NCBI GenBank assembly: GCA_017621815.1
Contig: JAGASK010000015.1
Location: 1-36,504, forward strand
Source: Lachnospiraceae bacterium
GTDB taxonomy: Bacteria > Bacillota > Clostridia > Lachnospirales > Lachnospiraceae
Direction of reading: 5' to 3'
Length of the DNA: 36,504 bases
The notes under the pieces were generated by a model. It was not told where the DNA came from and searched no databases. It worked only from the letters and a program-made list of their open reading frames with translations. The position numbers and the translations under genes were made by a program. Numbering within the stretch: the stretch's first letter is position 1; every line of letters starts with the position of its first letter. Shown piece after piece: positions 1-36,504 of this stretch.

Positions 1-37
1 AATCCTCGTGTCACTGGTTCGATTCCGGTTCTGGGCA
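1..37 (+). tRNA. 3' part of a tRNA, probably tRNA-Phe
   Basis: The window opens inside a tRNA. A T-arm is visible: stem 13-17 pairs with 25-29 around the loop TTCGATT (18-24). The acceptor 3' strand is 30-36, with discriminator A at 37. No CCA is encoded. The bases before the T-arm (AATCCTCGTGTC) match the anticodon-arm 3' side and variable loop typical of bacterial tRNA-Phe(GAA), but the anticodon lies outside the window, so the isotype is an inference. Confidence 0.75.
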
Positions 38-63
38 TTCTTTTATGCTTTTAAATATAATAT

Positions 64-136
64 GGGCTACTAGCTCAGGTGGTAGAGCACTTGACTTTTA
101 ATCAAGTTGTCCCGGGTTCGAGTCCCGGGTGGCTCA
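64..136 (+). tRNA. tRNA-Lys (anticodon TTT)
   Basis: This is a complete 73-nt cloverleaf. The acceptor GGGCTAC (64-70) pairs with GTGGCTC (129-135), allowing two G-T pairs, with discriminator A at 136. The D-arm contains AGCTCAGGTGGTAGAGC. The anticodon stem CTTGA/TCAAG encloses the loop CTTTTAA, with anticodon TTT at 97-99. The T-arm is CCGGG-TTCGAGT-CCCGG. CCA is not encoded. It lies 26 bp after the preceding tRNA, so both are probably the tail of one tRNA operon. Confidence 0.97.
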
Positions 137-144
137 TTAAATAT

Positions 145-190
145 AAAAGGCTGTATTTGGCAAGGTCAGTTTGTCAAATACAGCCTTTTT
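145..190 (+). terminator. Rho-independent terminator of the tRNA operon
   Basis: A near-perfect stem of about 19 bp (145-163 with 171-189, one G-T pair) encloses the loop GGTCAGT and ends in a T-run. It starts 9 nt after tRNA-Lys, so it closes the tRNA transcript. Confidence 0.93.
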
Positions 191-358
191 ATGATGCTGG
201 AAAACTTGTAGAGCGTTTGATTGTGCACAACAATAGGTTTATTTAAAGTACACAACTTATGATTATATAAACTGTTTTATTTGATAAAGAGATGATACAA
301 TAAAAATGTTAGCGATGGAACTAATAATGCATGATAAATCAGTATTGGGAGTAATGAG

Positions 359-1546
359 ATGAAGAAATTAAGAGTAGGTATTATCGGGATGGGAAATATG
401 GGCGGTAAATATGCGTCAATGATTGCAAGGGGAGAAGTCCCTCTAATGGAACTAAAAGCCGTTACCAGAGCAAAGGAGGAAAAGCTGAAGGAATTAAAGG
501 AACTGCTATTGAATAGAAAAGCGTGTGATGAAAATCAGGAAAATACTTTACAGATATTTTATTCTGCGGATGATCTGATTAAGGCGGTACAGGAGGGGGT
601 TCTGGAATTAGATGCAGTGATAATTGCCACACCTCATTATCTTCATCAGGAGCAGACGACAGCAGCCTTTAAAGCAGGCCTGCATGTAATGTGCGATAAA
701 CCGTCAGGAGTATACAGCCGTCAGGCGAGAGAAATGAATGAGGAAGCTGAAAATTATAATTTGGTTTATGCCATGATGTTTAATCAAAGAACGAGTCCTG
801 TTTTTCAAAAAATGAAAGAAATAGCAGAATCAGGAATTTACGGCAGAATAAAGCGTGTAAACTGGATAGTAACGGACTGGTATCGCCCGGATAGTTATTA
901 TCAATCCGGCGGATGGCGCGCAACATGGGCAGGGGATGGTGGAGGCACTTTACTCAATCAATGTCCGCACAATCTTGATTTGCTCCAATGGATTTGCGGC
1001 ATGCCGGCAAGGGTGCAGGGATTTTGTCATGAGGGTAAATATCATGATATTGAAGTGGAAGATGAAGTAACGGCTTATATGGAATTTGATAATGGGGCAA
1101 CAGGTATATTTTTTGCTTCTACCGGAGAAGCACCGGGAATTAACCGGCTTGAAATTTCTATGGAGGATGCGCTTTTAGTATGCGATAAAGGCGAACTTAA
1201 GGTATGTGAGCTTGGATTTCATGAAGCAGAATATCGAAAAACAGCCACTGATTGTTTTGCAAAACTGAATGGGCAGTGGCACAATATTGATTGTAAGACA
1301 ATAGATTCTCAATATGTTGAAATGCTGAAGAACTACGCAGAGGCAATAATGAAAAGAACTCCCCTGTTAGCAAAAGGCAAAGAAGGAAGTAAAAGCCTGC
1401 TTTTGTCTAATGCAATTTATTTATCTTCATGGAAAAGAGAAATGATTGAGATTCCCAAAGAAGGTACTGAATATGAACTTGAATTTGAGAAGGAATTTGA
1501 AAAGGAATTGAGTGCCCGGATAAAATGTCCGGACAACATGTCGTAG
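359..1546 (+). CDS. Gfo/Idh/MocA family NAD(P)-dependent oxidoreductase
   Basis: The product (395 aa) has an N-terminal Rossmann fold with the dinucleotide motif GMGNMG (residues 10-15) and a C-terminal substrate domain. The family's active-site lysine is in CDKP (112-115; EKP in most members). The catalytic region GGGTLLNQCPHNLD (194-207) carries the conserved His204 and Asp207. Members oxidise or epimerise sugars, inositols or related polyols; the substrate cannot be read here. The start follows GGGAG at 347-351. The gene stands alone after the tRNA terminator, with 168 bp upstream that hold no gene; TACAAT at 296-301 is a possible but weak -10. The gap to the next gene contains that gene's own promoter. 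The last residues are very Glu/Phe-rich. Confidence 0.9.
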   Translation: MKKLRVGIIGMGNMGGKYASMIARGEVPLMELKAVTRAKEEKLKELKELLLNRKACDENQENTLQIFYSADDLIKAVQEGVLELDAVIIATPHYLHQEQTTAAFKAGLHVMCDKPSGVYSRQAREMNEEAENYNLVYAMMFNQRTSPVFQKMKEIAESGIYGRIKRVNWIVTDWYRPDSYYQSGGWRATWAGDGGGTLLNQCPHNLDLLQWICGMPARVQGFCHEGKYHDIEVEDEVTAYMEFDNGATGIFFASTGEAPGINRLEISMEDALLVCDKGELKVCELGFHEAEYRKTATDCFAKLNGQWHNIDCKTIDSQYVEMLKNYAEAIMKRTPLLAKGKEGSKSLLLSNAIYLSSWKREMIEIPKEGTEYELEFEKEFEKELSARIKCPDNMS

Positions 1547-1654
1547 CAGATAATTCAGACTGGTCAATTCAGGTAAGGAAAAATGAAGCCAGAGTAAAAA
1601 ATGTGTTAAATTTATAAGTATTTGTATGTTTTTATGCATTTATTTCGTTTTATA

Positions 1655-1663
1655 TGGTAGAAT
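1655..1663 (+). promoter_or_regulatory. Extended -10 promoter of the HD-decarboxylase run
   Basis: TGG-TAGAAT (1655-1663) matches an extended -10 element. There is no good -35 17 bp upstream, as is common for extended -10 promoters. It lies 50 bp before the preferred start of the HD-domain gene, in the only sizeable gap before the long plus-strand run. Confidence 0.5.
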
Positions 1664-1712
1664 AAATAATTGAGGGTATAAGCGCTATATGTTTTTGAGA
1701 GGAATATTAAAA

Positions 1713-2264
1713 GTGAAAAGTCTTGAAGAGAAACATCAGATACGGATGGATAAATACAGAAGGAGATATGAGGAAAGAAGAGAGCTTTATCGCCTTTTGA
1801 AAGAAAACGCATCAGATATTTTGTGCTCCGCAAATTTTCAGGAAACGAGAAATTATATACAACACGGCTCTATTCCTGTGCACAGGCATTGCATTGATGT
1901 GGCAAATCAAAGTATTATAATCAGCAAGCGTCTCGGTATACCGTGCAGCCAGCGGGAATTAATCAGAGGGGCGCTTTTACATGATTATTTTCTCTATGAC
2001 TGGCATGATAAAAACAGGGAAAATTACCAAAGACTTCATGGTTTTTGTCATCCGGGCATTGCTTTAAGGAACGCAGAAAAAGAGTATCAGTTATCTTTAA
2101 GGGAAAAAGATATTATTAAGAAACATATGTGGCCTCTTACTGTGATGCCGCCGATGTGCAGGGAAGCATGGATTGTGACCACAGCAGATAAATACTGTTC
2201 TTTGCTTGAGACCTTAAGACTTCGTAAAGGTGCAGGAAAGACCAGGATAGGGTTAGCCAGATGA
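1713..2264 (+). CDS. HD domain protein (probable phosphohydrolase)
   Basis: The protein has the metal-binding pattern of the HD superfamily: a first His in HRHCIDVA, the paired HD in GALLHDYFLYDWHD, and a further conserved His in the segment CHPGIALRNA. Such proteins hydrolyse nucleotide phosphates or cyclic nucleotides; the substrate is unknown. I place the start at GTG 1713, which has a good ribosome binding site GAGAGGA (1697-1703). The same frame also opens at ATG 1689, 8 codons earlier, with a poorer site (GAGGG, 12 nt away). That would give 191 rather than 183 residues. The stop overlaps the decarboxylase start by 4 nt (ATGA), so the two are translationally coupled. Confidence 0.82.
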   Translation: MKSLEEKHQIRMDKYRRRYEERRELYRLLKENASDILCSANFQETRNYIQHGSIPVHRHCIDVANQSIIISKRLGIPCSQRELIRGALLHDYFLYDWHDKNRENYQRLHGFCHPGIALRNAEKEYQLSLREKDIIKKHMWPLTVMPPMCREAWIVTTADKYCSLLETLRLRKGAGKTRIGLAR

Positions 2265-3787
2265 GAAAAGGTTTGTTTGAGGAACTTGAAAAATATGGGC
2301 AAAGTGATTTTTACCCCTTTCATATGCCGGGACATAAGAGAAATGCCGAAAGCGGGCCGTTATCAGCAATATATAAATGCGATATTACAGAAATAGATGG
2401 GTTTGATAATCTTCATCAGGCACAGGGGATTATTAAAGAAGCACAGGAGCATGCGGCTTTGCTTTATCAATCAGATGAAACATATTTTCTCATAAACGGA
2501 AGCACAGCGGGGATTTTAAGTGCTGTTTCTTCTGTTGCAGGCAGAGGGCGGAAGCTGATTGCCGCAAGAAATTGTCATAAAGCCGTATATCATGCGGCTT
2601 TTTTAAATCGTCTGGAAATGGAATATATTTATCCTGATGAGATAGAAGATTTTGGAATTTCCGCTGGAATCAGCGTAAAACAGGTGGAAGATAAAATAAG
2701 GGAAATTGCCCTCCGTGAAGGGATTGAGGATAACAGGATAAATTCTCTAATTGCAGGAATTATTTTGACTTCTCCTACTTATGATGGAATTCTTTCTGAT
2801 ATAAAAGGAATTGTGAAAGCGGCACACAGCTATGGGATTCCGGTGATTGTTGACCAGGCTCATGGCGCTCATTTCGGGTTTCATCCGGATTTCCCTGAAA
2901 GCGCCGTAGCGGAAGGAGCAGACCTTGTAATTCACAGTGTGCATAAGACGTTGCCGGCTCCCACACAGACAGCGCTTTTACATCATAACGGTTCTCTTGT
3001 AAATGGAGAGTTAATCAGAAAATTTTTAAGAATTTACCAATCCAGCAGTCCGTCGTATATATTGATGTCAGGTATTGATGCCTGTATGGAAATAGTTGAA
3101 AGAGAAGGAAAAGAAAAACTTGAAAAGCTGATTTCCTACAGACAGGAATTGACAAAAGAAGCAAAGAAGCTGAAGCATATCAGAATTTATCCTTCTATGG
3201 CAGAAAAACAGGATGGACAGGAGAACAGCGTTTTTTGGGCAAATGGAGTTCAGGAACCGGGAAGGCTTTTAATTTCTGTACGCGGAACGGAACTTAATGG
3301 ACAGCAATTTTATGATATTTTAAGAGAAAAATATCACCTGCAGATGGAAATGTGTGCCTCTGATTATGTGATAGCCATTCTTTCTATGATGGACAGAAGA
3401 GAAGGTTTTGAACGATTGTCAAAAGCACTTGCGGAAATAGATAAAACCCTTGGCAGAAGCTGTGGGGGGATACTGACAGAACCGGCAGAAAGAAACAGAA
3501 AAATTTCATTGGCTTACCAGCAATATCGGCCTAAAGCAGAGCTTAATATAAGCGAGGCTTTTACTGCAGAATATGATTATATACGTATGGAGGAAGCGGA
3601 AGGAAGAATTGCTGCCGATTTTGTAAATTTGTATCCGCCGGGAATACCGATACTTGTGCCGGGCGAAAAAATGGATGATAAAGTGCTGCAAATGACAGCA
3701 GCGTACCTTAAGGACGGTTATATTGTACAGGGTATTGAAAAATATAAGCCGGACGACGGATATTATGTAAAAGTAATTAAAGATTAA
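2261..3787 (+). CDS. Orn/Lys/Arg decarboxylase family PLP enzyme (YaaO-like)
   Basis: This is a fold-type I PLP enzyme of the basic amino acid decarboxylase family, which makes polyamines or related amines (cadaverine, putrescine, agmatine). Diagnostic stretches are FHMPGHKRN (20-28) near the N-terminus, DQAHGAHFGFH (198-208) around the PLP-nitrogen aspartate, and SVHKT (226-230) with the Schiff-base Lys229. At 508 aa it is the short Gram-positive form, like B. subtilis YaaO or SpeA, without the receiver-like domain of the large proteobacterial enzymes. Substrate specificity cannot be told from the sequence. It is coupled to the HD gene by a 4-nt overlap and followed after 33 bp by pyruvate kinase. 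Its place upstream of yaaR-holB-ricT matches yaaO in Bacillus. Confidence 0.92.
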   Translation: MRKGLFEELEKYGQSDFYPFHMPGHKRNAESGPLSAIYKCDITEIDGFDNLHQAQGIIKEAQEHAALLYQSDETYFLINGSTAGILSAVSSVAGRGRKLIAARNCHKAVYHAAFLNRLEMEYIYPDEIEDFGISAGISVKQVEDKIREIALREGIEDNRINSLIAGIILTSPTYDGILSDIKGIVKAAHSYGIPVIVDQAHGAHFGFHPDFPESAVAEGADLVIHSVHKTLPAPTQTALLHHNGSLVNGELIRKFLRIYQSSSPSYILMSGIDACMEIVEREGKEKLEKLISYRQELTKEAKKLKHIRIYPSMAEKQDGQENSVFWANGVQEPGRLLISVRGTELNGQQFYDILREKYHLQMEMCASDYVIAILSMMDRREGFERLSKALAEIDKTLGRSCGGILTEPAERNRKISLAYQQYRPKAELNISEAFTAEYDYIRMEEAEGRIAADFVNLYPPGIPILVPGEKMDDKVLQMTAAYLKDGYIVQGIEKYKPDDGYYVKVIKD

Positions 3788-3820
3788 ATAAGCGTGGGTT
3801 AGCGCAGAAATGAGGTAGAG

Positions 3821-5233
3821 ATGAGAAAAACAAAAATTATTTGCACGATTGGACCTGCAAGCGAAAGCGAAGAAAAATTGAGGGAGTTAATGCTGGCAGG
3901 AATGAACGTTGCCCGCTTTAATTTTTCCCATGGCAGTCATGAGGAGCATAAGGTAAAGTTTGACAGAGTTATAAAGGTAAGTAATGAACTGGGACTTCCG
4001 GTTGCTACCTTATTGGATACCAAGGGACCTGAAATCAGATTAAAGGATATAGAGGGAGGAAGAACAGAATTAACAGCAGGACAGAAATTTATTCTGACAA
4101 CTGATGAAATGCTGGGTACAAATGAGAAGGTTACTATTTCCTATAAAAATCTGAAGAATGATATTTCTATAGGAACTACCATATTAATTGATGATGGTTT
4201 GATTGAAATGGTTGTGGATGACATCAATGAGACCGATATAATATGTACAGTTATTAACGGAGGACCTATTTCAAATCATAAGGGTGTTAACGTGCCGGGA
4301 GCAATTTTGTCCATGCCTTATATCAGTGACGTGGACAGAAGTGACATTATGTTTGGCTGTGATATGGGATTTGATTTTCTTGCAGCTTCATTTGTCCGCT
4401 GCAGGGAGGATATTCTTGAGGTTCGCAAGATTCTCGATGAATGTAACAGTCATATGAAAATTATTGCCAAAATTGAAAATATGCAGGGAATTCACAATCT
4501 GGATGAGATTCTGGAAGTATCTGACGGTATTATGGTGGCAAGAGGCGATATGGGCGTTGAGATTCCAATGGAAGAGGTGCCTGTAGTGCAGAAGCAGATG
4601 ATTAAAAAGGCGGAGGCTCTTGGCAAGCATGTTATAACTGCAACACAGATGCTGGAATCCATGATTAAAAATCCCAGACCTACAAGGGCAGAGACCACAG
4701 ATATTGCCAATGCAATTTATGACGGAACTACGGCGATAATGCTTTCAGGAGAAAGTGCAGCGGGCCTTTATCCTGTGGAAGCAGTTAAAACGATGGCAAG
4801 AATTGCAGAACGTACGGAGCAGGATATTGATTATAACAGCCGGATGAAGCGCAGGAAGGAAATTGATAATTTTGATATTACAACAGCAATTTCTCATGCA
4901 ACCTGTACAACAGCCATGGATTTACAGGCAGCGGCAATTATTACGGTAACAATTTCAGGCTTTACGGCAGGCATGATTGCGAGATATAAGCCCAGCTGCC
5001 CCATTATTGCCTGCAGTGTAAGTCCCAGAATATGCAGACAGTTAAATCTTTCATGGGGAGTTACGCCGCTTTGGATTGCCAGGGAAAGTTCTGCCGACGA
5101 TTTATTTGATGAGGCGGTGCATGCTGCTGAAGAAGCCGGTTATATTAAAAAAGGTGACAGAGTAGTATTAACTGCCGGAGTACCGCTTGGAGTTTCCGGA
5201 AAAACGAATATGATTCGGGTAGTAGAGGTTTAA
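3821..5233 (+). CDS. pyk: Pyruvate kinase
   Basis: This enzyme catalyses the last ATP-yielding step of glycolysis, phosphoenolpyruvate plus ADP to pyruvate plus ATP, in the cytoplasm. The sequence carries the N-terminal KIICTIGPAS, the ARFNFSHG segment, LDTKGPEIR, the active-site lysine region IIAKIENMQG, the signature MVARGDMGVEIP and the ATQMLESMI segment. At 470 aa it has the A, B and C domains but lacks the extra C-terminal phosphohistidine domain found in Bacillus pyruvate kinase. The start follows GAGG at short spacing. Its insertion into a yaaO-yaaR-type cluster is unlike Bacillus, where pyk sits elsewhere with pfkA. Confidence 0.98.
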   Translation: MRKTKIICTIGPASESEEKLRELMLAGMNVARFNFSHGSHEEHKVKFDRVIKVSNELGLPVATLLDTKGPEIRLKDIEGGRTELTAGQKFILTTDEMLGTNEKVTISYKNLKNDISIGTTILIDDGLIEMVVDDINETDIICTVINGGPISNHKGVNVPGAILSMPYISDVDRSDIMFGCDMGFDFLAASFVRCREDILEVRKILDECNSHMKIIAKIENMQGIHNLDEILEVSDGIMVARGDMGVEIPMEEVPVVQKQMIKKAEALGKHVITATQMLESMIKNPRPTRAETTDIANAIYDGTTAIMLSGESAAGLYPVEAVKTMARIAERTEQDIDYNSRMKRRKEIDNFDITTAISHATCTTAMDLQAAAIITVTISGFTAGMIARYKPSCPIIACSVSPRICRQLNLSWGVTPLWIARESSADDLFDEAVHAAEEAGYIKKGDRVVLTAGVPLGVSGKTNMIRVVEV

Positions 5234-5238
5234 TTTGT

Positions 5239-5820
5239 ATGGGAAAAATGGTATACTTAATGGGGAAAAGCTCTACAGGGAAGGATACTGTTTATAAGCA
5301 GCTTCTCCGAAAGGAATCACTGGGATTAAAAAAGATTGTTCCATACACCACAAGACCTATCCGTGATGGGGAAAAGCAGGGAAGAGAATATTTTTTTACA
5401 GATGATAACGGCTTTAGAGAATTGGATGCGCAGGGAAAAGTAATTGAAGCCCGGGCGTATCATACATATCATGGGGTATGGCGGTATTTTACGGTCGATG
5501 ACGGAAACATAGATTTGGTAAACAATGATTATATCATTATCGGAACATTGGAATCTTTTGTGAAGACAGCAGAATATTTTGGGAGAGATAAGGTTGTGCC
5601 GGTACTTCTTGAAGTTGATGACGGAATAAGGCTTCAGAGGGCACTTGACAGGGAGAGACGCCAGGAAAATCCCAGGTATCAGGAACTGTGCAGGCGGTAT
5701 CTGGCTGATGAAGAAGATTTTTCCGAGGAAAAACTGGAAGCAGCCGGAGTCACCCTAAAATTTTCCAATGAAAATCTGGAAAAATGTCTTTCGGAAATAG
5801 AGGCATATCTGTTACACTGA
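5239..5820 (+). CDS. Guanylate kinase-like P-loop kinase
   Basis: This 193-residue protein has a Walker A loop GKSSTGKDT (9-17), the GMP-binding pattern [17 protein letters not shown], and a C-terminal lid-like region rich in Arg. Canonical guanylate kinase has GPSGVGKGT, so this copy is divergent; it may be a second, paralogous kinase rather than the housekeeping Gmk. If active, it would phosphorylate GMP or dGMP using ATP. It follows pyk by 5 bp and precedes yaaR. In B. subtilis that position is held by thymidylate kinase (tmk). Whether this gene has taken over a related nucleotide role or is unrelated to it cannot be decided here. Confidence 0.8.
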
Positions 5821-5854
5821 AACAGAAGGAATGGCGAAAAGGAGGGTAACTGTT

Positions 5855-6295
5855 ATGGATATAAAAGTGAATCAGGTACAGCAGGTTACCCAGCCGGAAG
5901 CTGCGGCACCAGTCAGAGAATCGGACGGAACCTTTAAATTCACGCTGGTAAGTCATGTGGAAGAGCAGGAACTGCAGGCCAGACTGAATACTTTGATGGA
6001 AGAAATTACCATGCAGGGCGATAAGCTTGCCAAAAAACGTGATGTGCGGGATATGAAAAGATATCGTGGTTTGATTAAAGATTTTATGAATGAAATCATT
6101 AACAGGTCACATTCCTTCAGCAGGGAGAATTTTCTGGACAGGAGAGGAAGACACAGAGTATATGGAATCATCCGTCTTGTGGATGAGAACCTGGATGCGT
6201 TGGCGCAGGAACTTATGAAGGATGAGCAGGATCATCTTGAAATTCTGTCTAAAATAGGAGAAATCAGGGGTCTTTTACTGGATATACTGACGTAA
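5855..6295 (+). CDS. yaaR: YaaR family protein (DUF327)
   Basis: This small, charged, helical protein of 146 aa has the length of B. subtilis YaaR. Its function is unknown; in Firmicutes it is encoded next to holB and yaaT. The core segment has a conserved pattern of Arg/Lys, with an [19 protein letters not shown]-like stretch before the C-terminal helices. The frame is open from ATG 5831, but AAAAGGAGGG (5837-5846) lies inside that extension and is ideally placed for ATG 5855, so I use 5855. The gene is followed after 12 bp by holB. Confidence 0.85.
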
Positions 6296-6307
6296 GGGGG
6301 ATGAGTT

Positions 6308-7306
6308 ATGAGCAGATTTAAAGATATTGTGGGACAGGAACAAATAAAGGAGCATCTTGAAGGAGCTATTCGTTTAAATAAAGTCTCTCATGCATATATT
6401 ATTAACGGAGAAAGAAGTTCCGGTAAGGAATTTATTGCAAAAACTTTTGCAATGGCGCTGCAATGTGAAAAGCGCAGTGAACAGGAAATAGAGCCATGCG
6501 GTGAATGTCATTCCTGCAAGCAGGCTTTAAGCGGCAATCATCCTGATATTAAGTTTCTTACTCACGAAAAACCCAATACCATCAGTGTAGATGATATTCG
6601 TTCACAGATAAACAATGATGTGGCCATTAAGCCTTACAGCGGACCGAAAAAAATTTATATTATTAATGAGGGAGAGAAGATGACGGTGCAGGCACAAAAT
6701 GCCCTGTTAAAAACCTTAGAGGAACCGCCGGAATATGCCGTTATTCTTATTCTTACCGCAAATGCCAATGCTTTGCTGCCCACCATACTCAGCCGTTGTG
6801 TACTGCTTAATATGAAGCCGGTAAAGGACGAGCAGGTAAAGCAGTTTTTAATGGAAACTATGGAAATTCCTGATTATAAAGCGGATATTTGTGTGGCATT
6901 TGCCAGAGGAAATTTGGGAAAAGCCAGAATTCTTGCCAAAAGTGAGGAATTCGATAAGGTAAAGGAAGAAGCCATTACTTTGCTCAAATATATTAATGAT
7001 ATGGAAATCAACGAAATCGTTGCGGCTATCAAAAAGATAAATGAGTATAAGTTTGATGTAAATGATTATATGGATATTCTTTCTATATGGTATCGTGATG
7101 TTTTGTTATTTAAAGCTACCCATGATGCGAACCACTTGATTTTCAGGGAAGAAATCCAGTATATTAGAAAGGTAGCGGATAAGAGCACCTATGAAGGCAT
7201 TGAGACGATTATTGATGCGCTTGAGAAAACCAAGCAGCGTTTAAATGCCAATGTTAATTTTGATTTGGTTATGGAGCTTTTGCTGCTTACCATTAAAGAG
7301 AATTAG
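6308..7306 (+). CDS. holB: DNA polymerase III subunit delta prime
   Basis: HolB is the stator subunit of the clamp loader that places the beta sliding clamp on primed DNA. The N-terminal AAA+ fold starts with the VGQEQIKEHL segment. The P-loop position GERSSGK (34-40) is degenerate, as expected for delta prime, which does not hydrolyse ATP. Four cysteines of a zinc module are in place (C53, C64, C67, C70). The sensor-type segment NALLKTLEEPP and the ILSRC motif follow. Length 332 aa is normal. The start has GGGGG at 6296-6300. ricT begins 16 bp downstream, as in Bacillus. Confidence 0.95.
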   Translation: MSRFKDIVGQEQIKEHLEGAIRLNKVSHAYIINGERSSGKEFIAKTFAMALQCEKRSEQEIEPCGECHSCKQALSGNHPDIKFLTHEKPNTISVDDIRSQINNDVAIKPYSGPKKIYIINEGEKMTVQAQNALLKTLEEPPEYAVILILTANANALLPTILSRCVLLNMKPVKDEQVKQFLMETMEIPDYKADICVAFARGNLGKARILAKSEEFDKVKEEAITLLKYINDMEINEIVAAIKKINEYKFDVNDYMDILSIWYRDVLLFKATHDANHLIFREEIQYIRKVADKSTYEGIETIIDALEKTKQRLNANVNFDLVMELLLLTIKEN

Positions 7307-7322
7307 TGAGGTTGATAGATTT

Positions 7323-8231
7323 ATGATTAAAGTAGTTGGAGTACGTTTCAGAACCGCAGGTAAAATTTACTTTTTTGACCCCGGTAAGTTAAATATAAAG
7401 AGAGGTAATCACGTAATTGTAGAAACTGCCAGAGGAATCGAGTATGGAACTGTGGTAGGAGATGCCAGAGAGGTAGAAGATGATAAGGTAATTCAGCCCC
7501 TTAAGCCGGTTCTCCGCATTGCTACGGAAAGAGATGATGAGCAGGAAGCTGCCAACAAAATCAAGGAAAAAGATGCATTTAAGATATGCCTTGAAAAAAT
7601 ACAGAAGCACGGTCTTGAAATGAAGCTGATTGATGCGGAGTATACCTTTGACAATAATAAAGTGCTGTTTTATTTTACAGCTGACGGAAGAATTGACTTC
7701 AGGGAGCTTGTAAAGGATTTGGCAGCAGTTTTTAAAACAAGAATCGAGCTGCGGCAGATTGGCGTGCGGGATGAAACAAAAATTCTTGGAGGTATCGGCA
7801 TTTGCGGAAGGGAGCTTTGCTGTCATTCTCATTTGTCGGAATTCGTACCTGTTTCCATTAAAATGGCCAAGGAGCAGAATCTTTCATTGAATCCTACAAA
7901 GATTTCCGGTGTATGCGGCAGGTTGATGTGTTGTCTGAAACATGAAGAGGAAACTTATGAGGAGCTTAACAGAAGACTTCCTAATGTGGGTGACCATGTG
8001 ACAACAGAGGACGGCCTTAAGGGTGAAGTTTCCAGCGTGAATGTGCTGCGTCAGCTTGTGAAGGTTATAGTAGATGTAGGAGATGAAAAAGAAATTCAGG
8101 AATATAAAGTGGAACAGCTCAGATTCAGAAGGAAACACAGGAATAATAAGGTTGAACTTCAGGATGAAGAATTAAAAGAGCTTGAGAAGCTGGAAAAAGA
8201 GGAAGGAAAGTCAAAATTAGATGACAACTGA
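7323..8231 (+). CDS. ricT: RicT/YaaT, PSP1 domain regulatory protein
   Basis: This is the PSP1-domain protein known in Bacillus as YaaT or RicT. With RicA and RicF it forms an iron-sulfur-containing complex that stimulates RNase Y-dependent mRNA processing and affects sporulation and competence. The family cysteines are present: C161, C166 and C167 in ICGRELCC, and C198, C203 and C204 in VCGRLMCC. The frame is open 26 codons further up (7245), but that part overlaps holB in another frame and has no ribosome binding site; ATG 7323 follows GTGAGG. Product length is 302 aa. The 3' end overlaps the methyltransferase gene by 11 nt. Confidence 0.93.
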   Translation: MIKVVGVRFRTAGKIYFFDPGKLNIKRGNHVIVETARGIEYGTVVGDAREVEDDKVIQPLKPVLRIATERDDEQEAANKIKEKDAFKICLEKIQKHGLEMKLIDAEYTFDNNKVLFYFTADGRIDFRELVKDLAAVFKTRIELRQIGVRDETKILGGIGICGRELCCHSHLSEFVPVSIKMAKEQNLSLNPTKISGVCGRLMCCLKHEEETYEELNRRLPNVGDHVTTEDGLKGEVSSVNVLRQLVKVIVDVGDEKEIQEYKVEQLRFRRKHRNNKVELQDEELKELEKLEKEEGKSKLDDN

Positions 8232-8964
8232 TGTACTTCTTAAGGAAAATGAGAGGGTAGATGATTTACAGAGGAATCATTACAAAATCATTCAGGATTC
8301 GGAACGCTTTTGCTTTGGAATGGATGCAGTGCTGTTATCCGGTTTTGCCAGGGCGGGTGAAGGTGATAAAGTCCTGGATTTAGGAACCGGAACGGGGATT
8401 ATTCCGATTTTAATGGAAGCTAAGACAAAAGCCGCTCATTTGACGGGACTTGAAATTCAGGCTGAAAGTGCGGATATGGCACAGCGCAGCGTAAGGCTCA
8501 ACGGTCTTGATGAAAAGATAACAATAGTAACAGGAGATATTAAGGAAGCAGTCAGCTTATTTGGGGCTGCTTCTTTTGACGTTGTTACCTGCAATCCTCC
8601 TTATATGACAGAGCATCATGGCCTGACAAATCCGGATGCTCCCAAGGCGATTGCAAGACATGAGCTGCTTTGTACCCTTGAGGATGTTATCGGCCAAAGT
8701 GCAAAATTGCTCCGGCCGGGCGGAAATTTTTATATGGTTCACAGACCCTTCAGGCTGACAGAAATTATCGTGCTTCTTCGGCAATATAAGCTGGAGCCAA
8801 AGAGGATGAAGCTGGTATATCCTTTTGTGGATAAAGAGCCTAATATGGTTTTGATTGAAGCAAATCGCGGTGGGAAGCCAAGAATGACGGTGGAAAAGCC
8901 GCTGATTGTTTATAAGGAACCGGGAGTTTATACAGACGAGATTTATGATATATATGGATATTAA
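8221..8964 (+). CDS. trmN6: tRNA1(Val) (adenine-37 N6)-type methyltransferase
   Basis: This class I SAM-dependent methyltransferase has motif I DLGTGTGI (53-60) and the amino-methyltransferase motif NPPY (125-128). The N-terminal DSERFCFGMDAVLL segment is typical of the TrmN6/YabB/YfiC group, which methylates an adenine in the anticodon loop of a tRNA. At 247 aa, length and position (directly after ricT) match B. subtilis YabB. Exact tRNA specificity is inferred from the family. The start lies inside the end of ricT, with a GGAAGGAAAG binding site upstream, so coupling is likely. Confidence 0.9.
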   Translation: MTTDVLLKENERVDDLQRNHYKIIQDSERFCFGMDAVLLSGFARAGEGDKVLDLGTGTGIIPILMEAKTKAAHLTGLEIQAESADMAQRSVRLNGLDEKITIVTGDIKEAVSLFGAASFDVVTCNPPYMTEHHGLTNPDAPKAIARHELLCTLEDVIGQSAKLLRPGGNFYMVHRPFRLTEIIVLLRQYKLEPKRMKLVYPFVDKEPNMVLIEANRGGKPRMTVEKPLIVYKEPGVYTDEIYDIYGY

Positions 8965-8990
8965 ATGAATCTGCTGCAGGAGATATAGTC

Positions 8991-10316
8991 ATGATGGCAA
9001 AGGCATTAAGGAAAAAAGAAAAAACAGCCGTCATCTGCTTTATGTTAACGATGATGGTTTTCCTTTGGGGATGCGGAGAAAGCAGGCAGGAGACCTTTTC
9101 GGAGGAAGTGCAGCCTGAGATGAGTGAGGATGCGCAGGAGGAAAAGACGGAGAACGGCAGGGAAGAGGAAGTCGGAAAAGAACAGGAGGCCGGAAAGGAA
9201 CCGGAAGCCGGTGAAGTTCAGGAGGACGATATTCAAAGACCCAAGGTAAAAGGTATTTTTGTAACAGGTCCTATGGCAGGAACGGATAACATGGAGAATC
9301 TGATTGACCTTGTGGACAGAACAGAACTGAATGCCATTGTCATGGATGTGAAAAATGACGAAGGCAGAGTCGTTTATAAGATGCAGATACCGGAAGTGGA
9401 AGAAACGGGAGCAGGCATTCGTTACGTGCAGGATATGGAAGCGTTGATGGAAAAGTGCAAAGAAAAGGATATTTACATGATTGCACGTGTTGTAGCCTTT
9501 AAAGACCCGTTTCTGGCTGAAGTGAAGCCTGAATGGTGCATCCATAACCCTGACGGCAGTGTTTTTAAGGATAAGGGAGGACTGGCCTGGCTGAATCCGT
9601 ATAACAGGGAAGTTTGGGATTATCTTGCTGCCATTGCGCAGGAAGCGCTGAATATGGGATTTGATGAAGTGCAGTTTGATTATCTGCGTTTTTCAACTGA
9701 TAATGGCATGGATAATGTGGATTTAGGCCAGGAAGCAGAAGGTAAAGACAGGCAGCAGATTATTACTGAATTTGTACAATATATGTCTGAAAAAATACAT
9801 GAAAGCGGCGGAGTAATTTCCGCCGATGTTTACGGCATGGTAATTGACAGTGAGACAGACCAGAAAATCGTGGGGCAGAATTATGTAGAATTGTCTGAAT
9901 ATCTGGATTACATCAGTCCCATGATTTACCCCTCACATTATGGTCCGTACAATTATAATATACCGGTGCCGGATGCTGAGCCGTACAGGTTGGTTTTAAC
10001 TGCACTGCAGTCTTCCAAAAAGGTTCTTGCAGGTATTCCGGTTACGACTGTTTCGGGAAATGAGCTGCAGGATTATACAGCGGAAGAACTGGCGGCACTT
10101 GAGCCGATGGCAGGAATCCGGGCACAGGTAAGACCATGGCTTCAGGATTTTACGGCAACCTGGGTATCGGGGCATATTTCCTACGAAGCAGAAGAAATCA
10201 GAGCGCAGATACAGGCGGTTTACGATGCCGGTTATGAAGAATGGATTTTGTGGAATGCTTCCAACCGTTATACGGAAGACGGTTTGCTTACGGAGAACGA
10301 AGTTTCAGAAGAATAA
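8991..10316 (+). CDS. Lipoprotein with putative glycoside hydrolase domain (DUF4015-like)
   Basis: The N-terminus is a lipoprotein signal: KALRKKEKT, a hydrophobic stretch, then the lipobox LWGC with Cys28. A Glu-rich low-complexity linker follows (about 30-80) with small repeats such as GKEQEAGKEPEAG. The rest fits the putative glycoside hydrolase family DUF4015, a TIM-barrel type: KGIFVTGP, AIVMDVKNDEG, FDEVQFDYLRFS, YISPMIYPSHYG. The substrate is unknown; a cell-surface polysaccharide is a reasonable guess. The start follows AGGAG. It lies 26 bp after trmN6 and 71 bp before rsmI, an insertion relative to the Bacillus order. Confidence 0.85.
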   Translation: MMAKALRKKEKTAVICFMLTMMVFLWGCGESRQETFSEEVQPEMSEDAQEEKTENGREEEVGKEQEAGKEPEAGEVQEDDIQRPKVKGIFVTGPMAGTDNMENLIDLVDRTELNAIVMDVKNDEGRVVYKMQIPEVEETGAGIRYVQDMEALMEKCKEKDIYMIARVVAFKDPFLAEVKPEWCIHNPDGSVFKDKGGLAWLNPYNREVWDYLAAIAQEALNMGFDEVQFDYLRFSTDNGMDNVDLGQEAEGKDRQQIITEFVQYMSEKIHESGGVISADVYGMVIDSETDQKIVGQNYVELSEYLDYISPMIYPSHYGPYNYNIPVPDAEPYRLVLTALQSSKKVLAGIPVTTVSGNELQDYTAEELAALEPMAGIRAQVRPWLQDFTATWVSGHISYEAEEIRAQIQAVYDAGYEEWILWNASNRYTEDGLLTENEVSEE

Positions 10317-10387
10317 GGATTGCAGGAAAGAAAAACAGGATTTGCTGAAGGCAGTCTGCCGACAGCAGGAAAGGCGGAGTTAAAAAA

Positions 10388-11224
10388 ATGACAGGAACAC
10401 TTTATTTGTGTGCAACTCCCATAGGAAATTTAAATGATATGACGCCGCGGGTAATCGATACTCTTAAGGAGGTTGATTTCATTGCGGCAGAAGATACCAG
10501 AAACAGTATTAAGCTGTTGAATCATTTTGAAATTAAAACTTCTATGACCAGTTATCATGAGTATAACAAAGTGGAAAAGGCAAAATATTTAACAGAGCAG
10601 CTTTTAAATGGCAAAAATGTTGCATTGATTACAGACGCAGGGACTCCCGCAATCTCCGACCCGGGGGAAGTGCTTGTGGCAATGTGCCAGGAAGCAGGCA
10701 TTCCTGTGACTTCTCTTCCGGGATGCTGTGCCTTAATTACGGCGCTTACTTTGTCAGGACTTTCTACCAGAAGATTTTGTTTTGAAGGTTTTCTGCCGTC
10801 AGACAAAAAGGAAAAGAAATTCGTTCTGGAAGAGCTGAAAGCCGAAACCAGAACCATTATTTTGTATGAGGCGCCCCATCATCTGAAGCGTACATTGCAG
10901 GAACTGTATGATGCAGTAGGCCAGAGAAAAATTACTCTTTGCAGAGAACTGACCAAAAAATTTGAAACGGTCTTCCCCACTACCCTGGAGCAGGCTCTTG
11001 ATTACTATGAGGAAAATGAGCCTAAGGGAGAATATGTTCTCGTGTTAGAAGGAAAAAGCCGGGAAGAAATGAAACAGGATGAACGAGCCAAATGGGAAGA
11101 GATGAGTATAGAAGAGCATATGGCTTATTATGAGGAACAGGGAATAGACAGAAAGAGCGCCATGAAAATGGTGGCAGCTGACAGAGGTGTGGGAAAGAGA
11201 GAGATTTATCAGGCGCTGTTGTGA
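10388..11224 (+). CDS. rsmI: 16S rRNA (cytidine-1402 2'-O)-methyltransferase
   Basis: RsmI methylates the ribose of C1402 in the decoding centre of 16S rRNA using SAM. It belongs to the tetrapyrrole-methylase fold. The N-terminus GTLYLCATPIGNLNDMTPR, the AEDTRNS segment, LITDAGTPAISDPG and the LPG turn are characteristic. Length 278 aa is normal. The start follows GGCGGAG. The Bacillus homologue yabC occupies the same end of the equivalent cluster. Confidence 0.97.
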   Translation: MTGTLYLCATPIGNLNDMTPRVIDTLKEVDFIAAEDTRNSIKLLNHFEIKTSMTSYHEYNKVEKAKYLTEQLLNGKNVALITDAGTPAISDPGEVLVAMCQEAGIPVTSLPGCCALITALTLSGLSTRRFCFEGFLPSDKKEKKFVLEELKAETRTIILYEAPHHLKRTLQELYDAVGQRKITLCRELTKKFETVFPTTLEQALDYYEENEPKGEYVLVLEGKSREEMKQDERAKWEEMSIEEHMAYYEEQGIDRKSAMKMVAADRGVGKREIYQALL

Positions 11225-11243
11225 GGAAAAGGCGGATTACGGT

Positions 11244-11789
11244 ATGAATTTTCAAAGGTTAGAGGAAAATATATTTGATATGCTTAAAGAACAGCAAATA
11301 AAACTGGGATATCGGAGTGAAACGGTTCATTTGTATTACCCATTGACTTCTTTGAACCGGTTTCTTGAATCGGAACTTGACGCTGAAAAAATGCGTCATG
11401 CTTTGGATGGATTTGTCAATGCTGAAGAAGCTAAGCTGGGCCCGGTTGATATCACAGTACAGGGCGGCAGGTTTTGTTTTGCCATACCACCCCGGGGAAC
11501 TGATTATATTCATGAACATATGGAAAATCATGAATTTATCAGGGATTTTATCGGAGTGATTGAGAAGCATGGCTGCAGAATTGAGGATATTCTGCAGCAG
11601 TTTTATAAATATTCTGACCATGTCCACGTAGAAAAGGTGAGCCATGGGGAATTTGATTATGTGGTTTACTTTGAAGATGGTAAACCTGACAGTTATCGTT
11701 ACTGCATTGCAGATGAAGGATGCCATATGATATACCACAGATTTACGCCTGAAGATTATGATGATTTTGGATTTTCAGAATCAATATAA
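11244..11789 (+). CDS. DUF3877 family protein
   Basis: The 181-residue product resembles the clostridial DUF3877 family, whose function is unknown. The N-terminal pattern (EEN-F-ML-EQQIKLGYR, then LYYPLTSLNRFL) is what I recall for this family. No signal peptide or membrane segment is visible. The frame is open 19 codons upstream (11187) inside rsmI, but ATG 11244 has an AAAGGCGG site about 10 nt before it and gives the usual family start. Its 3' end overlaps the convergent flavodoxin gene by 34 nt, so the two transcripts are antisense at their ends. Confidence 0.8.
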   Translation: MNFQRLEENIFDMLKEQQIKLGYRSETVHLYYPLTSLNRFLESELDAEKMRHALDGFVNAEEAKLGPVDITVQGGRFCFAIPPRGTDYIHEHMENHEFIRDFIGVIEKHGCRIEDILQQFYKYSDHVHVEKVSHGEFDYVVYFEDGKPDSYRYCIADEGCHMIYHRFTPEDYDDFGFSESI

Positions 11790-12304
11790 GCAATTAAGGG
11801 TTCCAGATATTTTTTATCTGTCCAGTCGCATTTGTCCTGTTTGATTGCTTCCATAAGAGCGTTCTGCCATGGTTCATAAGTAGAAGGGTCTTGTCTGGCG
11901 ATTGCTTTTTTCAGCATTTTGCATAAGGTTCTGTCTTTAAAGGACATAGCTTTTTCATCCCATGCACCGCGGCAGTAGAAACAGGGAATATGCATGAAAT
12001 CACCGGGTAAATTGTGACTGCAGATTTCCTGAAAAGCTTTTTCATCATAAGGGGATGCACCGACACAGAAGACAGCAAGCTTTTTGTTTTTCATGTGCTG
12101 AATGTTCTTTTTTAAAAAAGAAATTCCGGCAATGCCGGAGGCATAAATTCCTCCACCGAGAATGATGATATCGTATTCTTTTATCTGCTGTATATCGGCT
12201 TCTTTTGTTTCCATACAATCAAAATGGGTTGCTTCCTTAAGCCATTCGGCATATTTCCTTGTTGCACCGTATTTGGACTGATATAATATAATTCCTTTTT
12301 TCAT
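11756..12304 (-). CDS. Flavodoxin domain protein
   Basis: The protein (182 aa) starts KKGIILYQSKYGATRKYAEWL, with the FMN phosphate-binding loop SKYGATR (10-16), followed by DIIILGGGIYAS and AVFCVGASP, as in the flavodoxin_5/HemG-like group. It is probably a cytoplasmic electron-transfer or FMN-dependent redox protein; the partner is unknown. The ribosome binding site AAAGGAG (12314-12320) lies partly inside a small GGAGA-C-TCTCC palindrome that could weakly mask it. A palindromic element and the tetR gene lie upstream on the same strand. Read-through from the tetR promoter is the most obvious way it is expressed; no clear promoter was seen in between. Confidence 0.87.
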   Translation of the reverse strand: MKKGIILYQSKYGATRKYAEWLKEATHFDCMETKEADIQQIKEYDIIILGGGIYASGIAGISFLKKNIQHMKNKKLAVFCVGASPYDEKAFQEICSHNLPGDFMHIPCFYCRGAWDEKAMSFKDRTLCKMLKKAIARQDPSTYEPWQNALMEAIKQDKCDWTDKKYLEPLIAYIDSENPKSS

Positions 12305-12333
12305 ATGGAGACTCTCCTTTTACTGTAAGATTA

Positions 12334-12549
12334 ATAGGTAATTGCGAAACTCATAAACTTACAGAATATTCAGACAATATTTCTGTGAAAAGCCTTTTTA
12401 CGCTACGCAGATGAGACTCATAAAAACGTGGAAGCCTCTGCTGAACACGTTTTTAAGCACTGAGGCTCATCGGAGTGTCCAGCGGAACAGGATTTGAATA
12501 GAAATATTGTCTGAATATTTCCATAGTTTTGTGTTTCGCAATTACCTAT
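12334..12549. repeat. 216-nt imperfect palindromic element (MITE- or REP-like)
   Basis: The outer arms are 12334-12384 and 12500-12549. They begin ATAGGTAATTGCGAAAC on one side and end with its exact complement on the other; the terminal 17 bp and a run of about 20 bp (AATATTCAGACAATATTTCT) are perfect. A second arm pair, 12410-12430 with 12446-12471, encloses the loop 12431-12445. Flanks at 12385-12409 and 12472-12499 pair weakly, so the whole can fold as one long hairpin. It has no coding potential. Its right end is 2 nt from the tetR stop codon. No target duplication is obvious. Confidence 0.8.
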
Positions 12550-12551
12550 AA

Positions 12552-13112
12552 TTATGAATCGGTTATCTGCTTTAGAAATGCCTGATATGCGGTTTCCAGC
12601 TGTCCTTCTATTTCTTCCATGGGTATGCCGGGGGTGGTATTTGCAAGAATAGTACCAAGACCTATTGTGTAGGTGAGCATATTCATGTGAAGCCTGCGGG
12701 CATCTGAAATATCGATTTGCAAGGTATCTGCAATAAATTCCGCAACATGGGGATTAGTTTCTGACAGATATAATTCATCCAGAGAGTGAATATTCTCCCT
12801 TTCATTCATGACAAACATCCTGAAAATGTTTGGTTCCTCTACAGCCAGCCGGATGTAGGCATAACCTGTGCTTTTGAAAAAATCATTCTTATCAATATGG
12901 GCAGGAATATATTCTTTGATAAAACTGTCAGAGCGTTTTATTACGTCTTTCCGCAGTCCATCCATGTTCTGGCAGTAACTGTAAATGGGCTGTACGGAAC
13001 AGCTTAATTTTTCGGCAATATCCCTTACGGTAATTCTATTAAGCCCGCCTTCTCTTGCTAACATAAATGCAGCTTCAACAACCATTTCTTTGGTGATTTT
13101 TTGTTTTGGCAT
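12552..13112 (-). CDS. TetR/AcrR family transcriptional regulator
   Basis: The 186-residue protein has an N-terminal TetR helix-turn-helix (about 6-50: ITKEMVVEAAFMLARE, then ITVRDIAEKLSCSVQPIYSY) and an all-helical C-terminal ligand domain. The ligand is unknown. It probably represses its own transcription through the palindrome at 13178-13196, and by extension the flavodoxin gene downstream on the same strand. The gene divergent from it starts 176 bp away and could also be affected. Confidence 0.93.
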   Translation of the reverse strand: MPKQKITKEMVVEAAFMLAREGGLNRITVRDIAEKLSCSVQPIYSYCQNMDGLRKDVIKRSDSFIKEYIPAHIDKNDFFKSTGYAYIRLAVEEPNIFRMFVMNERENIHSLDELYLSETNPHVAEFIADTLQIDISDARRLHMNMLTYTIGLGTILANTTPGIPMEEIEGQLETAYQAFLKQITDS

Positions 13113-13161
13113 ATGGCATCTCCAAATATAATATTATTATATAAAAATGTTATATAAATAG

Positions 13162-13190
13162 ATTATATATGAGTAGATTAATATTGTCAA
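13162..13190 (-). promoter_or_regulatory. Consensus sigma-A promoter of tetR
   Basis: On the minus strand, -35 TTGACA (13190 to 13185) and -10 TATAAT (13167 to 13162) are separated by exactly 17 bp: a perfect consensus promoter. It lies about 50 bp upstream of the tetR start. The -10 box overlaps one of three TTATATA copies spaced exactly 13 bp apart (13137, 13150, 13163). Confidence 0.88.
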
Positions 13191-13196
13191 TATTAA
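13178..13196. promoter_or_regulatory. Probable TetR operator
   Basis: TTAATATTG-T-CAATATTAA is a perfect 9+1+9 palindrome that contains the tetR -35 box. Size, symmetry and position fit a TetR-family operator, suggesting steric autorepression. That TetR binds it is inferred. Confidence 0.7.
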
Positions 13197-13288
13197 AACT
13201 TGCACCGACAAGAGACAGTGTGTAAGATGAAATAGAGAGATAATTGACAGGATGGAAAGAACAGGAAAATGCTGAAAAGGTAAGATTT

Positions 13289-13741
13289 ATGGAAGAAAAA
13301 CAAATGGCAGAGAAAAAAGCCGAGACAATAATTAAGAAGGTTGTAGACCTGTTATCTGAAAAGCGGTATGAAAATGTTGCATCAGCAGTAGAGATTAATT
13401 CATTAACAGGGAAAGAGTTGAGAGAGCAGGTAGAAGGCTACCTGAAATTGAATGGGCTTTCTCATATCGACGGCTATGATATTGAATGCAGGCCAAGTCC
13501 TAATCCTGCATATAAGCAGTTAAACTTTTATTATTATAATAATGGAAGCGGGTTTCATGTAGATTATGATTTATCTACTAATGCGGAGTTAAATGATTTG
13601 ACACTGCAAATGGAATTCCTTTATTCCCAGGGGCAACAAGCCGGGCAGTCGTGTCCGAAGGAACAGTTGGCAGCTGCCGGGGAAGCCCTTGACTTGGGGA
13701 TAAATTTAAAAGCAAGGATTCTTGATATCCATGTTATGTAG
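13289..13741 (+). CDS. Uncharacterised small protein, possibly DUF7668-like
   Basis: The product is a 150-residue soluble protein. Near the N-terminus, a region of the type VVDLLSEKRYENVA followed by INSLTGKELREQVEGYL loosely resembles DUF7668, a family of unknown role; I am not sure of this. No catalytic motif is seen. A TTG at 13244 opens the frame, but ATG 13289 has AAAAGGTAAG at good spacing and is preferred. It heads a closely spaced plus-strand run with the next four genes and is divergent from tetR. Confidence 0.72.
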   Translation: MEEKQMAEKKAETIIKKVVDLLSEKRYENVASAVEINSLTGKELREQVEGYLKLNGLSHIDGYDIECRPSPNPAYKQLNFYYYNNGSGFHVDYDLSTNAELNDLTLQMEFLYSQGQQAGQSCPKEQLAAAGEALDLGINLKARILDIHVM

Positions 13742-13773
13742 AGCTGCTTTAAGGAGGAATAAGGGGAGAAAAT

Positions 13774-14427
13774 ATGGATTTGGTAACGTTAGGATATTAT
13801 ATATGTGAGCCTGCAGTTAATATTTACGAAAAATTAAAAGATGTGGGAAATTTGAGAGTATCTATAAGCGGATGCCTGGGAACACAGCATCCTGTACTTA
13901 CAAGCTGTTTCTGGATGGGATATTTAGAGGAAAAAGAGACATACAGAAAAAAATGGAAAATGGATGAAGAAACATTTTGTGATTTGAAGAAAGACGTGGC
14001 AGATATATTTCAAAAGCATTTAATTGAAGTGGACAGCAGATTTGTAAATTTGGAGCAGGCAGAATATTTTTACCGGAAGTATTTCAATAATTCAGGCTGT
14101 ATGCTGGTGAGTGTTTCGGTTGGGAAAAAATATCAGGAGATTCTGGAAGAGGAAATTACATTTTCGGGAAATAATAACTGTCCTGTAAGCTGGAAGAATT
14201 ATGATAATGCACAGGAAGTTTTGGGATGTGATATAGTGGGATGGGATGTAAGCGGATTTCATTCCTTTTTGTGCAATTATCTTCACTTGAAGCTTCCGGA
14301 GGTTCGTTTCAATTCCTTTGGACTTATAGACAATCAATATGAAGAGACAGAGATTTTTGCAAAGCGCATAGAGGGTCAGGGTGAGCCTGTTATATGGATT
14401 CCCTGTCAAATTGGGAGATGCAGATGA
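13774..14427 (+). CDS. Hypothetical protein, immunity-like
   Basis: This 217-residue soluble protein belongs to no family I can name. Features are a Trp/aromatic-rich C-terminal half (CDIVGWDVSGFHSFLCN, then EGQGEPVIWIPC) and charged helices in the middle. Single-domain proteins of this look are common among orphan immunity genes of Firmicutes, which is only an analogy. The start has AAGGAGGAA upstream. Its stop overlaps the VanZ-like gene's start (ATGA), so they are coupled. Confidence 0.75.
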   Translation: MDLVTLGYYICEPAVNIYEKLKDVGNLRVSISGCLGTQHPVLTSCFWMGYLEEKETYRKKWKMDEETFCDLKKDVADIFQKHLIEVDSRFVNLEQAEYFYRKYFNNSGCMLVSVSVGKKYQEILEEEITFSGNNNCPVSWKNYDNAQEVLGCDIVGWDVSGFHSFLCNYLHLKLPEVRFNSFGLIDNQYEETEIFAKRIEGQGEPVIWIPCQIGRCR

Positions 14428-14864
14428 AGAGGAAGGCAATAACAATCGCATTTATAGTTTATGTTGTGTGCGTGCTTCGGATAACGGTTTTCAGGCCGGG
14501 GATAAGTTTTCGGAATTTGTTTCAGGGAACAATTAATGTGAGTTTATTTAAGGCGTATCTTCCGCTTCTCAGGGAGGGAAGATGGTTTCGCATTATCTAT
14601 TTGTTTGGAGGAAATATTGTCTGGTTTGTGCCTTTGGGGATGTATTTGAAATGGCTGGATAAATGGAAGATTAGAACAATTGCAGTTATGGGATTGCTTT
14701 TTTCTTTATTTATTGAAACAATGCAGTATATATTGGGAACCGGTATTTCTGAACTGGATGACCTGATTCTGAATACGCTTGGAGCGGTAATCGGAGCATG
14801 GATTGTGGGAATGCTGCGGAGAAAAATTTATGATAGGAAGGAAACTGGAAATGCAGGTAAATGA
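14424..14864 (+). CDS. VanZ family membrane protein
   Basis: This 146-residue membrane protein has an N-terminal segment ITIAFIVYVVCVLRITVFRP, then NIVWFVPLGMYL, a third hydrophobic segment, the conserved SLFIETMQYILG, and DDLILNTLGAVIGAW. These are the hallmarks of VanZ-like proteins. VanZ gives low-level teicoplanin resistance by an unknown route; the many chromosomal relatives have no assigned role. Although the frame opens at 14394, the GGGAG site at 14413-14417 places the start at ATG 14424. It overlaps the next gene by 14 nt. Confidence 0.88.
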   Translation: MKRKAITIAFIVYVVCVLRITVFRPGISFRNLFQGTINVSLFKAYLPLLREGRWFRIIYLFGGNIVWFVPLGMYLKWLDKWKIRTIAVMGLLFSLFIETMQYILGTGISELDDLILNTLGAVIGAWIVGMLRRKIYDRKETGNAGK

Positions 14865-15282
14865 TTGTCTTTTTTCAGATACAATGACGGGCAGTGAATA
14901 TAATGAATTAAGGATAGCTGTTGGATGGAGACCGATAACGAATAAACAGGCAGACAGGGGAATAGAACATACTACATTTATAGTTGCAGTGAGAGATAAG
15001 GATAAGATTGTCGGGATGGGACGAGCTTTATTTGATTTTGGATACACTGCATATATTGGAGATGTAATAGTAAAACCGGATTATCAGGGGAAAGGTATTG
15101 GAAAGAGTATTGTTGAGACTTTGATTTATAAGGTAAAAGAGTCTTCTGACCCGGATGACAGGATTATGTTTATTTTGGGAGCAGCAAAGGGCAAAGAAGG
15201 TTTTTATGAAAAATTAGGTTTTATAAAGAGACCTAATGAAAATTCCGGATGCGGAATGTTTATGTGGATAAAGAACAATTAA
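14851..15282 (+). CDS. GNAT family N-acetyltransferase
   Basis: This 143-residue acetyl-CoA-dependent acyltransferase has the GNAT core VAVRDKDKIVGMGRALFD, the acetyl-CoA loop PDYQGKGIGKSIVE and the C-terminal KEGFYEKLGFIKRP. The substrate is unknown. The start is ATG 14851, after AGGAAGG. Earlier in-frame ATGs (14803, 14830) lie inside the VanZ-like gene without good sites. It is clearly related to the GNAT at 34231-34659: both share the pattern of the acceptor loop, FYEK-GF--RPN and a closing GxGM--W. Confidence 0.92.
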   Translation: MQVNDCLFSDTMTGSEYNELRIAVGWRPITNKQADRGIEHTTFIVAVRDKDKIVGMGRALFDFGYTAYIGDVIVKPDYQGKGIGKSIVETLIYKVKESSDPDDRIMFILGAAKGKEGFYEKLGFIKRPNENSGCGMFMWIKNN

Positions 15283-15300
15283 AGATAGGAGAATTGAGTT

Positions 15301-15507
15301 ATGACAATGGATGAAACAATTAAGAGAATCAATGAATTATACCATAAATCCCAGGCAGAGGGACTTACGGATGAGGAAAAATCGGAGCAAAAGGAACTGC
15401 GCCAAAAATATATTGAAAGCGTAAGGGGAAATTTACGGGGACAGTTGGAGAATATGTCTATCCAAAGACCTGATGGGACGATTGAAAAGGTTAAGAAGGT
15501 AAAATAG
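15301..15507 (+). CDS. DUF896 family protein (YnzC-like)
   Basis: This 68-residue protein belongs to the DUF896/UPF0291 family: a helical hairpin NELYHKSQAEGLTDEEKSEQ, then ELRQKYIESVRGNL, and a short basic tail. B. subtilis YnzC and SOS-induced YneA-region relatives belong here. The role is unknown. The start follows AGGAG. It ends the run of small genes and is followed by a terminator. Confidence 0.95.
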   Translation: MTMDETIKRINELYHKSQAEGLTDEEKSEQKELRQKYIESVRGNLRGQLENMSIQRPDGTIEKVKKVK

Positions 15508-15522
15508 TGATATATGGCAGAG

Positions 15523-15554
15523 AGACACTTACAGAAATGTGGGTGTCTTTTTTT
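15523..15554 (+). terminator. Rho-independent terminator after the DUF896 gene
   Basis: AGACAC (15523-15528) pairs with GTGTCT (15543-15548), with further pairing possible inside the loop. Seven T residues follow at 15548-15554. Confidence 0.8.
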
Positions 15555-15579
15555 ATGGAATCTTATGTATGAAAAGCGG

Positions 15580-15626
15580 CAACTTACGTTCCGGACCCAT
15601 GTAATTAAAAAAATATGTGGTAAACT
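15580..15626 (+). promoter_or_regulatory. Activator-type promoter of the LytTR operon
   Basis: An extended -10, TGG-TAAACT (15618-15626), has no recognisable -35 at the right distance. In that place is an imperfect inverted repeat, AACTTACGT (15581-15589) and ATGTAATT (15599-15606). Extended -10 plus a repeat instead of a -35 fits a promoter activated by the adjacent LytTR protein. Binding is inferred. Confidence 0.5.
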
Positions 15627-15647
15627 GATAGGCGGGAGGTGTTTTGA

Positions 15648-16088
15648 GTGAAAATTATAATCAATGTGGATGAAAATATAAATGAGACGGAAATTATGAT
15701 AAATTGCAATCAGCTGACAAGTGATGTTGAAAATATAATAGCGACACTGCGTATTTTGAATCAGCAAATGCTGGTCATGCGGGATGGTGAAAATTGTTTG
15801 CTGGATGTAAGCAGAATTTCATATATTGAGGCTCTGGAGCGGAAAACCTTTGTTTACACGGAAGATGCCATATATGAATCTAAACTGAAATTGTATGAAA
15901 TGGAAGAAAGATTGTGTCAAAGCGGCTTTTTCAGGGTCAGTAAGTCTTGTCTGGTTCATTTAAAATTTATCAAATCCATTAAAAATGATGTAGAACGCAA
16001 ATTACGTCTTACCATGAAAAACGGAGAGCAGATTATGGTTTCCAGGCAATATGCAGAGGAAATGAAAAAGAGATTGGGGGTTATTTAG
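15648..16088 (+). CDS. LytTR family DNA-binding regulator
   Basis: The 146-residue protein has a C-terminal LytTR DNA-binding domain (about 45-146: LLDVSRISYIEALERKTFVY, FFRVSKSCLVHLKFIKSI, ending MVSRQYAEEMKKRLG). The short N-terminal part has no receiver domain. The start is GTG 15648 after GGGAGGTG. It is followed without a gap by a DUF3021 membrane protein. In streptococcal LytTR regulatory systems of this layout, the membrane protein holds the regulator inactive until a signal arrives; that model is borrowed, not shown here. An ABC exporter follows and is the likely target. Confidence 0.93.
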   Translation: MKIIINVDENINETEIMINCNQLTSDVENIIATLRILNQQMLVMRDGENCLLDVSRISYIEALERKTFVYTEDAIYESKLKLYEMEERLCQSGFFRVSKSCLVHLKFIKSIKNDVERKLRLTMKNGEQIMVSRQYAEEMKKRLGVI

Positions 16089-16565
16089 ATGATAAGAAAG
16101 AATACAATATTTGATTATCTCACACATGTTATGGTGGTTTGGAGCATTTCTATGTTGAGCCTTTGTTTGTTTTGCTTTCTTTTTGGTCAGGAAGCAAAAG
16201 GATATTCTTCTATATTTGCCTTAGGAAATACAGGATTATCGCTTGCTACGATGATGCAGTTTTTTGTTTTGGCAATTATTACTACGGGTCTGCGGTGGAT
16301 ATTCTTTACCGATATTTTTGTAAAGAGATTATCTATTATGGTTAGAAGTATTTTTATGTTTACAGGCGTTATTGTATCGGTTGGCATTTTTGCAGCTGTG
16401 TTTGGATGGTTTCCTGTAGACCAGATAATTCCCTGGGGAATGTTTTTCCTGTGTTTCTTTGTATGTGCTGCTATAAGTGTTGCTGTATCTGTTATGAAAG
16501 AAAAAAGTGATAATAGAAAGCTGCAGGAAGCATTAGAACGCATGAAGGGAGAAGGACATTCATGA
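16089..16565 (+). CDS. DUF3021 family membrane protein
   Basis: This 158-residue integral membrane protein has four hydrophobic segments: about 12-32, 48-72, 83-105 and 113-133. A charged C-terminal cytoplasmic helix follows (KEKSDNRKLQEALERMK). DUF3021 proteins are repeatedly encoded next to single-domain LytTR regulators and probably control them from the membrane. It abuts the LytTR stop and overlaps the ABC ATPase by 4 nt. Confidence 0.88.
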   Translation: MIRKNTIFDYLTHVMVVWSISMLSLCLFCFLFGQEAKGYSSIFALGNTGLSLATMMQFFVLAIITTGLRWIFFTDIFVKRLSIMVRSIFMFTGVIVSVGIFAAVFGWFPVDQIIPWGMFFLCFFVCAAISVAVSVMKEKSDNRKLQEALERMKGEGHS

Positions 16566-17413
16566 ATAAAGCGATTGAAGTAAAAGGGTTAAGTCATTAT
16601 TTCGGACCAAGCAGAGTAATAGACAATATCAGTTTTGCCGTTGAAGAAGGGAATATTTTCGGGCTCCTTGGACCGTCCGGTGCAGGAAAAACCACTCTTA
16701 TTAATATTTTGACAGGTCAATTAAGAGCGGCAGAAGGTGAAAGCCGGATTTTTGGCATTGAGTCACGGCATATGACGGGAAAAGATTATAAGCAGTTAGG
16801 AATTATGATGGACAATTTTGGCTTATATGAGAGAATGAGCTGCTATAATAATTTAAGGTTTTATCAAATGTTGGACGGGAATCAGAATAAAAATATAGAA
16901 GCTGTTTTAAAAAGTGTGGGGTTACTGGATGCAAAGAAAACCCGGGTTATGAATTTATCAAAAGGAATGACAAACAGACTGGCTTTTGCACGGGCTGTTT
17001 TGCGAAAGCCCAGAATTTTATTTCTGGATGAGCCCACCAGTGGTTTGGATCCGGCTACGGTGGAAGAAATCCATAAAATGATTTTTGCTGAGAAAGACCG
17101 GGGAACAACCATTTTTTTAACTACCCATAATATGTATGAAGCAGAAAAACTGTGTGATAAGATAGCACTGTTAAATGAAGGAAAAATTGTTGAATATGGT
17201 TCTCCTGCAGATATTTGCAGAAGATATAATCATCAAAGAAAGATTAACATACATCTTAAAAATGGTCAGGATGTTGTACTGGAACATAAAAAAGAAAGCG
17301 GTGAGCAAATAAAAGAGTATTGGGATGGCGATAAAGTAGAGACAATTCATTCAACAGAACCCAGCCTGGAAACAATATTTATGGAATTGACAGGGAGGAT
17401 ATTTGATATATGA
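16562..17413 (+). CDS. ABC transporter ATP-binding protein
   Basis: The ATPase subunit (283 aa) has Walker A GPSGAGKT (37-44), an ABC signature LSKGM (132-136, instead of LSGGQ), Walker B ILFLDEP (152-158) and the switch His in TTHNMYEAE. It resembles the daunorubicin/bacitracin-type ATPases that pair with ABC-2 permeases to export drugs, peptides or lipids. It is coupled by ATGA overlaps to both neighbours. The substrate is unknown. Confidence 0.96.
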   Translation: MNKAIEVKGLSHYFGPSRVIDNISFAVEEGNIFGLLGPSGAGKTTLINILTGQLRAAEGESRIFGIESRHMTGKDYKQLGIMMDNFGLYERMSCYNNLRFYQMLDGNQNKNIEAVLKSVGLLDAKKTRVMNLSKGMTNRLAFARAVLRKPRILFLDEPTSGLDPATVEEIHKMIFAEKDRGTTIFLTTHNMYEAEKLCDKIALLNEGKIVEYGSPADICRRYNHQRKINIHLKNGQDVVLEHKKESGEQIKEYWDGDKVETIHSTEPSLETIFMELTGRIFDI

Positions 17414-18108
17414 TAGTTCATATTTGGGCAATCTTGTGGAAGCAATTAAAGGACACCTTAAAAAATAAAACCATTCTCATACAATTTATCATGTTTCCCT
17501 GTATGACGGTTATTATGGAAACTGCAATTAATATTCAGGGTATGCCGGAGCATTTTTTTGCAAATTTATTTGCTGTGATGTACATTGGGATGGCTCCCCT
17601 TACCAGTATTGCTGCCATTATTGCAGAGGAGAAGGAGAAGAATACGCTGCGGGTATTGCAGATGTGCAATGTCAGCGCCTTGGAATATTTGATTGGAAAT
17701 GCAATATATATTGTGTTGGTCTGCCTGATGGGCTCTTTTGTAATCGGGGCAGCAGGCGGATATCAGGGAATAAGCTTATTCTATTTTATGATGATTATGT
17801 TTTTCGGACATTTCACTTCATTTTTAGTGGGTGCGACCATCGGAGTTTTAAGTAGAAATCAAATGACAGCAACATCTGTTACTGTTCCGGTTATGATAAT
17901 TTTGGCTTTCCTGCCGATGCTTTCCATGTTTAACGAAACGATTGGGAAGTTTTCAAAATATATTTTTTCTGAGCAGCTGTATTTGCTTGTAAATAATTTG
18001 GACAGGATACGTGTTGGAACAGATACGGCAGTGATATTAATATGTAATGTAGTTGTAATAGCAGCTGCATTTGTTGTTTCTTACAGAAAAATGTTTATAA
18101 GGAAGTGA
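17410..18108 (+). CDS. ABC-2 type transporter permease
   Basis: This 232-residue membrane subunit has about six hydrophobic segments, with the loop IIAEEKEKNTLRVLQMCNVSALEYLIGN typical of ABC-2 permeases (EKE before the amphipathic helix). It is short for the class, a half-size permease that probably dimerises. The last codons lie inside the first copy of a perfect 26-bp direct repeat (18089-18114); the other copy is 2.5 kb downstream. Confidence 0.92.
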   Translation: MIVHIWAILWKQLKDTLKNKTILIQFIMFPCMTVIMETAINIQGMPEHFFANLFAVMYIGMAPLTSIAAIIAEEKEKNTLRVLQMCNVSALEYLIGNAIYIVLVCLMGSFVIGAAGGYQGISLFYFMMIMFFGHFTSFLVGATIGVLSRNQMTATSVTVPVMIILAFLPMLSMFNETIGKFSKYIFSEQLYLLVNNLDRIRVGTDTAVILICNVVVIAAAFVVSYRKMFIRK

Positions 18109-18114
18109 AAAATA
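18089..18114 (+). repeat. 26-bp direct repeat, copy 1
   Basis: The sequence from 18089 to 18114 is identical to 20613-20638; flanking bases differ on both sides. Copy 1 covers the last codons and stop of the ABC permease gene, so it is probably the original target. The two copies bracket a roughly 2.5 kb block of minus-strand genes. Confidence 0.9.
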
Positions 18115-18135
18115 GTATTTTGAATATAATTTATG

Positions 18136-18166
18136 ACAATAGATTGGTCTGCGAACCTTCTATTGT
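18136..18166. terminator. Possible bidirectional terminator hairpin
   Basis: ACAATAG (18136-18142) pairs with CTATTGT (18160-18166), and inside it GGT pairs with ACC around CTGCGA. The T-run is short, so it is a weak candidate. It sits between the convergent permease and flavin reductase genes. Confidence 0.45.
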
Positions 18167-18184
18167 TTGAAAACTGGAATTTCA

Positions 18185-18754
18185 CTACTTGGTGAAATCG
18201 CCTATTTTACCAAGTAGTTCACCAATACTATGATACATACCTGAATAAATTACCGGTTCAAGTTTTGTTAGATTTATATCAAAAGTGTCATCGCATGCAA
18301 GTTTTTCATCCACTTGAACATTCTTTATTTTGCAGAAAAAAGTAGTAGAATCTCCTATTTCAACAGAATGGGCAACCTCACATTCATATACCCATCGACT
18401 TGTGTCAAGAATAGGTACATCTACAACCTCTCCTCTACAAATATTGTATGAGATTCCATCTTTCTTTCCATCTTTTGCATGATGAGTACCAAAATAATCC
18501 ATAAGTTCCAGCATATCCGTACTAACGAGATTAACACTTAATTTACTTGTTCTTATTACATTCTGCTTAGTCATTTTCGTACCAAACATACTGATAACCA
18601 ACAAATAATCATTGTCCTTCTCGTTCGTAATGCTAACCCATGTAATCGGTGCAAAATTGTACGTCCCATCTTCATTGTTTGTACCAATAATAAACGCTGG
18701 TTGAACACACATTGAAAAATGGGTTCCTACAGATTTTCTTTTTACAGTTTTCAT
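18185..18754 (-). CDS. Flavin reductase family protein
   Basis: This 189-residue protein of the flavin reductase-like (DIM6/NTAB) FMN-binding fold has PAFIIGTNNEDGTYNFAPITW near the N-terminus, the conserved VNL in SKLSVNLVS, and a C-terminal barrel. Members bind FMN and reduce flavins or other small acceptors. The frame opens at 18784, but AAAGGCGG lies just before ATG 18754, giving the usual KTVKRKS start. It lies inside the block bracketed by the 26-bp repeats. Neighbouring plus-strand genes are unrelated. Confidence 0.87.
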   Translation of the reverse strand: MKTVKRKSVGTHFSMCVQPAFIIGTNNEDGTYNFAPITWVSITNEKDNDYLLVISMFGTKMTKQNVIRTSKLSVNLVSTDMLELMDYFGTHHAKDGKKDGISYNICRGEVVDVPILDTSRWVYECEVAHSVEIGDSTTFFCKIKNVQVDEKLACDDTFDINLTKLEPVIYSGMYHSIGELLGKIGDFTK

Positions 18755-18840
18755 ATATATTTTCCGCCTTTCTGCGCAAGGCACCGATGGGGTTATGAAA
18801 CCCTGTCCTGCTTTTCGCTTTTAATCGATTTCCCTTCTGA

Positions 18841-18990
18841 TACAATTTATTTATAAGACTGACCGAAAAGATGCCAAATGGATTTGTGACTTATTCATGT
18901 GTGATTACCGACGAAAAGAACCGTACGCAAAACTATCTTACCGTTTCCAATCTCAAATTAGAAGATGTATTCAGCGACGTGTTTTGCATA
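18841..18990 (+). pseudogene. Remnant of an unidentified coding sequence
   Basis: From 18841 the plus strand is open and reads like real protein: IRLTEKMPNGFVTYSCVITD followed by EKNRTQNYLTVSNLKLEDVF. After about 19000 the frame runs antisense into the serine hydrolase gene and becomes low quality. There is no upstream start with a ribosome binding site, so it looks like a fragment of a larger gene cut at both ends. I do not recognise the family. Similar segments occur in proteins of mobile elements, which I cannot check. Confidence 0.4.
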
Positions 18991-19004
18991 AATAAAATAT
19001 TAAT

Positions 19005-20453
19005 TTATCTTTCAGTGCAATGTTTCCTTTTCGTAATCAACATTAATAATTTCACAACACCTACAATAATTAGAATTCCTGCATTAATATATATTACAAA
19101 ACATAAATCCTTTACAAATAACCACAAAACTTTAACAGGAGTTCCGGTAATCAATGGAATGCACAAAAGTATAGTCGGAAGTACAATATGTCTTATTCCA
19201 TCAGTAACAAACAACTTTATCTTCTTTTCTTTTTTATTCCATTTTTTAATTGTAACTGCTGAATATATACTAACAAGGAACAGAAGTAAAGATACTATAT
19301 CAATCAGCAAGTGTAATATAACATACAAATTAGGCATATTTTGCTGTTTTTCTCCGATAAGAGGCATCACAACATTGCCAAGAAGATTGTTTCCAACCAA
19401 ATAGTCATTCATATTAACCAGAACAACTACTGCAATATCTTCCTCTGGTAAGATAAACATGTTAGATGTATAATTCTCAACCAATCCAGAATGCCATAAT
19501 ACAGGTTGACTAAATAATTCTGTCGTATATTGCCATCCCATACCATAATAAAACGTTCCATCATCTGAAGGCACATTTTCATAAAACATACTTTCTATAC
19601 TGTTTTTACCAATAACTCCATCGCCAGCTTTAAGATACATTTGCATATATTTTCCCATGTCATTAATGCTTGATGAAAGATATCCAGCTGGAATATTCGT
19701 CCACGTTCCTTCTTTTATTTCCCCTGGGTAATCAGGTTCGCCAGCTATCGGAATACCAAAATAATTTCGATATCCGTCAATTAATCCATTTTTCTTACTT
19801 TGCTCAATTGATGCAGCTGACTGGTTCATATCAAGCGGTTCAAAAATATTGCTATTAACATACTCTTCATATGGAACGCCACTTACTGATTCAATTATCA
19901 AACCAAGCAAGCCATAATTCGCATTGGAATAAACATATTTACCATAAGAATCTGTAATTTCCAGCTTTCCAAAAGTCTGATATGTTGTTATACCACTTGT
20001 ATGATGTAGTAAATCTCGAACAGTAATCTTGTCGCAATCCATATCATCAACAAACCACGAACTTGCATCAATATATTCAGATATAATTGCATCCAAATCT
20101 ATCCTTCCCGCTTCTGCTAATTGCAGTATTGAAAGTGCTGTAAATGATTTGCTCATTGAGCCTATAATAAATGGAGTATCTAAACTCTTGCAATCACCAT
20201 AGGTTTCACTAAACAAAACCTTATCCTTGTTTACAACAATGACTGCCATTCCAGGAATATGATATCTTTCTACATCTCTTTCTATCTGACTACGTATTTC
20301 GTCATAATTCACTTCATGGTTCTGCCTGGCATATATGTTAGTGCTAAAAAATACTATATAAGAAACAATTAATATGCTAATCCATATATACAATTTTTTA
20401 TGTTTTCGCACTTTTCTTACATCCTCTCTTGCAACGGAAAATATGAATTTCAT
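19005..20453 (-). CDS. Membrane serine hydrolase (beta-lactamase / penicillin-binding-like)
   Basis: The 482-residue protein has an N-terminal membrane anchor (about 21-38) and an extracellular serine hydrolase domain of the class C beta-lactamase / D-aminopeptidase type. The catalytic set is SMSK (Ser99, Lys102), YSN (Tyr175) and WHSG near the end of the domain. Three or four C-terminal hydrophobic segments follow. Such proteins act on D-amino-acid peptides or esters; a cell-wall peptide is likely, and beta-lactamase activity cannot be assumed. The start overlaps the stop of an upstream truncated frame (ATGA), with only a weak binding site, so translation was probably coupled to a gene now lost. 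Base composition is slightly AT-richer than the core region. Confidence 0.9.
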   Translation of the reverse strand: MKFIFSVAREDVRKVRKHKKLYIWISILIVSYIVFFSTNIYARQNHEVNYDEIRSQIERDVERYHIPGMAVIVVNKDKVLFSETYGDCKSLDTPFIIGSMSKSFTALSILQLAEAGRIDLDAIISEYIDASSWFVDDMDCDKITVRDLLHHTSGITTYQTFGKLEITDSYGKYVYSNANYGLLGLIIESVSGVPYEEYVNSNIFEPLDMNQSAASIEQSKKNGLIDGYRNYFGIPIAGEPDYPGEIKEGTWTNIPAGYLSSSINDMGKYMQMYLKAGDGVIGKNSIESMFYENVPSDDGTFYYGMGWQYTTELFSQPVLWHSGLVENYTSNMFILPEEDIAVVVLVNMNDYLVGNNLLGNVVMPLIGEKQQNMPNLYVILHLLIDIVSLLLFLVSIYSAVTIKKWNKKEKKIKLFVTDGIRHIVLPTILLCIPLITGTPVKVLWLFVKDLCFVIYINAGILIIVGVVKLLMLITKRKHCTER

Positions 20454-20577
20454 TCCATTGCATATTGTAACAAATGAGCATCGGATATTCTACTTAAATT
20501 TTGGATGAATGAAACAATCAATCGAATCTCATCCTCAGCCCTGCTGCAATCAATTCGGAAGATATAATACAAGGGAA
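20450..20577 (-). pseudogene. C-terminal remnant of a gene formerly upstream of the serine hydrolase
   Basis: A minus-strand frame ends in RAEDEIRLIVSFIQNLSRIS followed by DAHLLQYAME, and its TGA overlaps the serine hydrolase start as ATGA. The composition looks like real protein. The frame loses quality toward the 26-bp repeat at 20613 and has no plausible start, so it seems truncated at the block's edge. The family is not recognised. Confidence 0.4.
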
Positions 20578-20612
20578 AGTCTAAGGGAAAACTCACCCGT
20601 CGCAAACTTAGG

Positions 20613-20638
20613 AAATGTTTATAAGGAAGTGAAAAATA
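20613..20638 (+). repeat. 26-bp direct repeat, copy 2
   Basis: It is identical to 18089-18114, which encodes the end of the ABC permease. Here it is non-coding, since the frame is closed immediately upstream. It marks the right edge of the 2.5 kb block. Confidence 0.9.
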
Positions 20639-20687
20639 TAAGCAGCAAGTAGAAAGATAATCGAAAGTATGGTACACTTACAAGTAA

Positions 20688-20738
20688 AAAATCATTGAAT
20701 TTCCAAAAGAAGAACTAATAGAGTTTTTAAAGAAATAG
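20688..20738 (+). pseudogene. Tiny 3' gene remnant
   Basis: The frame reads KIIEFPKEELIEFLKK and then TAG, a convincing protein C-terminus, but a TAA lies directly upstream at 20685-20687. It is probably the tail of a deleted gene. The surrounding 20454-20791 gap otherwise holds only the repeat and the fragment above. Confidence 0.3.
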
Positions 20739-20791
20739 TAATATTGTTTTATATATTAATTTATGTTTATCATGCAAGGGAGGAATATAAA

Positions 20792-21769
20792 ATGTGGGAG
20801 CAGCTGTTAGTATCAATATTACTTGAAAAAGCAGGATTTCATTTAGAAAATAATTATGAAGAGACATTAAATCAATATTTCTTACAAAATACGGAGAATG
20901 AGTTTCTTCTTGAATTAGAATATATTTCGTCAGATTTAGAGAAATCTTTTAATACGTTAAAGAAAGATTGCGTTGGGGATGTAAAAAAATATAATAGACA
21001 TAAATTTGCTTCAATTATATGTCAAGAATTAGAAAAAGTTTATGACTATACTCCATTAAAAGAATTTGTACCATGTGCTTATAAATTGTGGAAAATACTA
21101 CCTATCTGCCAGTATGAACCTCCATTATTAGATTTATGTTATTTTAGCAAGTTACCTGACGAAAAGAATATAGTGCGAGCTGATACAACTTATCGTGAAA
21201 TGTTTAGGTATTATTCAGAGGGATTTGACAGGAAATCTGCTGATGTGTCAGATATGAGCCTTCAAAAATATGTATCCCTCAATGCAGGAACGGTGGAACC
21301 TGACTTTGACAGGGCGGAAATGCTTTTAGGATTTAAGCTCAATCAAAGTGTCAGAAATTTTTATTCCAGAGCGTTTGCTCAAAAGATTAATGGTAACGTA
21401 ACTATACCAGAAGAGGGCTTTACTATTTCAATTGGAAATCAACGCTTTGATAAATGGTTCAATTTTAATGGAATTGAGGGAGGCACAGAAATTCAGTTGT
21501 TCCCCTGTACAAGTCGTAAGAGCTCACCCAGATTTATACGTGACCATTTTTACACATGGACAGGAGGACATGATTTTGGGGAGCGTGTATTGATAGGGAA
21601 ATTCTACACAGAGATAGGCTCAATTTTAATCGTAATCAATAATCAAACTGAGGGAGTTGAATGGGTAGATTGCGGATATGGCCATTATGCAAAATATGAA
21701 AAGAATCCAAATGGGATTTTGGCTGAACACATAGAACAGTTTCTCAAAAAAATTGATAAACTGACTTAA
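20792..21769 (+). CDS. SUKH-like domain protein, probable immunity-type protein
   Basis: The product is a 325-residue soluble protein. The N-terminal 110 residues are helical and unrecognised. From about residue 172 the sequence has the pattern of SUKH/SMI1-KNR4 immunity domains: DFDRAEMLLGFKLNQSVRNFYS, then an FNFNGIEGGTEIQL strand region and IGSILIVINNQTEGVEWVDC. SUKH proteins usually neutralise contact-dependent or polymorphic toxins. No toxin is encoded next to it, so it may be an orphan. ATG 20792 is chosen because GGGAGGAAT precedes it; the frame opens 16 codons earlier. A 35-codon gene follows after 15 bp. Confidence 0.75.
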   Translation: MWEQLLVSILLEKAGFHLENNYEETLNQYFLQNTENEFLLELEYISSDLEKSFNTLKKDCVGDVKKYNRHKFASIICQELEKVYDYTPLKEFVPCAYKLWKILPICQYEPPLLDLCYFSKLPDEKNIVRADTTYREMFRYYSEGFDRKSADVSDMSLQKYVSLNAGTVEPDFDRAEMLLGFKLNQSVRNFYSRAFAQKINGNVTIPEEGFTISIGNQRFDKWFNFNGIEGGTEIQLFPCTSRKSSPRFIRDHFYTWTGGHDFGERVLIGKFYTEIGSILIVINNQTEGVEWVDCGYGHYAKYEKNPNGILAEHIEQFLKKIDKLT

Positions 21770-21784
21770 TAGGGAGGAATAATC

Positions 21785-21892
21785 ATGAGTGTCCGCAGCC
21801 TTGGATATAAGAGTGAAAAACAGCTATATCTGCATCTGAATGACTTGGATAAAGTACATACCAGAGCAGATACAGCTGCAATAATGGCTTAA
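21785..21892 (+). CDS. Small 35-residue ORF, possibly a truncated gene
   Basis: A strong site, GGGAGGAATAATC, precedes ATG 21785, and the frame encodes MSVRSLGYKSEKQLYLHLND followed by LDKVHTRADTAAIMA. The composition is protein-like. Its TAA overlaps the stop of the convergent fucosidase gene by 4 nt. It may be a complete microprotein, or the 5' end of a larger gene cut when the fucosidase arrived. I do not recognise it. Confidence 0.5.
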   Translation: MSVRSLGYKSEKQLYLHLNDLDKVHTRADTAAIMA

Positions 21893-23355
21893 TCTGTTAA
21901 TATTTTAAACACTACGGGCATGGAAGTTTCTATGGTAATTGTGTTGATTTTCAAGCCTTCACGGTCTTGTGTCCATGTTGGTGTTTTATCATATCCGATT
22001 ACTTCAACGGCTTTTATGGCGCCGCAGAAATCAGTTGTACTGGCATCATCTGAGAATGCAAAAGACTTAATGCATACGCTGTTTTTTCCCTTCATGTTAA
22101 GGCATACGGCATATATATAACCGCCGTTTACGGTAAAACGGATATCCTGTGAGGTAAATTCTTTTGCCGCAGAATCAGTAAACTGTCCTTCCTGAATTTG
22201 GGTAGAACCTTCTGCGGATTTCCTCCATAGTTTTGCTCCATAAATTGCTTCTCCGTTCAGCTTCATCCATTGTCCTATTGCAAGCAGGATTTGTCTGTCC
22301 TTGTCAGGAATTGTTCCGTCAGCCTTAGGACCGATATTTAACAGCAGGCGTCCGTTTTTGCTTACAATGTCCACTAAATCACATAGAATTTCCTCAGCAG
22401 TTTTATAATCATTTTCTTCGGTATAGCACCAGGAATTTCGTGCAACGGCTGTATCAGACTGCCAGAGGTATGGCTTTGCATCAGAAAACTGTCCCCGCTC
22501 AATATCGGGAACGGCAGTTCCGAAAACAAAGGCATCATGTTTATAGTTTATTACAACGTCCTCGCCCCATTCTTCAGCCCGGTTATAATAATATGCAGCA
22601 AATTTTCTTAAGTAAGGTTTTACTGCATTGTGCTGAATCCACCAGTCAAAATAAATAATTCTGGGTCTGTATTTGTCTACAATTTCACAGCAGCGGCACA
22701 GCCAGTCTTCAAGAAATTCTTTTGAAGGATATGGCTCTGAGGAGATATTATGAAGCTCAGGTTCCGGCATGGCAGGCCAGTAAAGGTCTCCGCATTTAAG
22801 GGGTTCCTTGATGTCGGAATCAAATTTTTTCCCATGTCCCATAAAAAACCAATGCTCTATTCTATGGCTTGAAGCTCCGCTTGTAAGCCCGGCTTTTTGA
22901 CACTCCGTTGTTAATTCTCCGAGAACATCTCTTTTCGGCCCCATGTTGTTGGCGTTCCATTCTGACAGGGCACTGTCATACATTTGAAATCCGTCATGGT
23001 GTTCCGCTACAGGTATAATGTACTGTGCACCGGCTTCTTTAAATAATTTTATCCATTCCCCAGCATCAAATTTTTCCGCTTTGAACATGGGGATAAAATC
23101 CTTATAACCGAAATTTTTGTGTTCTCCGTAAGTCTTAATATGATGCTCGTATTCTTTGCTGCCCTGTATATACATATTCCGGGGATACCATTCATTTCCG
23201 TATGCAGGCACAGAATAGATTCCCCAATGAATAAAAATGCCGAATTTTATTTTTTCGTACCATTCCGGCACATGATACTGCTGCAAAGAATCCCAGGTGT
23301 CCTTGTATTTTCCGTTTTCGATAACCTTGTCAATTTCTGTCAAAAATCTTTGCAT
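21889..23355 (-). CDS. Alpha-L-fucosidase, GH29
   Basis: This GH29 retaining alpha-L-fucosidase is 488 aa long. The N-terminal part has FGIFIHWGIYSVPAYGNEWY (39-58), the AEHHDGF motif with His119-His120, and the nucleophile region RIIYFDWW (Asp237). The C-terminal third resembles the small beta domain of the family. There is no signal peptide, so it should act in the cytoplasm on imported fucosylated oligosaccharides. No transporter or fucose catabolism gene is nearby. The start follows GGAGG. The promoter region is shared with the divergent DJ-1/PfpI gene. Confidence 0.93.
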   Translation of the reverse strand: MQRFLTEIDKVIENGKYKDTWDSLQQYHVPEWYEKIKFGIFIHWGIYSVPAYGNEWYPRNMYIQGSKEYEHHIKTYGEHKNFGYKDFIPMFKAEKFDAGEWIKLFKEAGAQYIIPVAEHHDGFQMYDSALSEWNANNMGPKRDVLGELTTECQKAGLTSGASSHRIEHWFFMGHGKKFDSDIKEPLKCGDLYWPAMPEPELHNISSEPYPSKEFLEDWLCRCCEIVDKYRPRIIYFDWWIQHNAVKPYLRKFAAYYYNRAEEWGEDVVINYKHDAFVFGTAVPDIERGQFSDAKPYLWQSDTAVARNSWCYTEENDYKTAEEILCDLVDIVSKNGRLLLNIGPKADGTIPDKDRQILLAIGQWMKLNGEAIYGAKLWRKSAEGSTQIQEGQFTDSAAKEFTSQDIRFTVNGGYIYAVCLNMKGKNSVCIKSFAFSDDASTTDFCGAIKAVEVIGYDKTPTWTQDREGLKINTITIETSMPVVFKILTD

Positions 23356-23405
23356 TTTGAACCTCCATCCTTCGTTATGTTTTAAACCAATGCTTGCTAT
23401 AAAAG

Positions 23406-23435
23406 ATTATATCATATAAAATTATTAAGTGTAAA
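23406..23435 (-). promoter_or_regulatory. Promoter of the fucosidase gene
   Basis: On the minus strand, -35 TTTACA (23435 to 23430) and -10 TATAAT (23411 to 23406) lie 18 bp apart, about 50 bp before the start codon. On the plus strand, two overlapping TATAAT boxes (23438-23443 and 23445-23450) probably serve the divergent gene, so the two promoters overlap. Confidence 0.7.
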
Positions 23436-23508
23436 AGTATAATATATAATGGTTTATTAATATGATGATTGGAAAGAAGAATGTCATAAGAAAGGGCAGA
23501 GCGCATAG

Positions 23509-24024
23509 ATGAAAGATGTATTTCTGGTATATGATACAAGCTGTTTTTATGAAATAGTTATTTTAAATTATTTCATGAGTGTTACAGAATGTGAAATGAT
23601 ATTATGTTCTTTGGATGGGAAATCGATACGTACTGCGGAAGGATATTCCGTTAATGTTGACACCGCATTGGAAATGATAAACTTAAATGAAGTCAGAAGT
23701 TTTATTATAGCCGGAGGTGATATATCAGCTGTAAATAATGAAATGGTAAAGGGAATATTGCAGGATTTAAAAAAGAAAAATGTTTTAATTGCGGGGATAT
23801 GTGCCGGCGTTGATTTATTGGAGGAAGCAGGCATATTGAAAGACATAGAGTCAACACATTCTTTGGATGAAGATGTAGTAAATGACCATAAAATTATTAC
23901 TTCCAGAGCAAACGGTTATGTTGATTTTGCCATTGAAGTTGCAAAAGAGTTGGAGCTGTTTGAAGATGAAGCGGATTTAAAAGAGACTGTTGACTTCTGG
24001 AAATATTTTAAAAGAGTTGAGTAG
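23509..24024 (+). CDS. DJ-1/PfpI family protein
   Basis: This 171-residue protein has the DJ-1/PfpI glutamine amidotransferase-like fold: SFIIAGGD (64-71) and the nucleophile elbow IAGICAGVDLLEEAGIL, with Cys98. Members include deglycases, chaperones and proteases; this one's activity is unknown. It is transcribed away from the fucosidase, from a shared AT-rich region. Confidence 0.88.
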   Translation: MKDVFLVYDTSCFYEIVILNYFMSVTECEMILCSLDGKSIRTAEGYSVNVDTALEMINLNEVRSFIIAGGDISAVNNEMVKGILQDLKKKNVLIAGICAGVDLLEEAGILKDIESTHSLDEDVVNDHKIITSRANGYVDFAIEVAKELELFEDEADLKETVDFWKYFKRVE

Positions 24025-24128
24025 AAGGGTTCAAGAAATAGAAAGAGTATTTGAAGTTGTGGGAAGGCATTGATAGAAATTCATGTCAGATGAAGATAGT
24101 TTAGCGGGTGATTAGAGGATTTTCGGAT

Positions 24129-24803
24129 ATGATAAAAGCAGTATTTTTCGACTTGTTTTTTACGTTGATAATTCCTGAATATGAAAAAGAAAATAATGAA
24201 TTTGATATACTAAGCTTATCGGTACATGAATGGGAAAAATATGCGGAAGATGAATTGCTGTATCGGGAAAGGGCATTGGGATTGATTAAATCTGAAATGG
24301 AAATTATAGAGAAAATTGTATCCGGGATCCCATTTCAAATTAGTAATATTCAGAAAGAAGAAGTTTTAGCGGCTCGCAGAAGAAGGATGAAAGCAGCATT
24401 GCAAAATATATCCGGGGAAATATTAAATACCTTAGAGATGTTAAAGGAAAGGAATTTTAAAATTGGCTTGATAAGCAATGCTGATGTCATTGACTGTAAA
24501 TATTGGAGTCAGTCACAGTTGTCTTCCTACTTTGATGATGCTGTTTTCTCTTGTAATGTAGGTTTTTTAAAGCCGGACAAACGTATATATGAGCTTGCAA
24601 TGAAGAAGTTGGAAGTATTTCCGAATGAATGTTTATTCGTGGGAGATGGCGGTTCCAATGAGTTGTATGGGGCGAGATTGACAGGAATGAAAACAGTTTT
24701 TACGGAAGCACTTGAGAATAAAAGTGATGATAAAAGAAATAGCATAATGAAGTATGCGGATTATCATATTAAGCAATTCTCGGAAGTATTAAATTGTTTA
24801 TAA
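24129..24803 (+). CDS. HAD family hydrolase
   Basis: This 224-residue protein is of the haloacid dehalogenase superfamily: motif I FFDLFFTL with nucleophile Asp8, motif II GLISNAD, the Lys in FLKPDKRIYE, and motif IV FVGDGGSNELYGA. The second Asp of DxD is replaced by Phe, as in the dehalogenase/FDLFGTL subgroup, so it may be a phosphatase or a dehalogenase. The frame opens at GTG 24108, but GAGGA at 24115-24119 serves ATG 24129. Confidence 0.9.
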   Translation: MIKAVFFDLFFTLIIPEYEKENNEFDILSLSVHEWEKYAEDELLYRERALGLIKSEMEIIEKIVSGIPFQISNIQKEEVLAARRRRMKAALQNISGEILNTLEMLKERNFKIGLISNADVIDCKYWSQSQLSSYFDDAVFSCNVGFLKPDKRIYELAMKKLEVFPNECLFVGDGGSNELYGARLTGMKTVFTEALENKSDDKRNSIMKYADYHIKQFSEVLNCL

Positions 24804-24957
24804 TTTCTAAAAAGTTAATAAAGCTGATAAAATTGCATGTGTAACTGAAGCTTCAGTGAATTTCTTTTGTTATGATTTAAGCAAATTTAAGCTTGAAAAA
24901 GAGTACGATGGAGCGAAGAATCAAGGTAGGGTTGTTAAAAGGGGGAATAAGAGGAAA

Positions 24958-26031
24958 ATGAAAGAACCTGAAGTTTTATTGGAAAGCTGGTCTCCGGTAT
25001 GTAACATACAGGCATTTGTAGAAGAGAGTGAAACCTGCTGTTATCTTTATCTGTGGTTTAATCCGGGGCAGGAAAATTCCTATATAAAAAGCTGTTGGAT
25101 ATGCAACGTGTCGAAAACTCCGGATAAAATAGAAGTAGATGCCATGAAAGAGGGAATGGCACCTGCCATGCCGAAGGAATTTGTAGGTCATGATAAAGAC
25201 GGAATAAAAATAAGTAAGGATGATTTGTCAATTGTATGGTTTGAGGAAGGAGATGCTGCTGCGCTTCTTGAAAAAGACAAGCTGCTTTGCGTGATTCCAG
25301 GGTGGAGTGATGGCAGAAATTTTAACGGATACTCCAGACATGCTGTAGGAACGGCACCATATGCATGGGAAATGGAAAAGGCAGAGAATGTACTTTTAAA
25401 AAGAGTTAATAAGAGCCGGGATTTTTGGAATTATTTTGAAACGGACTATTGGAAAGACGTACAGGAAATGCATATACGGGCATTGGAAACGTTTTTTGGA
25501 AAATATGATAAATATTATGCAATTGACGGAGGGAATTTTCCGCCTAAGGCTTTGATTACAGGAACGAAGAATAACATAAGCTTCGGAATTACGGCAGGCG
25601 TCAGCTTGATTCCCATGCCGCAGGTTGAGCAGTATTTTCAGGAAGAAGCTGATGATTTCAGACGTATGGAAGTCGGATTTGCAGCATGTGCAGAAAAGCA
25701 GGATATTTGCATAAAAATGTACTCCTTTATGTCAAGCATAGCTTCCCTCCCATGGAATGAGATAAGTTTTCTTTCTCATGGGCATACGATACCATGTGAT
25801 ATAATAGAGGGATTTCAAGCGGTGTGGATGCTGGATTCCCGCCTTTTGCCGCAGATAGAAGCGCCGCAGTATCCTGATTTTATGAGAGATAAAATAAATT
25901 TGTTATGGATAGTTCCTGTTACAGAACAAGAGTATGAAATGATTAAAGAGCTGGGAACGGAAGAAATATTGGAGCAGTTGGAAGAAAATATAAAAGGAAT
26001 TCATATTTTTGACGGAAAAGGCAAGCTGTAA
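24958..26031 (+). CDS. Suppressor of fused (SUFU) domain protein
   Basis: The protein (357 aa from ATG 24958) carries a C-terminal region matching the bacterial SUFU family: FFGKYDKYYAIDGG is part of the N-terminal half, and LPWNEISFLSHGHTIPCD before the GFQAVWML strand is the diagnostic stretch. Bacterial SUFU proteins are often immunity proteins in polymorphic toxin systems; that role is inferred. The site GAGG lies only a few nt from 24958, with GGGGGAA further up. The frame is open back to GTG 24856 and that extension is protein-like, so a longer product cannot be excluded. Confidence 0.82.
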   Translation: MKEPEVLLESWSPVCNIQAFVEESETCCYLYLWFNPGQENSYIKSCWICNVSKTPDKIEVDAMKEGMAPAMPKEFVGHDKDGIKISKDDLSIVWFEEGDAAALLEKDKLLCVIPGWSDGRNFNGYSRHAVGTAPYAWEMEKAENVLLKRVNKSRDFWNYFETDYWKDVQEMHIRALETFFGKYDKYYAIDGGNFPPKALITGTKNNISFGITAGVSLIPMPQVEQYFQEEADDFRRMEVGFAACAEKQDICIKMYSFMSSIASLPWNEISFLSHGHTIPCDIIEGFQAVWMLDSRLLPQIEAPQYPDFMRDKINLLWIVPVTEQEYEMIKELGTEEILEQLEENIKGIHIFDGKGKL

Positions 26032-26077
26032 AACAGAGATATAAGTGACTATGGATGAGCAGGAAGGGAATGAAAAA

Positions 26078-26548
26078 ATGCAGAAACGCCCGCAGAACGG
26101 TATCCGTGATATCGAAGCGGAGGTATATGAACGCAGAAAAACAATCAGGGAACGGATAGCGGAAATTGTTGAGTCCAGGAATCTGACCAGTTATATGAAT
26201 GATACAAAATGGAAGGAATTCCGGGAAGCAATGGAAAACGAAATGCCTTTCAGACCGCCGTATATTTTGAAAACATTGTTTGAGGAAGAGAAGGGTGAAT
26301 ACTTTTCACATTTTACAGATGATGTATGGTATTTGGGAGCATATGGCGCTGAAGAATTTGCAGGCCTGAATTATAAAATCATCGAGTGGGTGAAGGTGCG
26401 CCCCCGCTATTATGAGGTAAAGGGCGGAAGATTGGTGCAGGAAAGGATTCTTCATGATGCAGAGGCAGAATTTGTGGCTGTCTTAAGTAAATATCATATT
26501 CCTTATGAAGTAAAGGACGGGGTTTATGTTATTTATGGCTACCGTTAG
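26078..26548 (+). CDS. DUF6678 family protein
   Basis: This 156-residue protein resembles DUF6678, of unknown function: NDTKWKEFREAM, FRPPYILKTLF, then DDVWYLGAYG and IEWVKVRPRYYE. It has no signal or membrane segment. The start is ATG 26078 after GGAAGGG; earlier in-frame starts (26045 GTG, 26051 ATG) lack a good site. It follows the SUFU gene closely and is probably part of the same unit. Confidence 0.72.
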   Translation: MQKRPQNGIRDIEAEVYERRKTIRERIAEIVESRNLTSYMNDTKWKEFREAMENEMPFRPPYILKTLFEEEKGEYFSHFTDDVWYLGAYGAEEFAGLNYKIIEWVKVRPRYYEVKGGRLVQERILHDAEAEFVAVLSKYHIPYEVKDGVYVIYGYR

Positions 26549-26625
26549 GGACAAGTTATATATTTCGGCTACGGAAAGCCACTGAATTATGGAGTCTGGA
26601 TAAAATGAAGAATCGGAGGGGGAAA

Positions 26626-27153
26626 ATGGAAGAAAAAGCTATAATTATGGAAACGGACAGGTTGATTTTAAGAAGATATACCGAAAGTGATTTACAGGAT
26701 TTATACGAATTTTTATCGGATGCAGAAGTTTTAAAATATGAGCCCTACAGGCCTATGAATATTAAGGAAGTAGAAGGCAATCTGGAATGGAGAATTTCAT
26801 CTAATGAAATGATTGCAGTTGAATTAAAAAGCAATAAAAAACTCATAGGAAATATGTACATAGGCAGGAGGGATTTTGAGGCACTTGAAATCGGGTATGT
26901 ATTTAATAGAAATTATTGGGGAAAAGGGTATGCCAAGGAAAGTTGTAAGGCCTTGGTGGAACAGGCATTTGCCGACGGTATACATAGAATTTTTGCCGAA
27001 TGTGACCCCCAAAATGTAAACTCGTGGAAATTATTGCAGGCATTGGGATTTATACGGGAAGCCCACTTAAAGAAAAATATATACTTCTGGAAGGATAATG
27101 ATAATAAACCTATTTGGAAAGATACATATATTTATGCCAGGCTGAATGAATAG
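26626..27153 (+). CDS. GNAT family N-acetyltransferase (RimJ/RimL type)
   Basis: This 175-residue acetyltransferase of the RimJ/RimL-like group has the N-terminal ETDRLILRRYTESDLQDLYEF, the core EIGYVFNRNYWGKGYAKESC with the acetyl-CoA loop, and AECDPQNVNSWKLLQALGF. The substrate may be a protein N-terminus or a small amine. CGGAGGGGG sits just before ATG 26626; the frame opens 7 codons earlier. Confidence 0.92.
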   Translation: MEEKAIIMETDRLILRRYTESDLQDLYEFLSDAEVLKYEPYRPMNIKEVEGNLEWRISSNEMIAVELKSNKKLIGNMYIGRRDFEALEIGYVFNRNYWGKGYAKESCKALVEQAFADGIHRIFAECDPQNVNSWKLLQALGFIREAHLKKNIYFWKDNDNKPIWKDTYIYARLNE

Positions 27154-27209
27154 GACAGGTTTATTTTGTCAGTCAGACGAAAGTATCGATTTGATTTTGA
27201 GGTAATGAT

Positions 27210-27611
27210 ATGAAAATAACATATAAGGAAATTAAAGAATTTAACAGTAAGGATTTAGAAGAACTTTTTTTATCCGTAGATTGGGAGTCAGGAAAATTCC
27301 CTGAAAAATTACAGAGGGCAATGCAAAATTCTTCCGTGGTTATTTCTGCATGGGACGGTGATAAACTGGTGGGATTGGTTAGGGGACTTGATGATGGAGA
27401 GACGGTGGGATTTATTCATTATCTGTTAGTTAATCCTGATTATCAGGGCTTTCATATCGGTGCCGGACTTATGAACAGAATAATGGAAAAATACAAAAAT
27501 TTACTGCATATAAAGGTCATGCCGTCTGACCCTAAGACAGTGCCTTTTTATGAGAAATTTGGATTATATAAGTATGAAAATTATACTGCAATGGAAAAGA
27601 AAAATATGTAA
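27210..27611 (+). CDS. GNAT family N-acetyltransferase
   Basis: This 133-residue, compact GNAT domain has DKLVGLVRGLDDG, the strand HYLLVNPDYQGFHIGAGLM with the acetyl-CoA loop, and PFYEKFGL. The substrate is unknown. It lies 56 bp after the previous acetyltransferase and may be cotranscribed with it. Confidence 0.9.
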   Translation: MKITYKEIKEFNSKDLEELFLSVDWESGKFPEKLQRAMQNSSVVISAWDGDKLVGLVRGLDDGETVGFIHYLLVNPDYQGFHIGAGLMNRIMEKYKNLLHIKVMPSDPKTVPFYEKFGLYKYENYTAMEKKNM

Positions 27612-27698
27612 TGAAAGTATTTCTGAGGAAAATCTTAAGTATTAGTGTTTTGCATTGTTTTTCAAACATAAATATTGTATGATAAATTCACATAATGC

Positions 27699-27726
27699 AT
27701 TACAGGAACTTATTTTTACTTATAAT
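27699..27726 (+). promoter_or_regulatory. Promoter of the four-repeat secreted protein gene
   Basis: ATTACA (27699-27704) and a perfect TATAAT (27721-27726), 16 bp apart, lie 44 bp before the start codon. A second possible pair, TTGTTT (27654-27659) and TATGAT (27678-27683), lies further up. Confidence 0.6.
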
Positions 27727-27769
27727 ACTTTTGATATACAATAAGGTACAGCTTTTATGGAGGCGAAGA

Positions 27770-28861
27770 ATGAAAAGGTACAGAATTGCAAAAATATTGA
27801 TGGCAGCTTGTCTGGCATTGGGAATGATTGTAATGCCGGCAAGCCGGCTTCAGGTACAGGCGGCAGAGGTTGTAGCAACTGTAGAAGGAACTGTTTTATC
27901 AGGAACAACTTCTGAGGTACTATGCCTTTCCACTAAAGAAGGTAACATGGAGATTAAGCTGGACAGTAATACAGATACCAGTGCCTGCAAGGTACTGCTT
28001 TCGGACCAGAAGGTTAAGGTTTCGGTTTCCCATGGTTCTGACGGATATCTTCATGCAGTTAAAATCACCAGTGATACGCAGATACCTACAGTAACAGTTG
28101 ATTCTTCCACTACTGCTACTGTAAAAGGAAAAATTGACGGAAAGAGTAAAGGTGATGTTATATTTTTAGAAACAGAGCAGGGGGAAATGGAGATTAAGCT
28201 GGACGCTACTACAAATATGAGCGGATGTTCCGTACTCATAGCGGGCAAGAGTTATACGATTACCTGCGCAAGAGGTTCTGATGCTTATATGCATGCAATC
28301 AGTATTGTGGACGGCTCGTCAACATCAACTTCAGCCACTGCTGCCACACCTTCCGCTGCGAATTCAGGTCTTACACCGGCACCCGCCGATTCAGCAAACA
28401 GGACTGCAGCTACGGGAACGGTCAGCGGAAAGGTGACTGACAGCACGAAGGAAAATCTTTTATATTTATCCACGAAAGAGGGGGAAATGCAGTTTGTAAT
28501 TGAAAGCAATACCGACACCAGAAACGGTATGGTTCTCACACCGGATAATAAGCTGACAGTATCTTTTTACCATGGTTCGGACGGATATCTTCATGCAGTT
28601 GATATTGTGGGAAGCAAAGATGATTCTTCTTCAGCAGATATTGACACATCCTCTCCGGCTACAGTAAAGGGAAAAGTGGGAAGCAAATCAAGCGAAAATA
28701 TTCTTTTTCTTGATACGGAACAGGGAATGATGGAGCTTAAGCTTGACGGTGTGAAAAGCGTCAGCAATTGTAAGGTTTTTGTTACCGGCAAAAAGCTTAC
28801 TCTTACCTGTGCGAGAGGCTCAGATGCCTATATGCATGCGCTTGATATTACAGCACAATAA
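27770..28861 (+). CDS. Secreted protein with four repeats of an uncharacterised domain
   Basis: The 363-residue product has a signal peptide (about 1-31, ending VQA) and then four units of about 65 residues (37-101, 117-181, 216-281, 297-361). Units 1 and 3 share STKEG and HGSDGYLHAV. Units 2 and 4 share TEQG, a Cys pair and CARGSDAYMHA. The protein is therefore a duplicated A-B pair, with a Ser/Thr/Ala-rich linker (182-215) between the pairs. Each unit looks like a small all-beta barrel. No anchor motif is visible, so it is probably released or loosely bound. The function is unknown. ATG 27770 follows GGAGG; the frame opens 25 codons earlier. It is monocistronic, with its own promoter and terminator. 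Confidence 0.9.
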   Translation: MKRYRIAKILMAACLALGMIVMPASRLQVQAAEVVATVEGTVLSGTTSEVLCLSTKEGNMEIKLDSNTDTSACKVLLSDQKVKVSVSHGSDGYLHAVKITSDTQIPTVTVDSSTTATVKGKIDGKSKGDVIFLETEQGEMEIKLDATTNMSGCSVLIAGKSYTITCARGSDAYMHAISIVDGSSTSTSATAATPSAANSGLTPAPADSANRTAATGTVSGKVTDSTKENLLYLSTKEGEMQFVIESNTDTRNGMVLTPDNKLTVSFYHGSDGYLHAVDIVGSKDDSSSADIDTSSPATVKGKVGSKSSENILFLDTEQGMMELKLDGVKSVSNCKVFVTGKKLTLTCARGSDAYMHALDITAQ

Positions 28862-28881
28862 CAGATAGGATTACTGAAAGT

Positions 28882-28924
28882 AAAAACCTTCCTGAACTTT
28901 AGGCAAAGTAAAGGAAGGTTTTTT
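28882..28924 (+). terminator. Rho-independent terminator of the four-repeat gene
   Basis: AAAACCTTCCT pairs with AGGAAGGTTTT, and an inner ACTTT/AAAGT pair sits around the loop AGGC. A T-run follows. It ends about 65 bp before the next gene. Confidence 0.92.
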
Positions 28925-28991
28925 GTTCATAACAATAGAAAGTCAGTGCAGAAGGTCTTTTGGCCGGTTAAATGAAAGGGGAATCTGCGAT

Positions 28992-29507
28992 ATGAATAAT
29001 GTGATAGAAATAATTCCTTTAGTGGGAATAAACTGGGAGGGAAAAAGCGTTTGTCTGCAGGCGGCAAGGGAAGAAATTATAAACATATTGGGAACCCCTT
29101 ATGGTGCCTTTGGAAAATCCATATATTATTTTCAAAATGATTTGAGGATAGATTTTGATGGTAATGGAAGGGCAGAGTTTATTGAATTTCTGGGAGGTAT
29201 TGACGGGAAGCTGCAGCCTGAAGTATATGGGGTTAAGGCATTTGAAGCCAGGGCTGATGAATTATTCAATATTCTTAAAATGAATAATAATGGGGAAATT
29301 AATGATAATGAAAATGGGTATAGTTATGGGTTTTTAAATATCAGTGTGGGAATTTTTCGTGAAAGAACTCCTGAGGACGTCAGGGAGATGATAGAGGAGG
29401 CAGAAGAAGAGGGCGAGGAACTGGAACAGGAAGATTTGGAATATGAAAAAAGGAAAGCAGAGCATTGGGCGACTATTGGCATTGGAGTTAAGGGGTATTA
29501 TTTATGA
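28992..29507 (+). CDS. Small acidic protein coupled to the TIR gene
   Basis: The product is 171 residues, soluble and acidic, with a Glu-rich helix near the C-terminus (EEAEEEGEELEQEDLEYEKR). The segment DFDGNGRAEFIE resembles an EF-hand loop except for Ala at position 8, and may be coincidence. I recognise no family; its size and strand-rich N-terminal half resemble immunity-type proteins. ATG 28992 follows AAAGGGGA; the frame opens 23 codons earlier. Its stop overlaps the TIR gene start by 4 nt, so the two are made together and probably work together. Confidence 0.78.
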   Translation: MNNVIEIIPLVGINWEGKSVCLQAAREEIINILGTPYGAFGKSIYYFQNDLRIDFDGNGRAEFIEFLGGIDGKLQPEVYGVKAFEARADELFNILKMNNNGEINDNENGYSYGFLNISVGIFRERTPEDVREMIEEAEEEGEELEQEDLEYEKRKAEHWATIGIGVKGYYL

Positions 29508-32239
29508 TTAATCATTATGATGCTTTTATTTCATACAGACATTTGCCGGAAGATAAAATAGTGGCCATTAAGCTGCAGAATTATCTGGAAAGTTTGAAAA
29601 TTAAAGATATTAAAACAGGTAAAAAACGTCATCTCCGAATTTTCAGGGATCAGAGCGAGCTGTTTACCAGTAATGATTTAGGAGCGAATATACGGGCGGC
29701 TTTGGACAGTTCTGATTTTTTAATCATTCTTTATTCCCTTACTACAAAGGAATCAAAATGGTGTATGGAAGAACTGAATTATTTTCGTTCCTTACATGCA
29801 AATACAAATTGTAAAATCCTCCCTTTGATTATAGAAGGAGAGCCGGATGAAGTGTTTCCGGAGGTTCTGAGACGGGAGGAGCGGCGGGTTACAACTGAAA
29901 ATGGGGAATCACGGGTTATTCAGGTTGAAGTGGAACCTCTTGGAGCAGATATCAGGGAAAGCAGCCTTTCTCTGAAGCTGCGTAAACTGAAAAAAACAGA
30001 GTATATGCGGATTGCAGCTCCTGTGATAGGATGCGGGTTTGATGAGCTTTACCGGCGTAATTTCCGCCGGCGTGTGCGGACAGGTGCACTGATTGCCGGT
30101 TTTGTGCTGCTGGTCTGCTTTCTCGTATTTCTATTAATTTACAGACAGCATAATGCACAGTTAACTGAGGCGGAATCCTACAGCAGCATGGCGGGGCAGC
30201 ATGAAGAGAAGGAGCAGTGGAAAGAGGCCCTGATGTATTATAACGAGGCGGTCAGCCGAAATCCGTCTCTTTTATTTGAAGCTTCTTCTGCCCTGTTTCT
30301 TTTGCAGGAAAAACAGTGGCCGTGCATAACAAAGATTGATAATGACAGTCATATTATGAATGGGGTGCTGGAGCCTTCTGTATTGGAAGCTTATGAAAAA
30401 ATAGCGGAACCTGCAGGCGGCAGTATACGGGCAATGGACAGTACCGTCAGTTATTATCTGGTTGACCTTGGTAATGATGAGAACCAATATGGTGTATACA
30501 ATCTGGAGGGGATTCAAACCGCATTGCTTGAAAATGTGGGAACTGTCATGTATGACAGTTATGAACAGGATTATTGGGCTTTTTACCGTCAGGATGGAAT
30601 GGTTACTCTTTATAATCCCACAGAAAATACCTACTGTGCTTTTATGCCGGAAAATATGACGCAGTATTCCGGTCTGATTCATGTAATACCGGCGGGCAAT
30701 GATATTTGCCTTGTTTTGAATGAAGAAACTGATTCCCTGTCTTCCTATCAGATTGATTTTGAGAAAGGAAGCGGGAAGCTGCTCTTTGAAACACCTCTTG
30801 GCGGAATATTCAAAGAGCGATATGCAGAAGAAATAAAAGAGTATGGCAAAACACTTGCTGCCATATATCTGTTTAAAATAAATCCGGAACAGAATATAGC
30901 GTTAGTCGGGAGAACTATTAGTTCGGGATCCGGCGCATGGAGTGATACTGTCGTTTTACGGCTGTCTGATTTGACACTTATAAAAAATATTTCTGATGAT
31001 AATTATGCCTTAAACCAAATTTCCTTTTGTTCAGGGAACGATTGTTTTGCTCTTGCCTATGGGAATGTTGCTGCAGAGGCGGCAGAGGGTGGTTATGCCG
31101 CTGTGTATGATTTCTCAGGAACGGAAATGTTTTGCACAGATATTAATGGAGGACAGGCATATTATGGAGCTGCGTTCCGCAATGACGGCAGCAGGGAAAT
31201 GGTTGTTTGGAGCCGGAATATGCTTCAGTTCTGGAATTACGAGACCGGAAGCAGGTATGCCGCAGATGTTGTGTCCGGCGATAATGCATTTATCAGTGAG
31301 GTCATTTGTACAAAGGATGCCCATTGTATTGCGGAAATGGGAGGCAGCTTATATTATTATAATATTTTTTCTTTTTCGGCAGAAAGCACTGAAGATGCAT
31401 TGCATCAGAAATATAATTCGGTGGAAGTATTAGAGGCAGTGGAGAATGACCATTATTCCCTGAAAATTGACAGTCAGCTTATTTTGAAAGTGGAAGAGGT
31501 AAGAGATGATGAAGAGAAAGAGGATGTTTCGCTAATCAGGATAATGCTTACTGATTTGGAGGGCAATTTGTATGAGAAACTGGAAATAGAGCATGAACAT
31601 CCTGAACGTTCAATTGTGGAAGGCTGTCCGGTTTTATATACTTATTCGCCGGCTTCCGCAATGCTGTCTGTTTGTATTGATTATCAATATTTTTATAGGA
31701 TTGGAATTGCGGCTGAGAAACCGGGATTTACAGGCTGTGAAATACTGGACGATAAATTTATGTCATATATATGCTGCCCTGTCGAAAGTGGAATTCTGGC
31801 AGTGACAGACTCAGGTATCTATTATTGTGATAATAATTCTGTGTCATGGACATATATCGGCAGTCAGCGGGCTTCTGGAACATTAACAGGATGTTTTACT
31901 AACTGGAACGGAAAATTTTTGCTGTGTATTGATAATCAAAACGGCGGAGTGATGGAATTGTGGGATTTAAAGACGAAAAAATGTATTGCGGACTATGAAT
32001 TGGATAATGACGAGGTGGTGAACGGCATCCGGTTTTTGAGAGATAATGTTCTGGAATATGATACGGACAAGGGAAAGACGCAGATACTGGTTGCAGCAGA
32101 TACGCCCGATATACAGGCAAAAAAGGCATTGAGCATTATTTGCGGCATGACGCTGGAGAATGGGGAAAGGCAATACATCCATGAAGTATTTGATGGAAAT
32201 CTGGGCAGCTGGTCGGAGCTGAAGGTTAGCATGAGGTAG
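29504..32239 (+). CDS. TIR domain-transmembrane-TPR/propeller protein
   Basis: The protein has 911 residues. An N-terminal TIR domain (about 4-120) starts YDAFISYRH and has RIFRDQSEL, an ALDSSDFLIILYS strand and SKWCMEEL. Glu90 matches the catalytic Glu of NAD-hydrolysing TIR domains (WCxxEL). A basic stretch precedes one membrane helix (about 194-213). After it come a TPR-like segment (EQWKEALMYYNEAVSRNPS) and about 600 residues of beta-rich repeats with WD-like turns, such as MELWDLKTKKCI. The TIR faces the cytoplasm and the propeller probably lies outside the cell. Such a layout suggests a sensor coupled to NAD cleavage or scaffold formation. Activity and ligand are inferred. Confidence 0.93.
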   Translation: MINHYDAFISYRHLPEDKIVAIKLQNYLESLKIKDIKTGKKRHLRIFRDQSELFTSNDLGANIRAALDSSDFLIILYSLTTKESKWCMEELNYFRSLHANTNCKILPLIIEGEPDEVFPEVLRREERRVTTENGESRVIQVEVEPLGADIRESSLSLKLRKLKKTEYMRIAAPVIGCGFDELYRRNFRRRVRTGALIAGFVLLVCFLVFLLIYRQHNAQLTEAESYSSMAGQHEEKEQWKEALMYYNEAVSRNPSLLFEASSALFLLQEKQWPCITKIDNDSHIMNGVLEPSVLEAYEKIAEPAGGSIRAMDSTVSYYLVDLGNDENQYGVYNLEGIQTALLENVGTVMYDSYEQDYWAFYRQDGMVTLYNPTENTYCAFMPENMTQYSGLIHVIPAGNDICLVLNEETDSLSSYQIDFEKGSGKLLFETPLGGIFKERYAEEIKEYGKTLAAIYLFKINPEQNIALVGRTISSGSGAWSDTVVLRLSDLTLIKNISDDNYALNQISFCSGNDCFALAYGNVAAEAAEGGYAAVYDFSGTEMFCTDINGGQAYYGAAFRNDGSREMVVWSRNMLQFWNYETGSRYAADVVSGDNAFISEVICTKDAHCIAEMGGSLYYYNIFSFSAESTEDALHQKYNSVEVLEAVENDHYSLKIDSQLILKVEEVRDDEEKEDVSLIRIMLTDLEGNLYEKLEIEHEHPERSIVEGCPVLYTYSPASAMLSVCIDYQYFYRIGIAAEKPGFTGCEILDDKFMSYICCPVESGILAVTDSGIYYCDNNSVSWTYIGSQRASGTLTGCFTNWNGKFLLCIDNQNGGVMELWDLKTKKCIADYELDNDEVVNGIRFLRDNVLEYDTDKGKTQILVAADTPDIQAKKALSIICGMTLENGERQYIHEVFDGNLGSWSELKVSMR

Positions 32240-32244
32240 GTAAA

Positions 32245-32379
32245 ATGACTGAAATGAAAATGGAGGTGCGATGTCCGGCCGGAAAGGTAAGAGAGGCAGT
32301 TCAGATTATTAAGGAGATTCACCCATATGAAGAACCGGTAATTAATGTGATTCCGCTATTAAATGAATTTTTTCAGTAG
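32245..32379 (+). pseudogene. NIF3/CutA-like fragment
   Basis: The 44-residue frame reads VRCPAGKVREAVQIIKEIHP, then YEEPVINVIPL. This matches the conserved HPYEEP region of the CutA-like domain inserted in NIF3/YqfO proteins and of related stand-alone proteins of about 100 residues. Only the C-terminal part is present. The site before ATG 32245 is poor. It starts 6 bp after the TIR gene and probably is a degraded remnant. Confidence 0.6.
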
Positions 32380-32396
32380 CAGAAAGCGTGTGGGGT

Positions 32397-33227
32397 ATGA
32401 AAAGTTTAATAAGATTAACAGACTATAATGAATCGGATATTCTGAATATATTTGAAATTGCTGATGATTTGCAGAAGGGAAAATATGCCGGATGTCTTGA
32501 GAACAAAACAATTGTGATGTTCTTTCCGAATACAAGCATCAGGACAAGGGTTACTTTTGAAAAGGGCATTTATCTGCTCGGAGGGCAGACGATTTTGTTT
32601 CCCCCGGAAGCATTGGATAAAAAAGAAGAAATTCGTGATGTAACAGGGTATTTGAATAACTGGGCAGATGTCATGATAATAAGGCATAAAGATATAAATC
32701 TGCTGGATAAAATAAATGAAAATGCAAAAGTACCTGTTATCAATGCCATGACGGATTGCAATCACCCTTGTGAAATGCTTTCTGATGTATATGCGCTTTC
32801 AAAAATCAGAAATGATTATAGGAAAGACAAATATTTGTTTTGCGGAGCAAAAGGAAACATCGGTTTTGCATGGAAAGAAATTGCAGAAGTAATGGGGCTT
32901 GATTTTACATAGTGCTGTCCTAAAGGTTATGAAATGGAGAACGTGAAAGTAATACATAACCCCAGGCAGGCGGTTATCAGTAAGGATATTATATGTACTG
33001 ATTCACTGGCCGAAAATTTACTGAAAGAATTTAAAGATTATCAGATAACAAAGGAAATCATGGAGCTTGCAAATGAGGGGGCTGTTCTGAATCCCTGTCC
33101 TCCATTTTATCGGAATGAGGAAGTGTCCCCTGATGTGATAGACAGTTCATTTTTTGTGGGATATGAATTTAAGAAACACTTATTGGAAGTTCAGCAGGCT
33201 GTAATTATTTATAGTTTATCGAGCTAA
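32397..33227 (+). pseudogene. Ornithine carbamoyltransferase-like gene broken by an in-frame TAG
   Basis: The two halves are one gene in one frame, interrupted by TAG at 32910-32912 (reads LDFT, stop, CCPKGYEMENVKVIHNP). Carbamoyl-phosphate motif NTSIRTRVTFEKG and the NHPCEML segment are in the first part. The second part has ICTDSL and the C-terminal NPCPPF with SFFVGYEFKKHLLEVQQA. It resembles the aspartate/ornithine carbamoyltransferase superfamily but has SIRTR instead of STRTR and HPCE instead of HPxQ. Without the stop it would be about 276 residues, somewhat short for an ornithine carbamoyltransferase. The binding site before ATG 32397 is weak. A pseudogene is the simplest reading. Confidence 0.85.
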
Positions 33228-33268
33228 AAATTTCAGAAATAAAATCAGAACTAACAGAGGTATAAAAA

Positions 33269-34231
33269 ATGTATGCAGATTTAGTGAGAAATAAGCTGGC
33301 AGAGCAGCAGGATGTCTATCGGTCAGTAAAGGAAAATGATTACCATACGGTATGCTATGACGGATATAAGGATGAAAAATACGGGTTAAAAGACAGAAAT
33401 TATACGAATCGTCTGAGATTATCCTATTATCTTCTTTACGAAAAGATTGATGATGAGGAGGTAACGGTCCATTTATTTGAAGAAGAATTGAAGGACAGAG
33501 AGACTAATGCATTTCAGGGAATAGGGACCACCATTCATATATTGACATGGTTGTTAAAAAGGTATCATGCTGATAAAAAATATGATGAGTTATTCACCCG
33601 GGCAAAGAATGCCAATTTTGACTGTGCCTGTGGATATGATGTTAATTATGGGGCTAATGATGATATTTACAGCAACGACCTTTTGGATTGCATTTATTTA
33701 ACATGGGAAATGGAATATAAGGATGTAATGAGTGAGTTAGTGGATGAATGGAAAAACGGTATAAAGGAATGGGATGATTCCAATAGAAAAGATATGATTA
33801 GATTTAATTCTTTTTTAAACAGGGAATCAGAGAATGAAGCTATTTATCAGGATATTATTTCATCAGTATCTTTAACGGGAAAAGTGTTTGACGTAGTAAG
33901 CGCCTATAGGGAAATTATCCATTATTATATAACATGCGGAAAATATGATTATGCATATAAGTACCTTCAAAAATTGCTTGAAAGCACTGATTTTGAAGGA
34001 GTCAGACATATACGATTGTTTCAATATATATTAGAGGACAGTATGGAGATTATAAGTAATTACCCTGACAAAGCAGATGAATTGTGGTCTTTTGTAAAAC
34101 CTAATCTGCAGCAGCAGAAAAATATGTTTGGCAATTTATTCGTCAAAAGCATTGCTGCTGCCCATAGCGTAAATGACCCTTATGCCTTGGAATTGGAAAA
34201 TAATTATAGGGAATGGAAGGAAAATTTATAA
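33269..34231 (+). CDS. Hypothetical helical protein
   Basis: This 320-residue soluble protein is mainly alpha-helical, with TPR-like stretches (ITCGKYDYAYKYLQKLLEST). The N-terminal half carries Cys and Asp in ANFDCACGYDVNYG. I recognise no family; orphan immunity proteins of this size and look are common in this kind of region, which is only an analogy. It starts after AGAGG. Its stop overlaps the GNAT start (TAATG). Confidence 0.78.
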   Translation: MYADLVRNKLAEQQDVYRSVKENDYHTVCYDGYKDEKYGLKDRNYTNRLRLSYYLLYEKIDDEEVTVHLFEEELKDRETNAFQGIGTTIHILTWLLKRYHADKKYDELFTRAKNANFDCACGYDVNYGANDDIYSNDLLDCIYLTWEMEYKDVMSELVDEWKNGIKEWDDSNRKDMIRFNSFLNRESENEAIYQDIISSVSLTGKVFDVVSAYREIIHYYITCGKYDYAYKYLQKLLESTDFEGVRHIRLFQYILEDSMEIISNYPDKADELWSFVKPNLQQQKNMFGNLFVKSIAAAHSVNDPYALELENNYREWKENL

Positions 34232-34659
34232 TGAATCTTATGTATAAAGAATTTATCAGCGTGGAAGATTATAATGCATTAAGGGAAGCTGTCAAATGGG
34301 GAAAGCTATGCCATGAACAGGCGCAGCAGGGGTTGGAGAATTCGGCGTATGTTATAAGCTGTTACGATAATGGGAAAATTGTCGGTTCAGCCCGGATAAT
34401 ATGGGACAGAGGCTATATTTCATATCTTGCTGATGTTATGGTAATGCCGGAATATCAGGGGAACGGAATTGGACGCCATATGGTTGAACAGGCAATAACG
34501 TTTATAAAGTCTCAATTAAAAGAAGGATGGAAGATAAAAATTGTGTTAGTAGCCGCAAAAGGTAAAGAAACCTTTTATGAGAAGTTTGGATTTGAAGAGA
34601 GGCCAAATGATGAGGCAGGTGCGGGAATGGATTTGTGGCTTGCTTTTTCTGGAAGCTAA
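34231..34659 (+). CDS. GNAT family N-acetyltransferase
   Basis: This 142-residue protein has the acetyl-CoA loop PEYQGNGIGRHMVE, the strand ISYLADVMVMPEY and FYEKFGFEERPNDEAGAGMD near the end. It is a paralogue of the GNAT at 14851-15282. The start ATG 34231 shares a base with the upstream stop and follows GGAAGGAA; the frame opens 6 codons earlier. The substrate is unknown. Confidence 0.92.
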   Translation: MNLMYKEFISVEDYNALREAVKWGKLCHEQAQQGLENSAYVISCYDNGKIVGSARIIWDRGYISYLADVMVMPEYQGNGIGRHMVEQAITFIKSQLKEGWKIKIVLVAAKGKETFYEKFGFEERPNDEAGAGMDLWLAFSGS

Positions 34660-34683
34660 TGGCGCTGAAAGGGAGGGGATTTA

Positions 34684-35100
34684 ATGGATATGGATGCTGA
34701 TAAAGTATGGAAAATAGTTGGATATAATAAAAGGTTTATTAATCCTTTTATTGAACCATGCAGCTATTATATATGGCTGGATGAACATGGTAAGTATGAG
34801 AGCATAGATGAAAGTGTAATAGAATTATACTGGGAAAAATTAAAATACATATCTCAAAATATTGAATTTTTAGTTCAACAGGCATTTAAACCGGTATATT
34901 ATGAATCATATGCGGTTAATCGTAAGGTGGTTTTATCATCAGATGCGATGTGCCAACAATTGTTGGTTGAATCATTTGTTTTAGCCCCTCAATATAAAAC
35001 TATCGGAAGCTGTCTGTCAAATTCAAATTTTATGCCAGGGCATTTTATTGATTGCCAGTGGGATTACGAATGGAATTTGATGTATTCAGATATTTGCTAG
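34684..35100 (+). CDS. Hypothetical small protein
   Basis: This 138-residue soluble protein has an N-terminal VWKIVGYNKRFINPFIEP and a C-terminal aromatic stretch (CQWDYEWNLMYSDIC). No family is recognised. GGGAGGGGAT precedes the start. It is the last gene of the run that begins at 33269, and may be an immunity-type protein. Confidence 0.7.
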   Translation: MDMDADKVWKIVGYNKRFINPFIEPCSYYIWLDEHGKYESIDESVIELYWEKLKYISQNIEFLVQQAFKPVYYESYAVNRKVVLSSDAMCQQLLVESFVLAPQYKTIGSCLSNSNFMPGHFIDCQWDYEWNLMYSDIC

Positions 35101-35226
35101 TTCTAAATTGAGACATGTTTATATTTTGAATTTTTATAATTTGTTTTTAAAAATAAAAAATTAGAAAATAATTATTGAATAAACGATAATTTTATGATAT
35201 GCTACAGTCAAAGCAAAAGATTTCTG

Positions 35227-35361
35227 TAAGCGAAAGCTTATTTTGCGGCGATGCCGCATCTGACAGGACATTCTGTTCTAATCTTGTTGAATATTATCAG
35301 TTCAATGAGAGTCTCTTTTTGAAATCCTGCTTTTAAAAACCCAATTAATAAAAAAGCAGGA
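35227..35361 (+). other. Cluster of hairpins upstream of the Rpn gene
   Basis: The 329-nt gap 35101-35429 holds no gene, but four stem-loops follow one another. TAAGC-GAAA-GCTTA (35227-35240) has a GNRA tetraloop. TGCGGC-GAT-GCCGCA (35244-35258) is next. ACAG/CTGT (35263-35276) has a 6-nt loop. TCCTGCTTTT pairs with AAAAGCAGGA (35325-35334 with 35352-35361). The arrangement suggests a structured 5' leader of the nuclease mRNA or a small RNA. The 35101-35226 part is very AT-rich and otherwise empty. Confidence 0.55.
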
Positions 35362-35429
35362 GATGAGAGAAGGAATTGGTTATTGTTTCAATGAATCCAT
35401 ACATCTTCCTGCACGAAGGAGGAAAAAAT

Positions 35430-36299
35430 ATGGACAACAAAACAGTAACAAAACTGAAAGATCTGAATCTGGTGGACAGATTCCTTTTTGACGAAACCAT
35501 GGAAAACAGGGAAGCCTATGAAGCGGCAGTGAGTATTCTTTTGGAAAATGAAGTTGAATTGCTTGACAGAGCTGAGACAGAAAAAGAATTTCGGATATCT
35601 CCGAAGCTTCGGGAAATCAGGTTAGATGTGGTCAGCATGGACAGCCAAAAGCGAATTTATTATACTGAAATGCAGAAGAAAAATACCGGAAATCTCAAAA
35701 AGAGAAGCCGGTATTATCAGGCACATATAGATGTATCACTGTTGGAGCCGGGAAGTATGAACTTCAACCTTCTGAACGACAGTTGCTTTATCTTAATAGC
35801 ACCTTTTGATATTTTTGAAAGAGGACTGTGCCGTTATACTTTTGAGGGAACCTGTAGGGAATGTCCGGATTTAAAGTTGGGAGATGGCTCCATAAAGGTT
35901 TTCATTAACACGAAGGGAAGGAACAGGGAAGAATTCTCTGAAGAATTTCTTGATTTTATGGATTATGTCACAAATTCTTCTGCGAAAGTAGCGGGCAGGA
36001 CAAAGAGTGAAAAGATTAAGCTGATTCACAGACAGGTACAGAAAATTAAAGAGTCGGAAAAGATGGGGGTGAAGTATATGCAGAGATGGGAAGAACTGGC
36101 AGAAGCCAAGGAAGAAGGCGGGGAACTAATGCTGATAAAGCAGGTATGTAAAAAACTCGGCAAGGGAAAGAGTATGGAAGAAATCGCAGAAGCCCTTGAA
36201 GAAGATATGGAGAAAATCGAAAAAATCTGCGAAGCAGCAGAAGGATTTGCCCCTGATTATAATTGTGAAGAGATTTATGAAAAGCTATATGAAGAATAA
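35430..36299 (+). CDS. Rpn family recombination-promoting nuclease / putative transposase
   Basis: The 289-residue protein has the PD-(D/E)XK-type nuclease core of the Rpn/PDDEXK-2 family: the N-terminal KDLNLVDRFLFDETMEN, then IRLDVVSMD and YYTEMQKK, giving Asp66, Glu80 and Gln82. The helical C-terminal tail is rich in Glu/Lys and is typical. Relatives form multicopy families in Lachnospiraceae. E. coli RpnA promotes RecA-independent recombination; whether this one is mobile is unknown. ATG 35430 follows AAGGAGGAAA; the frame opens 18 codons earlier. Confidence 0.9.
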   Translation: MDNKTVTKLKDLNLVDRFLFDETMENREAYEAAVSILLENEVELLDRAETEKEFRISPKLREIRLDVVSMDSQKRIYYTEMQKKNTGNLKKRSRYYQAHIDVSLLEPGSMNFNLLNDSCFILIAPFDIFERGLCRYTFEGTCRECPDLKLGDGSIKVFINTKGRNREEFSEEFLDFMDYVTNSSAKVAGRTKSEKIKLIHRQVQKIKESEKMGVKYMQRWEELAEAKEEGGELMLIKQVCKKLGKGKSMEEIAEALEEDMEKIEKICEAAEGFAPDYNCEEIYEKLYEE

Positions 36300-36374
36300 A
36301 TGTTGTCAATAATCGAGGCGGAGGTACGGACAGAGAGGGTTTGTCAATAACTGCAGGGCGGGGAGAGAGTGTAA

Positions 36375-36426
36375 AATAAAGTGTGTAAGTTACCGGTAAC
36401 AAAAACTTACGCACTTTATTTTTTTT
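36375..36426 (+). terminator. Rho-independent terminator after the Rpn gene
   Basis: A 17-bp stem with one mismatched pair (AATAAAGTG-T-GTAAGTT, 36375-36391, with 36404-36420) encloses a 12-nt loop and ends in a T-run to 36426. Confidence 0.92.
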
Positions 36427-36465
36427 GTAAAGTGCGATACATTTAAGAAAGGAAATGAAAGGATT

Positions 36466-36504
36466 ATGAGTAACGCACTTATGGCACCAAGAAAAAACAA
36501 ACGC
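36466..36504 (+). CDS. 5' end of a gene running off the window
   Basis: ATG 36466 follows GAAAGGA and the first 13 codons (SNALMAPRKNKR after Met) are open to the end of the window. The product cannot be identified from so little. Confidence 0.5.
   Translation, partial: MSNALMAPRKNKR

What the first reader, a model, noticed from the sequence alone, without database searches (positions are those of the whole stretch)
28992..32239. Two-gene TIR sensor unit: small acidic partner plus membrane TIR-propeller protein
A 911-residue protein joins a cytoplasmic TIR domain with an apparent catalytic Glu90 (WCMEEL), one membrane helix, a TPR-like segment and a long beta-propeller-type extracellular part. 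A 171-residue acidic protein is coupled to it by a 4-nt overlap. Bacterial TIR domains often cleave NAD in antiphage defence, but a transmembrane TIR with an external propeller suggests sensing from outside. The partner family is unrecognised. The layout (overlap, motifs, membrane helix) is seen directly; activity and sensing are inferred.
Basis: partly seen in the sequence, partly recalled or inferred. Interest (0 to 1): 0.7.

Follow-up and report, generated by a model that had tools for sequence, protein, structure and literature searches.

The report
Membrane TIR-propeller protein, unrelated small neighbour
The large gene is a real membrane-anchored TIR protein of a family common in related Clostridia, but the small gene in front of it is probably a chance neighbour; elsewhere the recurring neighbour of such TIR genes is a nucleotide-cleaving type (DHH) enzyme.

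Summary
The layout is confirmed: ORFs of 171 aa (28992-29507) and 911 aa (29504-32239) share an ATGA overlap. The large protein has a TIR domain (Pfam TIR_2, 4.7e-10), one membrane helix with positive-inside charge, a TPR and a WD40-type repeat region. Glu90 is invariant in 45 of 45 aligned members.

The 'two-gene unit' is not supported as a conserved system. In the flanks held, none of 18 other places with a small-protein relative has a TIR gene, and none of 61 other TIR-family places has a small-protein relative. The small protein has a confident model (pLDDT 95), only weakly like BLIP/BamE proteins. Relatives' neighbours at 5 of 7 places scanned include SUKH, Imm1, DMP19 or SF0329 genes; I read it as an immunity-type passenger.

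The recurring TIR neighbour is a ~500-aa DHH-DHHA1 protein: within 4.1 kb at 20 of 53 family places, 6 of 9 congeneric places and four genomes outside the family. A channel-like gene recurs at four. Listings of nine paper searches showed neither link. The window copy's branch lacks a DHH neighbour.

Best reading: a membrane TIR sensor that probably cleaves NAD; activity, ligand and antiphage role are untested.

The parts
28885..28925 (+). terminator-like stem and T run after the preceding gene
   Evidence: by eye; not listed by the scan
28992..29507 (+). small acidic protein, 171 aa, alpha/beta; N-terminal half distantly DUF7738/BamE-like; probably an immunity-type passenger
   Evidence: relatives; model pLDDT 95; Foldseek weak; DUF7738 and BamE hits of relatives L113 and L114
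29504..32239 (+). 911-aa TIR - membrane helix - TPR - WD40-type repeat protein
29513..29893 (+). TIR domain core, about residues 4-130
   Evidence: Pfam TIR_2 residues 8-116 and TIR 28-129
29771..29773 (+). codon of Glu90, candidate NADase residue, invariant in 45 of 45 aligned members
30083..30139 (+). membrane helix, residues 194-212
   Evidence: hydropathy 3.06, K/R 6 before and 1 after
30170..30268 (+). TPR, residues 223-255
30371..32236 (+). WD40-type propeller-like repeat region, about residues 290-911 (bounds approximate)
   Evidence: single-sequence model of the whole protein uninformative, pLDDT 38

Best explanation
The 911-aa protein is a single-pass membrane sensor. Its TPR and WD40-type outer part receives a cue; this clusters the inner TIR domains, which then cleave NAD through Glu90 into a nucleotide signal or simply deplete NAD. 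The 171-aa protein is not part of the mechanism in general; it is an immunity-type gene that lies in front of the TIR gene in this genome and presumably shares its transcript. Shown: layout, domains, topology signals, Glu conservation, absence of the small gene around the other TIR places examined. Inferred: enzymatic activity, ligand sensing, passenger status and immunity role of the small gene. The family's linkage to a DHH-DHHA1 protein and, more rarely, to a channel-like gene favours nucleotide signalling over plain scaffolding, although the window copy has neither beside it.
For: Glu90, Trp86, Asp49, Phe47 invariant in 45 of 45 rows. Positive-inside bias at the single helix. WD40 and TPR profiles. 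A full-length relative, L144 in a congener (27% over 929 alignment columns), has a different upstream gene, a CAP12-PCTIR protein. No small-protein relative around 61 other TIR-family places, no TIR in 23 loci of the small family. At 7 of the 18 small-family places I scanned neighbours chosen by eye; 5 gave SUKH (L100, exactly at cut-off; L153), Imm1, DMP19 and DUF6756 (L103) or SF0329 (L106, L104); L102 and L115 gave nothing. DHH linkage: 20 of 53 places, 6 of 9 congeneric places; 25 of 43 TIR genomes have the DHH against 26 of 256 others, Fisher 1.4e-11; outside the family 9 of 10 DHH genomes carry the TIR, p 1.7e-10.
Against: The 4-nt overlap with its own ribosome site is what a purposeful pair would also show. 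No activity could be tested. The outer part has 2.58% Cys, against pooled 1.19% in 23 exported-like and 1.61% in 178 cytosolic-like proteins of the same genome. The window genome's DHH is a short form (350 aa, DHHA1 just under its cut-off) on another contig, so the DHH link does not apply locally. Genomes in the association tests are related: the nine outside the family that have both genes belong to two families and three genera, so the p values overstate independence. The direct profile comparison of the window clade with the DHH-linked clade aligned only the TPR region.
Confidence: 0.55

Rival explanations
1. The small protein is a lineage-specific partner: an inhibitor or adaptor recruited to restrain or tune this TIR protein, as the overlap suggests.
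For: 4-nt ATGA overlap. Weak structural likeness to beta-lactamase-inhibitor-type proteins, which bind other proteins (3gmx probability 0.75 but E 1.1; BLIP-I chains 0.38 and 0.44).
Against: No such pairing around 61 other TIR-family places or at 18 other places of the small family; the relatives stand in unrelated contexts. The nearest TIR relatives L144 and L041 have other upstream genes.
Confidence: 0.15
2. The TIR domain is a non-enzymatic scaffold that only gathers other proteins, as in animal adaptors.
For: Many TIR domains act by assembly (recalled). No activity was shown here.
Against: Trp86 and Glu90 are invariant in 45 of 45 rows; recurrent linkage to a DHH protein and channel-like genes.
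Confidence: 0.15
3. The propeller faces the cytosol, so the cue is internal (for instance a phage product) and the helix is an anchor or oligomerisation element.
For: Cys-rich repeat part, 18 of 699 residues, equalled by 1 of 23 exported-like but 14.6% of 178 cytosolic-like proteins. WD40 domains are mostly intracellular (recalled).
Against: Six K/R before and one after a single strongly hydrophobic helix, so TIR and propeller should lie on opposite sides.
Confidence: 0.12

Closest known systems
TIR domain proteins (Pfam TIR_2 PF13676, ThsB_TIR PF08937)
   Same: Domain scores above the curated cut-offs, conserved W-x3-E with invariant Glu.
   Different: Membrane helix and TPR/WD40 outer part; of six plasmid matches four are annotated only as 'toll/interleukin-1 receptor domain-containing protein', two not at all.
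Thoeris ThsB
   Same: ThsB_TIR model hit 24.5 bits.
   Different: No ThsA-like gene among the ten window neighbours scanned; PADLOC ThsB hits weak (best 0.0022).
Retron-TIR (NF042941)
   Same: TIR part resembles, 25.9 bits.
   Different: Cut-off is 600 bits; only the TIR end of the model matches.
TIR plus repeat receptors of plants and bacteria (TIR-NBD-WD40/TPR; PMC9153377, passages seen)
   Same: N-terminal TIR and C-terminal repeats.
   Different: A membrane helix and no nucleotide-binding domain match.
DUF7738 / BamE / BLIP-type proteins, for the small protein
   Same: Relative L113 (two copies in one ORF) hits DUF7738 1.6e-8 and BamE 5.6e-6; L114 hits DUF7738 3e-4, under the cut-off; weak Foldseek hits to DUF4309 (YjgB) and BLIP-like proteins.
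   Different: The window protein itself hits none of them; no Foldseek match at E 0.001 or better, best 0.035 (TagH domain, 46 columns).

Membership tests
TIR domain superfamily | sequence model above curated cut-off | tested here: met
   TIR_2 40.5 bits against 28
TIR NADase | conserved catalytic Glu | tested here: met
   Glu90 aligned with the Glu of the plant L6 stretch, invariant in 45 of 45; that this Glu is catalytic in L6 is recalled
TIR NADase | Glu in a correctly folded pocket | tested here: inconclusive
   single-sequence model pLDDT 38
TIR NADase | NAD cleavage | not testable with these tools
   bench assay needed
Thoeris | ThsA-type effector next to ThsB | tested here: not met
   none among ten neighbours in 23509-36299 scanned with Pfam; ORFs at 26605, 27210 and 34213 (acetyltransferase-like by eye) and genes before 23509 were not scanned
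Retron-TIR | NF042941 cut-off | tested here: not met
   25.9 bits against 600
Conserved two-gene unit of small protein and TIR protein | co-occurrence in relatives | tested here: not met
   0 of 18 other small-family places, 0 of 61 other TIR-family places, within the flanks held
TIR-DHH gene pair of Clostridia | DHH-DHHA1 ~500 aa gene within about 4 kb | tested here: not met
   own genome's only match at 1e-60 is a 350-aa form on contig C17; the window protein's sister L041 lacks it too
Immunity-type small proteins (for the 171-aa protein) | linkage to toxin or immunity genes | tested here: inconclusive
   neighbours scanned at 7 of 18 places: SUKH, Imm1 or DMP19 at three and SF0329 at two; SUFU and DUF6678 upstream in the window; no cognate toxin identified; which families count as immunity is recalled apart from Imm1's own Pfam name

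The most novel reading that the evidence does not exclude
Clostridia carry a membrane-anchored, receptor-like TIR system: an outer WD40/TPR sensor drives an inner TIR that makes an NAD-derived nucleotide signal, a linked DHH-DHHA1 phosphodiesterase erases or tunes that signal, and in some loci a RyR-domain-type ion channel reads it, a bacterial analogue of receptor, cADPR and ryanodine receptor. The window protein belongs to a branch without the DHH neighbour.
Probability: 0.22. Interest if true: 0.82.

Novelty: new variant of a known kind. Interest (0 to 1): 0.48.

Why it matters
Known bacterial TIR defence proteins mostly sense events inside the cell (recalled). A widespread transmembrane TIR family with an outer propeller would mean TIR signalling from the surface in gut-type bacteria. 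The DHH linkage names a testable eraser, and the channel-like gene a testable reader, of a TIR signal. For the finding itself, the value is partly negative: the small acidic gene should not be pursued first as the partner.

Tried and rejected
Small gene as conserved partner: rejected. EF-hand/calmodulin reading of the small protein (phmmer best 0.0061; profile search: calmodulin 0.054 and above, a PPR protein 0.014): rejected, since the DFDGNG stretch (residues 54-59) lies between two strands, not two helices, of the confident model. Phage or plasmid carriage: no match of the TIR protein in phages, six distant plasmid matches, none for the small protein in plasmids, none confirmed in viral contigs for either alignment; the small protein was not searched in the phage collection. 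Structure of the TIR protein from one sequence: useless, pLDDT 38. Searching the small-protein sequence alone in genome contigs found nothing; the six-member alignment found 17. The second structural aligner was unavailable.

Rows left out before counts: A2 holds 44 of the 52 other places; dropped were a 268-aa truncated copy (L041), a 1437-aa fusion (L089), a split copy (L080), a contig-cut copy (L070), a 396-aa piece (L062), two long copies of 1253 and 1118 aa (L052, L054) and one place (G204) that matched only the propeller. L112 was left out of A3 because its frame holds a stop near the 5' end. In one search the 23 small-family loci are 18 distinct places, since L092-L096 are the same places as L100, L104, L110, L114, L115; two pairs (L105/L107, L111/L112) look like near-copies. 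A further 36-residue fragment with stops in G054 (L010) is not counted. Several small-family loci are cut by contig ends (L101, L102, L105-L108, L110, L112, L115), and some TIR loci too (for example L075, 128 nt left upstream).

Full report
Observation. The window encodes, on the + strand, a 171-aa protein (28992-29507) and a 911-aa protein (29504-32239) that overlap by ATGA. A longer reading of the first ORF from TTG 28923 exists, but relatives and the AAAGGGG site support ATG 28992.

The large protein. Pfam places TIR over its cut-offs, with weak TPR and weak propeller matches. In 299 genomes of the same family, 43 have a match, at 53 places including the window; one of the 53 (G204) matches only the propeller part. 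I aligned the window protein with 44 of the 52 others (A2). Thirteen columns are invariant, among them Phe47, Asp49, Trp86 and Glu90; Glu90 lies in the Glu column of the plant L6 stretch in the phmmer alignment. Most matches cover TIR and helix only, and the outer part diverges fast. As a family profile the outer part matches WD40 proteins (2ymu 2.2e-48, Apaf-1 1.1e-32). A profile of the window protein with three relatives still finds 2ymu at 1.4e-12 and a designed TPR protein at 5.9e-8. A direct profile comparison of that clade with six DHH-linked relatives aligned 94 columns, essentially the TPR region (probability 92), so the propeller in the window's own clade is the less certain half. The nearest full-length relative, in a congener, is 27% identical over 929 columns. 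In a tree of 45 TIR domains the window protein pairs with L041 (99/94; the bootstrap had not settled).

Topology. A single helix at 194-212 has six K/R before and one after, i.e. TIR inside, repeats outside. Of the 45 rows, 6 gave no helix above my threshold. Against an exported location: 2.58% Cys in the outer part, the highest of the 39 rows with a helix (range 0.40-2.58). In 23 exported-like proteins called from 23 stretches of the same genome the pooled value is 1.19%; one of 23 is as high, and it is the channel-like protein of L097. Of 178 cytosolic-like proteins 14.6% are as high. These classes are crude (hydropathy only) and the exported-like set includes doubtful ones.

The small protein. 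Five other genomes of 299 carry a full relative, 2 of 37 in the genus including the window, and 17 named loci were found in genome contigs, five of which are the same places as. Its closest relatives are 60% identical. Six-frame profile searches found no TIR in the 23 loci of this family, and no small-family member in 62 stretches other than the window (60 around 61 TIR-family places, two of the own genome); the same TIR profile found 63 segments in the TIR stretches as positive control. The neighbourhoods share nothing constant. I scanned neighbours, chosen by eye, at 7 of 18 places: SUKH at L100 (25.4 bits, exactly at cut-off) and L153; Imm1, DMP19 and DUF6756 at L103; SF0329 at L106 and L104; nothing for the genes scanned at L102 and L115. 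In the window SUFU and DUF6678 genes end 3.0 and 2.4 kb upstream. The model is confident (pLDDT 95, pTM 0.89). Foldseek gives no match at E 0.001 or better; the likeliest are a TagH domain (46 columns), DUF4309 YjgB (TM 0.44 and 0.49), an antifungal effector (0.41 and 0.44) and BLIP-type inhibitors. A relative with two copies hits DUF7738 and BamE, a single-copy one DUF7738 under its cut-off. I read it as an immunity-type or protein-binding passenger.

The recurring neighbour. Clustering the genes within three positions of 52 TIR genes (plus the two neighbours of one other TIR gene of the own genome, added by hand), the largest neighbour family is a ~500-aa DHH-DHHA1 protein with an unrecognised C-terminal part, at 20 loci; next are ABC-type 7, AraC-type 6 and a channel-like group 6 (Pfam for DHH; labels ABC and AraC by eye). 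Thirteen lie upstream on the same strand: twelve with gaps of -35 to +78 nt and one with a small gene between. Five lie downstream in the opposite direction, two downstream on the same strand. In the window's genus the order is reversed: six of nine TIR genes have the DHH gene 15-24 nt downstream (DHH and DHHA1 confirmed by Pfam for L147, the others by the same N-terminal motif by eye). Presence is associated: 25 of 43 TIR genomes have the DHH against 26 of 256 others. In a class-wide sample of 245 genomes, 26 have the TIR, 16 the DHH, 15 both; outside the family (nine members, from the order of the listings) 19, 10 and 9 of 236, with adjacency in four (G569, G390, G417, G563). Those nine belong to two families. 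On the TIR tree the DHH label (19 of the 20 places; L062 was not in A2) needs 10 changes against 14.4 in shuffles (8 of 500 as low), of which starred branches force 3. The window's sister L041 also lacks it; the window genome has a 350-aa DHH protein on another contig.

A channel-like gene is next to the TIR gene at four places of this family: L044 (Ion_trans_2 and RyR over cut-off), L073 (RyR below cut-off), L082 (no Pfam hit) and L080 (same cluster, not scanned); a doubtful fifth is L084. A similar gene (no Pfam hit) lies next to a different TIR gene of the window's own genome, L097. So the RyR domain is certain at one place only. A relative of the L073 channel is in 5 of 299 genomes, in three of them (the query's own included) at a TIR gene of this family.

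Literature. Nine searches listed no paper on a TIR-DHH or TIR-RyR pair, judged by titles and starts of abstracts; one search listed 10 of 317. Two listed papers that hold both 'TIR domain' and 'DHH' (PMC7824862, PMC2743648) were not read. I read passages of one review (PMC9153377), which names TIR proteins with transmembrane regions and TIR-NBD-WD40/TPR architectures. Only open-licence papers are held, so absence from print is not shown; a 2015 survey of nucleotide-centred conflict systems that I recall could not be read.

Verdict. A real membrane TIR protein of a widespread family; the proposed partner is most likely incidental. New variant of a known kind, with a stronger lead, the DHH linkage, outside the window. 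On rechecking I lowered the probability of the most novel case from 0.25 to 0.22, because the RyR domain passes its cut-off at one place only.

Noticed in passing
L045 6487-8004, L147 9023-10531 and 24 further TIR loci: A ~500-aa DHH-DHHA1 gene is the recurring neighbour of TIR-membrane-propeller genes, in three different gene orders.
   Followed up: partly
L044 6328-7962, L073 8801-10660, L080 5763-7823, L082 2087-3925, L097 8922-10898 (own genome): Related channel-like membrane proteins directly beside TIR genes; RyR domain over its cut-off in L044 only.
   Followed up: partly
window 32388-33227: An ornithine/aspartate carbamoyltransferase homologue is split in two ORFs (N-terminal Pfam half in 32388-32912, C-terminal half in 32934-33227); looks decayed.
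   Followed up: no
window 24856-26548: SUFU and DUF6678 genes, of types often seen among immunity genes (recalled), upstream of the pair.
   Followed up: no
L098 9604-13107 (own genome contig C4): The own genome's best TIR_2 hit falls in the C-terminal part of a 1167-aa protein whose start looks helicase-like by eye, beside a second such gene.
   Followed up: no
L081 5172-8831, also L083, L085, L087: TIR family members with a long part before the helix; in L081 a protein kinase domain precedes TIR, and vWA-like and phosphatase-like genes (by eye) lie upstream.
   Followed up: no
L116 9920-12784 and L061 7983-12848: The own genome's short DHH gene sits before a glutaminyl-tRNA synthetase-like gene (label by eye); in another genome a TIR gene of this family sits at the corresponding place.
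   Followed up: no
L144 3261-6651: The window protein's nearest full-length relative is preceded by a CAP12/Pycsar-type TIR gene 169 nt upstream.
   Followed up: no
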